A stretch of DNA of 63,087 nucleotides, taken from contig DATGRI010000002.1 in assembly GCA_035303785.1 (NCBI GenBank), positions 1-63,087 on the forward strand, in the 5' to 3' direction. Both the position numbers and the translations under genes were made by a program. Under the pieces are notes generated by a model. That model saw nothing but the letters and a program-made list of their open reading frames with translations, was not told the DNA's origin and made no database searches. Source of the stretch: Sphingobacteriaceae bacterium. Its GTDB lineage: Bacteria; Bacillota; Sulfobacillia; Thermaerobacterales; RSA17. Of the stretch, positions 1-63,087 are shown in pieces. Within the stretch, counting starts at the first letter, position 1; each line of letters opens with the position of its first letter.

Positions 1-2518
1 CTCCCCGCCGGTCCCGCTCCGCCAGCAGGGCCTCCAGCATGTCCCGGGGCATGCCCTTCACCTGCTGCAGGCCGATGCGTATGGCCCCTTCCTCCACGGT
101 GAAAGGGGCGTCGCTGGCGTTGATGTCCACGGGCAGCAGCCGCACCCCCCGGCGGCGGGCCTCCAGGGCCAGGGTGTTGGGCGGGTAGTAGCCCATGGGC
201 TGATGGCTCAGGAGAGCGGCGAAAAATTCCGCCGGGTAATGGCGCAGCAAGTAGGCGGTCTTGTAGGCGGTGGTGGCGAAAGCCGCGGCGTGGGCCTCGC
301 AAAAGCCGTAACTGGCATAGCCCTGGATGTAGGAGAAGATCTCCCGGGCCACCTCCTCCTTGATCCCCCGCCGGCGGGCTCCCGCCACGAACAGGCGGCC
401 GATGTCCTCCATCTCCGCCCGGGAGCGGGCATGGGACATGACCCGCCGCAGCCGGTCCGCCTCCCCGGGGCTGAAGCCGGCCACGGCGGTGGCGATTTCG
501 ATGACCTGCTCCTGGAACAGCACCACGCCCCACGTCTTGGACAAAATGGGCTCCAGGCTGGGATGCAGGTAGGTGATGGGCTGCTCCCCCCGGCGGCGGG
601 CCAGCAGGGGCTCCACCATGTTGCCCTTGATGGGGCCGGGCCGGATGACGGCCACGCTGGCCACGATGTCCTCCAGGTCGGCGGCCTGCAGCCGGGGCTG
701 CAGCGCCCGCTGGGCCGGGCTCTCCAACTGGAACACGCCGATGGTCTCGCCCCGGCTGATCATGGCGAAGGTGTCGGGGTCGTCCAGGGGCAGCCGCTCG
801 TAGTCGAACCCGGGATCCCGGGCGGCGATGGCCCGCCGGGCATCCTCGATGGCGCCGAAGGTACGCAGGGGCAGCAGGTCCAGCTTGATGAGGCCCAGGT
901 CCTCCACACCTTCCTTGTCGAACTGGGTCACCACCACCCCCTTGGCCGACTGCTGCAGGGGGGTGATGTCCGTCAGGGGCCGGCGGCTGATGACCAGGCC
1001 GCTCAGGTGGGTGCCCCAATGGCGGGGAAAGCCGGCCACGGCGGCGCAAAGGCGAAACAGGCGGCGGTAGCGCTCCAGGGGCAGGCCGCTGTCCCGCAGT
1101 TCCGGCACCGCCTCCAGCACCGCGGCGGCATCGCCGGCGAAGCCGTGGGGCAGCACCTTGGCCAGCCGGTCGATTTCATGGGCGGGAAACCCCATGGCCT
1201 TGCCCAAATCCCGGACGGCGCTGCGGGCCCTGTAGGTATGGTAGGTGCTGACGGCCGCCACGTGGTCCCGGCCGTATTTCCGGTAGACGTATTCGGCCAC
1301 CTGATCCCGGTAGCGCCAGTCGAAGTCGATGTCGATGTCGGGCCGCTGGGCCCGCTCCAGGCTCATGAAGCGCTCGAAAAGCAGGCCGCGGCCGTGGGCG
1401 TCCACCTCGGTTATGTAAAGGCAGTAGGCCACCGCCGAATCGGCCGCCGAGCCCCGCCCCGCGCAGCGGATGCCCCGGCTGCGGGCGTAGCGCACCACGT
1501 CCCACACCAGCAGGAAGTAGTCGGCGTAGTTCAGCCGGTTGATGATGTTCAGCTCGTGCTCCAGGCGGTGCTCCAGATCCCGGTCCACCCGCCCGTACCG
1601 CTCCCGGGCGCCGGTGTAGACCAGTTCCCGCAGGTAGGCCCCGGCGCTGCCGCCCCCGGGCACCGCGAAGGCGGGGTGCAGGTTGGCCTCCAGATCCAGG
1701 GCCGGGCCGCACCGCTCCGCCACCCTGCGGGTGTTGGCCAGGGCTTCCCGCCCCCCGGGCAGGTGGGCCATCACCGCCGCCATGGCCCGGGCCGGCTTCA
1801 AGTAGTTTTCGGCGTTGAGGCGCCGCTGGGGATGGGCTTCATCCAGGCGGATGCCCAGGCGGACACACGTAAGAAGATCGTGGACGGGGAACCGGTCCCG
1901 GGTGCTGTAGTGGACGTTGTTGGCGGCCATGAGCCCGATGCCCAGATGCTCGCCCAAATCCCGCAGGTGGCGGGCCAGGCTGCGGGCCCCCGGCAGGTTG
2001 TCGGCCTGGATCTCCAGGTAAAACCGGTCTGGGCCGAAGAGGCGGCTGTAGAAGGCCGCCGCCCGCCGGGCCCCTTCCTTGTCGCCCCGCAGCAGGCGCC
2101 ACGGCACCTCCCCCTGCCGGCAGCCCGACAGGGCGATCAAGCCGCCGGTGCGCCCCCGGAGCATGGCCGGCGTCACCCGAGGGCTGCCCCGGGGGTTCTG
2201 CAGGTGGGCGTCGGTGAGGATGCGGCACAGGTTGGCGTAGCCGGCGGCGTCTTCCGCCAGCACCACCAGGTGAAAAGGGCGCTCGTCCCCTTCCTCGCCC
2301 ACGGCGGACACCGTCAACTCGGCCCCCTGGATGGGCCGGATGCCCGCCGCCAGGGCCAGGCGGTGGAAATCCGCCGCGGCGGCCACGTTGTCGTGGTCGG
2401 TCAAAGCCAGGGCTTCCATGTCCAGGCGGGCGGCCTCGGCCACCAGGTCACGGATGGAAGAGCCGCCGTCCAAAAAGGAGAAGTTGGAATGAACGTGCAG
2501 GTGGGTGAAAGGAGACAT
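1..2518 (-). CDS. dnaE2: Error-prone DNA polymerase III alpha subunit, DnaE2/ImuC type (3' end outside window)
   Basis: The frame is open from the ATG at 2518 to base 1, giving 839 codons, so the C-terminal part is missing. The N-terminus is a PHP domain with the DnaE2-style stretch HSNFSFLDG, followed by ALTDHD. The polymerase core has GRGSAADSAVAYC, the catalytic PDIDIDF pair of aspartates and a third aspartate in KLDLLPL. The segment around VYRKYGRDHVA is also closer to DnaE2/ImuC than to replicative DnaE. It is the last gene of an imuB / DUF6504 / dnaE2 cassette, 15 bases after the DUF6504 stop. In known mutasomes this protein does translesion synthesis after DNA damage, recruited by ImuB. 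Replicative DnaE1 is the alternative, made unlikely by the neighbours. Confidence 0.88.
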   Translation of the reverse strand, partial: MSPFTHLHVHSNFSFLDGGSSIRDLVAEAARLDMEALALTDHDNVAAAADFHRLALAAGIRPIQGAELTVSAVGEEGDERPFHLVVLAEDAAGYANLCRILTDAHLQNPRGSPRVTPAMLRGRTGGLIALSGCRQGEVPWRLLRGDKEGARRAAAFYSRLFGPDRFYLEIQADNLPGARSLARHLRDLGEHLGIGLMAANNVHYSTRDRFPVHDLLTCVRLGIRLDEAHPQRRLNAENYLKPARAMAAVMAHLPGGREALANTRRVAERCGPALDLEANLHPAFAVPGGGSAGAYLRELVYTGARERYGRVDRDLEHRLEHELNIINRLNYADYFLLVWDVVRYARSRGIRCAGRGSAADSAVAYCLYITEVDAHGRGLLFERFMSLERAQRPDIDIDFDWRYRDQVAEYVYRKYGRDHVAAVSTYHTYRARSAVRDLGKAMGFPAHEIDRLAKVLPHGFAGDAAAVLEAVPELRDSGLPLERYRRLFRLCAAVAGFPRHWGTHLSGLVISRRPLTDITPLQQSAKGVVVTQFDKEGVEDLGLIKLDLLPLRTFGAIEDARRAIAARDPGFDYERLPLDDPDTFAMISRGETIGVFQLESPAQRALQPRLQAADLEDIVASVAVIRPGPIKGNMVEPLLARRRGEQPITYLHPSLEPILSKTWGVVLFQEQVIEIATAVAGFSPGEADRLRRVMSHARSRAEMEDIGRLFVAGARRRGIKEEVAREIFSYIQGYASYGFCEAHAAAFATTAYKTAYLLRHYPAEFFAALLSHQPMGYYPPNTLALEARRRGVRLLPVDINASDAPFTVEEGAIRIGLQQVKGMPRDMLEALLAERDRRG

Positions 2519-2533
2519 GGGCCGCCATACCTT

Positions 2534-2788
2534 TCAATCGTAGGCTTTGTAAAGATACCAGCGCCCTTCGGGGCGGCGGAACTCCAATTCGTACAAGCCG
2601 CCGGCGGCGGTTTCAAGGCGGTACACGGTCCGCTCCAAAGGGGCTTCCCACCAATGGTCCAGTTCTTCCCACACTTCCAGCACGCAGGCCACCGGGTGCC
2701 GGCGGCGGCGGAACAAAAAAGCCAGGGGCCGCCCGGCTTCGTCGGTCCAAACCTTTACGGGGCGGTTGATGATTTTGGGCAAGGTCAA
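2534..2788 (-). CDS. DUF6504 family small protein of the mutasome cassette
   Basis: An 84-residue protein starting RPVKVWTDEAGRPLAF, with a FRRRRHPV loop and ending in RWYLYKAYD. This pattern (basic start, W-rich middle, WYLYKAYD-like end) fits the DUF6504 family, which is often encoded between imuB/dinB-like and dnaE genes. Its ATG at 2788 overlaps the end of imuB by four bases, indicating translational coupling. The function is unknown; the context suggests an accessory part of the error-prone polymerase complex. The family assignment is from memory and the gene itself is clear. Confidence 0.75.
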   Translation of the reverse strand: MTLPKIINRPVKVWTDEAGRPLAFLFRRRRHPVACVLEVWEELDHWWEAPLERTVYRLETAAGGLYELEFRRPEGRWYLYKAYD

Positions 2789-3921
2789 TCATCCCCCTCG
2801 GCAGGGGCCCGGTCACCGGCGCCCTGGATCCGCAGCGGATCCCAGTAGGACAGCATCTGCTCCCGGTGGTGGGTGTCCAATTCCGCCCCCAGCCCGATGG
2901 CGGAGCCGGGAAACTTCCGGCGCAGGCCCTGCACCAGCCGGGGCGGCAAATCGGGGCTCCCTGCGCCGGTGCCGGCGCCGCCGCCCTGGGCGCCCGGGCT
3001 GTTGGGGGGCCGGCGGGCCGCCCCCGGCCGGGACGACCACAAGTTCATCTGGCTGCCGCCCAGCAGATCGGCGGCGCGGCTCTCCCGGGCTGTGGCCGCC
3101 CCCCACCCCTCGGGCCCGTAAGCCGCCGCCACCGGTGTAGGATCGATGCCGGCGGCCAGGCGGGCCGCCTGGAGACCGTGAGCCCCCAGCGCCTCCTGCA
3201 GCAGGTCCGCCCCCGCGGCGGCCACGGCGCCGATGGTGTAGAACCCCAACTCCCGGAGCCGCTCCCGGGCCTCGGGGGCCAAGGGCCACAGCAGGGAAAC
3301 GGGCAGGGGCGCCAGCAGGCGGGCCTCGGCCCCGGGAGGCACGGCCAGCACCTCCGCCGGCCCATGGTCGCCGGGGGGCAGGTAAATCAAGGGAGCGGCC
3401 GCCCCCGCCCGGCGGAGCAAGGCGCGGTCCTGCAGCAAATGGCCGGCGATGCGGGCCAGAAAACGGTTGGGAGCAGCCCCCACCCGCAGCCGGTGGCCTG
3501 CCCTGGGCACCAAGGCCCGGGCCAAGGGGGCCAAAACCTCCCGCAGCCGCTCCCCCTGCTCCGCCGGCCACCGCCCGCCGGCCCCCGGCTCCCGCAGATC
3601 GAAGTACAGGGACAAGGGCGGGTCCGGCTCCACCCTGGGCGACAGCCGGTACGCCAGCCGGCACATCTCATCGAAACGGGCCTGGAACAAGGGGGCCGCC
3701 ACGGCGGCCCGGTCCACCGCCTCCAGGGGCCGGCACACCTGCCGGGCGTGGTCCGCCGTCATGCCTATCTCGATCCCCGCGGCAGCCGCCTGGGGGCACG
3801 TGTCCACCACGACCCCGGCCGATGTGACCACCAGGGGCACGGCGTGGGGCCGGGCCCCGTCTGTATCCCGCCGGGCCGCGGCTCCCGCCAGCAGCCCCGC
3901 CAAAGTCCAATGGATGACCAC
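2785..3921 (-). CDS. imuB: ImuB-like catalytically inactive Y-family polymerase homologue
   Basis: A 378-residue protein with the fold order of Y-family polymerases. It has an N-terminal segment, then GIEIGMTADHARQVCRPL resembling the palm and fingers of ImuB/DinB, a region matching LSPRVEPD...LYFDLR, and a helix-hairpin-helix-like stretch (LRELGFYTIGAVAAAG, about residues 228-243). The usual DMDAFFA catalytic motif is replaced by TLAGLLAG, so the metal-binding acidic residues are missing, as in ImuB. ImuB bridges the beta clamp and DnaE2. The start is GTG at 3921; an in-frame TGA lies 21 bases upstream, so the gene cannot begin much earlier. It is the first gene of the cassette and is preceded by a promoter with an SOS box. 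Confidence 0.82.
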   Translation of the reverse strand: MVIHWTLAGLLAGAAARRDTDGARPHAVPLVVTSAGVVVDTCPQAAAAGIEIGMTADHARQVCRPLEAVDRAAVAAPLFQARFDEMCRLAYRLSPRVEPDPPLSLYFDLREPGAGGRWPAEQGERLREVLAPLARALVPRAGHRLRVGAAPNRFLARIAGHLLQDRALLRRAGAAAPLIYLPPGDHGPAEVLAVPPGAEARLLAPLPVSLLWPLAPEARERLRELGFYTIGAVAAAGADLLQEALGAHGLQAARLAAGIDPTPVAAAYGPEGWGAATARESRAADLLGGSQMNLWSSRPGAARRPPNSPGAQGGGAGTGAGSPDLPPRLVQGLRRKFPGSAIGLGAELDTHHREQMLSYWDPLRIQGAGDRAPAEGDD

Positions 3922-3981
3922 AAGGCCGGAAACCGGTCACACCCCCACGGAACCGTCGAGCAAAATCATGTTGTGGAGGAG

Positions 3982-4011
3982 ATTATATGCGAACATATGT
4001 ACGCCCTTCAA
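3982..4011 (-). promoter_or_regulatory. Sigma-A promoter of the imuB-dnaE2 cassette
   Basis: Read on the minus strand, TTGAAG (4006-4011) is followed after 18 bases by a perfect TATAAT (3982-3987). Transcription would start near 3975, about 55 bases before the imuB GTG. The -35 box overlaps the stop codon of the upstream wecB-like gene, so the cassette has its own start site. Confidence 0.7.
3990..4003. promoter_or_regulatory. LexA (DinR-type) SOS box
   Basis: The 14-mer CGAACATATGTACG matches the Bacillus-type consensus CGAACRNRYGTTYC at 12 of 14 positions on either strand. It lies inside the spacer between the -35 and -10 boxes of the imuB promoter, where bound LexA would block RNA polymerase. 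The Bacillus consensus is established; repression here is inference from position. Confidence 0.7.
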
Positions 4012-5285
4012 GACGGAGAGCCCGGCAATGATTGCCGTCCCGGGGAGCCGAAGGGGGGCGGCGGCGCGGGCGCCCGGCCCAGCCGGTGCAGGATGGCCTG
4101 AAGGATGCGCCCGGCGGCCCGGCCGTCCCCGTAGGGGTTGGGCACCTTGGCCATGACCCGGCGCAGGCCGGGATCCGCCAGCAGGGCCGTCAACTGCCGG
4201 GCCAGCCCTTGGGCCGTGCCGCCCGTCAAGCGGCTGCCCCCCAGTTCCACCATCTCGGGCCGGCTTGTGCCGCCGGCCATAATGAGCACGGGAACGCCGA
4301 AGCAGGGGCCTTCCTCTTCCGCGGCGCCGCCCGGGGTGACGGCGCAGTAGGCCCCGGCCAGGAGCCGCCAGCGGCGCCGCCAGGTCATGGGCGGCACCAC
4401 ATTGATACCCGGCACGCCGGCCAGGTGCCGCGCCGCCAAGGGCTGCAGGTCCCGGCGGGCAGGCTCCTCCACTACCAACAGATGGCCGGGCGCCTCCCGG
4501 GCGGCCCAGGCCAGCCCCCGGTAAAATTCCGCCAGGGAATCACCGTCGATATGCTCATGGTCCACCAGGGCCAGGACGAGGCGCCGGCCGCCGCCAAGGC
4601 CGGTCTCCGGCGCCGGATCCTGCTCCTCCAGGCCGGCCGGTTCCCGGGAACCGGCCTGGAACCGAAGGGCGGCGTCCACCAAAGGGCTGCCGGTGACGAA
4701 AACCCCTTCCGGGGGCACGCCGGCCCGGAGCAGGTTGCCCCGGGCCAAAGCCGTGGCGGCCAGGTGGATATGGGCGCCGGCGGCCAGCAGGCGGTGGTGG
4801 AAGTCCGGCGGGCCAACCCCTGCAGGACCAACCCCTGCCGGGCCGAACCCCGCCGATCCCGGCCCGGCCGCCCCGCGACGGGGCTGCCGGACCGCCTGCC
4901 GGCCGGACCGGTACCAGCGCCGCCCGGCATCCACATGGGCCAGCAGGATGCGCCGGTAGCCCCCCAGCACGGCGGCAGCCGCCGCCGTCCAGCCGTACCC
5001 CGCCACCAAAGCCACGCCGGGCTCCTGCTCCGCCAGGAAAGGAGCCACGGCTTCCAGCACGTGGGCCAGTTGCTGCTGGGGAGGGGCCCCGGGGGAAAGG
5101 TCCACGGGCAAGGTGTAGTGGGTGGTCAAGCCCAGGGCGGCCAAGGCCGGCTCCGCCAGCATGGCGGCATCCCCCACGGCGGCGGTGGTCACCTGGAGGA
5201 GCCGGGGCTGGGCCCGGGCGGCCTGGACCACGGGGGCCAGGGCCAGGGCCTCCCGGGGGGAGCCGTACAAGGCCAGGAGGGACAA
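4008..5285 (-). CDS. WecB-like UDP-N-acetylglucosamine 2-epimerase family protein, divergent
   Basis: About 425 residues. The start is taken as TTG at 5285, because GGAGGGG lies eight bases before it; the longer open frame upstream only shadows the glycosyltransferase gene. The features follow the WecB/GT-B plan: YGSPREALALAPVV in place of GTRPEAIKMAPV, then LLAHVDAGRRW for the VGHVEAGLR motif, VTGSPLVDAAL for VTGNPVIDAL, and TPGGAAEEEGPCFGVPVL for SGGLQEEAPSLGKPVL. Such enzymes make UDP-ManNAc for cell-surface glycans. The changed motifs leave open whether it is an active epimerase or a related glycosyltransferase. It is third in a cluster with CgeB-like and GT2 genes. A Pro/Gly insertion interrupts the middle, made by a short tandem repeat. 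Confidence 0.62.
   Translation of the reverse strand: MSLLALYGSPREALALAPVVQAARAQPRLLQVTTAAVGDAAMLAEPALAALGLTTHYTLPVDLSPGAPPQQQLAHVLEAVAPFLAEQEPGVALVAGYGWTAAAAAVLGGYRRILLAHVDAGRRWYRSGRQAVRQPRRGAAGPGSAGFGPAGVGPAGVGPPDFHHRLLAAGAHIHLAATALARGNLLRAGVPPEGVFVTGSPLVDAALRFQAGSREPAGLEEQDPAPETGLGGGRRLVLALVDHEHIDGDSLAEFYRGLAWAAREAPGHLLVVEEPARRDLQPLAARHLAGVPGINVVPPMTWRRRWRLLAGAYCAVTPGGAAEEEGPCFGVPVLIMAGGTSRPEMVELGGSRLTGGTAQGLARQLTALLADPGLRRVMAKVPNPYGDGRAAGRILQAILHRLGRAPAPPPPFGSPGRQSLPGSPS
4811..4858. repeat. About 15-base tandem repeat inside the wecB-like gene
   Basis: Three diverged units of about 15 bases, each built on CCAACCCCTGC or CCGAACCCCGCC, lie in frame and encode a GPAGV-type pentapeptide repeat. 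The unit length is a multiple of three, so copy-number change would keep the frame. Confidence 0.55.
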
Positions 5286-5299
5286 CCCAGCCCCCTCCG

Positions 5300-5896
5300 T
5301 CAAGCCCCTCGCCCCCCCATGGACAGGTACAGTACCCGCGGCAGCCGGCAGGGGCGGGCCGTCCCGCAGACCCGCCGGTGGTAATCGGCCAGGGGGTCCC
5401 CCACCTGCCCTTCCCGGAAGGGCCCCACGGCGTCCACCACTTCCCGGCGCAGCAGGAAGGCGGGCCCCCAGGCAAAGGGCCGGCCGGCGGCCTCCGGCCC
5501 CACCCGGGCGCAGGTCAGGGGGTTGGCGTCGGCATCCACCAGTTGGTAGTCGGCGTACACGGCGCCGCAATCGGGCCGGGAAGCCAGGGCTGCATGGAGG
5601 GCGGCCAGGCAGGCGGGCAGGAGGATGTCCCCCGGCAGGCACCAGCCGGCGTAGTCGCCCCGGGCCTGGGCCAGGCCCCGGTTCAAAGCCCGGGCCAGCC
5701 CGGCGTGGGGCCGGCTGATCAGCCGCAGCCGCGGGTCGGGAAAATGGGCCAGCACCGCCGGCAGGTGGTCGGTGGAGCCGTCGTCCACCAGGAGCAATTC
5801 CCAGTCCTGCAAGGTTTGGGCGAGGATGGAGGCGGCCGTTGGCCCCACGGCATCGGCTTGGTTGTGGACGGGCAACAGCAGGCTGACCACAGGCAT
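5300..5896 (-). CDS. Family 2 glycosyltransferase
   Basis: A 198-residue GT-A type glycosyltransferase. It opens with VSLLLPVHNQADAV, has the nucleotide-sugar loop LLLVDDGSTD at about residues 34-43, and continues with ARALNRGLAQARGDYAGWCLPGD, where GDI replaces the usual DxD. It is short for the family and has no membrane segment, so it is probably a soluble transferase adding one sugar. It starts with ATG at 5896, six bases after the cgeB-like stop, and its end is 14 bases from the wecB-like start, so the three genes form an operon. The acceptor and sugar are not predictable. Confidence 0.85.
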   Translation of the reverse strand: MPVVSLLLPVHNQADAVGPTAASILAQTLQDWELLLVDDGSTDHLPAVLAHFPDPRLRLISRPHAGLARALNRGLAQARGDYAGWCLPGDILLPACLAALHAALASRPDCGAVYADYQLVDADANPLTCARVGPEAAGRPFAWGPAFLLRREVVDAVGPFREGQVGDPLADYHRRVCGTARPCRLPRVLYLSMGGRGA

Positions 5897-5902
5897 GGGG
5901 CC

Positions 5903-7102
5903 CTACCCCCTGGCCGGCCGGACCCGGCCGGAGGACGGCCTGGCCCTGGCCCGCCTGCGCCGGCGGGAGGGAGCCCGGCGCCGCCGCCGCGCCTCCGGTT
6001 CCTGGGGGGCAGGCTCTGCCGGTGGGGCCGGCTCCGCCTCAGCAGCCGGTGGGGCCGCCCTGGCGGGGCGCCGGCTCAGGCGCAGGGCCGGCCCCGAATC
6101 CAAAGGCGGCCACGGCCGGCCCTGCTCCCCCGCCCCTGCCAGCCGGGCAAACAGATGGTCCAGGCGCTGGGCCCAGGTGTGATCCCGGCCGGTGCGGCGG
6201 CGGCCCGCCGCGGCCACGGCCTCGGCCTCCCCGGGGCGCTCCAGGTAGTAGCGGATTTTGGCCGCCAGGTCGTCCCCATCCTCAAAGCCGATGATTTCTT
6301 CCCCGTAGTTGAAGTGGGGCCGCAGTTCGTCCAAGTAGGCCGTGAAGACCAAACGCCCGGCGGCGGTGCCTTCGAACACCCCCGGCCCGGGGCTCTCCAG
6401 GCCGTCGTGGCTGCGGGGAATGTGCACCAGCATGGGCGTGGACCAGGCCGCCCGGAACCAGTCGTCGCCCCGCACGGGCCCCGTGGTGCCGAAGGGCCAG
6501 CCCCTGCCGTGGAGCCGCAGGTCGAATTGTCCCGCCAGGGTCCGGGCAATCTCGATGCGCCGGGGCGTAGCATGGCCGATGACGGCCACCTGGGCCTGGA
6601 ACTGGGGGGCGGCGGGCCGGGGCACAAAAAAGCGGGCATCCACGGCGTAGGGCAGGTAGAGGGTGCTGCGGCAGCCCGCTTCCCGGTAGAGGCGGGCGGC
6701 GGCCAGGGAGGGCGTCACGTGGAGGGTGAACATGCCGGCGTAGCGGGAAACGGTGCCTGCCGCCGCCGGATCCTCCAAGGTGAAGCCCACCACGGCGCAA
6801 TGCTCCCGGAGGGCGGCCATTTCCCGGCGGGTGAAGGTGAGACCCCCGCCCACGAGGAATATAACATCAGGTCGAAAAGCCGCAATCTCCGCCGCAATGC
6901 GATCCAGCCGTACGAACACCGGGCCGTGGCCGCCGGACCGGCGCCAGGGGTTCCGGAGCAAGTCGGGGCGGCGGCCCACGTTGATTTCCTGCACCACATG
7001 ACCCAATTCGTGCAGCCCGAGGAACAGGCTGCGGGCCTGGCCGGCGGCGCCTTCTCTGTAACGGCCGATGAAGGTGACCCGGTACGCTCGTCGGGCAGCC
7101 AT
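5903..7102 (-). CDS. CgeB-like glycosyltransferase, spore-surface type
   Basis: A 399-residue GT-B protein. Visible features are RPDVIFLVGGGLTFTRREMAALR (DUF3880-like N-half), GFTLEDPAA, VTPSLAAARLYREAGC, LPYAVDARFF, and the C-half HGRGWPF, IPRSHDGLESPGPGVFEGTAAGRLVF and ERPGEAEAVAAAGRRR. The pattern is that of the CgeB / spore maturation protein family; in Bacillus, CgeB is made late in the mother cell and affects the spore surface. An unusual tail of about 60 residues is rich in Ala, Pro and Arg and very basic (RRRRRAPSRRRRR). First gene of the sugar cluster, divergent from the ATP-grasp gene. The function as a spore glycosyltransferase is inferred. Confidence 0.75.
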   Translation of the reverse strand: MAARRAYRVTFIGRYREGAAGQARSLFLGLHELGHVVQEINVGRRPDLLRNPWRRSGGHGPVFVRLDRIAAEIAAFRPDVIFLVGGGLTFTRREMAALREHCAVVGFTLEDPAAAGTVSRYAGMFTLHVTPSLAAARLYREAGCRSTLYLPYAVDARFFVPRPAAPQFQAQVAVIGHATPRRIEIARTLAGQFDLRLHGRGWPFGTTGPVRGDDWFRAAWSTPMLVHIPRSHDGLESPGPGVFEGTAAGRLVFTAYLDELRPHFNYGEEIIGFEDGDDLAAKIRYYLERPGEAEAVAAAGRRRTGRDHTWAQRLDHLFARLAGAGEQGRPWPPLDSGPALRLSRRPARAAPPAAEAEPAPPAEPAPQEPEARRRRRAPSRRRRRARARPSSGRVRPARG

Positions 7103-7156
7103 TTCAACACCGGCAGGTCGGGGACACCACCGCTCGCCTCCCTCCTGCTCCCCCGC

Positions 7157-7188
7157 ACCATACTATGGAAGGCCTGCCGGCCCGGTGA
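7157..7188 (-). promoter_or_regulatory. Possible sigma-K promoter of the cgeB-like operon
   Basis: On the minus strand an AC-type -35 element is followed after 17 bases by CATAGTATG, similar to the sigma-K pattern (AC, 16-17 bases, CATAnnnTA) except for the last base. It lies about 55 bases upstream of the cgeB-like start. Bacillus cgeAB is a sigma-K operon, which makes the match sensible, but short spore-sigma motifs occur by chance. Confidence 0.3.
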
Positions 7189-7273
7189 CGACGGGTCACC
7201 CCCTTGCCCTGAGGCCATAGGATGGCAGGGAATGGACCTGCTTATTTCCCGGCCTGCAAGGGAGGAAGGGTTG

Positions 7274-8158
7274 ATGGACATTCTCCTCATCACCCATGAC
7301 CCGGATTTGAAGGAATACCGAAACCGGGCCCTGGTGGAAAGGCTGGAGCAGGCCGGGGTGTCCATCAAGGCCCTGGCCCCCGCCGCCCTAACCTTCCACT
7401 GGACCCGCCGGCAGATGGTGCTCCTGGACCGGCGGGGCGACCCCGTGGAGCCCCGCCTGGTGGTCAACGGCCTCTTCCGCAACGAAGGGGAAGGGATCGA
7501 GGTGGTGCAGGCCCTGGAATACATGAACTACCCCGTGGTCAACCGGGCCGGCGGCTGGCTGGCGGCCAAGGTGAAGGCCTTGACCACCGTCCGCCTCGCC
7601 CAAGCCGGCATCCCCCACCCACCTACCCTTTTCACCCTGCGCAACCGGCCGGGCCTGCACCGGTATGCCCGGCAGCAGCTGGGCCTGCCGGTGGTCCTCA
7701 AGCCGTGGCAGGGCGCCCTGGGCGTGGGCGTGGCCCGCTACCGCACCGCCAAAGGCTTGCGCAAGCGCCTGCGGAACTACAAGCGCCCCGTCTACCTGCA
7801 GCGGTACATCCGCCACCCGGGCCGGGACATCCGGGTGCTGGTGGTGGGAGATCAAGCGCCGGCGGCCGCCAACCGCATCGCCCCCAAAGGGAGCTGGAAA
7901 ACCAACGTCTACCTGGGGGGCACGCCGGCCCGGTGCGAGGTCACCCCGGCCCTGGCCCACCTGGCCCTGGGGGCCGCCCGGGCCGTCGGTCTGGACATCG
8001 CCGGGGTGGACATAATAGAAAGCCAAGGCCGCCTGCTGGTCATCGAGGTGAATGCCTGGCCCAACTACCTGCCGGCGGATCCGGGCTTAAGGGTTGATGT
8101 GGCCCAGTTGTTGACGGGCTATCTATTGCGCCGGCTGCATAAAGGAGCGGCCGGGTAA
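7274..8158 (+). CDS. RimK/LysX-like ATP-grasp ligase
   Basis: A 294-residue protein starting at ATG 7274 with GGAGGAAGG just upstream. It has an N-terminal alpha/beta domain (MDILLITHDPDLKEYRN), NRAGGWLAAKVKALTTVRLAQAGIPHP typical of RimK/LysX enzymes, the ATP-binding VVLKPWQGALGVGVARY, NRIAPKGSWKTNVYLGG, and the metal-binding IEVNAWPNYLP near the end. These enzymes join a carboxylate, through an acyl phosphate, to an amine, often adding amino acids to a peptide or carrier. It is followed nine bases later by an M20 peptidase, so the two may act on the same compound. No carrier protein such as LysW is seen. Divergent from the spore-sugar operon. Confidence 0.82.
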   Translation: MDILLITHDPDLKEYRNRALVERLEQAGVSIKALAPAALTFHWTRRQMVLLDRRGDPVEPRLVVNGLFRNEGEGIEVVQALEYMNYPVVNRAGGWLAAKVKALTTVRLAQAGIPHPPTLFTLRNRPGLHRYARQQLGLPVVLKPWQGALGVGVARYRTAKGLRKRLRNYKRPVYLQRYIRHPGRDIRVLVVGDQAPAAANRIAPKGSWKTNVYLGGTPARCEVTPALAHLALGAARAVGLDIAGVDIIESQGRLLVIEVNAWPNYLPADPGLRVDVAQLLTGYLLRRLHKGAAG

Positions 8159-8167
8159 GGAGGATTC

Positions 8168-9370
8168 ATGCTTCCCCCAGGTGTGGATGCCGTCGTATAC
8201 CGGAAAGCCGCTGCCTGGCTGGAGCCCCGCCTGGAAGAATACATCGAGGAAATCATCGCCGTTTGCCAAATACCCGCCCCCACCTTCGCCGAAGCCCGGC
8301 GGGGCCGCTGGGTCGCCCAGCGTTTCCTTCAGGAAGGCTTGGAGGATGTCCACATGGACCAGGTGGGCAATGTGCTGGGCCGCCTGGGGCCCGACCGGCC
8401 CCGGGCCCCGGCGCTGGTGGTGAGCGCCCATCTGGACACCGTCTTCCCCGCCCATGTGGACGTGACGGTCCGGCGCCGGGCCAACCGGCTGTGGGCTCCC
8501 GGTGTCAGCGACAACTCCGCTTCGGTGGCCGCCCTCATCATGCTGGCCAAAGCCCTTCAGGCGGCCGGCTTCACCGCCGAAGCGCCCATCTGGTTTGTGG
8601 GAAACGTTTGCGAAGAAGGCTTGGGGGACCTGCGGGGGATGAAGCACCTGCTGGGCCCGGGCCTGGCCGGCCGGCAGCAGGTGGGCGCCTGCCTGGTGCT
8701 GGACGGCTCCCTGGGCCTCATTTGCCACCAGGCCATCGGCAGCCGCCGGCTGGAGGTGACCTTCAGGGGCCCCGGCGGCCACAGCTGGGGCGACTACGGC
8801 AACCCCAGCGCCATCCACGTCATGGCCCACGCCGCGGCGGCCCTGGACCGGCTGCCCCTGCCCCAGAAGCCCCGCACCACCCTCAACATCGGCCTGGTGG
8901 AGGGCGGCACCGCGGTGAACGTCATCGCCCACGAGGCTTCCTTTGTCATCGACTTGCGCTCCGAGGACGCGGCGGAACTGGTCCGCCTGGAAAGGCAGGT
9001 GCGGGCCCTGTGCATCCGGGAGGCCCAAGGGCGGGGTGTGCGGGTGGCGGTGAAGGTGGTGGGTGACAGGCCCACAGGCGCCCTGGCCGGAGACCACCCC
9101 CTGGTCCAGGCGGCCCGGGCCGCGGCGGCGGCCTGCCGGATCCCGGCCTATCACCGGGCCTCCAGCACCGATGCCAACGTGCCCCTGGCCAAGGGCATCC
9201 CCGCCTTGTGCATCGGCATCAAGCGGGGACGGGGCGCCCACACCTTGGATGAGTATTTGGATATCGACTCCCTCATGCCGGGCCTGATCTTCGGTCTCCT
9301 GGCCTGCCTGGCGGCCCACGCCTGGGTCGCCCGCCTGCCCGTACCCAGCCCGGGAGAGGAAGCCGGCTAG
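8168..9370 (+). CDS. M20 family metallopeptidase / amidohydrolase
   Basis: A 400-residue protein starting at ATG 8168 after AAGGAGG. The dinuclear zinc site is visible in order: SAHLDTVFP (His, Asp), GVSDNSASVAAL (bridging Asp), the catalytic Glu in NVCEEGLGDL, and a late His in GAHTLDEYLD. The dimerisation lid starts around GPGGHSWGDYGNPSAIH. It belongs to the ArgE/DapE/PepT-like M20 group; the exact substrate (N-acyl amino acid, dipeptide or similar) cannot be read. It forms a two-gene unit with the ATP-grasp ligase and is convergent with the GNAT gene, overlapping it by four bases at the stop codons. Confidence 0.87.
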   Translation: MLPPGVDAVVYRKAAAWLEPRLEEYIEEIIAVCQIPAPTFAEARRGRWVAQRFLQEGLEDVHMDQVGNVLGRLGPDRPRAPALVVSAHLDTVFPAHVDVTVRRRANRLWAPGVSDNSASVAALIMLAKALQAAGFTAEAPIWFVGNVCEEGLGDLRGMKHLLGPGLAGRQQVGACLVLDGSLGLICHQAIGSRRLEVTFRGPGGHSWGDYGNPSAIHVMAHAAAALDRLPLPQKPRTTLNIGLVEGGTAVNVIAHEASFVIDLRSEDAAELVRLERQVRALCIREAQGRGVRVAVKVVGDRPTGALAGDHPLVQAARAAAAACRIPAYHRASSTDANVPLAKGIPALCIGIKRGRGAHTLDEYLDIDSLMPGLIFGLLACLAAHAWVARLPVPSPGEEAG

Positions 9371-9876
9371 CGCAGCCGCTTGGCGAACCGGATGGCGTCC
9401 ATTTGGTGCTCCCGGTCCACCATCAGCTGGAAGGGCCGGTACCCCATCTTCAGGGAGAAGAGGATGGCCGGAGCATCCCGGAGACGGGTGATGATGACGA
9501 TCTCCCGGCATTCCTCATCGGCCATGGCCCGCTGCTCCACCGCCCACATGAGGGAACGGCCGATGTCCAGGTGGGCGTAGGCGGGATCCACCGCCAGCCG
9601 GTAGGCGTGGCACGTGCTGCCGCTGATGCGGTAACGGATGGCCCCCACGATCCGCCCTTGATCGCGGGCCACCAAGACGTGGCAATCGTCCATGTCGTCC
9701 AGCAGCTCGGGGAGGGTCTCGGCCATTTCGGGCAGCAGCACGTCGTAGTGCTTCTGGTTGGCCTGGAATGCCTGCTGCTGCAGGCTGAGTATCTCCTCAG
9801 CGTCTTCCCGGCCTGCTTCCTCTACACTCCACATGGCCCATGCTTCCCGGACTTCCGTGTCCTTCATGGTGTTCAC
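9367..9876 (-). CDS. GNAT family N-acetyltransferase
   Basis: A 169-residue protein with the GNAT order: an acidic N-terminal part (VEEAGREDAEEILSLQQQAF), central strands HVLVARDQGRIVGAIRYRI, motif A-like YRLAVDPAYAHLDIGRSLMWAVEQRA (the Q/RxxGxG/A loop is relaxed to HLDIG), and a C-terminal ILFSLKMGYRPF typical of motif B. It acetylates an amine with acetyl-CoA; the substrate is unknown. The start is GTG at 9876, or the ATG three codons later. No operon partner is evident. Confidence 0.8.
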   Translation of the reverse strand: MNTMKDTEVREAWAMWSVEEAGREDAEEILSLQQQAFQANQKHYDVLLPEMAETLPELLDDMDDCHVLVARDQGRIVGAIRYRISGSTCHAYRLAVDPAYAHLDIGRSLMWAVEQRAMADEECREIVIITRLRDAPAILFSLKMGYRPFQLMVDREHQMDAIRFAKRLR

Positions 9877-9954
9877 ATGCCAACGCCCCTTGTTGAAGTA
9901 ATTCGGACCGTTGCGCCCGCCTGCCTGCTCCTTCCTGCTCTGCCTACTTCAAGA

Positions 9955-10809
9955 CTAGCCTATTATGAAGCGTAAAGCACCCCAGGCAAGATTGCCCAGC
10001 ACTGGAATGATGGTGGCCTTGGTGCGGTGATAGGCCAAGGCGAAAGCGGCGCCCGCCAGGACGCTCCCCAGCATGTAGTCGGTGGTGCCCATGCTGACGG
10101 CGAACAAGAAGATGCTGAAGAAGATGCGGGCCTGCTCCCGCAGGCCGATGCGCTCCAGGAGGCGCATCAGGACCCGCCGGTAGAACAGCTCGTCGGCCAG
10201 GGCGTTGGCCACCACCAGTGCCGCCACGGCCACCCCGATGCCGATGGTGGGCGAATCGAAAGCCACGGCCGGCGGTACGTTGCCGGGAATCCACAGGGGG
10301 GTGGCGCCGGGCCCTTCGGGCAAGGGGACCATGCGGCCCAGCCAGGTCCAGCCCAGGCCCAGCAGGTAGGTCAGGCCCCAGGCCAGCACCCCCAGCAGGA
10401 GCCCCGTGATGACGGCCGCCGTGGGCGCAGTTTGTTCTTCCGGGGGGCCCAGCCACTCCACTTCTTCCCGGGCCAGGTAGCGTATGTAGGCCACCAGCAC
10501 CAAGGCGAACAGCCCCTGGGTGACTATGCCCGCAATGACCACATGGACGGGGTTGACGGTGTCGCCCCCCTGGCTGCCCAGCCAGAACATGGCGGCATAG
10601 CGGAAGGCCCACAGCACCAGGAACAGCAGCAGCATGTCGGCGGGTTTGTAGGCGGTCAGGAACCAATTTTTCAAGCCGGCCTTGGCCGTCTCCCGCCCCT
10701 GGGTCACACGGCGCTCCCGCCGGGACCGCATGGCCCCGACCCGCTTGTGGCGCCGCTTTTCCGCCCGCTCCATCTCGCGGCGGTACTGGCGGTTCATTCT
10801 CTGGGACAC
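9955..10809 (-). CDS. CPBP-family intramembrane protease-like protein
   Basis: A 284-residue protein. The first 45 residues are strongly basic and cytoplasmic (MNRQYRREMERAEKRRHKR), followed by about seven hydrophobic segments. Within the later segments ADELFYRRVLMRLL matches the EExxxR motif of CPBP (Abi) proteases with Asp in place of the first Glu, and LAYHRTK supplies a later conserved His. The family includes CAAX prenyl proteases and bacteriocin-immunity or regulatory membrane proteases. Start GTG 10809 after GGGAGTGAG. It lies 18 bases downstream of the ctpA-like stop, so it is probably co-transcribed with it. Confidence 0.72.
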   Translation of the reverse strand: MSQRMNRQYRREMERAEKRRHKRVGAMRSRRERRVTQGRETAKAGLKNWFLTAYKPADMLLLFLVLWAFRYAAMFWLGSQGGDTVNPVHVVIAGIVTQGLFALVLVAYIRYLAREEVEWLGPPEEQTAPTAAVITGLLLGVLAWGLTYLLGLGWTWLGRMVPLPEGPGATPLWIPGNVPPAVAFDSPTIGIGVAVAALVVANALADELFYRRVLMRLLERIGLREQARIFFSIFLFAVSMGTTDYMLGSVLAGAAFALAYHRTKATIIPVLGNLAWGALRFIIG

Positions 10810-10827
10810 AAGCTCACTCCCACGCGG

Positions 10828-12282
10828 TTATGGACGTTGAAAGCCGCTGCGCAGGGCGGATATGGCCGCCGCCACCACCGGATCCGCCGGGTCGGCGGCG
10901 GGGAGCACGCCCCGGGCCCGGTCTTCCACAGCCTTGTTCAAAGGCCCGATGACCGTCCCGTCCAGCCGCCCCGTGGGCGCCAGGCCGTGATCCCGCTGGA
11001 AGGCGGCCAAGGCGGCGGCGGTCCGGGCGTTGAAATGCCCGTCGGCTTCACCGCTATCATAGCCCAACCAGTTCAAGCGTTGCTGCAACCCCTGCACTTC
11101 CAGGCCCCGGTCGCCCCGGCGGAATTCCCATTGGCCCGTCAGGGGCGACATCTCGGGGATGGGCAAGGGATCGGCCTGGGGGACCGAAATGTCGGGCGTC
11201 AGCCCCGTGCCGGCGATGCGCTGGCGCAGGGGCGTCAAGTACTGGCCCGTGGTAAATTGTATCCCGCCGCCCCCGGGCAGGGGCAGCAGCCGCTGGATGG
11301 TCATCTTGCCGTAGGAGGGGGTCCCCACCAGGAAGCCCACATCGTTTTCCGCGATGGCGGCGGCCAGGATCTCGGCGGCGCTGGCGGTGCCCCTGTTGAT
11401 CAAGACGGCCACGGGCAGGGCTTCCCCGCCGCCGGCGGCATCATAGGTCCGCTGGGGCCCCCGGGCGATTTGCACGTGAGTGATGGGTCCCCCAGACAAG
11501 AATACATCGGCCGCCTGCAGGGCCTCGTTGAGCAGGCCGCCGGGGTTGTTGCGCAGGTCCAGCACGAAATACTTCACACCTTGGCGCACCATCTGCTGGT
11601 GGACCACCTCCAGGGCGGCCCCGACCCCGCTTTGGAATTCGATGATGCGGATGTAGCCCACATCGCCGTCCAGCACCTTGCTCTCGATGCCCGGGATGTG
11701 GATACGCTTCCTGGTCAAGGTCAAGGTGATGGTCTCCCGGCCGTCCCGCAGCAGTTCCAAGGTCACCTGGGTGCCCTCGGACCCCCGGATCAAACGGCCC
11801 ACCTGTGCCGGGGACATGCCGGCGGTGGACTGGCCGTCCACGGCGGTGATCACGTCGCCGGGGCGGATGCCCGCCTCCTCGGCCGGGGTGCCGGACAAGG
11901 GCGACACCACCACCACCTGGTCCCCTTCTCGATGGATGACGATGCCCACGCCGGTGATGAAGCCGTCCAACTCATCCCGGACGGACGTCAGCTCCTCGGG
12001 GGAAAGGTAGCGGGTGTAAGGATCCTCCAGGGCCTCCAGGGCGCCTTCCAAAGCCCCCTTCAGGAACAGGTCCAGGTCCACCGGCCGGTGGAATTGGGAC
12101 TGGAGGATGAAGTAGACGTCCTTCAGCAGCTGCCAGGGATCCTCTTCTTGTTCCTGGGCCTGCAGGGATAAGGGCGAGATCAAGACCAATAGGACAGCCA
12201 AAATTAAGACCGATGCCGCAACACCGGCCAGGTAGGCCCGGGACTTGCCGGACCCGTCACCGCGGGGCTTGAAAAAAGGCAC
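10828..12282 (-). CDS. ctpA: S41 C-terminal processing protease with PDZ and peptidoglycan-binding domains
   Basis: A 484-residue exported protease. The N-terminal hydrophobic segment (about residues 18-40) is a signal anchor. The PDZ domain includes TGVGIVIHREGDQ and PAEEAGIRPGDVITAVDG. The S41 core has YIRIIEFQSG, LDLRNNPGGLLNEAL, the catalytic Ser in INRGTASAAEILA and the catalytic Lys in GTPSYGKMTIQ (usual YGKG is YGKM here). A PG_binding_1 domain follows (DRGLEVQGLQQRLNWLGYDSGEADG). In spore formers such CtpA/CtpB proteases act on extracytoplasmic proteins, CtpB cleaving SpoIVFA. Start GTG 12282, five bases after GGAGGG. Confidence 0.9.
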   Translation of the reverse strand: MPFFKPRGDGSGKSRAYLAGVAASVLILAVLLVLISPLSLQAQEQEEDPWQLLKDVYFILQSQFHRPVDLDLFLKGALEGALEALEDPYTRYLSPEELTSVRDELDGFITGVGIVIHREGDQVVVVSPLSGTPAEEAGIRPGDVITAVDGQSTAGMSPAQVGRLIRGSEGTQVTLELLRDGRETITLTLTRKRIHIPGIESKVLDGDVGYIRIIEFQSGVGAALEVVHQQMVRQGVKYFVLDLRNNPGGLLNEALQAADVFLSGGPITHVQIARGPQRTYDAAGGGEALPVAVLINRGTASAAEILAAAIAENDVGFLVGTPSYGKMTIQRLLPLPGGGGIQFTTGQYLTPLRQRIAGTGLTPDISVPQADPLPIPEMSPLTGQWEFRRGDRGLEVQGLQQRLNWLGYDSGEADGHFNARTAAALAAFQRDHGLAPTGRLDGTVIGPLNKAVEDRARGVLPAADPADPVVAAAISALRSGFQRP

Positions 12283-12334
12283 AAAATCCCTCCGTTCCCG
12301 ATGCTGGAGCAGTATGGGCGGTGTCCCGACGCCG

Positions 12335-13552
12335 TCAGCCCCTGAAACCTTCCGACTCGGCAGGGCCTATTCCTGCCACCGGGGGCTGCCCGGCGCCCAC
12401 GGCGGCCAGGTGACCGGCGGCCACGCCCGCCGCTGCGGCAGCCAGGAAAAAGGCGGGGTCGTCATACACGGTGCGCCCCATGGTCTCGGCCGCCGGCAGC
12501 CATTCCCGCAGGCGGGCCACGGCGGCGGCGCCGTCCACCGTCACGGGGAAGTGCTTCTCCAGGAGGCCCCCTTCCTCCAGAGCTGACCAGAGGACGGCCT
12601 CTTCATGGGGCTGCAGGCGGGGCAAGGGCAGCAGGCACGGCCGGGCCGCCAGGGACAATACCGTCAAGGTGTGATGGCTCACACCCCGATGGCGGGAGCG
12701 TTCATCCCGGAAGCCGACCCGCAGGGCCAGCACCGGCCGGCCTTGGGCGGCGGCGGTCCCGTCGATCCAGGCGGCCTGCTCCACGGCGGTGGTGGCCAGG
12801 GGATGCCCGGTGCCCACGATGCCCGGACCCGGCATCACCAGGGCCGCGGCGGCGCCCAGGGCATGGCGGGCCGCCAGCAGGGCCGACAGGGGGTTGACCG
12901 CCTCATAGTCGCCCCCATAGGCGTGGCCGGCGGTGATGACGGCATCCAGCAGGCCTTGGGCGCGCAGGCGGTGGACCACCCGGCTGAAGCCGGCGGGCAG
13001 GGCCCCCGCATCGGTCATGACGTAGACGATGGGGGCCCGGTTCCCCAGCACAAGGCGCAGGCCGGCCACCGCCGGGGCCACTTGGCTGTGCAGGCCTCCG
13101 ATGACTACGGGCATGCCGTCCAGCCCGGTCCTGTCGGCCAAAAAGGCGCTGAAAGGGTGATCCGGCTCTTCCGCCGCCATTACCCGGCGCTGCAGGGGAG
13201 TGTAGCGCAGCTTCATGATGTGGCCCGCCCGGCGCCCGGGAAAGGGGGCCTGGGCCAGGATCCCTTCCCGGCCCGGCACCCAGGCGACAAAGTGAAAGCC
13301 GCCGGTGCCCAGTTCCAGCTCGGCGGCCGTCACGTTGAGTACTACCTGATCGCCGGGGGATAAGGCTCCCCACAGGGCCGTGTCGTGGAAGGCCTGCTCC
13401 TGCCGGGCAGGCCCGTCCCCCGTCCCGTCCCGGCGCACCGCCAGAACCTGCCATGGTCCCCGGCTTTCCAGGACGGCTTCCACCCGCGCCCGGGCGAAGC
13501 GCACCGGTGGCGGCGGGGGTGGCGGGGGCGAAGATGGTGGTTCACTAGGCAT
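12335..13552 (-). CDS. DUF3866 family protein
   Basis: About 405 residues from ATG 13552, which overlaps the end of the upstream gene by eight bases. After a short Pro-rich stretch come PGDQVVLNVTAAELELGTGGFHFV, RAGHIMKLRYTPLQRRVMAAEE, VMTDAGALPAGFSRVVHRLR, VITAGHAYGGDYEAVN, and the hallmark-like RHRGVSHHTLTVLSL. This matches what is known of DUF3866, a soluble protein of unknown function in Actinobacteria and Firmicutes. Repeated Gly-rich loops suggest a nucleotide or sugar-binding alpha/beta fold, which is inference. An earlier start at 13604 or 13655 in the same frame is possible. Confidence 0.7.
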   Translation of the reverse strand: MPSEPPSSPPPPPPPPVRFARARVEAVLESRGPWQVLAVRRDGTGDGPARQEQAFHDTALWGALSPGDQVVLNVTAAELELGTGGFHFVAWVPGREGILAQAPFPGRRAGHIMKLRYTPLQRRVMAAEEPDHPFSAFLADRTGLDGMPVVIGGLHSQVAPAVAGLRLVLGNRAPIVYVMTDAGALPAGFSRVVHRLRAQGLLDAVITAGHAYGGDYEAVNPLSALLAARHALGAAAALVMPGPGIVGTGHPLATTAVEQAAWIDGTAAAQGRPVLALRVGFRDERSRHRGVSHHTLTVLSLAARPCLLPLPRLQPHEEAVLWSALEEGGLLEKHFPVTVDGAAAVARLREWLPAAETMGRTVYDDPAFFLAAAAAGVAAGHLAAVGAGQPPVAGIGPAESEGFRG

Positions 13553-14336
13553 TGTTGTGGTTGGCCTGGGCAGCGGCCACGCCGGCGCCTTCCTCCTGGA
13601 CGGCATCCGCCTCCTGGACGGTGCCTGCTCCCCGGGAGGCGCGCCGCCGCACCCGGCCTTCCATGAGACGGTTGGTGCCGTGGAGGCAGGCGCGGACGAA
13701 GGCGGGCAAGGGATCACCGTCGGCCCGGACGCCGCCCACCAGCAGTTCTTCGCTGCCGTCGTCGGAGGCGAAGTTGATGAGCACCAAGGCGATGGGGTGG
13801 CCGGCCACGTGGAGGAGGCGGGTGTCCTCCAGCAGCAGCTGGTTGCCGGGGGAAATGGCCTGGTTCAAGGCTTCCACCGTGGCCGACGCCACCACCCGGT
13901 ACTGGTGCATACCGGTGTTGGGACCGCCGGCGGTGCCGGTGAAAGTCAGGTCGGGATCGGTGGGCGCGCCCAAGGTCACCTCCACCGACAAGCGGCCCCG
14001 CATGGCGTCGCTCTCCAGCTTGAGGGACGACAGCTTCAGGCGCATGGGCGGCAGGCGGGTGCCCCGGGCGCTCACCTGGGCTACGCTGATCTTCTTGTGA
14101 TCAACGTTGATGCCCCAGCGGGCCGCCAGGGAGCTTTCCACATCCCGGACGATCTGCTTGGCGCCCCGCTCGGTGGTGGCCAGGACGTGGACCTCTTCGA
14201 TGGCGCCCCAGTCGTTGACGATTACCCTGGCCGAAATTACCCCCGGGAGTTGACGTATGAGCTTCTCCACTTCCACCACATGCACGGCTTCGGGGGAAGA
14301 CGCTCCATCGTTCCGATTCTCAAGATCTTTAGCCAA
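13545..14336 (-). CDS. Unrecognised two-domain protein
   Basis: A 263-residue soluble protein starting at TTG 14336, eight bases after AGGAGG. Two blocks are visible. Block 1 (about residues 20-90) contains LPGVISARVIVNDWGAIEEVHVL and RGAKQIVRDVESSLAA, ending KKISVAQV. Block 2 (about 100-215) contains YRVVASATVEALNQAI, LLLEDTRLLHVAGHPIALVLI and VRADGDPLPAFVRACLHGTNRLM. The last 45 residues are low-complexity, rich in Arg, Ala and Gln. It has no membrane segment or catalytic motif that I can name. It lies between leucine dehydrogenase and DUF3866 on the same strand and is coupled to DUF3866 by overlap. Confidence 0.75.
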   Translation of the reverse strand: MAKDLENRNDGASSPEAVHVVEVEKLIRQLPGVISARVIVNDWGAIEEVHVLATTERGAKQIVRDVESSLAARWGINVDHKKISVAQVSARGTRLPPMRLKLSSLKLESDAMRGRLSVEVTLGAPTDPDLTFTGTAGGPNTGMHQYRVVASATVEALNQAISPGNQLLLEDTRLLHVAGHPIALVLINFASDDGSEELLVGGVRADGDPLPAFVRACLHGTNRLMEGRVRRRASRGAGTVQEADAVQEEGAGVAAAQANHNNA

Positions 14337-14429
14337 AAGAACATCCTCCTAGGTTGTAAAAGACCGTGGGGCCCGGTAATCCTTGCCTGACGCCCGCCGG
14401 CAAAGCAATCCTGCAGCCGCCCCAATGCA

Positions 14430-15503
14430 TCAGCGCCCGGGAGGCAGATAGAAGCGGCTGAGGCGGCCGATGGTTTCGATGCGCTGTTCCGCCAGCATAT
14501 CGGCAGCCTCCGCCGTGGTAACCCCTTCCCTCTGGCTGATGGCCATGATCTGCAGCAGTTTGCCGTGGATTCCCCTCACCTTGGTCAAGGCCCGGGCACG
14601 ATCGTACCCGGCGGGGTTGAACTCTTCGGTCACGTTGATGACGCCGCCGCCGTTGATGACGAAATCGGGAGCGTAGAGGATGCCCCGATCCGCCATAGCC
14701 CCGGCATGCTGGGGCGCCGCCAGCTGGTTGTTGGCGGACCCCGCCACGATCCGGCACTTCAGCCGCCCGATGGTGTCGTCGTTGAGGACGCCGCCCAGGG
14801 CGCAGGGAGAGAAGATGTCGCACTCCACATCGTAGATGGCCTCAGGATCCACCACCTGGGCGCCGAACTCCCGCTGGGCCCGCTCGGCCTTTTCGGGGAA
14901 GATGTCGCTGACCACCAGTTTGGCGCCTTCTTCGTGGAGCAGCTTGGACAATTCGTAGCCCACCGAGCCGACCCCCTGGACCGCCACGGTGCGCCCTTTC
15001 AGGGACGGGTCGCCGTAAACCGTCTGCAGGCACGCCTTCATGCCTTCCAGCACGCCCACGGCGGTCACGGGCGACGGGTCGCCGCTGCGGTCGGGCAGCC
15101 CCACCACCCAGCGGGTTTCGGAGGCTACCTGGGTCATGTCTTCTACGGTGACGCCCGCATCCACCGCGGTGATGTAGCGGCCGCCCAAGGAGTCCACAAA
15201 TTTGCCGTAGGCCCGGAACAAGGCCTCGGATTTGTCCTTCTGGGGGTCGCCGATGATGACGGACTTGCCGCCGCCCAAATTCAAACCCATGGCAGCGTTC
15301 TTGTAGGTCATGCCCCGGCTCAGGCGGAGCACATCCTGCATGGCTGCTTCTTCAGATTCGTAGGGCCACATGCGGCAGCCGCCCAAGGCCGGTCCCAAGG
15401 TGCTGTTGTGGATGGCGATGATGGCCTTCAGCCCCGACTGCCGGTCATGGCAAAAGATCACCTGTTCGTGGTCGTGTTCGGCTAAAGCATGGAAAACATG
15501 CAT
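14430..15503 (-). CDS. Leucine (branched-chain amino acid) dehydrogenase
   Basis: A 357-residue Glu/Leu/Phe/Val dehydrogenase. The glycine-rich substrate loop is LGPALGGCRMWPY, the catalytic Lys lies in RGMTYKNAAMGLNLGGGKSVI, and the Rossmann fingerprint is VAVQGVGSVGYELSKLLHEEGAKLVVSD. IFSPCALGGVLND and VAGSANNQL complete the family pattern. It deaminates leucine, valine or isoleucine to oxo acids with NAD; in Bacillus the homologue Bcd feeds branched-chain fatty acid synthesis. Length is normal for leucine dehydrogenase. Start ATG 15503 directly abuts the stop of the upstream glycosyltransferase gene. Confidence 0.9.
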   Translation of the reverse strand: MHVFHALAEHDHEQVIFCHDRQSGLKAIIAIHNSTLGPALGGCRMWPYESEEAAMQDVLRLSRGMTYKNAAMGLNLGGGKSVIIGDPQKDKSEALFRAYGKFVDSLGGRYITAVDAGVTVEDMTQVASETRWVVGLPDRSGDPSPVTAVGVLEGMKACLQTVYGDPSLKGRTVAVQGVGSVGYELSKLLHEEGAKLVVSDIFPEKAERAQREFGAQVVDPEAIYDVECDIFSPCALGGVLNDDTIGRLKCRIVAGSANNQLAAPQHAGAMADRGILYAPDFVINGGGVINVTEEFNPAGYDRARALTKVRGIHGKLLQIMAISQREGVTTAEAADMLAEQRIETIGRLSRFYLPPGR

Positions 15504-16454
15504 TTATGTAGACCCCCTCGCATCTTCCTTGCCGCTATTCGCGAGGCTTTTTTCTTTTCCTGCGGGCCCGGGCGTCTCATCGTGTCCCAAATTGTCAACG
15601 GCATGGAGGAAGGGCACCCGGGCAAAGGCTGCGGACCACGACCGGGTCTCCCCCAGCCACTGCAGGATCAGAAGGATAAGGACCACTGCCGCCAGGGCCG
15701 GGGGCTGCCGGGTCCAGAGCACGGCGGCCGCCGCCAGGCCCAAGGCGCCCCCCAAGGCGTTGGCGCCGCTGTCGCCCAGCATGACCCGGCGGGAAAAGTC
15801 CCACGGGGCATAGGCGGCGGTGGCGGCCAGCAGGGGCAGGAGGGCGCCGGCGGCCCAGGGGGCGGCTGCGCCGGCCATCAGCACCAGGAGGGAACCCAGC
15901 CAAAAGCCTTTCAGGGCGCGGCCCGGGCGCAGGTCCAGCAGGTTGACGGTGTTGGCCGCCAGGGCGGCCACCAGGGCGGCGGGCAGCAGCCAGGCCCGGG
16001 GCGCGCCCAGGAGGGCGGCGGCGGCCAGGGCGGCTGCGGTGGTGCCGGCGGCTTTGAACACGCCGGTGCTCCAGCGCCCCTGCCGGAGGCTGCGCCAGTG
16101 GCCCCGCCAGCCCCGGGGCCCGGCGCTCCCTGCCGCGTCGTCCAGCAGGCCCCACAGGGCCGCCGAGGTGAGGAGAAGCAGCACTGCCTGCATGGCGGGG
16201 AGCAGGCCCGGCCCGGTGCCTGCCGGCGGCCCGGGGCCTTCGACGGTTGCGGCAAGATGGGCGGCGATGCAGCCGGCCCCGTAGGCCAAGGGCAGCATGA
16301 CGCCCCCTGAAGCGGCCACCGGGCGGCCGGCGTAGTTGCGGGCGGACGGGCCGTAGAGGCGCTGGGAGCGCCACAGGAAGGGCATGACCAGGGCGGCGGC
16401 CGCCCAGGCGGCCATCACCGCCCACACCATGGGTGCCGTGGCTACAGTCTTCAC
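15504..16454 (-). CDS. MraY/WecA-like polyprenyl-phosphate glycosyltransferase family 4 membrane protein
   Basis: About 316 residues with roughly nine hydrophobic segments. Landmarks of the GT4 phosphoglycosyltransferase family are GRPVAASGGVMLPLAYG near the start (GGxxx loop), ALWGLLDDAAGS (DD motif), LAANTVNLLDLRPGRALKGF (NxxDxxxG-like) and RRVMLGDSGANALGGALG. Such enzymes transfer a sugar phosphate from a UDP-sugar to undecaprenyl phosphate. It starts at GTG 16454 in a GTGA overlap with the GT2 gene (ATG 16430 is an alternative) and follows steA-steB in the same run, suggesting an envelope glycan role. The sugar is unknown. Confidence 0.78.
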   Translation of the reverse strand: MKTVATAPMVWAVMAAWAAAALVMPFLWRSQRLYGPSARNYAGRPVAASGGVMLPLAYGAGCIAAHLAATVEGPGPPAGTGPGLLPAMQAVLLLLTSAALWGLLDDAAGSAGPRGWRGHWRSLRQGRWSTGVFKAAGTTAAALAAAALLGAPRAWLLPAALVAALAANTVNLLDLRPGRALKGFWLGSLLVLMAGAAAPWAAGALLPLLAATAAYAPWDFSRRVMLGDSGANALGGALGLAAAAVLWTRQPPALAAVVLILLILQWLGETRSWSAAFARVPFLHAVDNLGHDETPGPAGKEKSLANSGKEDARGST

Positions 16455-17167
16455 CTCCGCAGGGCCAGGAGGAGCAGGGTGATCCAGACGTGGGCCAGCT
16501 GCCGGGCCCGGTGGAGCAGGTGGCGCCAGGCGAAGCCGGTGACCCGGTGGGCAAAGGCGGTGTCCACTTCCCGGACGGCAAAGCCGGCCCGGAGCACCTG
16601 CAGGGACAGGGCCAGCTCCAAGCCGAAGCCCCAGCCCCACGTTCGCACCGCCGCCAGGGCGTCCCGCCGGAGGGCCCGCTGGCCCGACAAAGGCTGGTCC
16701 AGCCCGACGCCCGCCAGGCGCCGCAGGGCCCAGCGGGCGGTGCCCACCACCAGGCCGAAGCCGCCGCCCCGGCCGCTGGGGGGCAGCCGGCCTACGGTCA
16801 TGTCGGCCTCCCCGGCCAACACCGGCGCCAGCAGGGCTCCAGCGTGGGCGGCGCTGTCCCCCAGGTCGGCATCCAGCAGGAGGATCACCGGCGACCCGAC
16901 GGCTTCCAAGCCCCGGCGGACGGCGGCGGCCTTGCCCCGGCGGCGGGGCAGCCGCAGCACCCGGGCCCCGGCGCCGGCCGCCTCGGCGGCGGTGGCGTCG
17001 GTGGAGCCGTCATCCACCACCAGGATGTCCCCCACCTCGGGCACCGACCTTAGGGCCCGGACGGTGGCGCCGATGCGGCCGGCCTCGTTCCAGGCGGGGA
17101 TGACGGCCGTTGCCAAGGGCTGGTCCCCCTCCAGGGGAGACGGGGGGGCGCCGGCCTTCACCGTCAC
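16451..17167 (-). CDS. Family 2 glycosyltransferase, dolichyl-phosphate-sugar synthase-like
   Basis: About 238 residues. ATAVIPAWNEAGRIGATVRAL, ILVVDDGSTDATAAEAAGAGA and VILLLDADLGD give the GT-A nucleotide and metal site. GLDQPLSGQRALRRDAL and EVDTAFAHRVTGF are typical of GT2 enzymes that act on polyprenyl phosphates. A C-terminal hydrophobic stretch (LAHVWITLLLLALRR) may touch the membrane. The start is GTG 17167, in a GTGA overlap with the steB stop; the longer frame upstream is a shadow of steB. It pairs with the GT4 gene downstream, so the two probably build or transfer one lipid-linked sugar. Confidence 0.83.
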   Translation of the reverse strand: MTVKAGAPPSPLEGDQPLATAVIPAWNEAGRIGATVRALRSVPEVGDILVVDDGSTDATAAEAAGAGARVLRLPRRRGKAAAVRRGLEAVGSPVILLLDADLGDSAAHAGALLAPVLAGEADMTVGRLPPSGRGGGFGLVVGTARWALRRLAGVGLDQPLSGQRALRRDALAAVRTWGWGFGLELALSLQVLRAGFAVREVDTAFAHRVTGFAWRHLLHRARQLAHVWITLLLLALRR

Positions 17168-17913
17168 GGCAGGCCGGCCTCCATGAAGGGAGGGTCGTAG
17201 CCCGCCAGGCGCAGGACCAAGGCAATCCGCCCGGCGGCCCCTTCCACCCCCGGGACGACGGGGATGCCCAGCTCCCGCCACCGGTCGCCCAGGAGCCCTT
17301 CGTCCACCGGCCCCTGCTGGATGAAGGCCACCCCTTGCGGCTGCCGGGGCTCGCCCGATAAGGTGATCCAGCCTGCCAGCGCCCAGCGGGCCAGCCGTTC
17401 CCCGTCGCCGGCCAGGACGGCGTCCAGGAGGCCGCCGGGCAGCACCGGCCCCGGGCCGCCGCTGCCGTCCCCTTCCCCCGAGCCCAAGGGGCCCATTGGG
17501 CCGCCCGCCGGGGCGGCGGGCAGGTGCAGCCACCAAACGTGGCCGGCGCCGGCCCAAGCCAGGAGCCGCTCCACCTCATCGGCCCAAGGGGCATCGGGCC
17601 GGTCCCCTTCGCCGGCCACCAGCAGGGCTACCGTCGCCCCCGTCAAGCGCCCTTCCACCGCCAGGGGCGCCAGGGTTTCCAGCAGGCGGTCCATGGCGGC
17701 CCGCTCCTCCTCCAGGGCCGACAACTCCTCCCGGTAGGCCCGGGCCTGGCTCCGGAGGGAGTGGAATTCCTGTTCCAAGGCATTCAAAAGGGCCTGCTGC
17801 TGCTCCAGCCACAGGCGGTCGCCCGGCAGGGCCGTGCCGATGAGCACGCCCAGCCCCAAGGCCAGAAAGACAGCGGCCAATACGATGGCCAGGGAGCGGG
17901 GCCCCAAGGGCAC
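17164..17913 (-). CDS. steB: SteB-like / MctB-family copper transporter domain protein
   Basis: About 249 residues. One N-terminal membrane segment (SLAIVLAAVFLALGLGVLIG) is followed by a coiled coil (LLNALEQEFHSLRSQARAYREELSALEEERAAMDRLLETL) and an extracytoplasmic alpha/beta domain with VALLVAGEG and PGVEGAAGRIALVLRLAG. This is the MctB (PF11382, copper transporter) architecture. In Corynebacterium SteB partners SteA to activate a cell-wall hydrolase at division. It follows steA directly. The start is GTG 17913, placed nine bases after GGGGAGG; TTG 17931 is possible but has no ribosome site. The copper name is historical and unsupported here. Confidence 0.78.
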   Translation of the reverse strand: MPLGPRSLAIVLAAVFLALGLGVLIGTALPGDRLWLEQQQALLNALEQEFHSLRSQARAYREELSALEEERAAMDRLLETLAPLAVEGRLTGATVALLVAGEGDRPDAPWADEVERLLAWAGAGHVWWLHLPAAPAGGPMGPLGSGEGDGSGGPGPVLPGGLLDAVLAGDGERLARWALAGWITLSGEPRQPQGVAFIQQGPVDEGLLGDRWRELGIPVVPGVEGAAGRIALVLRLAGYDPPFMEAGLP

Positions 17914-17934
17914 CGGCTGCCACCTCCCCAAAGG

Positions 17935-19134
17935 TTAAAGGCCCAAGGCCAGGCGCAGGCGCAGCCACGCCGCCTTGACCAGGCCCCGGGCCCAAGGGGC
18001 CGCCATTAAGATGGAACCGGCGCTGGCCAGGGCGGCGGCCAGCAGCCAGGGGACGTACCGGGCCTGGTCCTGGCCGTCGTACAGCTTGCTCACCCCTTTG
18101 GCGTCCACCAGCCGGCCCCCCAGCTTGAGACGGGTCAAAAGGGTGCTGGCCATGCCGGCCCTGCCCTTGTCCAAAAAGTCCACGGCGTGGGTGTGGGTGC
18201 CCACCGCCACGATGAGGCGGGCTCCCGCCTCGGCTGCCAGGAGCAGGGCCGCATCCTCGCTGGTGCCCGGGGCGGGAAAGACATGGCCGGGGAGCCCCAG
18301 CCGCCGGAGCCGCTCCCGGCCGGGGGCGCGGCCCCCCGGGTAGGCGTGGACCACCAGTTCGGCCCCGCAGCCCAGGGCGGCGTCGCTGACGCTGTCCATG
18401 TCGCCGATGATCAAATGGGGGCTCTGCCCTGCCGCCAGCAGGGCGTCGGCGGCGCCGTCCACCGCCACCAGCACCGGGCGGGCGTCCCGGATGTAGTTGT
18501 CCAGCATGCGCAGGTCCTCTTTGTAGCCGGGCCCCCTGACCACCACCAGCACATGGCGGTCCCGGATGGAGGTCTGGAGGGGCGGCAGGGGGATGGGGCC
18601 CAGAAACAAATCCTTTTCCCGCCGGGCGTAGGCCAAGGTGTTCTCCAAAAAGCGCTCCAATTGGCCGGGCAGGGTGCGGCGGGCTGCCTGCAGCTTTTGG
18701 CCGATGGCTTCCGGGGTCAGCACCTGGCCCCGGGCCAGGAGGCGGCCCCGGTGGTGGACGGCGCCTGTTTCCAGATCCACCACGATGGCATCCCCGTCCC
18801 GGAGGCGGGTGAACACGGCGGGGTCCACCTGGTCTACCACGGGCACCCCGGCCTGGACCAGCAGGGCCGCCCCTTGGGCGGGGTAGCGGCCCGACAGGCT
18901 GGCCCGGGTGTTGAGCACGCAGCGCACACCCGCCTGCAGCAGGGCTTCCGCCGCCAGCTGATCCAAGTCACAGTGGTCGATGACGGCGATCTCCCCCGGC
19001 TGCAGCCGGGCCGCCAACACTTTGGTGACCTTGCCCAAGCGGGCCCGGCCTTGCACCGCCCGGCCGTGAACCCGGCGGCGGGCGCCGGCGCCCATCTCCT
19101 TCAGCCGCCCGGCGGCGGTTATGGACCGGAACAT
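17935..19134 (-). CDS. steA: SteA-like putative cytokinetic ring protein
   Basis: About 399 residues. The N-half has GEIAVIDHCDLDQLAAEALLQAGVRCVLN and LVQAGVPVVDQV. The central part resembles thiamin pyrophosphokinase: DRHVLVVVRGPGYKEDLRML, SPHLIIGDMDSVSDAAL (GDxDS motif) and HAYPGGRAPGRERL, then GTSEDAALLLAAEAGARLIVAVGTHTHAVDFLDKGRAGMASTLLTRLKLG. A C-terminal hydrophobic helix follows (LLAAALASAGSILMA). This is the SteA architecture; Corynebacterium SteA localises to the septum with SteB and activates RipA. The start is ATG 19134, because AGGGAG lies six bases upstream. It follows spoIIP in the spo0A gene run. Confidence 0.82.
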   Translation of the reverse strand: MFRSITAAGRLKEMGAGARRRVHGRAVQGRARLGKVTKVLAARLQPGEIAVIDHCDLDQLAAEALLQAGVRCVLNTRASLSGRYPAQGAALLVQAGVPVVDQVDPAVFTRLRDGDAIVVDLETGAVHHRGRLLARGQVLTPEAIGQKLQAARRTLPGQLERFLENTLAYARREKDLFLGPIPLPPLQTSIRDRHVLVVVRGPGYKEDLRMLDNYIRDARPVLVAVDGAADALLAAGQSPHLIIGDMDSVSDAALGCGAELVVHAYPGGRAPGRERLRRLGLPGHVFPAPGTSEDAALLLAAEAGARLIVAVGTHTHAVDFLDKGRAGMASTLLTRLKLGGRLVDAKGVSKLYDGQDQARYVPWLLAAALASAGSILMAAPWARGLVKAAWLRLRLALGL

Positions 19135-19192
19135 GGCCACTCCCTGCCTAGCCCCCTTCCCGCGCCCTTAGTATGGTTGCCGGGGGCCGGGT

Positions 19193-20290
19193 CTATGGCC
19201 TGGCTTCAACGGTGCGCCAGAAGACGTAGGCGGCGCCGCCCAGAAGGGTCAGGCCCAGCAGGGCGGCCAGGGTCCTGCCCACCGCCTCCTCGGACCCGGG
19301 GAGCCCCCGGTAGGCCACCTGGGGCGAGCCCTGGGCCACGGGGCCGAAAAAGTAGAAGGCCACCGCCTCGGCAAAGAGGGTGACGGCCCGCTCGGCTTCG
19401 GCCCGGCTGTTGGTGTGGGCGCCCACCTCGATGAGCAGGTTGAATGGGCTCAAATCCTGATTGAAGTTGCCGTTCAAGAAGAGCACGCCGCCGATGAGGC
19501 CGGGGTGGACCTTGTCCACCACCCCCTTCAGGCTGAGGGCGTAGCGGCGGTTGACGGCGAACTGGGGGTTCTGCCGGCCCACCACGATGGCGATCTTGGT
19601 GACGTCCATCCCGGCCACCTGGGCCCGGTACACCTCCGGCGGCGTGGCGTCCCGGTGGACGTCGAAAATGGCGGTGGGCTCCCGCCGCAGCAGGTTCACG
19701 GCGGTGACCCGGCTGCGGCTGTAGGCTTCATCGTCGTGGGGCAGGTGGAGGGTTTCATCGTGGATGACGGCCACCCCCGCCTTTTCCAAGGCCCGGGCGA
19801 AGGCCTTGCCCACCCGGTGGATGTCCCCCGCCCCTTCGGTGCTGTGGGTCCCCGTGTCGGGCACATAGGACTCCCCGTTGTGGGTGTGGTAGATGCCCAC
19901 CAGCCCCTTGGGCGGGTCCTTTTCCCCGGGACCCGGCCGGTCAGGCTCGTCGCGGCGCAGCCGGCCGGGGAAGATGCGCCAGCCGGGGAGCCGGATGCGG
20001 CCGATGGGCCGCAGGATGATGCGGCTGCCGGTGACCTGGGCCACGGTGAACAGGCGGTTCTCGCCATCCAAAAACTCATCCCCCACCTGCCACTCCCGGG
20101 CGGAGTGAAACAGCACATTGCCCCGGTCATCCACCACGGCCCGATAGGCGGAAGTTTCCGCCCCAGGGGTGGCGGCGGCCGCGGCATGAGGTGAGGCGGC
20201 ATGACCCGTTGCCGGCAGGGACGGGACCAGCAGGGCCAATCCCAACAGCAAGCAGCCCCGTTGGGCCGCCCGCACCACCGGACCCATCAT
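19193..20290 (-). CDS. spoIIP: Stage II sporulation protein P, cell-wall hydrolase
   Basis: About 365 residues with an N-terminal signal anchor and a C-terminal membrane segment (LAALLGLTLLGGAAYVFW). The zinc amidase signatures are clear: GIYHTHNGESYVP, AIFDVHRDATPPEVY, IAIVVGRQNPQ, and NGNFNQDLSPFNLLIEVGAHTN (catalytic Glu). SpoIIP is the amidase/endopeptidase that, with SpoIID and SpoIIM, thins septal peptidoglycan so that the mother cell can engulf the forespore. The start is ATG 20290, in an ATGA overlap with the upstream DUF1614-like gene; the open frame beyond it is a shadow. It sits between spo0A and steA. Confidence 0.93.
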   Translation of the reverse strand: MMGPVVRAAQRGCLLLGLALLVPSLPATGHAASPHAAAAATPGAETSAYRAVVDDRGNVLFHSAREWQVGDEFLDGENRLFTVAQVTGSRIILRPIGRIRLPGWRIFPGRLRRDEPDRPGPGEKDPPKGLVGIYHTHNGESYVPDTGTHSTEGAGDIHRVGKAFARALEKAGVAVIHDETLHLPHDDEAYSRSRVTAVNLLRREPTAIFDVHRDATPPEVYRAQVAGMDVTKIAIVVGRQNPQFAVNRRYALSLKGVVDKVHPGLIGGVLFLNGNFNQDLSPFNLLIEVGAHTNSRAEAERAVTLFAEAVAFYFFGPVAQGSPQVAYRGLPGSEEAVGRTLAALLGLTLLGGAAYVFWRTVEARP

Positions 20291-20886
20291 CGGGCCTTCA
20301 ACCGCTCCCGCACCTCGCCCACGGCTTCCGCCAGCAGCACCGCCACCACCCCGGCCACCACCACGGCATCCAGGGCCCCGGCGCCGCCGATGTCCACCGG
20401 GCCCCCGGGCCGGCCGGCCCAAGCCCGGCGCAGGGGCTGCAATCCTTGGTGGGCCACGGCGCCCAGGACGCCCGCTATGAAGGCGGCCCGCCGGGAGCGG
20501 CCCAATAAGTAGGCGATGGCGCCGGCGATGATGCCCCACCGCCACAAAGGGTCGATGCCCAGGGGAAAGACGTCGGGGTCAAGGGGGCTGAGCAGGGAGA
20601 GGCCGGTGACGGCGGCCAGGGTGCCCAGGGCGGCCAGGAGCGACCGGGCCTTTTCCCGGGCCGTGCCGGCGGCCCACCACAAATAAAGGGAGATGGCCGT
20701 GGGCACCACCGCCCCCGCCCAGTGGATGCGCCAGCCCGATAGGAAGGCCAGGGGCGGCAGCCGGTGGGCGATCAAAGCCCCGCCCACCAGGGCGGCAGCC
20801 GCCGCCGCGGAAAAGCGCAGGGCCAGCAAGGCCCGCCATCCCAGCAAGGCGTAGACCAAGCCGCCCAGGGCAGACCAAGGGAACAC
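20287..20886 (-). CDS. DUF1614-like integral membrane protein
   Basis: A 199-residue protein with about six hydrophobic helices, for example LLALRFSAAAAAALVGGALIA, WRWGIIAGAIAYLLG and LDAVVVAGVVAVLLAEAV. The stretch PVDIGGAGALDAVVVAG resembles the GGAGxxD motif of DUF1614 proteins, often found in spore-forming Clostridia. Function unknown. It starts at GTG 20886, 70 bases downstream of spo0A, and is coupled to spoIIP by an ATGA overlap, which suggests a link to sporulation. The family call is from memory of the motif. Confidence 0.65.
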   Translation of the reverse strand: MFPWSALGGLVYALLGWRALLALRFSAAAAAALVGGALIAHRLPPLAFLSGWRIHWAGAVVPTAISLYLWWAAGTAREKARSLLAALGTLAAVTGLSLLSPLDPDVFPLGIDPLWRWGIIAGAIAYLLGRSRRAAFIAGVLGAVAHQGLQPLRRAWAGRPGGPVDIGGAGALDAVVVAGVVAVLLAEAVGEVRERLKAR

Positions 20887-20956
20887 AAGAGCCCGCCTCC
20901 CGTTGCCGTGTTCCCCTATATGGTGCCCTGACTACCCGTCCTATACCGAAAAGGCT

Positions 20957-21739
20957 TTAGGCGCCCCGGCGGAGGCCCAGTCGCAGCTTGTCGGCCACCA
21001 GGGCGATGAACTCGGAATTGGTGGGCTTGCCCCGATGGAAGCTGTGGGCGGGCCCGAACACCCGGCGGATGGCTTCCAGGTTGCCCCGGGTCCAGGCCAC
21101 CTCGATGGCGTGGCGGATGGCCCGCTCCACACGGGGCGCCGTGGTGTCGCACCGTTCCCCGATGGCGGGGTACAGTTCCTTGGTTACGGCCCCCAGGTAA
21201 TCGGGACGCTGCATCACCAGGCTGATGCCCGTCCGCAGGTAGGTGTACCCCCGGATGTGGGGCGGGATGCCGATTTCCTGGAACAGGGACGTGATGGCGT
21301 AGATGGCGTTGTTTTCGTGGGGAGCCGGCTGGCGCACCACCGGCGCCTTGCTGCCGGCCACCTCCCGGATGCGGTCGGCCATGACGTTGAGATCGAAGGG
21401 CTTCAGGAGGAAATACACAGCGCCCAATTGGGCTACCCGCCGGCTGACCGATTCCTGGCCGAAAGCCGTCATGGCGATGATGGGCGGCCGCCGGTCCTGG
21501 AGGGATGACAGGCGCTCCATGACGGCGATGCCGTCCAGGTGGGGCATGATCAAGTCCAGCAGGAGCACATCGGGCGGCTCCGTCGACAGCATCTCCAGCA
21601 AATCGGAGCCGTTGTGGGCGATGCCCATGAGGTTTATGTCGTCCAGGCCGCTCATGTATTCCGCCAGCATGTTGCAAAGTTGGTGGTTGTCGTCGGCCAA
21701 CAATACGTTGATGGGCTTGTAGTCCTGGGTTGCCGCCAT
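20957..21739 (-). CDS. spo0A: Sporulation master response regulator Spo0A
   Basis: A 260-residue protein. The receiver domain has the acidic pair D16/D17 (LLADDN), the phosphorylation Asp at about 62 ([12 protein letters not shown]), T91 (AMTAFG) and K113 (LLKPFD). The C-terminal Spo0A DNA-binding domain contains [53 protein letters not shown] and [20 protein letters not shown], nearly diagnostic of the family. Phosphorylated Spo0A switches cells into sporulation. Start ATG 21739 after AGGGGG. A perfect 0A box lies about 110 bases upstream, so autoregulation is likely. It follows spoIVB, the usual order. Confidence 0.98.
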
Positions 21740-21845
21740 GCTACCGCCCCCTAGAAAGTAGTCCTGCGGCTCCCGGAGACACGGGGCCCGGACCCATTGC
21801 AGAGCAAAAGGGTTGGAATCGACGTTTCATTCAACCAAGGTGCCA

Positions 21846-21852
21846 TTCGACA
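21846..21852 (-). promoter_or_regulatory. Spo0A binding site (0A box)
   Basis: TGTCGAA on the minus strand is an exact match to the Spo0A box TGNCGAA, placed about 110 bases before the spo0A start. In Bacillus, Spo0A~P controls its own gene through such boxes. A weaker relative (CGTCGAT) lies about 20 bases downstream. Confidence 0.6.
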
Positions 21853-22028
21853 TGACTGTTGAAGTTGGGCGAAAAATGGAGCCTGCGCTGCAGCGAAGTT
21901 GTGGACAAAGCGCGTGTCGCGTTGCCTGGAGGGTTTAGGCATGGGGAACATCTTGGGTTCGCTCGACCCACGACTTGGCGTTGTTTTTTTCGTCACCTTT
22001 TGCCGGTTTTCCTCCTTTAGTGAGAGAA

Positions 22029-22063
22029 AGCCGGGGGGCAAATTCCTGCCACGCCCCCCGGCT
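22029..22063 (-). terminator. Terminator-like hairpin after spoIVB
   Basis: A perfect 11-base stem (AGCCGGGGGGC at 22029-22039 with GCCCCCCGGCT at 22053-22063) and 13-base loop lie 51 bases past the spoIVB stop. On the minus strand the stem is followed by TTCTCTCACT, a weak pyrimidine tract, so termination may be partial and read-through into spo0A possible. Confidence 0.6.
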
Positions 22064-22113
22064 CCACCGACCCCGGACCGACCCACCATCACCGCGGCCA
22101 TCAGGACGACGTT

Positions 22114-23439
22114 TCAGGCGGCCTCCGAAGACGGAGCGGGCAGCCGCTCCAGCAGGCCCGAATGAAGCACCATCCAGTGGGCCAGCACCCCGTAGCCCCG
22201 GGTAGGGTCGTTGACGAAGACATGGGTCACGGCCCCGGCCAGGCGGCCGTTCTGCAGGATGGGGCTGCCGCTCATGCCTTGGACGATTCCGCCGGTGGCC
22301 GCCAGCAGGCGGTCGTCGGTGATACGCAGGACCAGGTTCTTGCCCCCCGGCCGCAGGCTGATGATGCGCTCGATTTCCACGCTGAAGCGCTGCAGCTTGT
22401 CTCCTTCGATGACGGTGATGATCTCGGCGGGCCCCGTCTCCACCTGGGAAGCCAGGGCCACCCTGACGGTCTCCGGCCCGGGCCCCGGCGGCAGGGGCCG
22501 GGTAAGACGGCCGAAGATGCCGTATTCGGTGTTCCGCTGCACCGTCCCCAAAGTCGGGCCGGAGAAGCGGCCCACCTTCTCCCCCGGCCGTCCCTCCTGG
22601 CCCTTTTCGATGCTGAGGACCGCCGCCTCTACGATCTGGCCTTGATCCACGTCCACGGGGTTCCGGCTGTCGGGCCCGGTGATGAGATGACCCAAGGCGC
22701 CGTACACGCCGGACCCCGGATGATAAAAGGTCAAGGTGCCCACGCCGGCGGCGGAGTCCCGGATCCAGACCCCCATTAGCCACCGGCGCTGGTCGGGGTT
22801 GTACACCGGGTTGATTTCGATGCGCTCCACCTCATCGCCCCGGCGCACCGCCAGCACCACCGGCCGCCCCAGCCGGCCCTGCCGGTCCACCAGTTCGGCT
22901 ACCTGCTGGACCGATGAAACTTCCCGGCCGTTGATGGAAATAATCAAATCGTTGACCATCAAGCCGGCGTCCCGGGCCGGGTGATAGGTGCGGCCCCGGC
23001 CGTCCACCACCGGCGCGTGGCCCACTACGGCCACCCCGTCTTCTTTCAAAAGAACGCCGATGGAGTGGCCGCCGGGCACCACCTGGATGGGCGGCAGCAC
23101 GTCCACCGTCACCCGCCGGAAGGGAACGACGCCCAGCAGGCGGGTTTCCAGGGCGAACTCCCCCACCGCCAGGGGCTCGATGGCCATGGACGAGGCCGAG
23201 ACCGTGGACCAGCCTGTTTGCAGCAGGCTGCCGTTGATCCGCAGCACGCCGGAGCGGTCGGCGCGGACTTGGAGCTTGAGGGGTATTCCCCAGTTGAGAC
23301 GGGCTTCTTCCCCATCGTTGATGGCGATGTAGTCGGGGAAGGTGAGCACCGCCTGGGCAGCCGCCACGAGAACCACCCAGGCTGCAATGGCAATGATAAC
23401 CACCGGCCTTGCCCGCCGGTGTCGGACCATGGCATCCAC
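22114..23439 (-). CDS. spoIVB: SpoIVB serine peptidase
   Basis: A 441-residue protein with an N-terminal membrane anchor (VVIIAIAAWVVLVAAAQAVL). A PDZ domain covers about 145-220 (DAGLMVNDLIISINGREVSSVQQV) and the S55 peptidase domain follows, with GALGHLITGPDS (catalytic His) and GIVQGMSGSPILQNGRLAGAVTHV (catalytic Ser). SpoIVB is secreted from the forespore and cleaves SpoIVFA to trigger sigma-K activation. Start ATG 23439 after AGGGAG. It lies between recN and spo0A as in Bacillus. Bacillus spoIVB is controlled by sigma-F/sigma-G; no such promoter was convincing in the 110-base gap upstream. Confidence 0.96.
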   Translation of the reverse strand: MDAMVRHRRARPVVIIAIAAWVVLVAAAQAVLTFPDYIAINDGEEARLNWGIPLKLQVRADRSGVLRINGSLLQTGWSTVSASSMAIEPLAVGEFALETRLLGVVPFRRVTVDVLPPIQVVPGGHSIGVLLKEDGVAVVGHAPVVDGRGRTYHPARDAGLMVNDLIISINGREVSSVQQVAELVDRQGRLGRPVVLAVRRGDEVERIEINPVYNPDQRRWLMGVWIRDSAAGVGTLTFYHPGSGVYGALGHLITGPDSRNPVDVDQGQIVEAAVLSIEKGQEGRPGEKVGRFSGPTLGTVQRNTEYGIFGRLTRPLPPGPGPETVRVALASQVETGPAEIITVIEGDKLQRFSVEIERIISLRPGGKNLVLRITDDRLLAATGGIVQGMSGSPILQNGRLAGAVTHVFVNDPTRGYGVLAHWMVLHSGLLERLPAPSSEAA

Positions 23440-23549
23440 TCCCTGGGTCCGGGAGCGGTGCTCAGTTCCCTTGAAAGCCGTTCTTAACGTGGCCGCCGGG
23501 GCAGCGGCCTATCCGTGACGCATTCTCCCTGAACTTGCAGGCGGCTGCC

Positions 23550-25289
23550 TCAGGAGAGGGAGTCGGCCCGCGCCCGCTCCAGCAGTTCCCGGGCATGGGC
23601 CAGGGCGGCTTCATGGGTGTCGCCGCCCAGCATGCGGGCCAGTTCGTGCCGGCGCTCTTCCTCCTCCAGGAGGACGACGCGGGTTACGGTGCGACCGCCG
23701 GCATCCTGCTTGCTGACGGTGAAGTGGCGGTGGGCGGCAGCGGCGATAACGGGCAGGTGGGTGACGCATAATACTTGCTGCCGGCGGGCGATGGCCGCCA
23801 GCTTGTCGGCCACGGCCACGGCGGTGCGGCCCCCGACGCCGCTGTCGATTTCGTCGAAAACGACGGTGGGCACATCGTTGGCCTGGGCCATCAGGCTCTT
23901 CAAGGCCAGCATAATGCGGGACAACTCGCCCCCCGAGGCCGTTTGGGCCAAAGGCCGCAAGGGCTCGCCGGGGTTGGTGCTGATGAGGAACTCCACCTCA
24001 TCCACGCCGCCGGCGTCCACGGCCGCCGGGCCCCCTTCCCAGGGCACGCCGTCGGGATCTTCCCGCCAGGCAAAGCCCACCGAGAAGGTGGCCCCAGCCA
24101 TGCCCAATTCGGCCAAGGACGAGGCCAGGAGGGGCTCCAGCCGGGCAGCTCCTTGACGGCGCAGATCGCTGACCTGCCGGGACAGGGCGGCCAGTTCCCG
24201 GCGGCCGTCTTCCAACTGCTGCTGCAGCTTCTCCATGGCCTCTTCGGCGCCGGCCAGGCGGTCCAGTTCGGCGGCCACCCGGTCCCGGTAGGCCAGGATT
24301 TCCTCCACGGAGCCGCCGTACTTCTTCTTCAGGTCGCCGATGAGCATCAGCCGCTCTTCCACGGCGGCCAGCTCCGCGGGGTCGGCCTGCACCTCATCAA
24401 AGCGCTGCCGCAGGTGCCGGGCCACGCCGGCCAGTTCCTCCTGGGCGGCGTACAAAGTCTCCAGCAGGGGCGCCACCTGGGGATCCCACTGGGCCACGGC
24501 TTCCAGCTGGGCGATGGCGCCCCCCACGGCGTCGTGGGCGCCGGCCCCCTCCCTGCCGTCCCCGGCCAGCAGTTCATAGGCGCCCAGGAGGGCTTCCCCC
24601 ACCCGGGCGGCATTCTGCAGGAGCCGGCGGCGGGCCCGCAGTTCTTCTTCCTCGTCGGGAGCCAAGGCGGCGGCATCAATCTCATCCCGCTGAAACCGGT
24701 ACAAGTCCATGGTGCGCAGCCGCTGGGCGGGATCGCCGGCCAGATCCGCCATCTGCCGGCGCAAATCTTGAAACCGGCGGTATGCGGCCTGCAGCTGCTC
24801 CAGGGCCCGGGCCCCTGCGGCACCCAGGGAAGTCTTGATGAATTCGTCCAGGAAGGCCCGGTGGGAGCGGGGCGACAGGAGGCGCTGGTGCTGGTGCTGG
24901 CCGTGGATGTCCAGGAGGGGTGCCGCCGCCTCCCGCAGCTGGCCTACGGTGACGGGGCGGCCGTTGATGCGGGCGGTGCTGCGGCCTTCCGCCGTGATTT
25001 CCCGGCCCAACTGCACCTGCCCGTCCCCCACATCGATGCCCATGGCTGCCAGTTCCTGCAGGCACCAAGGAGCATCGGCCAGGTCGAAGAGGCCGGTGAT
25101 GACCGCCCGCCGGGCGCCGGCCCTTACCATGCCGGCGGCGGCCCGGCCGCCCAAGAGCAACTGGACGGCGTCGATGATGATGGACTTGCCCGTGCCCGTT
25201 TCCCCGGTAAGGACGTTGAGACCGCCGGAGAAGCTCAATTCCAGGCGGTCGATGATGGCGAAGTCTTCGATGTACAGTTCCCGCAGCAT
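23550..25289 (-). CDS. recN: DNA repair ATPase RecN
   Basis: A 579-residue SMC-like protein. The N-terminus is MLRELYIEDFAIIDRLELSF with Walker A LTGETGTGKSIIIDAV. A long coiled-coil middle follows (LEQLQAAYRRFQDLRRQMADL and VEERLMLIGDLKKKYGGSVEEILAYRDRV). The C-terminal ABC signature is TASGGELSRIMLALK and Walker B is TVVFDEIDSGVGG. RecN acts early in double-strand break repair. Start ATG 25289, eight bases after GGAGG. It sits between argR and spoIVB, a classic Firmicute order. No LexA box was seen in the short gap upstream. Confidence 0.97.
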   Translation of the reverse strand: MLRELYIEDFAIIDRLELSFSGGLNVLTGETGTGKSIIIDAVQLLLGGRAAAGMVRAGARRAVITGLFDLADAPWCLQELAAMGIDVGDGQVQLGREITAEGRSTARINGRPVTVGQLREAAAPLLDIHGQHQHQRLLSPRSHRAFLDEFIKTSLGAAGARALEQLQAAYRRFQDLRRQMADLAGDPAQRLRTMDLYRFQRDEIDAAALAPDEEEELRARRRLLQNAARVGEALLGAYELLAGDGREGAGAHDAVGGAIAQLEAVAQWDPQVAPLLETLYAAQEELAGVARHLRQRFDEVQADPAELAAVEERLMLIGDLKKKYGGSVEEILAYRDRVAAELDRLAGAEEAMEKLQQQLEDGRRELAALSRQVSDLRRQGAARLEPLLASSLAELGMAGATFSVGFAWREDPDGVPWEGGPAAVDAGGVDEVEFLISTNPGEPLRPLAQTASGGELSRIMLALKSLMAQANDVPTVVFDEIDSGVGGRTAVAVADKLAAIARRQQVLCVTHLPVIAAAAHRHFTVSKQDAGGRTVTRVVLLEEEERRHELARMLGGDTHEAALAHARELLERARADSLS

Positions 25290-25315
25290 GGGTCCGACCT
25301 CCGGCGCCTACCGGA

Positions 25316-25768
25316 TCAGCCCGTCAACTCCTGGAGACGGCGGATGACCTCCGGCACCGCCTCCCGGGGACGCACCACGATCAAGACGGTGTTGTCGCCG
25401 GCCACGCTGCCGATGATCTGGGGCCAGCCCATGCGGTCGATGGCCTCGGCGGCGGCGGGGGCGGTGCCCGACAAAGTCTTGATGACGATCAAATTCTCGC
25501 TGAAGTCGATGTCCACCAGGCAGTCCCGCAGCACCCGGGCCAGGCGCTCGCGGGTGTGGGCAGGGGAGGCGTCCTCGGGAACGGCATACTGGTAGCCGCC
25601 GTCGGGCGACGGCACCTTCACCAGCTGCAGTTCCCGGATGTCCCGGGAAACGGTGGCCTGGGTCACCTGCACCCCTTCCCGCTGGAGGGCTTGGGCCAGT
25701 TCCTCCTGGGTGCCGATGGGCGTTTCCCGGATAATTTGCAGTATCAGCCGGTGCCGGCGGCTCTTCAG
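25316..25768 (-). CDS. argR: Arginine repressor ArgR/AhrC, probable CTG start
   Basis: About 150 residues when started at CTG 25768, which lies eight bases after a perfect AGGAGG. This gives the family N-terminus KSRRHRLILQIIRETPIGTQEEL and the usual ArgR length. GTG 25777 overlaps the ribosome site, and a TTG start at 25849 would place 27 codons across a strong hairpin. The winged helix includes TQATVSRDIRELQLVKVP. The C-terminal arginine-binding hexamer domain has VDIDFSENLIVIKTLSGTA and GSVAGDNTVLIVVRPREAVPEV (GDxT). It represses arginine synthesis genes. It precedes recN, as in other Firmicutes. Confidence 0.92.
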   Translation of the reverse strand: MKSRRHRLILQIIRETPIGTQEELAQALQREGVQVTQATVSRDIRELQLVKVPSPDGGYQYAVPEDASPAHTRERLARVLRDCLVDIDFSENLIVIKTLSGTAPAAAEAIDRMGWPQIIGSVAGDNTVLIVVRPREAVPEVIRRLQELTG

Positions 25769-25800
25769 TCGCTCCACCTCCTGCCCAGCCAGCGGGATGG

Positions 25801-25829
25801 CCCGTGGGCCGGGATGCCCGGCCCACGGG
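25801..25829. terminator. Strong hairpin between icd and argR
   Basis: CCCGTGGGCCGGG (25801-25813) pairs perfectly with CCCGGCCCACGGG (25817-25829) around a three-base loop, a 13-base stem. It lies 30 bases past the icd stop. No T-run follows on either strand, so it may be a processing or attenuating hairpin rather than a classical terminator. Confidence 0.55.
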
Positions 25830-25858
25830 AGCCTAGGGGTTGTCTGCAAGCCCGGCCT

Positions 25859-27106
25859 TTACAGGCGCTTGATGATCTCCTGGGCGAATTGGGAGGTCTT
25901 GACCTCCGTGGCCCCTTCCATCTGCCGGGCGAAGTCGTAGGTGACCACCTTGTCCTGGATGGTCTTTTCCAAGGCGGCGACGATGGCATCGGCCGCTTCC
26001 TGCCAGCCGATGTGCTCCAGCATCATGACGCCGGAGAGGAGCAGGGAGGAAGGATTGACCTTGTCCAGGCCGGCGTACTTGGGCGCCGTGCCGTGGGTGG
26101 CCTCGAACACCGCCACCTCGTCGCCGATGTTGGCGCCGGGGGCGATGCCGATGCCGCCGACCTGAGCGGCCAGGGCATCGGACAGGTAGTCGCCGTTCAG
26201 GTTGAGGGTGGCCAGCACATCGAATTCCTTGGGCCGCAGCAGCGCGTGCTGGAACATGATGTCGGCGATGCGGTCCTTGATGACCACCTTGCCCGCGGGC
26301 TGCTTGCCCTCGTGGCGCTGCCACAGTTCGTCTTCGGTGATGGTGGTGTCGGGGAATTCCTCCCGGGCCAGCTCGTAGCCCCAGTCCCGGAAGGCGCCTT
26401 CGGTGAACTTCATGATGTTGCCCTTGTGGATCAAGGTTACGCTGCGGCGTCCCCGCTGGAGGGCGTAGTTGATGGCCATGCGCACCAGGCGCTTGGAGCC
26501 GAAGGCGCTGACGGGCTTGATGCCGATGCCCGTGTCCTCCCGCAGGGGAACGCCCAGCTCGTCGGCCAGGAACTGCCGCACCCGGGCGGCTTCAGGGGAG
26601 TCGTGGCGCCACTCGATGCCCTTGTAGATGTCCTCGGTGTTTTCCCGGAAGATGACCATGTTCACGTCGCCGGGGTTGGTCACCGGGCTGGGCACGCCGG
26701 GGAACCAGCGCACCGGCCGGACGCATGCATACAAATCCAGTTCTTGACGAATGGCTACGTTCAGGCTGCGGAAGCCGCCCCCCACGGGGGTGGTCAGCGG
26801 CCCCTTGATGCCGACGGCGTATTCCTGGAAGGCTTCCAAGGTTTCCCCCGGCAGCCAGGCCCCCAAGAGGCGATAGGCTTTTTCACCGGCGTACACTTCG
26901 TACCAGAAAATCCGCCTTTGGCCGCCATAGGCGTGAGCTACCGCCGCGTCGATTACTTGGACCGTTGCCCGCCAAATGTCTGGCCCGGTGCCGTCACCTT
27001 CGATGAATGGAATGATGGGATTTTCCGGTACCTGCAGCTTGCCTGCCTGTACCCGGATCGCCTTTCCATCCGCCGGGGCCCGGTAATACTGTGACCTGTC
27101 CGCCAC
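25859..27106 (-). CDS. icd: NADP-dependent isocitrate dehydrogenase
   Basis: A 415-residue enzyme. [24 protein letters not shown] is the family N-terminus; [31 protein letters not shown] holds the phosphorylation-loop Ser and substrate Arg residues; [41 protein letters not shown] (metal Asp) and [12 protein letters not shown] (cofactor site) follow. The enzyme converts isocitrate to 2-oxoglutarate in the citric acid cycle. Start GTG 27106 after AGAGGTG. It is divergent from the small gene at 27242 and precedes argR, which is not its usual partner. Confidence 0.95.
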
Positions 27107-27241
27107 GGTTCACCTCTCACCCTTCCTGAGCACTTGGCTGAAAAGTTCCGATTACCGCAACCAGTATAGCCAAAGGCATCCGGGCCCGTCCACGGAACAG
27201 GCACATCAACCCGGTTAATATAGAGGGGGGAGGGGAATATA

Positions 27242-27649
27242 ATGCGTTTTCGCCCCAAGGTGCCGGCGGCCTATGCGCCGGCCCAGGGAGCCACAGCGGA
27301 AGACCGGGGCGTGCCCTTGGTCTTGCTTTTCGTGCCCCAATGGCGAGATATATTGAAAGAAGTGCTGGAGGCCGGCTGCGGGCCCCAGGCGGAAACCCAG
27401 TGGGCCTTCAGCCGGGAGATGAACATGCCCATCTGGTTCGCCCGCTGGCCGGGCGACCGGGAGATCGCCGTAACCTTCCCCATGCAGGGGGCCGCCCAAT
27501 TGCTGGACTGGTGGCACCGGCACGGGCGGGTCGACGTGATCCTACTGCTGGAGCCCTTGGCGGCCCATGGGGCCGGGGAGGGGGAGCCGCCCCTGGGCTC
27601 CGCCGCCCACCTGCGCATTCCCCAGGTGCCCTTCCTCACCGTGGCATAG
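27242..27649 (+). CDS. Unrecognised small protein ahead of the ABC exporter
   Basis: A 135-residue soluble protein starting at ATG 27242 after GGGGAGGGG. It contains VPLVLLFVPQWRDILKEVLEAG, SREMNMPIWFARWPGDREIAV, MQGAAQLLDWWHRHGRVDVILLLEP and a C-terminal HLRIPQVPFLTVA. Alternating hydrophobic strands suggest a small alpha/beta fold; no motif is known to me. It lies 21 bases upstream of the exporter genes on the same strand and probably shares their promoter, so a link to transport or its control is possible but unproven. Confidence 0.65.
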   Translation: MRFRPKVPAAYAPAQGATAEDRGVPLVLLFVPQWRDILKEVLEAGCGPQAETQWAFSREMNMPIWFARWPGDREIAVTFPMQGAAQLLDWWHRHGRVDVILLLEPLAAHGAGEGEPPLGSAAHLRIPQVPFLTVA

Positions 27650-27670
27650 GCACGCCCAGGAGGCTGAAAG

Positions 27671-29404
27671 ATGATAAAACTGCTGCGGTTCCTCAAGCCT
27701 TACCGCCTGGCGGCGGGCCTGGTCCTGCTGCTGGTGCTGGGCCAGTCCCTGGCGGAACTGTACCTGCCCACCTTGATGGCCATCATCGTGGACCAAGGGG
27801 TGGTGACGGGCAATACCGGCCTGATCCTGCGGGTGGGCGGGCGCATGCTCCTGGCGGCCCTGGGGGGCACGGCGGTGGCCCTGACGGCGGGCTACCTGGC
27901 GGCCCGGGTGGCCGGCGGGTTCGCCCGGGACCTGCGCCGGGAGATTTTCCACCGGGTGGAAAGCTTCTCCCTCCAGGAATTCGACCGGTTCGGCACCGCC
28001 ACCCTCATCACCCGCACCACCAACGACGTGACCCAGATCCAGCATGTGACGGTCATGGCCCTGCGCATGATGGTCAGCGCCCCCATGATGGCGGTGGGCG
28101 GCATCATCATGGCCGTCTCCCTGGACCGGCACCTGTCCCTGGTCATCCTGGGAGCCGTACCCCTGCTGGCGGGGGGCATCGCCATCCTGGCGGCCAAGAC
28201 CATGCCCCTGTTCAAGGTTCTCCAGGACAAGCTGGACCGGCTGACCTTGATTGCCCGCGAAGGCCTGACAGGCATCCGGATCATCCGGGCCTTCGACCGC
28301 ACCCGCCACGAATCGGAGCGCTTCGACGGTGCCAACCGGGATTTGACCGACACCGCCGTCCGGGTCAACCAGCTGGCGGCGGTGATGATGCCCATGATGA
28401 TGCTCCTGCTGAACTACACCACCATCGCCATCATCTGGTACGGGGGCATCCGCATCGACGCCGGCCAGATGCAGGTGGGCAGCCTGATGGCCTTCATCCA
28501 GTACGTGATGCAGATCATGTGGGCCTTGCTGATGGTGTCCATGATGTTCGTCATGCTGCCCCGGGCCGCCGTGTCGGCCGCCCGCCTCCAGGAAGTGCTG
28601 GAATCGGTGCCCGTCATCCGGGAACCGGCGGAGCCGGTCCGCGCTGTGGACCCGCAGCAGCGGGGCGTGGTGGCCTTCCACAACGTGACTTTCAGTTACC
28701 CCGGGGCCGAGCGGCCCGCCCTGCGGGACATCACCTTCACCGCCCGCCCCGGCCAGGTGACGGCCATCATCGGCGGCATCGGCTCGGGCAAATCCACTTT
28801 GGTGAAGCTCATTCCCCGCTTCTACGACGTGGATGAAGGGAGTATCACCGTAGGCGGCGTGGACGTGCGCCGGCAGCCCCTGGCGGAACTGCGGCGGCAG
28901 ATCGGCTGGGTGCCCCAGCGGACTTTCCTGTTCAGCGGCACAGTGGCCGACAACATCCGGGTGGGCAACCCCGGCGCCACCGACGAGGAGGTCCGCCGGG
29001 CGGCGGAAATCGCCCAGGCGGCGGAGTTCATCCAAGAGTTGGAGGGGGGCTGGGAGGCCCCCGTAGAGCAGGGCGGCACCAACCTGTCGGGGGGCCAGCG
29101 GCAGCGGCTGGCCATCGCCCGGGCCTTGGTGCGCCGGCCCGACATTTACATCTTTGACGACAGTTTTTCCGCCTTGGACTTGAGAACCGAGGCCCGGCTC
29201 CGTCGCATGCTGAAGGAAGCCACGGCCCAGGCCACGGTCATCGTGGTGGCCCAGCGGGTGAGCACCATTCAGGACGCCGACCAGATCCTGGTGCTGGACG
29301 AAGGCCGCCTGGTGGGCCTGGGCACCCACGAGGAACTGCTGGCGGGCTGCCGGGTTTACCGGGAAATCGTCTACTCCCAAAGCCTGGAGGAGGCGGGGGC
29401 ATGA
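27671..29404 (+). CDS. Heterodimeric ABC exporter, half with degenerate catalytic site
   Basis: A 577-residue ABC half-transporter with six membrane helices (about residues 15-315) and a nucleotide-binding domain. Walker A is GGIGSGKSTL, Q-loop GWVPQRTFLFSG, signature LSGGQRQRLAIA and Walker B IYIFDDSFSALD. Asp replaces the catalytic Glu after Walker B (FDDS), and the H-loop His is Gln (VAQRVSTI), as in TM287-like subunits. Such pairs export drugs or lipids. Start ATG 27671 after AGGAGG. Its stop overlaps the start of the partner gene in ATGA. Confidence 0.92.
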   Translation: MIKLLRFLKPYRLAAGLVLLLVLGQSLAELYLPTLMAIIVDQGVVTGNTGLILRVGGRMLLAALGGTAVALTAGYLAARVAGGFARDLRREIFHRVESFSLQEFDRFGTATLITRTTNDVTQIQHVTVMALRMMVSAPMMAVGGIIMAVSLDRHLSLVILGAVPLLAGGIAILAAKTMPLFKVLQDKLDRLTLIAREGLTGIRIIRAFDRTRHESERFDGANRDLTDTAVRVNQLAAVMMPMMMLLLNYTTIAIIWYGGIRIDAGQMQVGSLMAFIQYVMQIMWALLMVSMMFVMLPRAAVSAARLQEVLESVPVIREPAEPVRAVDPQQRGVVAFHNVTFSYPGAERPALRDITFTARPGQVTAIIGGIGSGKSTLVKLIPRFYDVDEGSITVGGVDVRRQPLAELRRQIGWVPQRTFLFSGTVADNIRVGNPGATDEEVRRAAEIAQAAEFIQELEGGWEAPVEQGGTNLSGGQRQRLAIARALVRRPDIYIFDDSFSALDLRTEARLRRMLKEATAQATVIVVAQRVSTIQDADQILVLDEGRLVGLGTHEELLAGCRVYREIVYSQSLEEAGA

Positions 29405-31293
29405 GCCGCAGGCAGGCAGGCGCCCCATCCCCGCCCCGGCCCCACGGCCCCGGGTTCGGCTTCGGCCCCAGGGGGGGCATGGGCATGGCGGTGGAGCGGC
29501 CGAAAAACTTCAGGGGAACGGCCCTGCGCCTCCTGGGCTACCTGCGGCCCCGGCGGCTACAGCTGGCCCTGGTCTTCCTCATGGCCGTCATGAGCACCAT
29601 CTTCGCCATCGTGAGCCCCAAGATCATGGGCCAGGCCACCACCAAGCTGTTCGAGGGCTTCCTGCTGAAGCAGCAGGGAGTGCCCGGCGCCGCCATCGAC
29701 TTCCCCGGCATCCGGACCATCCTGCTGCAATTGCTGGCCCTTTACGGCATCAGTTCCGCCTTTGCCTACGGCCAGCAGTACATCATGGCGGGGGTGGCCC
29801 AGAACACCGTCTACGACATGCGCCGGCAGCTGAACGCCAAGCTGAACCGGCTGCCCCTGCGCTTTTTCGACCAGAATCCCCACGGCGACATCCTGAGCCG
29901 CATCACCAACGACATGGACAACATCAGCACCACCCTGCAGCAGAGCCTGACCCAGATGATCACCGCCGTGGTCACCCTGGCGGGGGTGCTGGTGATGATG
30001 CTGTCCATCAGCCCCCTGCTGTCCCTCCTGACCTTGCTGACCATCCCCCTGTCGGCCCTGGTCACCGGCATGGTCACCCGCCGGTCCCAGGGCTACTTCC
30101 GGGAGCAGCAGCGCACCTTGGGCCGGCTCAACGGCCACGTGGAAGAGATGTTCACCGGGCACCAGATCGTGAAGGCCTTCGGGCGGGAGGCAGAGGCCAC
30201 GGGCACCTTCGCCGGCATCAACGACCGGCTGTATGAGGCCGGCTGGAAGGCCCAGTTCATATCCAGCATGCTCATGCCCTTGATGTCCCTCATCAACAAC
30301 CTGGGCTACGTGGTCATCAGCGTGGCCGGCGGCATCATGGTCATGCGCCGGGCCCTGCCCATCGGCGACATCCAGGCCTTCATCCAGTACGCCCGCCAGC
30401 TGGGCTACCCCATCATCCACGTGGCCAACATCGCCAACATCATCCAGTCCACCCTGGCCTCGGCGGAGCGGGTCTTTCAACTGCTGGACGAGGCGGAGGA
30501 AAGGGAGGACGCCGAAAGGGCGCCCGCGGCCCTGGAAAAGGTGCGGGGCGTGGTGCGGCTGGAGAACGTGAGCTTCCGGTACCACCCGGACCAGCCCCTG
30601 CTGGAGGATGTAAACGTCACAGCCCAGCCGGGCCGGGTGGTGGCCATCGTGGGCCCCACGGGGGCGGGCAAAACCACCCTGGTGAACCTGCTGATGCGCT
30701 TCTACGATGTGGACGGCGGCCGCATCACCATCGACGGGATGGACATCCGGGACATCCCCCGGGGCCGGCTGCGGCGCCTCTTCGGCATGGTGCTCCAGGA
30801 CACGTGGCTGTTCAACGGCACCATCGCCGAGAACATTGCCTACGGCAAGCCCGGCGCCACCATGGAGGAAATCGTGGCGGCGGCCAAGGCGGCCCACGCC
30901 GACCATTTCATCCGCACCCTGCCCGAAGGCTACGACACCATGCTCAAGGAAGACGCGGCCAACCTGTCCCAAGGCCAGAAGCAGCTGCTGACCATCGCCC
31001 GGGCCATCCTGTCGGACCCGGTCATCCTGATCCTGGACGAAGCCACCAGCAGCGTGGACACCCGCACGGAGATCCAAATCCAAGAGGCCATGGCCCGGCT
31101 CATGGCGGGGCGCACCAGCTTCGTCATCGCCCACCGCCTGTCCACCATCCGCAACGCCGACCTCATCCTGGTCATGGACAAGGGCCGCATCGTGGAGCAG
31201 GGCACCCACAGCGAACTGCTGGCCCGGGACGGCTTCTACGCCGATCTTTACTACAGCCAGTTCAGCACCAGGCCGCCCCGGAAAGCGGTTTAA
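29401..31293 (+). CDS. Heterodimeric ABC exporter, catalytically complete half
   Basis: A 630-residue ABC half-transporter of the TM288 type. A Pro/Gly-rich cytoplasmic N-terminus of about 40 residues precedes six membrane helices. The nucleotide-binding domain has Walker A GPTGAGKTTLVNLL, Q-loop GMVLQDTWLFNG, a variant signature LSQGQKQLLTIA, canonical Walker B ILILDEATSSVD with catalytic Glu, and H-loop IAHRLST. The variant signature pairs with the degenerate Walker site of the partner, giving one consensus and one degenerate ATP site. Multidrug or lipid export is likely. The stop is 12 bases from the convergent dapA-family gene. Confidence 0.93.
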   Translation: MSRRQAGAPSPPRPHGPGFGFGPRGGMGMAVERPKNFRGTALRLLGYLRPRRLQLALVFLMAVMSTIFAIVSPKIMGQATTKLFEGFLLKQQGVPGAAIDFPGIRTILLQLLALYGISSAFAYGQQYIMAGVAQNTVYDMRRQLNAKLNRLPLRFFDQNPHGDILSRITNDMDNISTTLQQSLTQMITAVVTLAGVLVMMLSISPLLSLLTLLTIPLSALVTGMVTRRSQGYFREQQRTLGRLNGHVEEMFTGHQIVKAFGREAEATGTFAGINDRLYEAGWKAQFISSMLMPLMSLINNLGYVVISVAGGIMVMRRALPIGDIQAFIQYARQLGYPIIHVANIANIIQSTLASAERVFQLLDEAEEREDAERAPAALEKVRGVVRLENVSFRYHPDQPLLEDVNVTAQPGRVVAIVGPTGAGKTTLVNLLMRFYDVDGGRITIDGMDIRDIPRGRLRRLFGMVLQDTWLFNGTIAENIAYGKPGATMEEIVAAAKAAHADHFIRTLPEGYDTMLKEDAANLSQGQKQLLTIARAILSDPVILILDEATSSVDTRTEIQIQEAMARLMAGRTSFVIAHRLSTIRNADLILVMDKGRIVEQGTHSELLARDGFYADLYYSQFSTRPPRKAV

Positions 31294-31305
31294 GGACCGG
31301 GGGTC

Positions 31306-32247
31306 TCAGCAGCCCAGCATGCGCACTTCCTTCAAGGTGGCCCGGATATCGTCCAGTTCGTCCTGGGACAAGGGAAGCATGGGGCGCCGGGGCTCGCCGC
31401 CGAAATAGCCCAGCATGGTCAGCAAGGCCTTGATGCCCGGGATGCCGTACCGGCTCAGCTTGGCGTTGACCAGGCTGAGGCGGCGCTGCAGGACGGCGGC
31501 CTCCTCCAGCCGGTTCTGCCGGACCAGGTCGTAAAGCTCATGGCATTCCCAGGGCGCCACATTGGCCAGGGCCAGGATGCCGCCCCGGGCGCCCAGGGTG
31601 AGGGCCGGCAGAAGCAGGCCGGCGTTGCCGATCAGGAGGGCGAAGTCGTCGGGCACCGCGGCGGCGTATTCGGCGAACATGGCCAGGTCCCGGCTGGAGT
31701 CCTTCATCCCCGCAATGTTGGGATGCTGGGCCAGTTCCGCCACCAGGTCGGGGTCCAGGACGATGCCCGTGCGGGCCGGGAAGTTGTACAGAAGCACCGG
31801 CACCGGGGAAGCGTCGGCCACGGCGGTGAAGTGATCATACAGGGCGTCGGCCTTCAATTCGGGCCGGTAGTGGTAGTAGTAGGGCGTTCCTACCATGACG
31901 GCCCGGGCCCCCTGCTCCGCCGCCGCCTGGGTGAGGGCGATGGTCTCCCGGGTGGAGTTGGCGCCGGTGCCGGCGATGACGGGCTTGTCCTCGGCCGCCG
32001 CCACCGCCGCGCCCACCACCGCCACCTTCTCCTCGAAGGTCAGATGGGGGAACTCGCCGGTGGTGCCCAGCACCACGAAGCCGGCGGCAGGGGCAATGAG
32101 CCACATCTGCACGTTGCGCTCCAAGTTGTCCAGGGAGACTTCGTCATCCACAAAGGGAGTAGTGATGGGCAGGAAGATGCCCCTGTAGTCCAGGGAGCCG
32201 TTTTGTTCGTTGCTGAATCCTGCAGCCAAGGCGTCGTGCTCTGCCAT
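31306..32247 (-). CDS. Dihydrodipicolinate synthase / N-acetylneuraminate lyase family aldolase
   Basis: A 313-residue TIM-barrel aldolase. GIFLPITTPFVDD, FVVLGTTGEFPHLTFEEK (GTTGE motif), AGTGANSTRETI, the catalytic Tyr in VLLYNFPARTGI and the Schiff-base Lys in NIAGMKDSSRD are all present. True DapA makes dihydrodipicolinate for lysine, meso-DAP and spore dipicolinate. The aspects FPARTG and MKDSS also fit 4-hydroxy-2-oxoglutarate aldolase, and the gene is not beside other lysine genes, so the substrate stays open. Start ATG 32247 after GGGAGGG, 12 bases downstream of tlyA. Confidence 0.85.
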   Translation of the reverse strand: MAEHDALAAGFSNEQNGSLDYRGIFLPITTPFVDDEVSLDNLERNVQMWLIAPAAGFVVLGTTGEFPHLTFEEKVAVVGAAVAAAEDKPVIAGTGANSTRETIALTQAAAEQGARAVMVGTPYYYHYRPELKADALYDHFTAVADASPVPVLLYNFPARTGIVLDPDLVAELAQHPNIAGMKDSSRDLAMFAEYAAAVPDDFALLIGNAGLLLPALTLGARGGILALANVAPWECHELYDLVRQNRLEEAAVLQRRLSLVNAKLSRYGIPGIKALLTMLGYFGGEPRRPMLPLSQDELDDIRATLKEVRMLGC

Positions 32248-32259
32248 AGCACCCTCCCG

Positions 32260-33084
32260 TTAGGAAGTAGTAGCATCCTCTGCGGTGACGGCCAGGACGG
32301 CCTGCTCCCAGGCCTCCCCGGCCAGGGGCCCTTGCCCCTCTTCAGAAGCATAACCCCGCCGGAGCCAAAGGAAAAACTCCCGATTGCCGTCGGCCCCCAA
32401 AATGGGCGACGGGGTGACGCCCCATACTTGAAACCCTTCCCCTTGAGCGGCGGCGGCCACCTTGTGGAGCACTTCCCGGTGGACGGCAGGGTCCCGGACG
32501 ATGCCCCCCTTGCCTACGGCCTGGCGCCCCGCTTCAAACTGGGGCTTCACCAAAGGGAGCACCTCGCCCCGGGGCTGCAGGCACCGGGCCACGTTGGGCA
32601 GTACCAAGGTCAGGGAAATGAAGCTCAAGTCCAAGGTGATGAGGTCGGGCCGGGGATCCAGTTCCGCCGGGTCCAGGTGGCGCAGGTTGGTGCGCTCCAT
32701 GACCCGTACCCGGGGATCGTTGCGCAGGCGCCAGTCCAGCTGGCCGTAGCCCACGTCCACGGCATAGACCAGGGCGGCGCCCCGGGACAGAAGGCAGTCC
32801 ACGAACCCCCCGGTGGAGGCGCCGGCGTCCAGGGCCACCCGGCCGGCGGGGTCTACGCCGAACACGTCCAGGGCGTGGTTTAATTTGAGGCCGCCCCGGC
32901 TGACGAAGGGCAGGGGATCGGGCTTCACTTCCACCGCGGCGCCGGGAGGCACCCGGTAGCCCGCCTTGTCCACCTTCACCCCGTTGACCAGGACCCGCCC
33001 CGCCATGATGGCGCCCTGGGCCCGCTGCCGGCTGGGGAAGTAGCCCTGCTCCACCAGCCACACGTCCAGGCGCTGGGCTGTCAT
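32260..33084 (-). CDS. tlyA: TlyA family rRNA (cytidine-2'-O)-methyltransferase
   Basis: A 274-residue protein. An N-terminal S4 RNA-binding domain (RLDVWLVEQGYFPSRQRAQGAIMAGRVLVNG) is followed by an FtsJ-like methyltransferase with VSRGGLKLNHALDVFGVDPAGRVALDAGASTGGFVDCLLSRGA (SAM site; Asp-Ala-Gly-Ala-Ser-Thr-Gly-Gly), PDLITLDLSFISL and LVKPQFEAGR. TlyA 2'-O-methylates cytidines in 16S and 23S rRNA. Its place directly after dxs is the usual Firmicute order (dxs-tlyA-argR-recN), although here argR is 6.5 kb further on. Confidence 0.95.
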   Translation of the reverse strand: MTAQRLDVWLVEQGYFPSRQRAQGAIMAGRVLVNGVKVDKAGYRVPPGAAVEVKPDPLPFVSRGGLKLNHALDVFGVDPAGRVALDAGASTGGFVDCLLSRGAALVYAVDVGYGQLDWRLRNDPRVRVMERTNLRHLDPAELDPRPDLITLDLSFISLTLVLPNVARCLQPRGEVLPLVKPQFEAGRQAVGKGGIVRDPAVHREVLHKVAAAAQGEGFQVWGVTPSPILGADGNREFFLWLRRGYASEEGQGPLAGEAWEQAVLAVTAEDATTS

Positions 33085-33094
33085 GGCCCAATCC

Positions 33095-35026
33095 TCACCG
33101 GCCTACGGCGTCGGCCCGCCGGCGGGCCGGCCCCAACAGGGGCCTGCCGGCGGCGGCCAGGGCCTCCTCGGCCGCGGCGGCGATGCCCTCGGGCGTCAGG
33201 CCGAATTCTTCCAGAAAGCCGCCCACATCGCCGTGGGGAACGAACACGTCGGGCAGGCCCAGCCGCCGGACGACGGGGGTCAAGCCCCGGTCGGCCAGCA
33301 GCTCCAGCACCGCCGAGCCGAACCCGCCCTGGCGGGCCCCCTCCTCCACGGTGACGACGCAGTCCGCCCGGCCGATGACGTCCAGGAGCAGTTCCTCATC
33401 CAAGGGCTTGACGAAGCGGGCGTTGACCACGGCGGCGTCGATGCCCCCGGCCGCCAACTGCTCCGCCGCCGCCAGAGCCGGGTGGACCATGGAGCCGATG
33501 GCGATGATGGCCACATCGGCGCCCGGCCGCAGCAGTTCGCCCCGGCCGATGGGCAGGGGCTCCGGGGCCGGATCGGGCACGGCGCCGACACCGGCTCCCC
33601 GGGGGTAGCGGAGGGCGATGGGCCCCTCCTCGTACTGCCGGGCCGTCTCCAGCATGCGGGCGAATTCCTTTTCGTCCTTGGGGGCCATGACCACCATATT
33701 GGGAATGCAGCGCAGGTAGGCCATGTCGAAGGCCCCCTGGTGGGTTTCCCCGTCGGCGCCCACCAGGCCGGCCCGGTCGATGCAGAAGCGCACGGGCAGT
33801 TTTTGAATGGCCACGTCGTGGATGATCTGGTCGTAGGCCCGCTGCAGGAAGGTGGAATAGATGGCCACAAAGGGCTTCATGCCGCCGCAGGCCAGGCCGG
33901 CGCCGAAGGTGACGGCGTGCTGCTCGGCGATGCCCACGTCGTAAAAGCGGTCGGGATGGCGGGCCTGGAAACCCGTCAATCCGGTGCCGTCGGGCATGGC
34001 GGCGGTGATGGCCACGATCTTCTCGTCCTGCTCCGCCATGCGGGTCAAAGTCTCGCCGAAAATCTTGCTGTAGGACGGGGCCCCGCCGGACCGGCGCAGG
34101 GATTCCCCCGTCTCCACCTTGAAGGGGCCCGGACCGTGCCAGGTGACCGGATCCCCTTCGGCAAGACGGTAGCCCTTGCCCTTCTGGGTATGGGTGTGGA
34201 TGAGGACCGGCCCCTCCAGGCGCCGGGCGTGGCGCAGCACTTCCTCCACGGCGGCCAGGTCGTGGCCGTCCACGGGCCCCAGGTAGGTGAAGCCCAGCTG
34301 CTCGAAAAACATGCCCGGCACCAGCACCTGCTTCAAGCCGTCCTTCAGCCGCTCGGCGGTGCGCACGATCTGGGGACCCACCCGGGGAATGCTCCCCATG
34401 AGCCGCTCCAGGTCGTCCCGCAGCCGGGTGTACAGGGGCTCGGTGCGGATGCGGGTCAAATATTTGGCCAAAGCCCCCACGTTGGGGGCGATGGACATGG
34501 AGTTGTCGTTGAGGACTACGATCAAGTCGGTCTGGTCGTGGCCCGCATGGTTCAGGGCCTCGAAGGCCATGCCCCCCGTCAGCCCCGCGTCGCCCACCAC
34601 CACCACCACGTGGTGCTTCTCCCCCTGCCGGTCCCGGGCGGCGGCATAGCCCATGCCCGCCGACAGGGCGGTGCTGGCGTGGGCCACGCCGAAATGGTCA
34701 TGGGGGCTTTCCGCCCGCCGGGGAAAGCCGCTGAGGCCGCCCCGCTGCCGGATGGTGTGGAAGCGGTCCCGGCGGCCGGTGATCAATTTGTGGGGGTAGG
34801 TCTGGTGCCCCACGTCCCATATGATCTTGTCCCGCGGGCTGTCGAAAACGGTATGGAGGGCCAGAGTCAGTTCCACGGCGCCCAGGCCCGAGCCCAGGTG
34901 TCCGCCGGTCTTGGATATGGTCTCAAGGATCGTTTCCCGGATCTCCGTCGCCAGGGCCAGCTTCTCGGTGTGGCTCAACTTTTTCAAATCTTCGGGCCCG
35001 TTGACTCGGTCCAGGATGCGTGCCAC
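33095..35026 (-). CDS. dxs: 1-deoxy-D-xylulose-5-phosphate synthase
   Basis: About 643 residues from GTG 35026, which gives the normal N-terminus ARILDRVNGPEDLKKLSHTEK; the extra codons up to 35101 lie inside the upstream gene. The thiamine diphosphate site is GDAGLTGGMAFEALNHAG with NDNSMSI. GHQTYPHKLITGRRDRF, EQHAVTFGAGLACGGMKPFVAIYSTFLQRAYDQ and DRAGLVGADGETHQGAFD are also diagnostic. It makes DXP from pyruvate and glyceraldehyde 3-phosphate, the first step of the MEP isoprenoid pathway, feeding ispA upstream. It overlaps the oapA-like gene by about 100 bases. Confidence 0.97.
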   Translation of the reverse strand: MARILDRVNGPEDLKKLSHTEKLALATEIRETILETISKTGGHLGSGLGAVELTLALHTVFDSPRDKIIWDVGHQTYPHKLITGRRDRFHTIRQRGGLSGFPRRAESPHDHFGVAHASTALSAGMGYAAARDRQGEKHHVVVVVGDAGLTGGMAFEALNHAGHDQTDLIVVLNDNSMSIAPNVGALAKYLTRIRTEPLYTRLRDDLERLMGSIPRVGPQIVRTAERLKDGLKQVLVPGMFFEQLGFTYLGPVDGHDLAAVEEVLRHARRLEGPVLIHTHTQKGKGYRLAEGDPVTWHGPGPFKVETGESLRRSGGAPSYSKIFGETLTRMAEQDEKIVAITAAMPDGTGLTGFQARHPDRFYDVGIAEQHAVTFGAGLACGGMKPFVAIYSTFLQRAYDQIIHDVAIQKLPVRFCIDRAGLVGADGETHQGAFDMAYLRCIPNMVVMAPKDEKEFARMLETARQYEEGPIALRYPRGAGVGAVPDPAPEPLPIGRGELLRPGADVAIIAIGSMVHPALAAAEQLAAGGIDAAVVNARFVKPLDEELLLDVIGRADCVVTVEEGARQGGFGSAVLELLADRGLTPVVRRLGLPDVFVPHGDVGGFLEEFGLTPEGIAAAAEEALAAAGRPLLGPARRRADAVGR

Positions 35027-35702
35027 GCCTGCCCCACCTGCCTCCCTGCCGGCTCCCCCGGCCGGCTGCCTTATTACCCCTACTACCGGCGCCCTGGTCA
35101 TTCCTGCCGCTGCGGCCGACGGTGAAGCTGAACAGCCCCAGCCGCTCTACAACATACAGTGCCCGTCCCGCCGCCAGAACAATTCCCTGGGCCGACCGGA
35201 GGGCCGCCGCCTTGCCCAGAGCCTTGCCCCCCACCGTGAGCCCCGAAACCAGGGCCACCAGCAGCATGCCGGCGGCCAGCGGGTCCCAGCCGGGCCACAG
35301 GGCCGGCAGGCGCAGGGCGATGGCGGCGGCGGCGGCGCCCGACACGGTCCCGGCGGCATCGCCCACCACGTCGTTGCTGAAACTGCTCACCGCCGCCGCA
35401 TGGCGCACCAGCCAGATGGCCTGCCGGGACCCGGGCAGGCGCCGGGCGGCCATGGCGTGGAAGGGCGCCTCGTCGGCGGCTGCCGCGGCTACGCCCAGGA
35501 CGTCGAACAAGATGCCGATCAAAATGAGCACGACGATGGTGGCGACGCCGAAGACCAGGCTCAGCCGGTTGATGATCTGCTGGGCGGGATAGGTGGCTGT
35601 CAAGGCGATGATGAAGGTGAGCACACCCAGCACCATGGCCCGCAGCCAAGGGCTGCCCGGGCCTTTCCGGTTGCGGTTGCGGGACTGCCCACGTCGCGAC
35701 AA
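34923..35702 (-). CDS. oapA: OapA-like (OLE-associated) four-helix membrane protein
   Basis: About 259 residues. A basic N-terminus (MSRRGQSRNRNRKG) precedes hydrophobic segments VLGVLTFIIALTATY, IVVLILIGILFDVLGVAAAAADEAPFHAMAARRLPG, SSFSNDVVGDAAGTVSGAAAAAIALRL and LAAGMLLVALVSGLTVGG. The ILFDVLGVAAAAADEAPFHAMA block is like the CNNM/CorB magnesium-transport family, with which OapA shares similarity. In Bacillus halodurans oapA lies directly between OLE RNA and dxs and its product binds OLE RNA at the membrane; the same order is seen here. The start is TTG 35702 (AAGGTGA upstream) or ATG 35636. The last 58 or so codons form a basic tail overlapping dxs and may result from a frameshift. Confidence 0.8.
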   Translation of the reverse strand: MSRRGQSRNRNRKGPGSPWLRAMVLGVLTFIIALTATYPAQQIINRLSLVFGVATIVVLILIGILFDVLGVAAAAADEAPFHAMAARRLPGSRQAIWLVRHAAAVSSFSNDVVGDAAGTVSGAAAAAIALRLPALWPGWDPLAAGMLLVALVSGLTVGGKALGKAAALRSAQGIVLAAGRALYVVERLGLFSFTVGRSGRNDQGAGSRGNKAAGRGSRQGGRWGRRGTHPGPSQRARRFEKVEPHREAGPGDGDPGNDP

Positions 35703-35724
35703 ACCACTCACCTTCAAATACGGT

Positions 35725-36455
35725 GCAGGAACAGGGTGTGGAAAACAAACGGGGCAGGTGGTGCACATGCCAGGTAAACTTTGCGGCTTAGGTCCAGCAG
35801 GCTTTCCCGCGCGGCCACCGGGCGTCGCCGCCCCGGCGGTTTCCCTTTAAGGCCGGCCCCTTCGCTGGCTGAAATCCCAGGTCCACCGACACCGGGCTGG
35901 AGATGAGGGCGCTGGAACACCACTTAGCACACACTTTAATCCCTGGCATGCTTCCCCGGTGGGAACAGCCTAGAGGTTTTCCCAAACCAACCTGATCCCA
36001 TGCCTAGCCCTTTTTGCAGGACAGGTTTCGGCCCCAACGGAACGGCGGCTGGGCCCTTTGCCGCCGGCCGCTTGCCGGACCTTCCGCCTGCCCCACGCAG
36101 GGCGGGCTACACTGCACGAAGTCATCCCTCGAGCAGGTTCCTTCCCCAACCCGTAGCGAAGTCCCGTTCGGGAACTGCTTGCAAACTTCGTTGGAAGCAG
36201 GCTTCACCACGCAATTGGGCCTCCGCGGGGGCAGGGTCAACGCCTGCATGCCGTTGCAGATCGCCCCATCCCCCTTAACTCCCAGCACCGACCCCCGATT
36301 GGGCATCGGCAGCCGGCACCAGGAACTTCATCGATGTGCCCTTTGACGGATTTTTAGGCCCGCCTTCAGCACGGGCGGTTGGACTAGGATACTGCCACCA
36401 CCTGCCGAAAAATGGCGCAAAAATTCCGGCGGTACGGGAGCAAATCTAAGTCTCG
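35725..36455 (-). ncRNA. ole: OLE RNA (ornate large extremophilic RNA), ends approximate
   Basis: The 775 bases between ispA and the oapA-like gene carry no plausible protein gene and are visibly less GC-rich than the flanks. Position and order (asp23, nusB, folD, xseA, xseB, ispA, gap, oapA, dxs, tlyA) are those of OLE RNA loci. Many helices are visible on the minus strand: CCCG/CGGG near 36170; AGCAGTTCC (36179-36171) with GGAACCTGCT (36141-36132); CCGCCCTGC (36105-36097) with GCAGGCGG (36091-36084); GGCGGC (36065-36060) with GCCGCC (36049-36044). The expected OLE length is about 600 nt. A promoter ends just before the 5' side. OLE forms a membrane complex with OapA and is tied to stress tolerance. 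I could not align to the Rfam model. Confidence 0.82.
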
Positions 36456-36461
36456 AGCCTC

Positions 36462-36470
36462 ATTATAGCA
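36462..36470 (-). promoter_or_regulatory. Extended -10 promoter for OLE RNA
   Basis: On the minus strand TGCTATAAT is a perfect extended -10 element (TGnTATAAT), eight bases past the ispA stop. The -35 position (CCGGGA) does not match, as is common for extended -10 promoters. Transcription would begin near 36455, so OLE could be made both from this start and by read-through from ispA. Confidence 0.6.
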
Positions 36471-36477
36471 CAAGGGA

Positions 36478-37395
36478 TCAGTGGTCCCGGGCCGCCACGA
36501 AATGCACCAGTTCGGCCAGGGCGCGGCCGGCGGCGCCGAAGGGTGACAGGGCTCCCAAGGCTTGGTCCACCAGGGCCGCGGCCCGCTCCCGGGCGGCTGC
36601 CAGGCCGTGGATGCTGGTAAAGGTGGCCTTGCCCCGGTCCCGGTCCCGGCCCCGGGGCCGGCCCATGCGGGCGGCGTCGCCCACCTCGTCCAGCACGTCG
36701 TCGATGATCTGGAAAGCCAGGCCGAAGGCCTCGCCGTAGGTGGTCAAGGCTCCCAGTTTTTGCGGATCGGCTTGGGCGATGATGCCGCCGATGCGGGCGC
36801 AGGCGGTGAACAAGGCGCCCGTCTTGGCCCGGTGGATGCGCTCCAGGGCGGGGCCGTCGATCTGCCGGCCCTCGGCGGCCAGGTCCTCCACCTGGCCGGC
36901 GATGAGCCCGCGCCAGCCGGCGGCTTGGGCCAATTCGGCCGTCACGTCCACCGTGGTCTGGGCGCCGCACAGGGCAGGCAGTTGGCCGGCCACCAGGTCG
37001 AAGGCCAAGGTGAGGAGGGCGTCGCCCACCAGGATGGCCGTGGCCTCGCCGTACACCACGTGGACCGTGGGGCGGCCCCGGCGCAGGTCGTCGTCGTCCA
37101 TGGCGGGCAGGTCGTCGTGAACCAGGGAGTAGGTGTGGATCAGCTCCACAGCGGCGGCCGCGGGGAGGGCCGTGCGGGGATCGCCCCCGGCGGCCTCGCA
37201 GGCGGCCATGACCAGGACGGGCCGCATCCGCTTGCCGGGGCCGAAAACGGCGTAGCGCATGGCCTCGGCCAGGGAGGCCGGGACGCCGTGGTCGGCGGCC
37301 AGCCGCTCCCGCAGGTACTCGTCCACGGCGGCCACCGTGCGCTTGTACCAAAGCCGCTCGGTGAGGGGCTGGGCGCTATCCCGTGGCTGCTTCAT
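36478..37395 (-). CDS. ispA: Polyprenyl (farnesyl) diphosphate synthase
   Basis: About 305 residues from ATG 37395. AMRYAVFGPGKRMRPVLVMAACEAAGG (isopentenyl diphosphate site), the first Asp-rich motif LVHDDLPAMDDDDLRRGRPTVH, HRAKTGALFTACARIGG, and the second Asp-rich motif FQIIDDVLDEVGD are all clear. It condenses C5 units to farnesyl or geranylgeranyl diphosphate for quinones and undecaprenyl phosphate. It overlaps xseB by 20 bases. The partner pathway gene dxs follows after OLE RNA and oapA. Confidence 0.95.
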   Translation of the reverse strand: MKQPRDSAQPLTERLWYKRTVAAVDEYLRERLAADHGVPASLAEAMRYAVFGPGKRMRPVLVMAACEAAGGDPRTALPAAAAVELIHTYSLVHDDLPAMDDDDLRRGRPTVHVVYGEATAILVGDALLTLAFDLVAGQLPALCGAQTTVDVTAELAQAAGWRGLIAGQVEDLAAEGRQIDGPALERIHRAKTGALFTACARIGGIIAQADPQKLGALTTYGEAFGLAFQIIDDVLDEVGDAARMGRPRGRDRDRGKATFTSIHGLAAARERAAALVDQALGALSPFGAAGRALAELVHFVAARDH

Positions 37396-37666
37396 CGGCG
37401 GGCACCAGCACCACGTCGTCGTTTTGGGTGATGAGCAGCTGGATCTTCCCTTCGGCCTCGTCCAAGCGCCGGCGGCAGTGGCGGGCCAGCCCCACGCCCG
37501 TTTCAAAGAGGGCCAGGGCCTGATCCAAGGTCAAGTCGCCCTGCTCCAGCTGCTCCACCACTTTGGTCAGTTCAGCCAGGGCTTCTTCGAAGGAAAGGTC
37601 CAGTTCTCCCGCCCCGGCGCCGGCCTGGGCTTCCTGGGGCGTGTTGGGAGCCGCTTCCCCGCTCAT
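37376..37666 (-). CDS. xseB: Exodeoxyribonuclease VII small subunit
   Basis: A 96-residue protein with the family core DLSFEEALAELTKVVEQLEQGDLTLDQALALFETGVGLARHCRRRLDEAEGKIQLL; both ends are variable and acidic. It forms a complex of several copies with one XseA. Start ATG 37666 overlaps the xseA stop in ATGA. Confidence 0.95.
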   Translation of the reverse strand: MSGEAAPNTPQEAQAGAGAGELDLSFEEALAELTKVVEQLEQGDLTLDQALALFETGVGLARHCRRRLDEAEGKIQLLITQNDDVVLVPADEAATG

Positions 37667-38895
37667 GGCTGACCTTCCTTTCCTCCGGCCTCCCGGCGGC
37701 CGGTCACCGTGCAGGTGAGGCTGCCGTGGGCCAAGGTGACGGTTACGGCGTCACCGACGGCCACCTGGTCATAGCGCCGGATGATCTTGCCGTCCTCTTC
37801 ACGCTGGGTCACGCTGTATCCCCGGGCCAGAACCGCCAAGGGGCTCAAGGCCTCCAGCCGCCCCACCAAGGACTGGAACCGGGCCCGGCGGCGCTCCAGC
37901 AAGGTGTTTATGCCCTGCAGGCTTTGGCGGGCCAGGTCGTCCACCTCTTGCCAGGCCGTCAGGATGAGGTGGGTGGGACGCTGGAACACGGGACCCGCCA
38001 TAAGCCGCTCCAGGCGGCGGCGCTCGTTGAGCCACCGGTTGCGCAGGGCCTGCTGCAGCCGGGTGACGGAATTCGCCAAAACCCGCCCCAATTCCCCTTC
38101 GTCGGGCACCACCAGCATGGCCGCCGCCGTGGGTGTGGGGGCCCTGACGTCGGCGACGAAATCGGCGATGGTGAAGTCGGTTTCATGGCCCACCGCCGAC
38201 ACCACCGGCGTCCGGGCGGCGTGGATGGCCCGGGCCACCACTTCTTCGTTGAAGGCCCACAAGTCCTCCAGGGAGCCGCCGCCCCGGCCCACGATGATGA
38301 CGTCCACATCGCCGTGCCGGTCCAGGAGGGTGATGCCCCGGGCGATCTCCTGGGCCGCCCCCTCCCCCTGCACCGCCACCGGGCAGAGGACCAGATCGAT
38401 GCGGGGAAAGCGGCGCCGGGCCACTTTAATTATGTCCTGGACGGCGGCGCCGGTGGGGGATGTGACGATGCCCACCCGGCGGGGCAGGGACGGCAGGGGC
38501 TTTTTCAACTCCTGGGCGAAGAGCCCCTCGGCCTCCAGGCGCCGCTTCAACTGCTCGAAGGCGGCGTACAGGGCCCCCACCCCAGCGGGCTCCATGTGCT
38601 CCACGTAAAGCTGGTAGACGCCGTCCCGCTCGTACAGGCCGATGTAGCCGGCGGCCAGCACCTCCATGCCGTCCTCAGGCTGGAAGGCCAGGGAACGGTT
38701 GGCGCCCCGGAACATGACGCAGCGCAGGGCCGCCCCGTCGTCCTTCAAGGTGAAGTACATGTGGCCCGAGGAGGGCCGGCGGAAGTTGGAGATCTCGCCC
38801 CGGACCCATACTTCCTGGAGCACGGGGTCGCCCGCCAGGAGATTTTTCAGGTAGTTGGTCAGCTGGGTGACGGTCAGGTGCTGCCGTGGAGCCAT
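37663..38895 (-). CDS. xseA: Exodeoxyribonuclease VII large subunit
   Basis: About 410 residues from ATG 38895, inside the end of folD (22-base overlap); the open frame further upstream is a shadow. The OB-fold N-terminus is LTVTQLTNYLKNLLAGDPVLQEVWVRGEISNFRRPSSGHMYFTLKD. The catalytic domain has VGIVTSPTGAAVQDI, VIIVGRGGGSLEDLWAFNEE, VVSAVGHETDFTIADFVADVRAPTPTAAA, and the C-terminal LARGYSVTQREEDGKII. It degrades single-stranded DNA from both ends into oligonucleotides. Normal position between folD and xseB. Confidence 0.96.
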   Translation of the reverse strand: MAPRQHLTVTQLTNYLKNLLAGDPVLQEVWVRGEISNFRRPSSGHMYFTLKDDGAALRCVMFRGANRSLAFQPEDGMEVLAAGYIGLYERDGVYQLYVEHMEPAGVGALYAAFEQLKRRLEAEGLFAQELKKPLPSLPRRVGIVTSPTGAAVQDIIKVARRRFPRIDLVLCPVAVQGEGAAQEIARGITLLDRHGDVDVIIVGRGGGSLEDLWAFNEEVVARAIHAARTPVVSAVGHETDFTIADFVADVRAPTPTAAAMLVVPDEGELGRVLANSVTRLQQALRNRWLNERRRLERLMAGPVFQRPTHLILTAWQEVDDLARQSLQGINTLLERRRARFQSLVGRLEALSPLAVLARGYSVTQREEDGKIIRRYDQVAVGDAVTVTLAHGSLTCTVTGRREAGGKEGQP

Positions 38896-39734
38896 CGGGC
38901 TGCATCCAAGGTGTTCTGCAGGAGCATGGCCACCGTCATGGGCCCCACGCCGCCGGGCACGGGGGTGATGGCCCCCGCAACCGCCGATGCCGAGGCGAAG
39001 TCCACGTCGCCGGCCAGCTTCCCGTCGGGGGTGCGGTTCATGCCCACATCGACCACCACGGCCCCGGGCTTCACCATGGGGCCATCCACCAGGTGGAGCC
39101 GTCCCGCCGCCACCACCAGCAGGTCGGCCCGGCGGGTGTGGTCCGCCAGGTTTTCCGTCCGGGAGTGGCAGATGGTGACGGTGGCGTGGTTGTTCACCAG
39201 CAGGGCAGCCATGGGTTTGCCCACGATGCGGCTGCGGCCGATGACCACTGCGTGGCGGCCGGCCACCTGGATGTCGTAGGCCGCCAGGAGCTGCATGATG
39301 CCGGTCGGCGTGGCCGGCACGTGGGCCCGGCGGCCGGCCACCGCCAGCCCCACGTTGTGGGGGTGGAAGCCGTCCACGTCCTTGCGGGGGTCCAGGGCGT
39401 CGATCAAAGCGTCGTAGTCGATCTGGGCGGGAACGGGCCATTGGACGATGACCCCGTGGACCCGGGGGTCGTCGTTGAGGGCCTGGATGCGGGCCGCCAC
39501 TTCCTCATGGGCCGCATCGGCGGGGAAATGGTGCAGGCGGCCGTCGATGCCCGCCTCCTGACAGGCCTTGATCTTGGTGTTCACGTAAACCTGGGAGGCC
39601 GGGTCGTCGCCGATGAGGATGATGGCCAGCCCCGGCGTCGTGCCGGTTTGGGCGGAAAAGGCCTCAACCTGTTGTTTGATCTCCTGCCGCACCCGGGCGG
39701 CGGTTTCCCGGCCGTTGAGAAGGAGAGCCGACAC
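38874..39734 (-). CDS. folD: Bifunctional methylenetetrahydrofolate dehydrogenase / cyclohydrolase FolD
   Basis: A 286-residue enzyme. Landmarks are LAIILIGDDPASQVYVNTKIKACQEAGI (catalytic Lys region), GVIVQWPVPAQIDYDALIDALDPRKDVDGFHPHNVG (the usual VQLPLP is VQWPVP), HAVVIGRSRIVGKPMAALL and TPVPGGVGPMTVAMLLQNTL. It interconverts 5,10-methylene-THF and 10-formyl-THF for purine and fMet synthesis; glyA elsewhere in the window supplies methylene-THF. Start GTG 39734, seven bases after the nusB stop. Confidence 0.95.
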   Translation of the reverse strand: MSALLLNGRETAARVRQEIKQQVEAFSAQTGTTPGLAIILIGDDPASQVYVNTKIKACQEAGIDGRLHHFPADAAHEEVAARIQALNDDPRVHGVIVQWPVPAQIDYDALIDALDPRKDVDGFHPHNVGLAVAGRRAHVPATPTGIMQLLAAYDIQVAGRHAVVIGRSRIVGKPMAALLVNNHATVTICHSRTENLADHTRRADLLVVAAGRLHLVDGPMVKPGAVVVDVGMNRTPDGKLAGDVDFASASAVAGAITPVPGGVGPMTVAMLLQNTLDAARWLHGST

Positions 39735-39741
39735 CTCTCAA

Positions 39742-40158
39742 TCACACCCTCGGTGCCGGATCCCGCTGTTCACGGGCCAGCTGGCCCAAAATGCCGTTGA
39801 TGAACCGAGCGGCCTCCGGCGTACTGAATGTCTTTGCCAATTCCACTGCTTCGTTGATGGCCACGCTGACGGGAACGTCGTGGCGGTGGATGATCTCATA
39901 GGCGGCCAGCCGCAGGATGTTCCGGTCGATGACGGCCATGCGCTCCACCCGCCAGTCCACCGCCAGGCGGGTGACGTGGTCGTCCAGTTCCTGCTTGTGC
40001 CGGGCGATGCCCGCCACCAGTTCGGCGCTGAAGCCGTCGGCCCGGCCCACGCCGGCCTCGGCCAGGGCCCGCTCCAGGATGGCTGTCAGGTCGCCCCCGG
40101 TGATGTCCCACTGGTACAAGGCCAGCAGGGCGATGATGCGCTCCTGGCGGCGGCTCAC
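39742..40158 (-). CDS. nusB: Transcription antitermination factor NusB
   Basis: A 138-residue all-helical protein: RRQERIIALLALYQWDITGGD, VAGIARHKQELDDHVTRLAVDWRVERMAVIDRNILRLAAYEIIHRHDVPVSVAINEAVELAKTFSTPEAARFINGILGQLAR. This is the complete NusB pattern including the C-terminal FINGIL. It binds boxA RNA with NusE during rRNA transcription. The start GTG 40158 overlaps the DUF2273 stop in GTGA. Confidence 0.96.
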   Translation of the reverse strand: MSRRQERIIALLALYQWDITGGDLTAILERALAEAGVGRADGFSAELVAGIARHKQELDDHVTRLAVDWRVERMAVIDRNILRLAAYEIIHRHDVPVSVAINEAVELAKTFSTPEAARFINGILGQLAREQRDPAPRV

Positions 40159-40385
40159 GGCTGGCGGCCTCGCATGCGGACGCGCTCCACGAAGGTCTCC
40201 ACGTCGTCGAACCCTTCATCCACCTGCCGCCCCACCAGGTAGCCGATGACCACGCAGGCGGCCACGAACAAAGCCCAGAACAAACCGATCCAGCGGATGA
40301 GCAGGCCCAGCAGCAGGCCCAAGAGACTGCCGATTATTTTGCCTTTATGGCGCTCCCAAAGCTCGTCCCAAGGCAAGGTAGGCAA
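40155..40385 (-). CDS. DUF2273 small membrane protein
   Basis: A 76-residue protein: a short basic start (WERHKGKIIGSLLGLLLG), two hydrophobic helices (LLGLLLGLLIRWIGLFWALFVAACVVIGYLVG) and an acidic tail (DEGFDDVETFVERV). This is typical of DUF2273 proteins, which accompany Asp23 and AmaP genes. They probably help to anchor Asp23 at the membrane. It sits between amaP and nusB. Confidence 0.87.
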   Translation of the reverse strand: MPTLPWDELWERHKGKIIGSLLGLLLGLLIRWIGLFWALFVAACVVIGYLVGRQVDEGFDDVETFVERVRMRGRQP

Positions 40386-40409
40386 CTGTTACGCCTCCCG
40401 GTGCAGCCA

Positions 40410-40949
40410 TCAGTCCACGCGGCGGCGGCGGTCGTCGCCGATATCCTTGACGTGGAAGCGGACGTTCTCCACTTCGACGCCCACCACGCTGCGCACGTGG
40501 CGCTTCACCAAATTTTGCAGGCGGTCGGACAGTTCGGGAATGTTGACTTCGGGGTAGACGGAACCGCGCAGGTGGACCTGGATCCCGTCCTTGCCCGACT
40601 CCACCCGGGCGTTCAACTCCCGCACGCCTTCCACCTGGCGGCCTGCCCGCGCCACCAGGTTTTCAACGGCTTTCAGGGAGATTTGCACCTCGCCCAGGGC
40701 CGAATCGTGGACCAGGGCAGCCCCCGCGGCCCGGCGGCGAAAGGCGAAGATCAGCAGGCGGACGCTGGAGACGAAGAACACGGCGGCCACCAGCGCCGCC
40801 ACCCAGCGGGCCGGATCCCGGGTCAAGAGGGTCTGGAGGTAATCCAAGGGGACCCGCCAGCGCAGGGCCATGACCAGGAAGACCAGGAAGGAGATGACGG
40901 CCAAGCTGATGGTGTACAAGGCCAATATGATCTGGTCGATGATGCCCAC
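40410..40949 (-). CDS. amaP: AmaP-like membrane anchor of Asp23
   Basis: A 179-residue protein with two N-terminal membrane helices (IILALYTISLAVISFLVFLVMAL and WVAALVAAVFFVSSVRLLIFAF) and a cytoplasmic Asp23-like domain: GEVQISLKAVENLVARAGRQVEGVREL, IQVHLRGSVYPEVNIPELSDRLQNLVKRHV. In staphylococci AmaP holds Asp23 at the membrane. Start ATG 40949, about 30 bases after the asp23-like stop. Confidence 0.85.
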   Translation of the reverse strand: MGIIDQIILALYTISLAVISFLVFLVMALRWRVPLDYLQTLLTRDPARWVAALVAAVFFVSSVRLLIFAFRRRAAGAALVHDSALGEVQISLKAVENLVARAGRQVEGVRELNARVESGKDGIQVHLRGSVYPEVNIPELSDRLQNLVKRHVRSVVGVEVENVRFHVKDIGDDRRRRVD

Positions 40950-40982
40950 GAAGCTTCCCCCCCACGCCCGCCGGCCCAGCCT

Positions 40983-41417
40983 CTATTGCCCCGACGCCCG
41001 CTCCTCCGATGGGAAGGCTACGCCTTGGATGTGGATGTTGACGGCGGCCACCTTCAGCCCCGTCATATCTTCTACTACTTGTTTCACCTTTTCCTGCACC
41101 CGCTGGGCCACCGTGGGGATGCGGACGCCGTAGTCCACCATGAGGTACAGGTCGATGATGGTGGCCCGCTCCCCCACTTCCACCCGGACGCCCCGGGAAG
41201 GGTTGCGCTTGCCCAGCATTTCCGTGAGGCCGCTCACCAGGCCGCCGCTCATGCCCGCCACGCCGTCCACCTCGCTGGCGGCCATGGAGGCGATGGTGCT
41301 CACCACCTCATCGCTGATGCGCACCTGGCCCTGTTCGGCGGCTGCAGGCGCAGGAAAGGCCGGAGCCAGCCCGGCCTCCTCTTCCAATTCGATTTCCAGT
41401 TCATCGTTTTCCAGCAT
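40983..41417 (-). CDS. Asp23/Gls24 family envelope stress protein
   Basis: A 144-residue protein with the Asp23 core: VRISDEVVSTIASMAASEVDGVAGMSGGLVSGLTEMLGK, GVRVEVGERATIIDLYLMVDYGVRIPTVAQRVQEKVKQVVEDMTGLKVAAVNIHIQGVAF. Its N-terminus is acidic (ENDELEIELEEEAG). These proteins form membrane-linked networks involved in envelope stress. It starts the asp23-amaP-DUF2273 group just after spoIIIAH. Confidence 0.93.
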   Translation of the reverse strand: MLENDELEIELEEEAGLAPAFPAPAAAEQGQVRISDEVVSTIASMAASEVDGVAGMSGGLVSGLTEMLGKRNPSRGVRVEVGERATIIDLYLMVDYGVRIPTVAQRVQEKVKQVVEDMTGLKVAAVNIHIQGVAFPSEERASGQ

Positions 41418-41513
41418 TCAATGCCACCTCCCGGCAGCACCCGGCGGCAGTCCCAATGCTGTTCTGCCCAATAATTTACGCCCATTATATAGGTTGGCGG
41501 AAAAGAGCGGCAA

Positions 41514-42104
41514 TCAGCGGGGACGGGCCATGACGCTGATGCCTTCCAAGGGCGTGCCCGCCACCCGGGCCGTCAATTCCGCCACCCGGGCCGCCTGGGC
41601 CTGGTTGAGGGTCTCGGCCTTCACCACCACGACGCCCGCCTCGGGATAAAGGAAGGCCACCGCATCGGCGAAGCCCCCGGCCCGCAGCAGGTTTTCCAAG
41701 TCGGCCTCCTGGGCGGCCAGCCGGTTCAGCAGCATCAGCTCCTCTGCGGCGGCCCGCCGGGCCTCCTCGGACACTTCCTCGTCCTGGAGCATCTCCCGCA
41801 GCACTTCCATGCGCAGGCTGCGGCTCTGGTCCCGCTGCAGGCGCCCGTCGACGAAGAGGCTGTACTCCTCACCGGCGGCGCTGCCGGCGGTGGGCTGGGT
41901 CAAGGGGGTCGTTGCCGCGTTCTGGTCCGGGGTGTCGGCAGCCCCGGATCGGGCAGCCCACTGGGCCAGGAGGGGCAGGGTCACCCCCGCGGGGGAGCCC
42001 GGCCGGTTCAGGTCCGACCACTTCCACAGGACGTAGCCCATGAGGAGGGCCAGGACCAGGATGAAGATGATGAAACGGACGGGCGATCGGGCCGACACGA
42101 TCAT
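41514..42104 (-). CDS. spoIIIAH: SpoIIIAH, mother-cell ring component of the feeding tube
   Basis: A 196-residue protein with an N-terminal membrane helix (FIIFILVLALLMGYVLWKW) and an extracytoplasmic ring-building domain: SLRMEVLREMLQDEEVSEEARRAAAEELMLLNRLAAQEADLENLLRAGGFADAVAFLYPEAGVVVVKAETLNQAQAARVAEL. The C-terminal EscJ/PrgK-like fold binds forespore SpoIIQ, joining both membranes. Last gene of the spoIIIA operon; ATG 42104 overlaps the spoIIIAG stop by four bases. Confidence 0.94.
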   Translation of the reverse strand: MIVSARSPVRFIIFILVLALLMGYVLWKWSDLNRPGSPAGVTLPLLAQWAARSGAADTPDQNAATTPLTQPTAGSAAGEEYSLFVDGRLQRDQSRSLRMEVLREMLQDEEVSEEARRAAAEELMLLNRLAAQEADLENLLRAGGFADAVAFLYPEAGVVVVKAETLNQAQAARVAELTARVAGTPLEGISVMARPR

Positions 42105-42757
42105 GGTTGTTCACCTCCGGGAATGATGGCTATCCGATGGGGCGGCAGGTCCAGCAGCACCTGGACCGCCCGCAGCAGGTGGGACCGCACCTGGGCGTGC
42201 CGGGCGCCCGGCGCCACCACCAGGACGCCCCGCACCCGGGGGCCTTTGGTGGTCAGACGCAGGGGCTCCCGGCCGCCGGTCATGCCTCCCTGCCAGAGGA
42301 CCTGCACCCGCTCGTCGGTCTCGGTAATTTGCCGGCGGCCTCCTTGGGGGTCGCTCTCCTCGGTCCGGCGCATGGTGCGGTCCACATCCTCGGCGAAGAC
42401 GTGCTCCTCGGCCGTGTCCAAGGTGACCAGCACCGACACCCGGCCGGCGCCTTCCACCCGGCTGAGCCGGTCGGCCAGGAGGGCGGCCAGGCGGCTCTCC
42501 GCCGGGCCCATGATCCACCCATCGCCGCCTGGCTCCAGGCTGCCGGCCGCCGGACCCGGGGGCGCCGGATCTGCCGGTGTCCCGCCGGAGAACAAGCTGC
42601 CGGCCGTCATCATCAGGATGCCGGCGGCCACCGCCAGCAGGAACCAGCGGCCCAGGCGCCATTGGGCCGGCCGCAGGATGGGCCACCGGGGCAGGGACCA
42701 GCCCCCTTCGTCACGGGGCGGCTGTTCCTGGGGACTGTTCTCCTGGGGTGTAGTCAT
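42101..42757 (-). CDS. spoIIIAG: SpoIIIAG, ring component
   Basis: A 218-residue protein: a cytoplasmic start, one membrane helix (WFLLAVAAGILMMTAGSLF), then a domain with LAALLADRLSRVEGAGRVSVLVTLDTAEEHVFAEDVDR and a C-terminal VRGVLVVAPGARHAQVRSHLLRAVQVLLDLPPHRIAIIPG, which is the conserved SpoIIIAG ending. SpoIIIAG forms a large ring in the SpoIIIA-SpoIIQ channel. It overlaps spoIIIAF by 47 bases. Confidence 0.93.
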   Translation of the reverse strand: MTTPQENSPQEQPPRDEGGWSLPRWPILRPAQWRLGRWFLLAVAAGILMMTAGSLFSGGTPADPAPPGPAAGSLEPGGDGWIMGPAESRLAALLADRLSRVEGAGRVSVLVTLDTAEEHVFAEDVDRTMRRTEESDPQGGRRQITETDERVQVLWQGGMTGGREPLRLTTKGPRVRGVLVVAPGARHAQVRSHLLRAVQVLLDLPPHRIAIIPGGEQP

Positions 42758-43577
42758 CGAGGCTTTCCCTCCCCTCGCCCGCCGCGGGACGCCAGTAGAG
42801 GGTCACCAACTCGGGCGGGAAGTCGAAATGGTGCCGGAGCAGGGCCAGCACCGCCGTGGCCTGGGGCTCGGGGGCGCCGGGCCGCCAGGGGCCGGCGGCT
42901 CCTTGGCCTGCCGGTGATGGGGGAGCGGGAACTTCGCCCGGGCCTGGGGCGCCGAGGCCGTCCCCCAGCCCGGCGGCGCCTATGGGGGCAATGGGCTCCA
43001 CCGGCTGAACAGGCTGCACCGGCAGCATGCCGGCGCCCCCCGGTCTCCCCGGAAATCCCTCCTGGGCCGGCGGCACCACGGGAGCCGGCGGGCCGGCGGG
43101 CTCCGGCGATCCCGACGGGTCCAGGGGGCCGGCGCCCTGCCGGTCGGGGGCATCCCCCAGGACCAGCCCCAGGTGCACCGCCGCCACCGGCGGCACCTGG
43201 CCCGGAGGAGCGGGAGCCAGGGTGATGCGGGCGGCGGCGGCCGCCACCCCGTCCACCGTGCGGGCCAGGCGGACCACCTCCCGCTCCAGCCGCTGGGCGA
43301 ACACTTCCCGGGCCAGTTCCGGGGCGCCCACAGCCCCGGGCTGGGCAGGCGGCCCGGCTTCCTCCTGCAATGCTTGGTCCACCAGCCCGCCGGGATCCCA
43401 CACCAGGGGGCCCCCCAGCAGGGAGACCATGGGCTGGAGAAGGGCCCCCAGGAGCAGTACCCCCAGGAACAAATCCACGTAGCGCCCCAGGGCACCCTGG
43501 GGGATCAGCATCTCCACCAGGCCCACCACCACCAGCAGGATGATGATGGGCCGCAGCCAGGCCAGGAGAGGCGCCAT
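42711..43577 (-). CDS. spoIIIAF: SpoIIIAF with a long Pro/Gly-rich insertion
   Basis: About 288 residues from ATG 43577 (GTG 43589 in a GTGA overlap with spoIIIAE is the alternative). The N-terminus has the two SpoIIIAF membrane helices (WLRPIIILLVVVGLVEMLIPQGALGRYVDLFLGVLLLGALLQPMVSLL) and then a domain with LEREVVRLARTVDGVAAAAARITLAP. The family is usually about 200 residues. Here a stretch from about residue 145 to 250 is low-complexity, rich in Pro, Gly and Ala, before the C-terminal block TAVLALLRHHFDFPPELVTLYW. Part of the SpoIIIA secretion complex. Confidence 0.88.
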   Translation of the reverse strand: MAPLLAWLRPIIILLVVVGLVEMLIPQGALGRYVDLFLGVLLLGALLQPMVSLLGGPLVWDPGGLVDQALQEEAGPPAQPGAVGAPELAREVFAQRLEREVVRLARTVDGVAAAAARITLAPAPPGQVPPVAAVHLGLVLGDAPDRQGAGPLDPSGSPEPAGPPAPVVPPAQEGFPGRPGGAGMLPVQPVQPVEPIAPIGAAGLGDGLGAPGPGEVPAPPSPAGQGAAGPWRPGAPEPQATAVLALLRHHFDFPPELVTLYWRPAAGEGRESLDDYTPGEQSPGTAAP

Positions 43578-43585
43578 GCCGCCCG

Positions 43586-44896
43586 TCACCGGAGCATCAC
43601 CGTCAGGTTGCCGGTCCCCACCACCACCGTGACGGCCAGGAAGAACATGATGACCACGGCAGCGGCGGCCAGGCCCATGAGCATCATCCCGTGGGCCATG
43701 GCCTGAAGGGTGCCCGCCAGGGAGCCGGTGCCCAGGGGCTGGACCAGCGCCCCCGCCAGGCGGAAGACCAGGATCAGCCCCACCAGGCGGGCCAGGGGCA
43801 AAAAGGCGAACAGGATGATGCCGGCGGCCCCCAGGATGCCCAGGGCGTTCTTGAGCAACAGGGAAGATCCGATGACCAGTTCCAGGGCGTCGGCGAACAT
43901 GCCCCCCAGGACGGGCACGAAGGTCCCGGTGGCGAACTTGGCCGTCCGCAGGGCAACCCCGTCGGCCACGGCCCCGGCCGCCCCGTGGACCGAGACCAGC
44001 CCCAGGAAGATGACCAAGGTGATGCTCAAGAGGAAGACGCCGCCGTGGCGCAGAAGGCCCGCCAGGCGGGTGAGGCGCACCCGGCTGGGGAAGTGGCTGG
44101 CGATCTCCAGGACGGTGGCCACGTACACCAGGGGAAACACCCAGTTGGCCACCACCAGGCCGACGGCGTGGACGGCCATCACCAGGATGGGCTGGAACAG
44201 CCCCGCCGTCACCAAAGCCCCCATCCCCGCCAGCAGGGTCATGAGGAGGGGCAGGAGGGCCATCATGAATTCCAGCAGGCCTTGGACAATGCCCCGGGCC
44301 AGCTGGGCGGCGGTGTGGAAGGCCACCATGGCCACGGCGATGAGGGCCAGGTAGACCACGGCGTAGGCGGTGCGGCTCACCCCGTCGGCGCTGAAGGCGG
44401 TCTGGGCCTGCTGGAGGATGCCCATGAACACCGCCAGGACCACCAACCGGCCCAGGAGCCCTGCATTTTCCGCCAGCCCTTGGAACACCGAGCGGGCCAG
44501 GGCCCCCATCACCTGGCGAAAGGTGTAGGGGAAGCCCTCCCCCCGGAACACGCCCGTCACCGTGTCCCAGGTCAAAGGCGGCAGGGCGGGGGCCAGGCTC
44601 TCGTTCAACTGCCGGATGAAGCCCAGGACTTCCCGGGTGTCCAACCGCTCCCACTGCTCCGCCATCAAGTCCTGGGGGTCGGGCATCTCCGGGAGGCCGG
44701 GAAGGGCCGGCGCCTCCCCCTGGGCGCCGGCTGCTGCCGGCTCCACAAGCAAAACCAGCACCAACACGGTGAGGAGCGCCGCAAGCACCGCGCCCGGCCG
44801 CCGCCCGGCGACCCGGCCGGCGGGCTGATTAGGATGCAAATGCACGGGACCGCCCCGGCGGGACGTCCCCAGCCATGCCGTCAATCCATCCACCAC
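43586..44896 (-). CDS. spoIIIAE: SpoIIIAE, polytopic membrane protein of the SpoIIIA complex
   Basis: A 436-residue protein. A signal-like helix (VLAALLTVLVLVLLVEPAAAGAQG) is followed by an extracytoplasmic stretch LMAEQWERLDTREVLGFIRQLNESLAPALPPLTW and about seven helices. Family landmarks are LLPLLMTLLAGMGALVTAGLFQPILVMAV, HGAAGAVADGVALRTAKFATGTFVPVLGGMFADALELVIGSSLLLKNALGILG. It probably forms part of the export gate of the feeding tube. Start GTG 44896; a later in-frame start is possible. Confidence 0.95.
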   Translation of the reverse strand: MVDGLTAWLGTSRRGGPVHLHPNQPAGRVAGRRPGAVLAALLTVLVLVLLVEPAAAGAQGEAPALPGLPEMPDPQDLMAEQWERLDTREVLGFIRQLNESLAPALPPLTWDTVTGVFRGEGFPYTFRQVMGALARSVFQGLAENAGLLGRLVVLAVFMGILQQAQTAFSADGVSRTAYAVVYLALIAVAMVAFHTAAQLARGIVQGLLEFMMALLPLLMTLLAGMGALVTAGLFQPILVMAVHAVGLVVANWVFPLVYVATVLEIASHFPSRVRLTRLAGLLRHGGVFLLSITLVIFLGLVSVHGAAGAVADGVALRTAKFATGTFVPVLGGMFADALELVIGSSLLLKNALGILGAAGIILFAFLPLARLVGLILVFRLAGALVQPLGTGSLAGTLQAMAHGMMLMGLAAAAVVIMFFLAVTVVVGTGNLTVMLR

Positions 44897-44905
44897 CTGA
44901 AAGCC

Positions 44906-45295
44906 TTATGCCGGCAGCAGGCGCAGGAGAGTCTCCAGCACCGCCAATACGATGGGCACAGCCAAAACCAGAATGGAGATCTTGCCCGCTAGCTCCACCT
45001 TGCCCGCCAGGTTGCCCTCGCCGGCGTCCCGACACACCTGGGCGCCGAATTCCGTCAAGTAGGCGATGCCGATGATGCGGGTCAGGCTGCCCGCATAGCG
45101 CAAATCCAGCTGGGCTCTGGCCACCAGGCCGGTGATGAGGTCTAAAAGGGAGCCGATCTGCCGCAGCAGGGCCGCCAGCACCACCACGCCCAGGCCGATG
45201 CTCAGGAGGACGGCCATCTCCGGCCGCTCCCGGCGCAGGAGGACCGACAGCAGCAGGCCCAGCAAGGCAACGGCGAAAATCTGCAAGATGGTCAC
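44906..45295 (-). CDS. spoIIIAD: SpoIIIAD
   Basis: About 129 residues from GTG 45295, the normal family length; the open frame upstream is a shadow of other spoIIIA genes. It has four hydrophobic helices, with LQIFAVALLGLLLSVLLRRERPEMAVLLSIGLGVVVL, YAGSLTRIIGIAYLTEFGAQVCRDAGEGNLAGKVELAGKISILVLAVPIVLAVLETLL. AYLTEFGAQVCRDAGE is a signature of this family. Membrane part of the SpoIIIA channel. Confidence 0.94.
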   Translation of the reverse strand: MTILQIFAVALLGLLLSVLLRRERPEMAVLLSIGLGVVVLAALLRQIGSLLDLITGLVARAQLDLRYAGSLTRIIGIAYLTEFGAQVCRDAGEGNLAGKVELAGKISILVLAVPIVLAVLETLLRLLPA

Positions 45296-45312
45296 GGGCC
45301 CCGTCCCCCGCC

Positions 45313-45510
45313 TCAATAAAGTTGAAAGGTGGCCCGCACCAGTTGGAACAGCTGGCTGATGGCCTGGATCACCATCCACAGCACCACCACTACCCCGGCC
45401 AGGGTGACCAGTTCCGCCTGCTCCTGCTTGCCCGCCTGCTTCAAGACGGTGTGGAGGATGGCCACCAGCAGGCCGATGCCGCCGATTTGAAAAATGAGGT
45501 TGATGTTCAT
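45313..45510 (-). CDS. spoIIIAC: SpoIIIAC
   Basis: A 65-residue protein with two membrane helices and the conserved core LIFQIGGIGLLVAILHTVLKQAGKQEQAELVTLAGVVVVLWMVIQAI. Length and sequence are those of SpoIIIAC. It lies between spoIIIAB and spoIIIAD. Confidence 0.96.
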   Translation of the reverse strand: MNINLIFQIGGIGLLVAILHTVLKQAGKQEQAELVTLAGVVVVLWMVIQAISQLFQLVRATFQLY

Positions 45511-45531
45511 GCCACCGCTGCCTCCCCGTCC

Positions 45532-46056
45532 CTAGGCCAGCAGCACCGCCAGCAGCCCACCGGCGATGACCCCCAGGTACCGGTACAGGCGCAGGTAGCG
45601 CTGGGCGGCGGCCCGGGCGTCGGTTTCCGCCGCGGCCAGCCGCCGGCTGCACAGCAGGATGTGCCGCTGCTGGTGGTGCCGGTCGGAAGCCCCCAGGCTG
45701 GGTCCTAAGGCCAGCAAAATTTCCAGGTCGGCGGCCGACAGGGCCAGTTCCGGCGCCGCCCGGCGCCAGGCTTGGGACCAGGCCTGGCGGGGCGGGCGGC
45801 CGGGGGTGCGGGCCAGATCCTCCCCGGCCATGCGGAAGACGGCGGCCGCCGGCCCCGGGGCGGCCGCCGCGGCCCGCTGCAACGCCTCGTCCAAGGGTGT
45901 GAGCCCGTAGTCGATTTCCGTCAGCAGCACCTGGAGGCAGGCCTGGCAGTGGGCCAGGTCCCGGGGGCGCCGCCCGTACCAGAGGGCCGCCTGGTTGCCC
46001 AGGGCGGCGCAGCCGGCCAGCACCAGCAGGGCCCCGGCCGCCGAAGGGCTCATCAT
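45532..46056 (-). CDS. spoIIIAB: SpoIIIAB
   Basis: A 174-residue protein with an N-terminal hydrophobic segment (AAGALLVLAGCAALGNQAALWYGRRPRDLAHCQACLQVLLTEIDYGLTPLDEAL), a helical middle part with LEILLALGPSLGASDRHHQQRHILL, and a C-terminal helix (YRYLGVIAGGLLAVLLA). It resembles GspF-like proteins and partners the SpoIIIAA ATPase. It overlaps spoIIIAA by four bases. Confidence 0.93.
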   Translation of the reverse strand: MMSPSAAGALLVLAGCAALGNQAALWYGRRPRDLAHCQACLQVLLTEIDYGLTPLDEALQRAAAAAPGPAAAVFRMAGEDLARTPGRPPRQAWSQAWRRAAPELALSAADLEILLALGPSLGASDRHHQQRHILLCSRRLAAAETDARAAAQRYLRLYRYLGVIAGGLLAVLLA

Positions 46057-47021
46057 CCCCGGGCGCCCCCTTCCACGGCGGCCACGAAGCCCGGCCCCCG
46101 GCGATAAGCCAGGCGGACAAATCGGGCAAAGACCCCCACGGGGGCCAGTTCCCTAAGGGCCGGGCGCCGGGCCAGGGTTTCCCGGCTGCTGCCGTGGGCG
46201 GTGGTGATCACCCGCACCCCGGCGTACAAGGCGGCCAGCACCCCTTCCGCCTCGGCGGGGTGGCCGATTTCGTCGAAGGCGATGACTTCGGGATTCAAGG
46301 CCCTGAGGGCCATGAGGATGCCCTCGGCCTTGGGGACGCCGTCCAGGACGTCGGTGCGGGGCCCCAGGTCGTGCTGGGCCGCCCCTTCCCGGCAGGCGGC
46401 CACTTCGGACCGCTCGTCGATGACGGCCACCCGGCGGCCCGGCAGGCCCAGGGCGGGCACGCCCGTGGAAATCTGCCGCACCAGGTCCCGCAGCAATGTG
46501 GTCTTGCCGGCGCCCGGCGGGGAGTAGATCAAGGTGTGGTGGACGGTGCCCCGTTTCCGGTCCACCAGAGAGGGCAGCACCGGATCGGCGCACCCGGGGA
46601 CGGCCCGGCACAGGCGCACGGCTATGCCGCCCACGTGGCGCAGGCGCAGGACCCGGCCGTTCTCCACGGCGAAGCGGCCGGCCAGCCCCAGGCGGTGGCC
46701 GCCGGGCAAGGTGAGGAAGCCCTGCCGGGTCTCCTCTTCCCAGGCGTAGACGGAGCCCCGGCAGGCCGCCTGCCAGCAGTCGGCCAGGACCTGCCCGCTG
46801 ATCCGATAGGCTTCCGCCGGCGGGCAGGGCCGGCCCCGGTGGTCGAGAAACACGTCGCCGGCGGCCAGGACCAGCTGGAGGGGTCCGCCGGCCCGGAGGC
46901 GCAGTTCCACCGCCCGGGCCAAGAGGGCCGCCGGCGCCTGGTCCAGCACCCGGCGCACCGGCGGCGCCAGGTGCGGGGCGATTTCTTGCCGCCAGACATA
47001 ATCCACCGGGGAAGCCGCCAC
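46053..47021 (-). CDS. spoIIIAA: SpoIIIAA, ATPase of the feeding-tube channel
   Basis: A 322-residue AAA-type ATPase. Walker A YSPPGAGKTTLLRDLVRQIS is near residues 167-186, followed by GRRVAVIDERSEVAAC, VIAFDEIGHPAEAEGVLAALYAGVRVITTAHGSSRETL (Walker B and arginine region) and the C-terminal FARFVRLAYRRGPG. It powers the SpoIIIA complex in the mother-cell membrane that sustains the engulfed forespore. The start GTG 47021 is seven bases after GGGAGGGG. It leads the spoIIIAA-AH operon; a sigma-E-like promoter lies just upstream. Confidence 0.97.
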   Translation of the reverse strand: MAASPVDYVWRQEIAPHLAPPVRRVLDQAPAALLARAVELRLRAGGPLQLVLAAGDVFLDHRGRPCPPAEAYRISGQVLADCWQAACRGSVYAWEEETRQGFLTLPGGHRLGLAGRFAVENGRVLRLRHVGGIAVRLCRAVPGCADPVLPSLVDRKRGTVHHTLIYSPPGAGKTTLLRDLVRQISTGVPALGLPGRRVAVIDERSEVAACREGAAQHDLGPRTDVLDGVPKAEGILMALRALNPEVIAFDEIGHPAEAEGVLAALYAGVRVITTAHGSSRETLARRPALRELAPVGVFARFVRLAYRRGPGFVAAVEGGARG

Positions 47022-47042
47022 AACCTGTCCCCTCCCTGGTGG

Positions 47043-47070
47043 ATTCCTATGAGGGGCTTGACCGGGGTAT
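47043..47070 (-). promoter_or_regulatory. Possible sigma-E promoter of the spoIIIA operon
   Basis: On the minus strand ATA (47070-47068) is followed after 16 bases by CATAGGAAT (47051-47043), resembling the sigma-E pattern of an ATA -35 and CATAnnnT -10. It is about 25 bases before the spoIIIAA start, and Bacillus spoIIIA is a sigma-E operon. The -10 match is imperfect. Confidence 0.35.
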
Positions 47071-47072
47071 GC

Positions 47073-47642
47073 CTACCGGTCCAGAGCCTGGGGCGGGCGG
47101 GTGCGCCGCCGGGGGGCGGCGGGCTGCCCTTCAGACTGGAGGGGGGGCCGGCGGTTTTCGGCCAGGGCTTCATCCCGGCCGTTGGGGGACGGGGCCTCCT
47201 GGGAGGGGGCCGTGATGCCGGCCAGGGAGGCCCACGGCTGCCGTCCCTGCCGGGACCGGGGCCGGGCGGGCCCCCACTCGGAAGGAGCCAGCCGGTGGCC
47301 GCAGTGGGGGCAGACGATTGCCAAGGTCTCGTCGTCCACGGTGATGTCGCCCGTCACCAGGAAGACCTCCCGGCAGGAGGGGCACAGGAACTCGTACAGG
47401 TCCTGCTCGTCACCGGCCTCCTCGAAGAGAAACTCCTCCACATCCCGCAGCCGGTCGTCCAGTTCGTGGGTGTAGTCCTCCAGGAACTGGCCCTGGGCCG
47501 CCAGTTCCGCCAGGTCCTCCTGGACGGCCTGGAAGGCTTCCAACAAGGCGGCCAGCAGCTTGCCTTCCCGGGTGGTCTCGTCCAGGCCCAGCCCTTCCCG
47601 GAGGCCTTTCAAATAAGCCACTTGCTTTTGGGTATGTTCCAT
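47073..47642 (-). CDS. CD1247-type protein with C-terminal zinc ribbon
   Basis: A 189-residue protein. The helical N-half (VAYLKGLREGLGLDETTREGKLLAALLEAFQAVQEDLAELAAQGQFLEDYTHELDDRLRDVEEFLF) matches the CD1247 N-terminal domain known in Clostridia. A zinc ribbon follows (FLCPSCREVFLVTGDITVDDETLAIVCPHCGHRL; four Cys in two CPxC pairs). The last 60 residues are disordered and basic. Function unknown; its place immediately before spoIIIAA suggests it is co-transcribed with or adjacent to the sporulation operon. Start ATG 47642. Confidence 0.75.
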   Translation of the reverse strand: MEHTQKQVAYLKGLREGLGLDETTREGKLLAALLEAFQAVQEDLAELAAQGQFLEDYTHELDDRLRDVEEFLFEEAGDEQDLYEFLCPSCREVFLVTGDITVDDETLAIVCPHCGHRLAPSEWGPARPRSRQGRQPWASLAGITAPSQEAPSPNGRDEALAENRRPPLQSEGQPAAPRRRTRPPQALDR

Positions 47643-47774
47643 GATGACCTCCCACCGCTTTGCGCCTTCGCCTTGCCTTTGTTAGTCTGCCCCTGAACCC
47701 CCCTGGGCTCCCGGCGTGGCCGGGAGCGGGGGCCGGTGGAATCTGGCTGCGGAAACGGGAACTGGAGGGCGGTC

Positions 47775-48965
47775 ATGGGGGGAAACCCGGCGCTGCTGCA
47801 ACTGCTGGACCAACTGCTGGCGGAAAAGGGCAAGATTCCTTTCGCCCAATACATGGACCTGGCCGTCAACCACCCGGAGCACGGCTACTACGCCAAGGCC
47901 CGGCCCATCATCGGGCCCGGGGGCGATTTCGTCACCGCCCCCTCCTTCCACCCCGTCTTCGGCCGCACCTTATGGCGTCAAGTGAAGGAAATGCTGGAAC
48001 TCATCGGCCTTGGGGAGCCGGTGCGCATCCTGGAAATCGGCGCCGGCGGCGGACACATGGCCCGGGACATCCTCCTGGCCGCCCGGAAGGAAGGCCGGGG
48101 GGAGGCCTTGCGTTACCTCATCCTGGAGCAGAGCGCCCGCCTGCGGGAGGAGCAGCGCCGCCTGGTGCAGGAGGCGTGGCCGGAAGCCCCGGTGGAATGG
48201 GTGCCCTCCCTGGCGGCGGCGGAGCCCGTCCACGTGGTGCTGATGAACGAGTTGATGAGCGCCTTTCCCGTGCACCGGCTGGTCATGGACGGGGAAGGCA
48301 ACTGGCAGGAGCTTTACGTCACCCGGACGCCCGCGGGCCTGGACTACACTCCCGGCCCCGTGAGCGACCCCGATGCGGTGCAGGTGCTGGTGGACCGGGG
48401 CATCGTGCCGGCGCCCGGCCAGATCATGGACGTAAACCTGGGGGCCCCCGCCTTCCTGGCGGAGATCACCCGGGTGCTGACGCCCAAGGCCTTCGTGCTC
48501 ACCATCGACTACGGCGGCCCCGCCCATGTGGTCTACGATCCGGCCCGGCCCCGGGGCTGCACCTTGCGCTGCTACTACCGGCAGCAGCCCCTGGACAGCC
48601 CCTTCTTCATGCCGGGCTACCAGGACATCACCGCCGACCTGGATTTCGATCTCCTAATTCAAAGGGGAAAGCGGCTGGGCCTGGCTGCCGTGGGCCTGCT
48701 GCCCCAAGGGCCCTTTCTCGTCAACCTGGGCATCGAGGATACGGCCAGGAAACTGGCCCGGCGGGCCCGGTCGGGGGACCTGGCGGCGGACATGGAACTG
48801 CAGAAGGTCTACACCCTGTACGCTCCCGAGGGCATCGGCGAGTCCTTCTGGGTGCTGGTGCAGTGCCGGGGCTTCGACCCGGTTCCGGCCCTCCAGGGCT
48901 TTGCCCAGGCGGAGCCGCCCGCCCTCACGTTCATGGAGCTGCTGAATCCCAACCGCACAGACTAG
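47775..48965 (+). CDS. MidA/NDUFAF7-like SAM-dependent methyltransferase
   Basis: About 396 residues from ATG 47775 after GGAGGGCGG. PFAQYMDLAVNHPEHGYYAK, GDFVTAPSFHPVFGRTLWRQV, the SAM loop ILEIGAGGGHMARDIL, LMNELMSAFPVHRLVMD and VLTIDYGGPAHVVYDPARPRGCTLRCYYR are landmarks of COG1565, whose mitochondrial member methylates a complex I subunit on arginine. The bacterial target is not known. It stands alone on the plus strand, divergent from the CD1247-type gene and convergent with the dacF-like gene. Confidence 0.85.
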   Translation: MGGNPALLQLLDQLLAEKGKIPFAQYMDLAVNHPEHGYYAKARPIIGPGGDFVTAPSFHPVFGRTLWRQVKEMLELIGLGEPVRILEIGAGGGHMARDILLAARKEGRGEALRYLILEQSARLREEQRRLVQEAWPEAPVEWVPSLAAAEPVHVVLMNELMSAFPVHRLVMDGEGNWQELYVTRTPAGLDYTPGPVSDPDAVQVLVDRGIVPAPGQIMDVNLGAPAFLAEITRVLTPKAFVLTIDYGGPAHVVYDPARPRGCTLRCYYRQQPLDSPFFMPGYQDITADLDFDLLIQRGKRLGLAAVGLLPQGPFLVNLGIEDTARKLARRARSGDLAADMELQKVYTLYAPEGIGESFWVLVQCRGFDPVPALQGFAQAEPPALTFMELLNPNRTD

Positions 48966-49000
48966 TTGCGGCCCGGGCCGGCCCGCAGGCAGGATTCTGG

Positions 49001-50428
49001 TCAGGGCACCCCGGCGCGCCGGCTGCGGCCGCCGGTCCACGTGTAGCGCCGCCGGCGCCGCCGCCTGCGGCGGAACAAGTACAGGCCGGCCAGCAGGATG
49101 CCTATGCCCATGGACCAGCGGGCCTGGGGATTGTTGACCAGGACGGCCGGACCGCCCCCGGTGCGCAGCCCCGTGGCATCGGCCGCCGTGGAGCCGCCCG
49201 CCGGGTTAAGGGGCACCGTCACCTGGAGTCCACCTTCCCCTTCCACCACCAGCAACGCTGCCGGCCCGTCGCCGCCGGCATCGACATCCCCGCCGGCCGG
49301 GGCCTGGCCTGCCCGGGCGCCGGTCTCCACCCTGGTGCTGATGGAGGGCGCCCCATGGCTGCCCCGGGGCACCGCGGCCGTCACGGGAGCCCCAGCCACC
49401 CAGCCCCGGGACCCTTCATCGCCGGCGCCGGGATCTTCAAAGAAAGTACCCTGGGGCACCACCGTCACCGGCTCAAAGGCGGCGAAGGCCCAGTCCATCA
49501 TGGCGGCCATGTCCCGGGCCACCCGATCACCCCGGGAGCCGCCCAAGATGACGCCCACTACCTGGCGGCCGTCCTTCTCGGCCACGGCCACCAGGCAGAA
49601 GCCTGCCCGGGAGGTGAAGCCCGTCTTGGCTCCCACCACGTGGGGGTAGGTGACGACGAAGAGGTTGTGGGAGTTGAGTTCCCGGGTGCTCTGGCGGATG
49701 GGGTCGCTGATGACGGCGTTGGTCAGGCCCGCCGCCTCACGCACCTGCCGGTTGGCCATGGCGGCCACCGCCAGGCGGGCCAGGTCCCGGGCCGAGGCAT
49801 AGTGGTTTTCGTCATCCAAGCCGTGGGGGTTGGCGAAGTTGCTGCCGGTCATGCCCAGGGCGGCCGCCTTGGCGTTCATCCGCCGGGCAAAGGCTTCCAC
49901 GCCGCCGTCCAGGTTGACGGCCACCGTCACGGCGGCGTCGTTGGCCGAGGCCACCATGAGGGCGATGAGGAGTTCCCGGGCGGTGTAGCGCTCCCCCGGC
50001 TCCATGAACAGCTTGCTGCCTTCGATGCCCCGGGCTTCAAAGGGCACCCAGAGAAGATCGTCGGGCTCCGTCGCCTCCGCCAGCAGGAGGCCCGTCAAAA
50101 GCTTGGTGGTGCTGGCCATGGGCAAGGGGGCATCGGCATTGCCTTGGGCCAGGATCTGGCCCGTGGCGCCTTCCAAGAGAATGAAGGCCTGGGCGTCGGG
50201 GGCGGGGAAGGCCAATTCATCCCGATCCGATCCCGGCGCCGTGGGCAGGCCTGTGGGAAACTCCGGGGTCCAGGGCGGGCCTGCCGGGACCATGTCGCTG
50301 CCGTCGGCCTGGTCCGGCGGTACTTCCTGGGCCAGGGCCGCCAAGGGCCCCGGCGCCAAAACGCCGGGGAAAATCAGCAGGATGGCCGTAACCACGGCCG
50401 CCAGGCAGCGGGACCACGGCAGCGCCAA
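49001..50428 (-). CDS. D-alanyl-D-alanine carboxypeptidase, DacF/PBP5 type
   Basis: A 475-residue S11 peptidase. After a signal peptide (CLAAVVTAILLIFPGVLAPGPLAALA) the active-site motifs are MASTTKLLTGLLL (SxxK), VASANDAAV (SxN) and VVGAKTGFTSRAGFC (KTG). The catalytic domain ends near residue 320; a Pro/Gly/Ala-rich linker, a short strand-rich block (LLVVEGEGGLQVTVPLN), a membrane helix (SMGIGILLAGLYLF) and an Arg-run tail follow. It trims peptidoglycan stem peptides; the DacF group acts in the spore cortex. The Arg-rich cytoplasmic tail is unusual for the family. Confidence 0.9.
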   Translation of the reverse strand: MALPWSRCLAAVVTAILLIFPGVLAPGPLAALAQEVPPDQADGSDMVPAGPPWTPEFPTGLPTAPGSDRDELAFPAPDAQAFILLEGATGQILAQGNADAPLPMASTTKLLTGLLLAEATEPDDLLWVPFEARGIEGSKLFMEPGERYTARELLIALMVASANDAAVTVAVNLDGGVEAFARRMNAKAAALGMTGSNFANPHGLDDENHYASARDLARLAVAAMANRQVREAAGLTNAVISDPIRQSTRELNSHNLFVVTYPHVVGAKTGFTSRAGFCLVAVAEKDGRQVVGVILGGSRGDRVARDMAAMMDWAFAAFEPVTVVPQGTFFEDPGAGDEGSRGWVAGAPVTAAVPRGSHGAPSISTRVETGARAGQAPAGGDVDAGGDGPAALLVVEGEGGLQVTVPLNPAGGSTAADATGLRTGGGPAVLVNNPQARWSMGIGILLAGLYLFRRRRRRRRRYTWTGGRSRRAGVP

Positions 50429-50430
50429 TA

Positions 50431-50967
50431 TCAGCCCTCCTCCATCTCATCCAGCAGGAGGTTCAGGAACAATTCCATTTGCCCGGGCTGCCGGTGGGCT
50501 TCGCCCAAAAAGCTGCCCGCCAGCAGGCCGGCTTCATCGACAAAGTACCAAGTGGGATAGGCCCGCAGGCCGAAGGCCTCGGCGGCGTCTCCCTGGGGAT
50601 CCAGCAGGATGAAGTAGCCGGGGGCTACACCGCCCAGGGCCCGGTTGACCGTCGCCGCGTCATCCTCCACCTGCACCGCCACCACCTGCAGGCCGGGGTA
50701 TTGGGCGGCCAAGCCCTTCAGCCATTGGAAGTCCTCGGCGCAGTGGCTGCAGCCCAACGAAGAAAATCGCAGCACCGTGGGCTTGCCCACCAGGTCTCCC
50801 GTAGTCACCACATTTCCCGCCAGGTCCAGCAATTCCATGGGGGGCAGCAGTTCCCCCTCCTGGGCGCCCTGCCGGGCGGTGCCCATGTAGGCAGTGACGG
50901 CCAGGGCCAGGAGGGCCGCCCCCACCACGCCGTACAAGACCACACTCTTACCCCTGGCCAAGGTCAT
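50431..50967 (-). CDS. TlpA/ResA-like membrane-anchored thioredoxin
   Basis: About 178 residues from ATG 50967, in an ATGA overlap with the ccmH stop. One membrane helix (VVLYGVVGAALLALAVTAYMG) precedes a thioredoxin fold with LLPPMELLDLAGNVVTTGDLVGKPTVLRFSSLGCSHCAEDF (CSHC active site), VVAVQVEDDAATVNRALGG and a cis-Pro region LRAYPTWYFVDEAGLLAGSF. Such proteins reduce the heme-binding cysteines of apocytochrome c. Location beside ccmH and ccmF supports that role. Confidence 0.88.
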   Translation of the reverse strand: MTLARGKSVVLYGVVGAALLALAVTAYMGTARQGAQEGELLPPMELLDLAGNVVTTGDLVGKPTVLRFSSLGCSHCAEDFQWLKGLAAQYPGLQVVAVQVEDDAATVNRALGGVAPGYFILLDPQGDAAEAFGLRAYPTWYFVDEAGLLAGSFLGEAHRQPGQMELFLNLLLDEMEEG

Positions 50968-51512
50968 GCCTCCCAGAATTCCCGCAGGCGCCGGTCCACT
51001 TCCGCCAGTTCGGCATCCGTCGGCCGGACGCCGCCGGCAGTTGGAGTCGGTTCGCTGTCGGGCCGGTGGGTCGCCTCGCCGGGAAGGACGCCGGCGGGGG
51101 CGTCGGGGTTCCGCCGGCGGAACCGGGCCGCCAGGGCGGCGCCCGCCACCACCAGGGCGGCGCCGGGGAGGAGCCACACGGCCCAGAAGGCCCCCGTCAT
51201 GGGGGGGCGCATCAACACGCCGGTGCCCCAGCGATCTTCGAAAGCTTTCAAAATTTCATCCTCGGTAAGGCCCGCCATGAGCCCCGCCCGGATCTCTTCC
51301 CGGCGTTCGAAGGCCCAGGCGGAATTGGAGTCCCACACCGACTGGCCGGTGCAGACCAGGCAGCGCACCTGCTCCGCCACCCGGCGCACCCGGTTCTCCA
51401 GCTCCCAGCCCGACAAGGGCTGCTCCCCATCGGCGGCCAGGACAGGCGCCGTCACGGCAAAAAGCAGCACCATAGCAACCGCCAGGACCAGGAATATGCC
51501 TGCAGGTCTCAT
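50964..51512 (-). CDS. ccmH: Cytochrome c biogenesis protein CcmH/CycL
   Basis: About 182 residues from ATG 51512, in an ATGA overlap with the upstream gene. A signal peptide precedes the CcmH domain: WELENRVRRVAEQVRCLVCTGQSVWDSNSAWAFERREEIRAGLMAGLTEDEILKAFEDRWG, with the RCLVC redox pair and GQSVWDSNS typical of the family. A C-terminal helix (AFWAVWLLPGAALVVAGAAL) and tail follow. It acts on apocytochrome c thiols with CcmF. Confidence 0.92.
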   Translation of the reverse strand: MRPAGIFLVLAVAMVLLFAVTAPVLAADGEQPLSGWELENRVRRVAEQVRCLVCTGQSVWDSNSAWAFERREEIRAGLMAGLTEDEILKAFEDRWGTGVLMRPPMTGAFWAVWLLPGAALVVAGAALAARFRRRNPDAPAGVLPGEATHRPDSEPTPTAGGVRPTDAELAEVDRRLREFWEA

Positions 51513-52336
51513 GGTTCTTCCTCCCGGGGCCGTGCTTTGGGCCGCCCCGCCAGGGCGCCGATGGCAGCGGCCGCCATGGCCGCCAAGGCGGCCCAGAAGA
51601 AGCCCGTCAACCCCTGCCGGGGGGTGTATACGGGCAGATCCGGGGCGGGCTCGGGATTCACGGGCACCAGGCCCACCCGCCATTCCTCCACGGGGGCCAG
51701 GTCCGTCCCCACAAAGGTGCGCAGGGGCCGGCCCGCCAGGCTGCTGATGCCCTCGTCGGTGAAGCCGTCCAGCCAGGGCTCCAACACATCGTCCTCGGTC
51801 ATCACCGCCAGCTGCCGGGTGGGGTACACGATGGGCCGCACCAGGGTGACGGGCAGGCGAGGGGCCAGGAGGCGGTACTGGAGCCGGTAAGTGCGCTGGG
51901 CGCCCCCGGGCAAAGGTTCATTATGGACCAACAGGCCGCCGTCCTCTTGGGAAAACTCCCCTGCGCCGGCCGTCCCTTCGGGCCCGGCCACCTCCGCCGA
52001 GAGCAGCACCCCTTCTTCCGCCAGGGGCAGGACCACCTGGGCAGCGCCTTCGCTGCCGGCGGCCACGGTGACCAGGTTGAGGACGTCCACGGCCCCAACC
52101 CTGTCATAAGTGACGATGAGGAATTCGTTGGCCACGGCCAGATTCCCGCCCGGGGCCCCCTCGCCGGCGGGCGGGGGGTCGTCCTGCATGCGGGCCACGG
52201 CGGCCGGGGGCAGCAGCAGGAGAAGGGCCAGGAAGACCGCCGCGGCGGCCTGCAAGGGATGGGTCGCCCGCCCCAGGCCCCTTCGGGTTCGCCGTCCCCG
52301 CCCCGGGTCAGCCACGGCCATCACCACCGCCGCCAT
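51509..52336 (-). CDS. Unrecognised secreted protein of the cytochrome c cluster
   Basis: A 275-residue protein. A basic start and hydrophobic segment (AAAAVFLALLLLLPPAAVA) form a signal peptide; a beta-rich extracytoplasmic domain follows (LAVANEFLIVTYDRVGAVDVLNLVTVAAGSEGAAQVVLPLAEEGVLLSAEVAG, AQRTYRLQYRLLAPRLPVTLVRPI) and a C-terminal helix (GFFWAALAAMAAAAIGAL) anchors it. No family is known to me. The start is ATG 52336 (ATG 52321 possible), overlapping ccmF by 29 bases. Its place between ccmF and ccmH suggests a heme-ligation accessory role. Confidence 0.72.
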   Translation of the reverse strand: MAAVVMAVADPGRGRRTRRGLGRATHPLQAAAAVFLALLLLLPPAAVARMQDDPPPAGEGAPGGNLAVANEFLIVTYDRVGAVDVLNLVTVAAGSEGAAQVVLPLAEEGVLLSAEVAGPEGTAGAGEFSQEDGGLLVHNEPLPGGAQRTYRLQYRLLAPRLPVTLVRPIVYPTRQLAVMTEDDVLEPWLDGFTDEGISSLAGRPLRTFVGTDLAPVEEWRVGLVPVNPEPAPDLPVYTPRQGLTGFFWAALAAMAAAAIGALAGRPKARPREEEP

Positions 52337-54425
52337 CCTTCTGCCGCCGCAGGGCCGCCACCGCCTGCTCCAGCAGTTCGGCCCGCAGGGAGCGGTAAGT
52401 CTCCTCGTCCATCTTGCCGGCGGCGAAGTCCTGATCCAGTTCCGCCAGGTCGGCGAAGATGTAGTCCTCTTCCCCCTGCCACGGGCGGCGCTCCGGCCAC
52501 AGGGCCAGGACGCTGCCCGCCACCATGACGTAGCCGCCGATCCAAATCCACGCCGCCATGGGATTCAAGTGAATCTGAAAGGCCGCCACCGTCCCGTCGG
52601 GCTCCCAGCCGCCCAGGACCACGTACAGGTCCCGGCTCAAGTTGCCCATGACGGCCACCTCGCTGACGGGGCCCATGGTGTCCACGTGGCGGGGGTAGAA
52701 GCGGCGGGCGGGCCGCAGGATGGCCACATCCCGGCCGTCCTCCCGCACCAGGACTTCGGCGTACACCGAGGGCACCCCGTGGTGCTCCTCTTCCGTCAGC
52801 CCTTGATAAACCAAGGAGTACCGGCCGATCTGGGCCTCCCGCCCCAGGAGCAGGCCCACGTCCACCTGCCGGGCGTAGTACTGGGTGGCCACCACGCCCA
52901 TGACCAGCAGGGCCAGGCCCAGGTGGACGATGTAGCCGCCGTAGCGCCGGGGCTGGAGCACCATGAGGCGGATGGGCGCCCGCCACCAGGGCTCCCCCTG
53001 GCGCACCCGGGCCGCTGCCGCGTTGAACATCTCCAGCAAGGTGACGGCCAGGATGAGGGCGGCGCCGCCGAAGCCCAGGGCGGCGCCCCATTGGCCGTCC
53101 CGGTACCACACCAGCACCGACACCATGACGTGGATCATGACGAAGGCGGGGATCACCAGGCGGCGGCCCAGGGAGGCGGCCTGGGTCCGGCGCCAGGCCA
53201 GCAGGGGCCCCACGGCCGTCAGGAACACCAGGGCCAGGAACACCGGCCCGTTGACCCGGTTGAAGTAGGGGGCGCCCACGTTGATCTCCCGGCCGAACAC
53301 CCGGGCCGCCAGGGGAAACAAGGTGCCCCACAGAACGGTGAAGGCCGACCCGGCCAGGAGCAGGTTGTTGACCAGAAAGCCGCTTTCCCGGGAAAGATAG
53401 CTTTCAATTTGATGGCGCCCCTGGAGCAGGTGGCGCCGGTCCAGGACCAGGTAGACGGTGAGGGCGCACACCAGGGCCAGGTAGACGATGAACCAAGGCC
53501 CGATGGGCGACTGGGCGAAGGCGTGGACCGAAGCCAGCAGCCCGCTGCGGGTGATCAAGATGCCCACCAGGGACAAAACGTAGGTGGCCACTATAAGAAG
53601 CAGGTTCCAGTTTTTCAGCATGCCCCGCTTCTCCTGGACCATGGCCGAATGGAGAAAGGCCGTGGCCGTCAACCACGGCATGAGCGATGAGTTTTCGACA
53701 GGGTCCCAGCCCCAGTAGCCGCCCCAGCCCAGGACGTCATAAGCCCACTGGGCGCCGGCCAAAATACCCACGGTGAGGAAGGCCCACGCCGAGACGGTCC
53801 AGCGCCGGGTGTAACGGAACCAGGCGGTATCGGGCCGGCGGCCCATGAGGGCTGCCAGGGCGAAGACGAAGGGCACGGTGAAGCCCGTGTAGGCCAGGTA
53901 GACCATCAAGGGGTGGATGAGCATCCCCGGATGGCGCAGCAGGGGGTTCATGCCCCTGCCGTCGACGGGCACCACCGAAGTGACCCGAAAGGGGTTTTCC
54001 ACGAAGACGGTCAGGGCGGCCCAGAAAAGGGTCACCCCGGCAAACAGGGTGAGGGCCCAGGGCCAGATGTGCCGCACCGCCGGGGGGCGGCGCCGGGCCA
54101 CCAGGACCAGGTAGCCCGTAAGCAGCCACAGCCAGAGGAGCAGGGAGCCCGACTGGCCCGACCAGAGGGCGGCCACCTTGTAATACCAAGGCATGGCCCG
54201 TTCGGAATTGGCTGCCACATAAAGGAGTTCAAAACGGTCCAGAAGGAGGGCGGCCACCAGCAGGCCCACGGCGCCCGTGGCCGCCGCCCATGCTGCGAAG
54301 GCACCGATCCTGGCCACCTTCAACCCTGACGGCCGGCCGGTCAAGGCGTAGCTGCCCGCCGCCGCCAGGGTCACCGCGGCAGCGGCCAGGACGGCCGCCG
54401 CCAGCACCTTGCCTGCCAGGACCAT
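52308..54425 (-). CDS. ccmF: Cytochrome c-type heme lyase subunit CcmF
   Basis: A 705-residue membrane protein with about 14-15 helices. The WWD heme-handling motif is GWGGYWGWDPVENSSLMPWLTATAFLHS, preceded by SLLLWLWLLTGYLVL. HPLMVYLAYTGFTVPFVFALAALMG, SHVHAFAQSP-like SVHAFAQSPIGPWF and LFPLAARVFGREINVGAPYFNRV are typical of CcmF. The C-terminal 60 residues hold an added acidic helical tail (DLAELDQDFAAGKMDEETYRSLRAEL). It joins heme to apocytochrome c with CcmH. CcmABCDE are not in the window. Confidence 0.94.
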   Translation of the reverse strand: MVLAGKVLAAAVLAAAAVTLAAAGSYALTGRPSGLKVARIGAFAAWAAATGAVGLLVAALLLDRFELLYVAANSERAMPWYYKVAALWSGQSGSLLLWLWLLTGYLVLVARRRPPAVRHIWPWALTLFAGVTLFWAALTVFVENPFRVTSVVPVDGRGMNPLLRHPGMLIHPLMVYLAYTGFTVPFVFALAALMGRRPDTAWFRYTRRWTVSAWAFLTVGILAGAQWAYDVLGWGGYWGWDPVENSSLMPWLTATAFLHSAMVQEKRGMLKNWNLLLIVATYVLSLVGILITRSGLLASVHAFAQSPIGPWFIVYLALVCALTVYLVLDRRHLLQGRHQIESYLSRESGFLVNNLLLAGSAFTVLWGTLFPLAARVFGREINVGAPYFNRVNGPVFLALVFLTAVGPLLAWRRTQAASLGRRLVIPAFVMIHVMVSVLVWYRDGQWGAALGFGGAALILAVTLLEMFNAAAARVRQGEPWWRAPIRLMVLQPRRYGGYIVHLGLALLVMGVVATQYYARQVDVGLLLGREAQIGRYSLVYQGLTEEEHHGVPSVYAEVLVREDGRDVAILRPARRFYPRHVDTMGPVSEVAVMGNLSRDLYVVLGGWEPDGTVAAFQIHLNPMAAWIWIGGYVMVAGSVLALWPERRPWQGEEDYIFADLAELDQDFAAGKMDEETYRSLRAELLEQAVAALRRQKDGGGGDGRG

Positions 54426-54432
54426 TACTGCA

Positions 54433-54990
54433 TCAAACCCGTTCGATGTATTCTCCGGTCCGGGTGTCTACGCGGATGACCTCGCCTTGCTCGACGAAAA
54501 GGGGCACCTGGACTACGGCGCCCGTCTCCAATTTGGCCGGCTTGGAGCCGCCGCTGACGGTGTCGCCCCTGACGCCGGGGGCCGTCTCCACCACTTCCAG
54601 TTCCACGGAAGTGGGCAGTTGGGCGCCGATGACCCGGCCGTCCACCATGGCGATTTCCACTACGGTGTTTTCCTTCAGGAAGTTGACGCCCTCGCCCAGG
54701 ACGTCGGCCGACAGGCTGATCTGATCGTAAGTTTCCGTATCCATGAAGTGGTATTGGCCGTCGGCGCTGTACAGGTACTGCATGGGCCTGGTGTCGATGC
54801 GGGCGCTGGGCAGCCGCTCACCGGCCCGGAAAGTCCGGCTGACCACGGCGCCCGTTTCCACGTTGCGGATCTTGGCCCGGACGAAGGCGGAGCCGCGGGC
54901 CTGCTTGACGTGCTCGGCTTCCAGCACCACATGGACGGCCCCGTCCAAGACGAAGACGGTGCCGTTGCGAAAATCATTGGTGGAAACCAT
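54433..54990 (-). CDS. efp: Translation elongation factor P
   Basis: A 185-residue three-domain protein: NDFRNGTVFVLDGAVHVVLEAEHVKQARGSAFVRAKIRNVETGAVV, YLYSADGQYHFMDTETYDQI, and the C-terminal GDTVSGGSKPAKLETGAVVQVPLFVEQGEVIRVDTRTGEYIERV. EF-P relieves ribosome stalling at polyproline. The tip loop that is usually PGKG is QARG here, with Arg32 at the position modified on Lys32 in Bacillus. Start ATG 54990 after GGGGGAGGGG. It follows pepQ and aroQ, the usual Firmicute group. Confidence 0.96.
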   Translation of the reverse strand: MVSTNDFRNGTVFVLDGAVHVVLEAEHVKQARGSAFVRAKIRNVETGAVVSRTFRAGERLPSARIDTRPMQYLYSADGQYHFMDTETYDQISLSADVLGEGVNFLKENTVVEIAMVDGRVIGAQLPTSVELEVVETAPGVRGDTVSGGSKPAKLETGAVVQVPLFVEQGEVIRVDTRTGEYIERV

Positions 54991-55158
54991 GGGTTCCCCT
55001 CCCCCATCTATCCGCCCCACCGCCCGTCCCGGCTCCGGGCAGGCCCGACGGGCCGGGCGGCGGCCCAGGGTCGTCCGAGACGAATGGTATCGGAAGGACA
55101 AACCGTTGACAAGGAGAGCCTGCGGGGAGGGATTCCATGCAGGGAGCGGGCCGGGCCG

Positions 55159-56076
55159 CTATTCCTGGAGGGTCAGCACCACGGGGCCCCGGCCCTCGCC
55201 CGATTCGGCCCGGGCCAGGGCTTCCAGGGCCCGGTCCCAGGGGAAGACCCGGTCCACGGCCACCAGGAGGCGCTGGCGGGCCACATCTTCCGCCAGTTGG
55301 GCCAGGTGCCGGGCGTCCACGGCTTCCCGGTGGATGGCCACAATGTTGATGCCCCGCTCCGGGGCCGGCCGGTCGTCATCGTAAACGACCAAAGTGCCGC
55401 CGTCCCGCAGGGCCTGGAGGCACAGGCCGCTGCTGCCGGGCGCCAGGGCCAGGGCGCCGGGGATGCCCCCCAGGGCAAACTCCCGGGCCTGGAGTTGCCA
55501 GCGGGGGTTGTCGGGGCTGAACACCGCCTGGGCTCCCAGGGAGCGGACAAAATTTTGGAACTTCCGCGGCGCCACCGCCAGCACCCAGCACCGCTTCTCG
55601 CCGGCGATCTGCAGCGCCAGCATGCCGGCGGCGCCGGCGGCGTCGGTGACCAGCACCGGCTTGCCGGGCTCCAGGGACAAATGTTCCAGCCCCGCCATGG
55701 CCTGCGGGCCGGCGGCGGCCACTACGGCGGCGTCCACGAAATCCAGCCCGTCGGGTTTCGGTGCCACCCGGTCCGCCGGCACTACGGCATATTCGGCCCA
55801 AGCGCCGCCCTTGGTCATGGGGGTATTGGTGAAGAGGACGGCATCGCCCTCGGCCAAGCCTTGCACTTCATCGCCTACGGCCGCGATGACGCCGGCGCCC
55901 GACGCCCCCAAGGCCAAGGGGTAGGAGGCCTGTTGGGGCAAGTACCGGCGATCGTGGGGACCCACGGCCACGGCCAGGACCTGCACCAGCACTTCGTGGG
56001 CCGCCACTGCGGGGACGGGGATATCGACAAACTGTATTTGGGGGTTGGCGGCGTCGGTCAAACCAAGGGCGCGCAT
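55159..56076 (-). CDS. Quinone oxidoreductase-like MDR family protein
   Basis: About 305 residues from ATG 56076, placed five bases after GGGAGG. RALGLTDAANPQIQFVDIPVPAVAAHEVLVQVLAVAVGPHDRRYLP is the GroES-like start; GASGAGVIAAVGDEVQGLAEGDAVLF, VVAAAGPQAMAGLEHLSLEPGKPVLVTDAAGAAGMLALQIAGE (nucleotide loop) and GGTLVVYDDDRP follow. No zinc ligands are seen, as in quinone reductases. Substrate unknown. It separates efp from pepQ, where nothing usually lies. Confidence 0.82.
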   Translation of the reverse strand: MRALGLTDAANPQIQFVDIPVPAVAAHEVLVQVLAVAVGPHDRRYLPQQASYPLALGASGAGVIAAVGDEVQGLAEGDAVLFTNTPMTKGGAWAEYAVVPADRVAPKPDGLDFVDAAVVAAAGPQAMAGLEHLSLEPGKPVLVTDAAGAAGMLALQIAGEKRCWVLAVAPRKFQNFVRSLGAQAVFSPDNPRWQLQAREFALGGIPGALALAPGSSGLCLQALRDGGTLVVYDDDRPAPERGINIVAIHREAVDARHLAQLAEDVARQRLLVAVDRVFPWDRALEALARAESGEGRGPVVLTLQE

Positions 56077-56139
56077 CCATCCCATCCTCCCTGCGGACAA
56101 AACTTGGTCCGGCCGGAGGCTGCAGCCTTCCGCCCGCCG

Positions 56140-57243
56140 TTATAAAACCAGCAGTTCTTTGGTTACTCCTGTGGAAAGAATTTCGTAGCCCGTTTCGGTA
56201 ATGACCACCAAATCTTCGATGCGGACCCCGCCCCAGCCGGGAATGTAAATGCCCGGCTCCACCGTCACCACCATGCCCGGCTGCAGTTCTTGGTCGAAGC
56301 CGGCGGCCAGGCGGGGGCCTTCGTGCACGTCCATCCCTAAACCGTGACCTAAGCCGTGGCTGAAATTCTCGCCATAGCCGGCGGCGGCGATGACCTCCCG
56401 GGCGGCGGCATCCACTTCACGGCCGGTAACGCCCGGGCGCAAGGCAGCCAACCCGGCCAACTGGGCCGCCAGCACCGTGTCGTATACTTCCCGCTGGCGG
56501 GGCGTCGGTTCGCCTATGACTACGGTGCGGGTCACATCGGAGCAGTAGCCGCCCCACACACAGCCCCAATCGAAGGTGACCAGGTCCCCGGCCTGCAGCA
56601 CCCGCTCCGTGGGCCGCCCGTGGGGCAGGGCGGAACGGGGGCCGGAGACAACAATAATAGGAAAGGAAAGGTCTTGGGCCCCCCGGCTTTTCAAGTCGAA
56701 TTCCAAGGCCAAGGCCAGATCCCGCTCGCTGACGCCGGGCCGGATGTCGGGCAGGAGGGCGTTGAAGGCGGCGTCGGCCATCTGGGCCGCTTGACGGATG
56801 AGGGCCAGTTCCTCGGGATCCTTGACCATGCGCAGCCCTTCCACCAGACCTTGGGTGGGCACCAGCTCCACCCCGTCCAGGGCCGCCTTGGCCTGGTGGA
56901 AAAAGGCCACCGTTTGGTGCTCCGCCTCAAAGCCCAGGCCCTTGACACCCAGTTCTGCCACCTGCTGGGCCAAAGTGTCCAGCATCTTGGTGCCGTGGCG
57001 CACCACCGTGAAGGCGGGGGCCTCCGCCGTGGCCTGGGTAATGTACCGGCCGTCGGTGATGAGGAGGGCTGCGTCGCCGGTGATGAGCAGGGAGCCCGCC
57101 GAGCCGGTGAAGCCGCTCAAGTAGCGGCGGTTGGTGGCCCCCGTCACCCAGAGGGCGTCCAGCCCTTCTTGGCCCAGGCGCTCCCGCAGGCGGGCCAGGC
57201 GGGGGGTCGTGTCCACGGCCTTGTCCTGCCCTTGCCGGTTCAT
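56140..57243 (-). CDS. pepQ: M24 Xaa-Pro aminopeptidase
   Basis: A 367-residue enzyme with the creatinase N-domain ([52 protein letters not shown]) and a pita-bread catalytic domain: [45 protein letters not shown] (two metal Asp), [16 protein letters not shown] (metal His), [25 protein letters not shown] (two metal Glu). It frees N-terminal residues before proline. Start ATG 57243 overlaps the aroQ stop in ATGA. Confidence 0.93.
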
Positions 57244-57725
57244 GACCCCGATCCTCCCCCCGCCCCCGGCGGCCGGGAGTCCTCCCGGGCCATGGCCACC
57301 AGGGCCTCCAGGGCCAGCCGGTAGCTCAAGGGCCCGAAGCCGGCGATCTGCCCGGCGGCCACCGGGGCGATGACGGACCGGTGCCTGAAATCCTCCCGGG
57401 CCTGGGTGTTGGACAGGTGGACTTCCACCGTAGGCAGGCCGCAGGCCGCCACCGCGTCCCGCAGGGCGATGCTGTAGTGGGTGAAGGCGCCGGGGTTGAA
57501 GATGACCCCGTCATACTGCCCCCGGGCGGCGTGGAGCCGGTCGATCAAAGCCCCTTCATGGTTGGACTGAAAGGTGTCGATGATGGCGCCCAGCTCCTGG
57601 GCCCGCCGGGCCAGCTGCCCGTGGATGTCCGCCAGGGTGGTTCTGCCGTACACCTCAGGCTCCCGTTCCCCCAGCAGGTTCAGGTTGGGCCCGTCCAAGA
57701 CAAGAATTTTCACCGGGTCGGCCAT
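57240..57725 (-). CDS. aroQ: Type II 3-dehydroquinate dehydratase
   Basis: A 161-residue enzyme. [23 protein letters not shown] contains the catalytic Tyr; [40 protein letters not shown] and [35 protein letters not shown] give the rest of the family pattern, including the active-site His in EVHLSN. It forms 3-dehydroshikimate in the shikimate pathway. Start ATG 57725 after AAGGAG. Confidence 0.97.
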
Positions 57726-57749
57726 GGCTCCGCTCCTTTATGCCGGGCC

Positions 57750-59006
57750 TTACACCTGGGCGGCGGCGATAGGGGTGGTCTGGGGGAAGGCGGCCACCAG
57801 CCGGGCCACTTCCTGCCGGATTTGCTCCGCCCCGGAGCCCCGCCCCGTCAAAGTCCGGTGGATGAGATCAGCGATGACTTCCATCTCGGCTTCCCCCATG
57901 CCCCGGGTGGTGATGGCCGGGGTGCCGATGCGGATGCCGCTGGTGCGGGCCGGCGGCTCGGGGTCGAAGGGAATGGTGTTCTTGTTGACGGTGATGCCCA
58001 CTTCGTCCAAGAGGGCTTCGGCTTCCTGGCCCGTCATGCCCATGGGCCGCAGGTCCACCAGCATCAGGTGGGTGTCGGTGCCGCCGGAGACCAGGCGGAA
58101 GCCCCGCTGGGCCAGGCCAGCGGCCAGGGTCTTGGCGTTGTTCAGCACCTGCCGCTGGTAGGCCCGGAACTCCTCGGTGGAGGCTTCCTTGAAGCAGACG
58201 GCCTTGCCGGCGATGACGTGGAGCAAAGGCCCGCCCTGGATACCGGGGAAGACGGCCCGGTCGATGGCCTGGGCCAGATCCTTGGAAGTCAAAATGAAGC
58301 CGCCCCGGGGACCCCGCAAGGTTTTGTGGGTGGTGGAGGTGACGATGTCGGCGTAGGGCACCGGGTTGGGATGAAGCCCCGCCGCCACCATGCCGGCGAA
58401 GTGGGCCATGTCCACCAGGAGGAGGGCCTCCACTTCCCGGGCGATGGCCTGGAACCGGGCGAAATCCAAGACCCGCGGGTAGGCGCTCCAGCCGGCCACG
58501 ATCATCTTGGGCCGGTGGGTGCGGGCCAGTTCCGCCAGCTTGTCGTAGTCCACTTCTTCCGTTTCGGGGTTGACGCCGTAGGAAACGACGTTGAAAAGGC
58601 GCCCGGAGAAGTTGACCGGGCTGCCGTGGGTCAGGTGGCCCCCGTGGCTCAGGTCCATCCCCAGGATGGTGTCGCCGGGCTCCAGGGTGGCGAAGTAGGC
58701 CGCCATGTTGGCCTGGCTGCCGGCGTGGGGCTGGACGTTGGCGTGCTCGGCCCCGAAGAGGGCGCAGGCCCGGGACCGGGCCAACCCTTCAATTTCATCT
58801 ACATATTTGCAGCCGCCGTACCACCGCCGGCCCGGGTAGCCTTCGGCGTACTTGTTGGTCAAAATGGCGCCCGTGGCTTCCAGCACCGCCTGGCTGGTAA
58901 AGTTCTCCGAAGCGATGAGCTCCAGGTTGTCCGCCTGGCGGGCGGCCTCCATCTCGATCCATTTGGCGATCTCCGGATCTACCCGACGCAGTTCCTCGAA
59001 CGACAA
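57750..59006 (-). CDS. glyA: Serine hydroxymethyltransferase
   Basis: A 418-residue PLP enzyme. [128 protein letters not shown] (PLP Lys) and [29 protein letters not shown] are diagnostic. It converts serine and THF to glycine and methylene-THF, the substrate of FolD. The start is TTG 59006, seven bases after AGGAGGT, and a TATAAT -10 lies at 59049-59054. Confidence 0.97.
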
Positions 59007-59076
59007 GGGCTGGACCTCCTAAAGGGGACACGATGGTTCGCTCATGGCATTATACGGCACCGGGCACATACTTCCC

Positions 59077-59104
59077 TTGCCCCCCATTAATCACAAGATA
59101 TACT
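59077..59104 (+). promoter_or_regulatory. Sigma-A promoter of the HD hydrolase gene
   Basis: TTGCCC (59077-59082) and TATACT (59099-59104) are 16 bases apart, 47 bases before the start codon. The divergent glyA gene has a TATAAT -10 (59054-59049, minus strand) in the same short region, without a clear -35. Confidence 0.5.
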
Positions 59105-59150
59105 GGGTCGTGAGCGCAAGGGGCGCCGGCGTGGGAGTTGATTTTTTGCC

Positions 59151-59768
59151 ATGGACCGGCTTGACCGGCAGTTGAATTTTATCCTGGCCATCGACCAATT
59201 GAAAAACATCCGGCGGCAAAACCTGCTGCTGGACGGCTCCCGGCGGGAGAATTCCGCCGAGCACTCGTGGCACCTGGCGACGGCGGCCATGATCCTGGCG
59301 GAATACGCCCGGGAGCCCGTGGACATGGCCAAGGTCCTCAGCATGCTCCTGATCCACGATGTGGTGGAAATCGATGCCGGCGACACCTTCGTCTACGATG
59401 AGAAGGCGGCGGAGACCAAGGCGGAGCGGGAGGAGGAGGCGGCCCGGCGGCTGTTCGGGCTGCTGCCCCCCGACCAGGCCCGGTGGTGCCGGGACCTGTG
59501 GGAGGAATTCGAGGCGCGGCAGACGCCCGAAGCCCGCTTTGCCGCCGCCGTGGACCGCCTGATGCCCATCCTGCTCAACGCCCGCAACGGGGGCTACCCG
59601 TGGCGGCGCCACGGCATCACGGCCCGGCAGGTGCTGGCCCGCAACCGCACCATGGCGGAAGGGGCTCCCGTGCTGTGGGAGCGGGTGCAGGAAATCGTGG
59701 CCGACGCCCTGAACCGGGGCCTGCTCTACGACGATGACTTCAATAGTTCCGGCGATTCGGCTCCTTGA
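59151..59768 (+). CDS. HD-domain phosphohydrolase, YfbR-like
   Basis: A 205-residue protein: LDRQLNFILAIDQLKNIRRQNLLLDGSRRENSAEHSWHLATAAMILAEYA (first His), MLLIHDVVEIDAGDTFVYD (HD pair and later Asp) and AVDRLMPILLNARNGGYPWRRHGI (last Asp). This matches the COG1896 group with 5'-deoxynucleotidase YfbR. It probably dephosphorylates nucleotides. It has its own promoter and lies ahead of the sigma factor operon. Confidence 0.85.
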   Translation: MDRLDRQLNFILAIDQLKNIRRQNLLLDGSRRENSAEHSWHLATAAMILAEYAREPVDMAKVLSMLLIHDVVEIDAGDTFVYDEKAAETKAEREEEAARRLFGLLPPDQARWCRDLWEEFEARQTPEARFAAAVDRLMPILLNARNGGYPWRRHGITARQVLARNRTMAEGAPVLWERVQEIVADALNRGLLYDDDFNSSGDSAP

Positions 59769-59815
59769 GGGTCTCCCCCGGCCCGCCAGTCCCCGCAGAA
59801 CAGCCTGCCCGATTT

Positions 59816-59844
59816 TGAAGTAGTCTTTCGTTCCCGGACGTACA
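59816..59844 (+). promoter_or_regulatory. Possible autoregulated ECF-sigma promoter
   Basis: TGAAGT (59816-59821), 17 bases, then CGTACA (59839-59844) resembles the TGAAAC...CGTA pattern of SigW-like ECF promoters. It lies 34 bases before the sigma factor start, where autoregulation is common. Confidence 0.4.
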
Positions 59845-59877
59845 GGAGAGATAGACGGAACCGGTGGAGGTGGACCA

Positions 59878-60531
59878 TTGCAGCCGAACCAGCCCGGCGA
59901 CGAAGCCTTGGCGGCCGCGGCCCGTCAAGGAGACCCTGACGCCTTCGGGGCTCTGGTCCAGCGCTACGCCAGCCGCCTGTTGGACAAAATCACCCGCATC
60001 ACCGGGGACGTCCAGGAGTCGGAGGACCTGGTCCAGGAGGCTTTTTTGCGGGCTTACCGCTCCCTGCCCCAATACCGGCCGGAACTGCCCTTCAGGCCGT
60101 GGCTGTACCGCATCAGCACCAACCTGGCCCTAGATTGGTGCCGCCGCCGGGAACGGCGCCGCCGGGCGGTGCTGGCCGCCCTACCCCCCGGCCGGGGAGG
60201 CCAGGGGGATGGGGCGTCCCGGGCCGACGGGGGCCGCTGGTGGGAAGAGGCGGCCCAGGGGCCTGAAAGGACCGCCCCCACTCCCGAGGAGGAAGTGGAA
60301 GCCCGCGACCGGAGCCGCATGGTGCGGCAGGCGGTGGCGGCCCTGCCGCCCCGCTACCGGGCAGCCGTCGTCCTGCACTACTATCATGAGCTTTCCTACA
60401 AGGAGGTGGCGGAGGTGCTGGGCATCAGCCACCGGACCGTCGGCACCCGGCTGTACCGGGCCAAGCAGCTGCTGGCGAGCCACCTCCGCTGCCTGGAGGC
60501 AGGTGAAGACATTGGCCGCCAACCGGTGTAA
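59878..60531 (+). CDS. ECF RNA polymerase sigma factor, SigW/RpoE-like
   Basis: A 217-residue sigma-70 family protein. Region 2 is DAFGALVQRYASRLLDKITRITGDVQESEDLVQEAFLRAYRSLPQYRPELPFRPWLYRISTNLALDWCRRRERRRRA; a variable linker follows; region 4 is ALPPRYRAAVVLHYYHELSYKEVAEVLGISHRTVGTRLYRAKQLL. Start TTG 59878 after GGTGGAGGTGG. The anti-sigma gene overlaps its 3' end, so the two are translationally coupled. Confidence 0.93.
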   Translation: MQPNQPGDEALAAAARQGDPDAFGALVQRYASRLLDKITRITGDVQESEDLVQEAFLRAYRSLPQYRPELPFRPWLYRISTNLALDWCRRRERRRRAVLAALPPGRGGQGDGASRADGGRWWEEAAQGPERTAPTPEEEVEARDRSRMVRQAVAALPPRYRAAVVLHYYHELSYKEVAEVLGISHRTVGTRLYRAKQLLASHLRCLEAGEDIGRQPV

Positions 60532-61051
60532 AGACGTTCTTCCCCTGCTGCCGGCCTACGCCCGGGGGGAATGGCACCACTGGGATCCTGCCGCCGTGGC
60601 CGCCCATCTGGAGCGGTGCGGCTCCTGCCGGCGGGCCCTGGCGGAGATCCAGCGGGTCCAGAGCCTGCTGGACCTGGATGCCGCCCCGGTGGAGCCCTTG
60701 CCCGGATTCCAGGACCGGCTCCTGGCGGGATTGCAGTCGGCGGGTGTGCCGGTGGAGCCGCCCGGTGCAGGGCCGCCGGAAGGCGACGTCCCGCTGGGGC
60801 CGGCAGCCATCCCCCCACCGCCGGCCAAGGCGCGCCGCCCGGCCATCCCGGCGGGCACGTGGATCAACCTGGGCACGGCGGCGGCGGCCGTCCTGGGGCT
60901 CATGTACTTGACGGCCCCCGGGGCCGACCCCGTCTTCACCGAACGGCTGGCCTCCCTGCTGGAACTGCTGTTCCGCCAGGGCCCCGACCTGGTGGTGAGC
61001 CAGGGCATGGACGCCTTGGCCCGATGGGTGCAAGCATTCCGCGGCTGGTGA
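60512..61051 (+). CDS. Zinc-finger anti-sigma factor
   Basis: About 179 residues from TTG 60512 (AGGTGA five bases upstream; GTG 60503 is an alternative). The ZAS motif is AAHLERCGSCRRALAEIQRVQ (HxxxCxxC) near residue 30. A Pro-rich linker, one membrane helix (WINLGTAAAAVLGLMYLTAP) and a short outer domain follow. It would hold the upstream sigma factor until an envelope signal. It overlaps the sigma gene by 20 bases. Confidence 0.87.
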   Translation: MAANRCKDVLPLLPAYARGEWHHWDPAAVAAHLERCGSCRRALAEIQRVQSLLDLDAAPVEPLPGFQDRLLAGLQSAGVPVEPPGAGPPEGDVPLGPAAIPPPPAKARRPAIPAGTWINLGTAAAAVLGLMYLTAPGADPVFTERLASLLELLFRQGPDLVVSQGMDALARWVQAFRGW

Positions 61052-61079
61052 CAACTCCATGGGAGATGAGGAGACTGCC

Positions 61080-61718
61080 ATGACGGAGGAGCAAAGAGAT
61101 TTGACCACGGAGAGCCCGCCGCCGGCGGGCGGCGGTACCGGGGGCGGCGCTCCGGTGCCCCCGGACCGCAAACCATCGCCCATCCTGTCCTTTTTGTTCG
61201 CCCTGGTGCCCGGCGCCGGCCACATGTACATGGGCCTGACCCAGAAGGGCATCCAGTTGATGGTGCTCTTCTTCGGCAGCCTGTTCTTGTCGCAGCACCT
61301 GTTCTTCCTGCGGGAATTCTGGCCCATGGTGGTGGCCCCGGCCACCTGGTTCTACAGCTTTTTCGACGCCCTGGAGATTTCCCGGCGCCTGAAGGAGAAC
61401 CGGGTGGTAGAAGACCGGCCCATCATCCAAGTGGACCGGCTGCTGGAAAGGGGATCCCTTTGGGGCTGGGTCCTCATCGCCTTGGGCGGCTTGACCCTGC
61501 TGGAGCGGCTTTTCAGCTACACCATCGGCTTTCCGGCCCTGCGCCGCTTCCTGGCGCCCGTGATGGTGCCCATGGTGGTCATAGCCTTGGGCGTGTACCT
61601 GCTGATGCAGCAGCGGCCCCGGGGAGAGGAAGGGGCAGCGGCAGCCCCTGAGCCTGAGCCGGTGGAGTCTGCCGAGACCGGCGGGCAGGAAGAGTCATCC
61701 GGGGAGGTGGCGGGATGA
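61080..61718 (+). CDS. TM2/DUF5668-like multi-helix membrane protein
   Basis: About 212 residues from ATG 61080, seven bases after GAGGAG. A disordered start precedes PSPILSFLFALVPGAGHMYMGLTQKGIQLMVLFFGSLFL (resembling TM2-type GAGxxYxG proteins), further helices (VVAPATWFYSFFDALEI, GWVLIALGGLTLLERLF, MVPMVVIALGVYLLM) and an acidic tail. Function unknown; it is in the ECF operon and overlaps the next gene by four bases. Confidence 0.75.
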   Translation: MTEEQRDLTTESPPPAGGGTGGGAPVPPDRKPSPILSFLFALVPGAGHMYMGLTQKGIQLMVLFFGSLFLSQHLFFLREFWPMVVAPATWFYSFFDALEISRRLKENRVVEDRPIIQVDRLLERGSLWGWVLIALGGLTLLERLFSYTIGFPALRRFLAPVMVPMVVIALGVYLLMQQRPRGEEGAAAAPEPEPVESAETGGQEESSGEVAG

Positions 61719-62713
61719 TGGGCGGCGTCGGTCGCATAACCTTGGCGGTGGCCATGATCGCCCTGGGCCTGGGGCTCCTGGCCCACAACTTGAACTTGGT
61801 GAACGGCCTTGCCTTGATCCGCTGGTGGCCCCTTCTCCTCATCCTCCTGGGGGCGGAGATGGTCATCCGCAGCCGGAAAAACGGCCAGGGGCAGCGGCTG
61901 GACGGGTTCAGCCTGGTGGTGGTCCTGCTGCTGACGGGTGTTCTGGCCGTCACCAGCTGGCTGGCCTCCTGGTTCCCCGTGGGCTCGGAACTGGCGGACC
62001 TGGTGCGGGAACCATGGCACAGGGGCTTCCGGGGCCCCTGGTCCTTCAACGCCCGCTTCACCCATCGGGAAACGGTGACGGTGGCGGAGCCGGTGACGGC
62101 TGCCACCAGCCTGCGGGTGGAAACCACCGTGTCTTCCGTCCGGATCGTGGCGGCGCAAGAGGATGAAGACCCCAAGGTGACGGCCCAGGCCACCGTCGTC
62201 GCCTGGGGCGTCAACGAAGCCGAGGCCATCCGGGTGGCCCAGGAAGTGCAGCTGGAATTGCAGGAGCAGGGCGACGAGATGGTGTTGACCATGCGGGAAG
62301 GGGAAAGGGGCATGGGGCCCGACCCCTCCTTCGCCCTGGACCTGGAGGTGACGGTGCCCCGGCAGATGGGCGCCACGGTGGCGGCCAACCTGGGCGAGGT
62401 AATGGTGGAAGGCTTGGCGGGCCCCGTCATGGTGACGGCCGACGTGGGCGATGTGCAGTTGAAGAACGTGTCGGGCCCGGTGGACGTGACGGCCAAGGTG
62501 GGCGACATCCAGATCCAAGTGCCGGCGGACGTCCCGGCCAACGTGGATCTTTCCACCACCATGGGTGATTTGCAGGTGGACGGCATAGACGCCGCGGTGG
62601 AGCGGCGGGGGCCGTCGGTGTTCGCCGGCTTCCAACTGGGTGACGGCAGTGTACCCGTTAAGGCCCGAGCCGAGGTGGGCAGCATCCGGTTGACGCTAGT
62701 CAGGGGGCTGTAG
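61715..62713 (+). CDS. LiaF-like / DUF4097-type envelope protein
   Basis: A 332-residue protein with three N-terminal helices (LAVAMIALGLGLLAHNLN, LIRWWPLLLILLGAEMVI, FSLVVVLLLTGVLAVTSWLASWF; LiaF-type TM domain). An outer beta-helix-like repeat domain follows: LRVETTVSSVRIVAAQ, VAANLGEVMVEGLAGPVMVTADVGDVQLKNVSGPVDVTAKVGDIQIQV, LSTTMGDLQVDGI. LiaF proteins sense antibiotic damage to the envelope. Here it is linked to an ECF sigma factor instead of a LiaRS pair. Confidence 0.8.
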   Translation: MMGGVGRITLAVAMIALGLGLLAHNLNLVNGLALIRWWPLLLILLGAEMVIRSRKNGQGQRLDGFSLVVVLLLTGVLAVTSWLASWFPVGSELADLVREPWHRGFRGPWSFNARFTHRETVTVAEPVTAATSLRVETTVSSVRIVAAQEDEDPKVTAQATVVAWGVNEAEAIRVAQEVQLELQEQGDEMVLTMREGERGMGPDPSFALDLEVTVPRQMGATVAANLGEVMVEGLAGPVMVTADVGDVQLKNVSGPVDVTAKVGDIQIQVPADVPANVDLSTTMGDLQVDGIDAAVERRGPSVFAGFQLGDGSVPVKARAEVGSIRLTLVRGL

Positions 62714-62714
62714 T

Positions 62715-63087
62715 ATGGGGTTTTTCCGCAAGGGTCGACGGTGGCTGTTGGTTCTGGGGCTGGCGGTGCTGGTGCTCATTGTGGGTGTCGGCTTCCTGCG
62801 GGGCAGGGTGCAGGCCCTGCCCCCGGTGGAAGTCCAGCCCGTGGGCAAAGGGGACTTGGCCATCGCGGTCCAGGCCCGGGGCGTGGTGGAAGCCGCCGAC
62901 CCCGTGGATATCCGCTCGCCCTTCAACGGCCAGTTGCTCCAGATCCCCCTGGAGGAGGTTAAGGCCCGGGTGGCCGCCTCGGCAGCGGGCCCGGCGGAAG
63001 AAGCCGCCGCCCGGGCCGCCGTGACCGCCGCCCGGGAAGCCCTGGCCCAGGTGCGGGAGCAGAGGAGCCAGGTGGAGCTACGGTCGC
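62715..63087 (+). CDS. HlyD/MacA-type efflux adaptor protein (3' end outside window)
   Basis: Open from ATG 62715 (AGGGGG upstream) to the window end, 124 residues. One N-terminal helix (WLLVLGLAVLVLIVGVGFL) precedes VQPVGKGDLAIAVQARGVVEAADPVDIRSPFNGQLLQIPLEE, the barrel-sandwich start of membrane fusion proteins, and then a coiled coil (EEAAARAAVTAAREALAQVREQRSQVE). A MacB-like ABC transporter would be expected downstream. Confidence 0.85.
   Translation, partial: MGFFRKGRRWLLVLGLAVLVLIVGVGFLRGRVQALPPVEVQPVGKGDLAIAVQARGVVEAADPVDIRSPFNGQLLQIPLEEVKARVAASAAGPAEEAAARAAVTAAREALAQVREQRSQVELRS

Follow-up and report, generated by a model that had tools for sequence, protein, structure and literature searches.

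The closest described system is SteA-SteB-RipA of Mycobacteriales (Lim 2019, PMC6705760; Carloni 2026, PMC12977500), which shares with the locus analyzed here the protein families, the adjacency of steA and steB, and the recN neighborhood. Septal location, hydrolase binding, and UDP/GDP binding are known for such relatives only. According to the sections of PMC12977500 covered in this study, UDP and GDP stabilize CgSteA, ethambutol tolerance is restored by SteA alone, indicating a SteB-independent role, and steAB form the end of the operon in C. glutamicum. One sentence of this paper already describes steAB of Bacillota downstream of spo0A, together with a suggested sporulation role, and speaks of a restricted subset, whereas we found SteA in 101 of 149 sampled genomes. 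Its main text does not use the word 'glycosyltransferase', and the sections covered make no mention of retention in non-sporulating bacteria. This paper was also the only result of a literature search for SteA with Spo0A and sporulation. A search for SteA/SteB in C. difficile returned only two papers, both on Salmonella, and no literature was found for C. difficile locus tags, for SteA/SteB with a glycosyltransferase and the divisome, or in searches around MctB, MraY, recN, glycosyltransferase, and Spo0A.

The window, i.e. the whole stretch of 63,087 nucleotides analyzed in this study, carries on its minus strand the gene order argR-recN-spoIVB-spo0A-DUF1614-spoIIP-steA-steB-GT2-GT4, and all genes named in a preliminary description of this DNA were present where it had placed them. 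Above the respective cut-offs, we identified argR (25316..25849; TIGR01529), recN (23550..25289; TIGR00634, 555.8 bits), which is a neighbor also in Actinobacteria, spoIVB (22114..23439; TIGR02860, 420 bits), spo0A (20957..21739; TIGR02875, 319.8 bits), a gene for a DUF1614 membrane protein (20287..20886; PF07758, 8.7e-10), and spoIIP (19193..20290; TIGR02867, 165.6 bits, cut-off 123). Compared to Mycobacteriales, spoIVB-spo0A and locally also DUF1614-spoIIP are thus located between recN and steA, and steB is followed by GT2-GT4 instead of being the last gene as in C. glutamicum. From spo0A through GT4, neighboring genes overlap or are separated by 3–70 bp. Consensus scans detected no terminator-like sites in the gaps between spo0A and GT4, those found on the minus strand being intragenic, and no promoter in the window.

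The steA gene (minus strand, 17935..19140 with GTG at 19140, or 17935..19134 with ATG at 19134) encodes a full-length match to the curated model NF040608 (467.5 bits, cut-off 150; positions 1–367 of 369). The C-terminal SteA domain PF12555 was matched above cut-off, and the SteA profile aligned to the solved SteA structure 9hmy with an E-value of 3.1e-98. The motifs DG(G/A)ADAL, GDMDS, and GTSED were conserved to at least 89% across 178 sequences. SteA is predicted to be a cytosolic TPPK-like protein with a putative nucleotide pocket, a dimer core, and a C-terminal membrane helix. The protein encoded by steB (minus strand, 17164..17931 with TTG at 17931, or 17164..17913 with GTG at 17913) matched PF11382 (1.1e-19) and, by profile, the M. 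tuberculosis SteB structure (PDB 9m9z; E 2.8e-24). Its AlphaFold2 model (pLDDT 82) shows helices 11–34 and 38–92 followed by an alpha/beta part, and all six significant Foldseek matches were SteB chains (E 4e-7 to 7e-5). According to the model, SteB has one N-terminal transmembrane helix, a long coiled-coil helix, and an extracytoplasmic alpha/beta domain. Translation may start at GTG 17913 rather than at TTG 17931, since a better ribosome-binding site precedes GTG 17913. The SteA/SteB identities proposed in the preliminary description therefore hold on the basis of curated models, structure profiles, and the SteB fold.

GT2 (minus strand, 16451..17167; PF00535, 8.7e-21) is a glycosyltransferase of the polyprenyl-phosphate hexose transferase type. 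Its start codon, GTG at 17167 or 17161, overlaps the 3' end of steB or directly adjoins it; its scores were below cut-off for every NCBIfam subfamily model. GT4 (minus strand, 15504..16454; PF00953, 7.9e-8) is a phosphoglycosyltransferase with the MraY/DPAGT1 fold. With MraY, DPAGT1, and TagO (PF00953) it has in common this fold and the Asp-Asp, NxxNxxD, and GDxG motifs. The DD, NxxNxxD, and GDxG motifs are invariant in SteA-linked GT4, and residues D105, D106, D174, and D228 are conserved at 1.0 (n = 163 sequences). In MraY, the catalytic residues are Asp-Asp and a third Asp in GDxG. The AlphaFold2 model of GT4 (pLDDT 87.7) reached a Z-score of 21.9 over 250 residues against MraY, and GT4 has a PNPT-type polytopic fold with the catalytic Asp-Asp and the third Asp. 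Entries below Z 8 in the list of structural matches were other membrane proteins. GT4 differs from the known enzymes by a signature of its own, NxxNLxDLRPGRAxK (NLLDLRPGRAxK compared to NLTDGLDGLA in MraY), by a PF00953 score much weaker than that of the MraY/TagO type, and by its co-inheritance with SteA. In a tree, 44 SteA-linked GT4 sequences and 19 other PF00953 sequences, which judged by size and score are presumably of the MraY/TagO type, fell on opposite sides of one branch with support of 100. GT4 as MraY or TagO proper was rejected due to this separate clade. Most likely, GT4 transfers a sugar-phosphate from a UDP-sugar onto polyprenyl phosphate, and GT2 probably extends or re-charges the resulting lipid-linked sugar.

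In the phylum sample of 149 genomes, GT4 was located downstream of steA in all 97 loci whose downstream sequence reached 2.6 kb or more, and GT2 in 93 of them. Genome-wide, the GT4 subfamily (score of at least 145 bits) was present in 99 of 101 genomes with SteA versus 1 of 48 without, and the three mismatches (G097, G126, G116) were all situated at contig ends. SteB was found in 99 of the 101 SteA-containing genomes; among those lacking SteA there were only two weak matches (1e-4, 9e-4). Adjacent SteB was missing at 19 loci, one of which (G088) was an ORF-overlap artefact. An assumed loss of SteB where GT2 directly follows steA was mostly wrong, as SteB was encoded elsewhere in 16 of the remaining 18 genomes; in two (G006, G078) no SteB was found anywhere in the genome. 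SteA and GT4 changed together in all seven independent pairs on a RecN tree (p 0.016), and SteA and SteB in six of seven (p 0.031). In Actinobacteria, recN is directly upstream of steA (37 of 38 loci), and GT4 is likewise present at the steA locus (37 of 39). We judged two genes further downstream to lie outside the core module: DUF3866 (20 of 29 named Bacillota-type loci, none of 36 actinobacterial loci) and NUDIX (14 of 29 and 13 of 36, respectively). A plasmid search gave a single weak actinobacterial match. An envelope role common to SteAB and the glycosyltransferases, as suggested earlier, is the strongest link of all. Coinheritance alone does not equal interaction, and operon hitch-hiking could account for the retention of GT4.

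The family of Peptostreptococcus canis includes relatives without sporulation genes. Among its 65 genomes, SteA was present in all, Spo0A above cut-off in 52, and SpoIIP in 49. In all 16 genomes without SpoIIP the steA-steB-GT2-GT4 block was intact. Twelve of these also lack Spo0A yet contain SteA, and in nine of the 12 recN abuts the intact block; in two SpoIIP-less genomes a Spo0A remnant without receiver domain lies beside intact steA. Since SteA is kept in relatives without sporulation genes, it is not restricted to sporulation, and steA as a sporulation-dedicated gene was rejected. From the idea that SteAB help to control septal wall hydrolysis during division or engulfment, the part on ordinary division fits these data, while a function specific for sporulation or engulfment does not agree with the block being kept in the 16 SpoIIP-less genomes.

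We consider it likely, with a probability of roughly 60%, that steA-steB-GT2-GT4 is a general module for cell division and cell separation, in which SteAB are combined with a lipid-linked-sugar enzyme, and not a sporulation device. We infer a coupling of GT4 to SteA by the following mechanism. SteA in the cytosol, with its nucleotide-diphosphate pocket, and SteB outside, with its coiled coil, would form a transmembrane regulator, which by homology may direct a hydrolase of the wall to the septum. In the SteAB-RipA system this partner is an autoinhibited NlpC/P60 protein with a coiled coil, to which the SteB loop binds. As third regular member, GT4 would make a lipid-linked sugar with a UDP-sugar as donor, which GT2 would lengthen or re-charge. 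SteA could read the state of this pathway via the nucleotide donor or the product and, via SteB, would free septal hydrolysis only while envelope synthesis keeps step. A bolder version, which we put forward tentatively and give somewhat less than even odds, is that SteA is the regulatory or sensing subunit of a new polyprenyl-phosphate phosphoglycosyltransferase family, so that its oldest and closest partner would be GT4 rather than a hydrolase. The GT4 family, kept with SteA across Bacillota and Actinobacteria, would then be wired by SteAB to the septum, i.e. synthesis of a lipid-linked envelope glycan would license septal wall splitting, and Mycobacteriales, in which SteAB were discovered, would be the exception where the enzyme was lost or moved. 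If true, this partnership might also explain what SteA does independently of SteB.

Conserved linkage of spo0A and steA, for which a synteny survey had been named as check, was confirmed: among 92 SteA loci of the phylum sample with enough upstream sequence, 82 had spo0A upstream and in the same orientation, and in 70 the distance was no more than 500 bp. Explaining this linkage purely as a relic of the recN neighborhood is not fully supported, because spo0A adjoins steA in at least 12 genomes with recN on a separate contig (e.g. G018, G060, G012, G106), and some link of SteA to Spo0A is conceivable. SteAB might be a vegetative division regulator used also at the sporulation septum, with expression tied to the spo0A transcript. 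This persistent adjacency, the tight spacing, and the lack of terminator-like sites in the window are in favor of such a dual use; however, spoIVB-spo0A is inverted relative to steA in three genomes (G010, G119, G145), making a shared spo0A-steA transcript impossible there, and 31 SpoIIP-containing genomes of the phylum sample lack SteA, and we regard dual use as unlikely. The spo0A neighborhood represents a stable arrangement of genes surrounding recN-steA-steB-GT4, which is the older order.

Less probable still, and rather doubtful, is that SteAB in spore formers are a sporulation factor controlling how the wall is hydrolyzed, either at the sporulation septum or during engulfment by SpoIID/SpoIIP. 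Besides the linkage to spo0A, the raw phylum counts, with SteA in 0 of 17 SpoIIP-less versus 101 of 132 SpoIIP-containing genomes, by themselves favor a sporulation link, and three genomes with Spo0A and without SpoIIP (G022, G076, G099) likewise lack SteA. However, this association was not significant on the RecN tree (163 rows), where SteA and SpoIIP changed together in about 4 (4.2) of only eight independent pairs (median p 0.125), and both the operon kept in the P. canis family and the 31 genomes with SpoIIP and without SteA argue against such a factor. The earlier claim of a SpoIIP link to SteAB failed: of 92 loci, only that of the window had spoIIP, counted with a model built from the window sequence alone, next to steA. 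DUF1614 was likewise a neighbor in 1 of 92. The link was rejected as local, the spoIIP-DUF1614 insertion being peculiar to this lineage. Finally, that SteA of Bacillota feeds a kinase acting on Spo0A and reports the septal state to the phosphorelay, by analogy to mycobacterial SteA (TapA), for which the parts covered of PMC12338722 report activation of the sensor kinase MtrB and those of PMC12977500 mention an MtrAB interaction, would fit the adjacency to spo0A, but is highly improbable with SteA being kept in 12 genomes lacking SpoIIP and Spo0A.

Because a sugar-lipid enzyme and SteA are inherited together in two phyla, the search for the cytosolic signal of SteA narrows to a testable pathway. 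Linkage to spo0A alone does not make a sporulation system, and the published guess is corrected, since SteAB are kept by relatives that lost sporulation genes. The co-inheritance of SteA and GT4 also points to model organisms besides pathogens for studying cell separation.

On the minus strand of the window, argR, recN, spoIVB, spo0A, a gene for a DUF1614 membrane protein, spoIIP, steA, steB and the glycosyltransferase genes GT2 (PF00535) and GT4 (PF00953) follow one another. This order and the identity of SteA and SteB given in the preliminary description were borne out by model scores, structure profiles and fold. Window SteA reached 467.5 bits against the curated SteA model (cut-off 150), and SteB matched the MctB/SteB family model at 1.1e-19. 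Profiles of SteA and SteB relatives matched the solved structures 9hmy (3.1e-98) and 9m9z (2.8e-24), respectively, and all six significant Foldseek matches of the SteB model (pLDDT 82) were SteB of M. tuberculosis and C. glutamicum. Both C. glutamicum proteins are located at the division site and promote cell separation via RipC-FtsEX (PMC6705760), and Carloni et al. 2026 solved both structures, demonstrated SteB-RipA binding, reported stabilisation of CgSteA by UDP and GDP, and described a SteB-independent role, namely the restoration of ethambutol tolerance in C. glutamicum by SteA alone (PMC12977500). One sentence of the latter paper places steAB immediately downstream of spo0A in a restricted subset of Bacillota and suggests a possible sporulation role; in the open library searched, SteA, Spo0A and sporulation were found together only there. 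Since this linkage and suggestion are already in print, the core of the earlier idea is not new.

For the analysis of conservation, a single sampled set of 149 genomes of the phylum of the window (Bacillota, at least 90% completeness) was used, 101 of which had SteA over the cut-off. The loci examined were 100 fetched steA loci and the window; upstream counts omit nine loci with less than 1.5 kb upstream (n = 92). A same-strand spo0A was located upstream of steA in 82 of the 92 loci, in 70 of them at a distance of at most 500 bp, and the proposed spo0A-steA linkage is thus conserved. The link between spoIIP and steA is not: with models built from the window sequence alone, spoIIP or DUF1614 was detected near steA in 1/92 loci, the window itself, and four genomes from the window's taxonomic order that carry steA (G008, G051, G088, G143) showed no match to either beside it. 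spoIIP has come to lie beside steA through a local event. Spo0A may share expression with the steA block in spore formers. At three loci (L185, L243 and L261 of genomes G119, G010 and G145), spoIVB-spo0A is inverted relative to recN and steA, which is a natural break of any transcript shared with steA. Two Spo0A paralogues, one of them adjoining steA, occur in several families (G018, G023, G060, G097, G106, G126, and others). At locus L295, steA comes immediately after spoIVB, and the spo0A that elsewhere separates them is missing; this genome (G037) has SpoIIP, and no Spo0A was found at E 1e-40.

Taken alone, the raw phylum counts (SteA in 101/132 genomes with SpoIIP vs. 0/17 without) perhaps hint at a sporulation link. 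As a control for kinship, a one-gene RecN tree with 163 rows was used, comprising 148 of the 149 phylum genomes (one lacked RecN) and 15 Peptostreptococcaceae. Among the independent pairs differing in SpoIIP (n = 8, thus few), SteA changed in the same direction in 4.2, did not differ in 3.8 and never changed in the opposite direction, with a median p of 0.125 for co-change. On the tree the raw association is not significant, and the family of Peptostreptococcus canis (locus L083) runs directly counter to the suggested sporulation role. In 65 genomes of this family, for which a completeness threshold of 90 was requested and figures were not given, SteA was present in all, SpoIIP in 49 and Spo0A over the cut-off in 52. 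SpoIIP was absent in 16 genomes, 12 of which also lacked Spo0A, and all 16 (15 fetched loci and L083) kept SteA with SteB, GT2 and GT4 behind it. Since such genomes keep steA-steB-GT2-GT4, SteAB outlives sporulation. Nine of these loci (L083 and the eight fetched loci G194-G201) have lost spoIVB-spo0A, and the distance from the recN end to steA is -9 to 36 bp. G188 and G190 retain a receiver-less Spo0A remnant (27-33% identity over about 120 residues), with recN on one side and an intact steA on the other. Two genomes that lack both SpoIIP and full-length Spo0A encode diverged C-terminal domains of Spo0A (L303:5290-5766 and L305:5262-5729) with no receiver; these may be relics in decay, or they may have been repurposed as a DNA-binding protein.

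The constant gene downstream of steA is GT4. It was found in all 97 loci that remained after omission of four of the 101 with less than 2.6 kb downstream, GT2 in 93 (absent in G034, G074, G107 and G136), and SteB directly after steA in 78, with G088 wrongly counted as missing through an overlapping ORF. Apart from G088, SteB was not adjacent in 18 operons; 16 of the genomes concerned have SteB elsewhere, so that in these it was moved, not lost. Whole-genome searches of the 149 genomes with alignments of SteA-linked GT4 and SteB gave GT4 matches of at least 145 bits in 99/101 genomes with SteA vs. 1/48 without, all other matches listed being at most 73 bits; the exceptions to this pattern (G097, G126, G116) lie at contig ends. 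SteB was detected in 99/101 genomes with SteA and in none without, except for two matches of 1e-4 and 9e-4. On the RecN tree, SteA and GT4 changed together in 7/7 independent pairs (p 0.016; the three exceptions set as unknown) and SteA and SteB in 6/7 (p 0.031).

A few genes below GT4, the window encodes a DUF3866 protein (12335-13717, minus strand). DUF3866 was found downstream of steA in 20/29 named Bacillota-type loci vs. 0/36 actinobacterial ones, for example at L190:7804-8877, L204:7114-8265, L317:9877-10941 and L310:9448-10512, the last in a SpoIIP-less genome. Window positions 10828-12282 (minus strand), 10 kb from spoIVB, encode an S41 peptidase that combines a CtpB-like N-terminal domain, a PDZ domain and a peptidoglycan-binding domain; in B. 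subtilis, CtpB and SpoIVB belong to the same pathway.

In 163 length-filtered GT4 sequences, D105, D106, H119, N168, N171, D174, P177, G227 and D228 (window numbering) are invariant and K182 is conserved at 0.98. The GT4 profile matched MraY in the PDB (9.2e-10); the Asp-Asp pair and the GDxG motifs align, whereas MraY has NLTDGLDGLA at the place of NLLDLRPGRA in SteA-linked GT4. The AlphaFold2 model (pLDDT 87.7, pTM 0.86) resembled MraY 9zno (Z 21.9, 3.9 A over 250 residues) and human DPAGT1 6bw5 (Z 21.7), with the next fold well below at Z 6.4. In a tree built by a quick method, in which the window row is long, one branch with support 100 split 44 SteA-linked rows (window, and 28 Bacillota-type and 15 actinobacterial rows, randomly drawn) from 19 other PF00953 rows of ten genomes, six SteA-linked places having been kept out of the latter. 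SteA-linked GT4 is a separate phosphoglycosyltransferase subfamily, and it is probably catalytically active.

Among the best 80 of 322 relatives, 42 were counted as Actinobacteria and 38 as others by name, and loci with less than 2.5 kb on the side concerned were omitted. In Actinobacteria, recN lies directly upstream of steA in 37/38 loci, and SteB (35/39) and GT4 (37/39) are common, with GT2 in 0/39 and spo0A in 0/38. The others have GT4 in 34/35 and spo0A in 31/34. The sole GT4 exception among them, L065 (labelled Thermoanaerobacterales; GT4 8.8 kb downstream), may be an actinobacterium because recN adjoins steA and SpoIIP is lacking. The oldest common order is recN-steA-steB-GT4, inside which Bacillota have spoIVB-spo0A. 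By homology, SteA and SteB would form a transmembrane septal complex placing a hydrolase. The co-inheritance and gene order of SteA and GT4 are observed here, and we infer a coupling step between them, in which GT4, a co-inherited enzyme of UDP-sugar/polyprenyl-phosphate type, would be a natural source of a UDP/GDP-type signal to SteA.

Follow-up and report, generated by a model that had tools for sequence, protein, structure and literature searches.

The window (the whole stretch of 63,087 nucleotides that was analyzed) contains a complete, ordinary OLE RNA locus of the known family, from which nothing departs except a C-terminal run-on of OapA. OLE is a large bacterial RNA located at the cell membrane together with partner proteins, and in Halalkalibacterium halodurans the OLE complex is required for tolerance of cold, alcohol and high Mg2+ and for coping with poor carbon sources. 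Because the genome also encodes all of its partners, the RNA is regarded here as a well-confirmed yet ordinary family member, and the locus is almost certainly a canonical OLE ribonucleoprotein locus that would work as in H. halodurans. On balance, we also favor the view that OLE genes of different families generally have a private extended -10 promoter immediately upstream that is maintained by selection, this locus being one instance.

The initial annotation had assigned the region between ispA and oapA to OLE RNA from synteny and structure, and had proposed a covariance-model search of the minus strand with Rfam model RF01071. This search, performed using cmscan, returned a full-length match (424.1 bits, E = 3.9e-122, against a gathering score of 50) that bears out the assignment together with the operon order (Table 1). 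OLE was the sole match in the whole window when all Rfam families were searched, and a genome search gave a single copy across the whole genome. The gap, previously put at ∼775 bases, measures 766 bases from the ispA stop (36478) to the oapA GTG (35711), and the earlier coordinates proved accurate to within a few bases. Its description as less GC-rich and rich in stems held: the OLE RNA is 62.7% GC compared with 69.3% for the window, a value this low is found in 24 of 625 sliding windows of the stretch, and folding was better than for all 20 dinucleotide-shuffled sequences (z = −2.4). Small ORFs within OLE (100 and 110 amino acids) were rejected as genes. They have no counterparts of the same length or in the same place in relatives, and the gap is thus gene-free apart from the RNA, as had been claimed.

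Table 1. Positions in the window of the OLE RNA gene, its promoter element and neighboring genes.
Feature	Position	Strand	Details
ORF containing xseA (residues 190-580)	37663..39441	-	NCBIfam TIGR00237, 3.1e-153
xseB, exonuclease VII small subunit	37376..37666	-	Pfam Exonuc_VII_S, 2.5e-21
ispA-like polyprenyl synthetase ORF, upstream OLE neighbor	36478..37506	-	Pfam polyprenyl_synt, 1.4e-57
Extended -10 element TGCTATAAT	36462..36470	-	Sole TGNTATAAT in 63 kb
OLE RNA gene	35742..36417	-	Full length, 676 nt, RF01071 model positions 1-616, cmscan
oapA, 262-aa membrane protein	34926..35711	-	GTG 35711; stop codon 34925-34923
dxs ORF	33095..35101	-	Pfam DXP_synthase_N, 2.2e-121
tlyA-like S4 + FtsJ rRNA methyltransferase	32260..33084	-	Pfam FtsJ, 5.8e-46; S4, 2.3e-15

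To compare loops, the window OLE was examined alongside 155 other OLE sequences. The dimer-contact loops are intact (L4 UAAAAA, L5 GCCCA and L6 GGC), as is the P13 loop GGCGAC, which is the OapB site. Loop L9.3 of the window RNA, within 36030-36080 of the minus strand, is the self-complementary GGGCCC. Restricting the count to the 138 sequences long enough to judge, a central palindromic hexamer is found in L9.3 of 119 relatives, compared with 24% in shuffles. A test accepting any four-base palindrome was rejected as too loose (53% of shuffles), and hexamers were used instead. The palindromes vary by species (for example GGGCCC, GAGCTC, GGCGCC and GGTACC), with inner four bases that read GGCC, AGCT, GCGC, GTAC or GATC. 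These inner-base changes support an intermolecular contact because pairing within a four-base loop cannot explain them. Note that the outer pair could close a hairpin within one molecule, so that the evidence comes solely from changes at the four inner positions (AGCT, GCGC, GTAC and GATC). The variation agrees with the kissing contact between OLE molecules seen by cryo-EM (PMC12286853), and the alternative palindromes provide sequence support for a loop-loop contact between OLE molecules that is independent of the cryo-EM structures. At the level of primary sequence, the window RNA has the elements that form the cryo-EM dimer contacts, and these are conserved in sets of 138-156 sequences.

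The extended -10 promoter site that had been claimed for the locus, TGCTATAAT, is present. Counting both strands of the window, TGNTATAAT occurs once, where 0.09 occurrences are expected. From the end of TGCTATAAT to OLE model position 1 there are 45 bases, and transcription would be expected to start near 36455, leaving ∼38 nt ahead of model position 1. No -35 element accompanies TGCTATAAT (at best, 2 of 6 positions match) and no two-hexamer promoter was found, so the term “extended -10” is apt. Counts across species were made with 150 genomes that have sufficient upstream sequence, which are related and should not be read as independent events, and which come from many families. An exact TGNTATAAT lies no more than 110 bases upstream of OLE in 79 of these. 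By comparison, five control windows farther upstream have it in 0 or 1 of 150 genomes, shuffled sequences in about 1, and neither the opposite strand nor OLE itself in any. Dedicated extended -10 promoters are therefore common among OLE genes. Most -10 elements start between 5 and 66 bases before OLE, with a median of 16 and a value of 50 for the window, and TGNTATAAT is combined with a -35 element (at least 4 of 6, spaced by 16-18 bases) in 64 genomes and in none of the controls.

Relatives of the same family and the same order do not have TGCTATAAT at the corresponding place, so the promoter is backed across families and not locally. This, along with the missing -35 element, is what could be expected if TGCTATAAT were a chance match and OLE were made solely from the upstream operon promoter. 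We consider such a coincidence unlikely given that the element is unique in 63 kb, that the exact element precedes OLE genes far more often than it occurs in the control regions or on the other strand, and that a passage of PMC9723947 reports an own promoter for H. halodurans ole. A private ole promoter is not new in view of that report, and the count across genomes widens it from a single species to many families. If the private promoter is indeed general, the level of OLE would be set separately from the housekeeping operon that surrounds it.

Pfam, NCBIfam and profile matches confirmed the order xseA-xseB-ispA-OLE-oapA-dxs-tlyA given in the initial annotation, and the full order on the same strand is amaP-nusB-folD-xseA-xseB-ispA-OLE-oapA-dxs-tlyA. 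Farther upstream in the window is a spoIIIAG-like gene, whose score of 105.9 bits is lower than the NCBI cut-off of 147.7. The description of the host as a putative spore former is based on this gene. Translation of ispA probably begins downstream of the first start codon of its ORF, which overlaps xseB, and, judging from the sequence, the true start of dxs is probably a GTG near 35025. A search of the minus strand from 33000 to 40000 gave no site resembling an intrinsic terminator, and OLE is therefore probably part of a transcript entering oapA that would need 3′ processing. Read-through into oapA and 3′ processing of OLE have been reported in H. halodurans (PMC11332333).

An RNA that directly precedes oapA with no terminator in between might also be no more than the long and structured 5′ leader of oapA-dxs, a riboswitch-like regulator in cis instead of a trans-acting RNA. 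This seems very improbable, as H. halodurans OLE is a stable, abundant and trans-acting RNA (PMC9723947, PMC12265935). Moreover, oapA is directly downstream of OLE in 147 of 154 loci and not next after it in the other seven, and three of the genomes concerned carry oapA on another contig, which rules out a general cis function with respect to oapA.

The ORF following OLE had been described as a CNNM/CorB-like membrane protein, and profile, motif and predicted fold agree on this point. It has no Pfam or NCBIfam name, but scores 237.7 bits with an OapA profile derived from 112 ORFs that adjoin OLE in other genomes, the window ORF being left out. The product carries the DxxxD motif (D114 and D118, both invariant) that is named as a distinctive OapA feature (PMC11332333). 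AlphaFold predicts a helical core at residues about 21-195 with pLDDT >90, followed by a tail with pLDDT <60. The six best PDB matches of the predicted fold are all CNNM/CorB/CorC proteins with MtCorB first, where the best E value is 0.0099 (below the usual cut-off) and the probability is 1.00 for the first four matches. Among 41 relatives, OLE and OapA are both present in 36 and both absent in 5.

The resemblance of OapA to the CNNM/CorB/MpfA Mg2+ transporters lies in its predicted fold, which is similar to the transmembrane domains of MtCorB (7m1t, 7m1u) and CorC (7cff, 7cfg), and in the weak Pfam CNNM matches of OLE-adjacent OapA proteins from some relatives. In contrast, a CNNM/MpfA transporter is recognized by a CNNM domain that exceeds the Pfam cut-off and precedes CBS and CorC domains, whereas the 262-residue window protein has no Pfam CNNM match, neither of these domains nor any further one, and does have the DxxxD motif. 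The CNNM link is supported by the fold search, though a profile comparison of the window OapA with the MpfA-like protein of the same genome gave no match. This MpfA-like protein is the one separate CNNM-CBS protein encoded by the genome, in agreement with a report that species carrying OLE generally have no more than one of the MpfA kind (PMC11332333). The oapA ORF overruns the end seen in relatives by ∼60 residues, into the start of dxs (34923-35120, minus strand), which may be due to a one-base frameshift from sequencing or assembly or to a lost stop codon.

Candidates for the other partners were found in the same genome. The OapB candidate is a 113-aa KOW-type protein encoded just upstream of infA, with a match to the solved “OLE-associated protein B” (PDB 7k9b, E = 6.5e-10), the OapC candidate is an 84-aa L7Ae-like protein encoded just upstream of rpsL that matches YbxF 4lck (E = 2e-16), and ribosomal protein bS21 is present; all three are encoded outside the OLE locus. 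The locus extends the known OLE systems by a complete one from a GC-rich lineage, with every known partner gene identifiable. It shares with the H. halodurans OLE ribonucleoprotein the full-length RNA model, the order ispA-OLE-oapA-dxs, an OapA with DxxxD, the genes for OapB, OapC and bS21, and the private ole promoter. It differs in the higher GC content (63%) of its OLE, in the greater length of the RNA (676 nt), which has insertions in two variable hairpins, and in the possible C-terminal run-on of OapA. Insertions in variable hairpins are also present in some relatives of the class, whose OLE RNAs are 665-682 nt long.

The sequence itself establishes what the RNA is, the gene order, the partner genes, the promoter sequence and the conservation of the contact loops; that the window OLE is transcribed, processed, bound to the membrane and active under stress would be expected from its family. 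The extended -10 promoter just after ispA would give rise to a transcript beginning ∼38 nt before OLE and extending through OLE into oapA and dxs, and OLE would be excised from this longer transcript. The RNA would then dimerize via the conserved L4, L5/L6 and L9.3 contacts and be anchored to the membrane through an OapA dimer, with OapB (at the P13 loop), OapC (at a k-turn) and bS21 presumably folding or stabilizing it as in H. halodurans.

OLE is common in this lineage, being detected in 217 of the 299 genomes sampled from the phylum and in 100 of the 151 from the class, and has been reported from 2,822 Bacillota genomes (PMC11332333). The 424-bit score of the window OLE is lower than most scores of the phylum (many are 480-578 bits), and this, together with the abnormal C-terminal tail of oapA, might suggest a degenerate or non-expressed remnant. 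We give this reading hardly any weight, since similar scores are normal within the class, the model match is full length, the contact loops and protein sites are all intact, and every partner gene is present in the genome.

Several minor observations were made during these searches. One family of the class (f3; G128, G324 and others) is apparently without OLE in the sampled genomes. In G128 and G324, OapA is also absent and each genome has a strong CNNM-family match. Among the matches listed in a dxs search, OLE is upstream of dxs at at least five loci. The OLE loci without oapA directly downstream are L119, L122, L125, L132, L137, L225 and L236, and oapA is on a different contig from OLE in G303, G319 and G325. 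In one example of oapA located away from OLE (L279:1363-2100, minus strand), the gene is between FeS oxidoreductase and oligopeptide ABC transporter genes.
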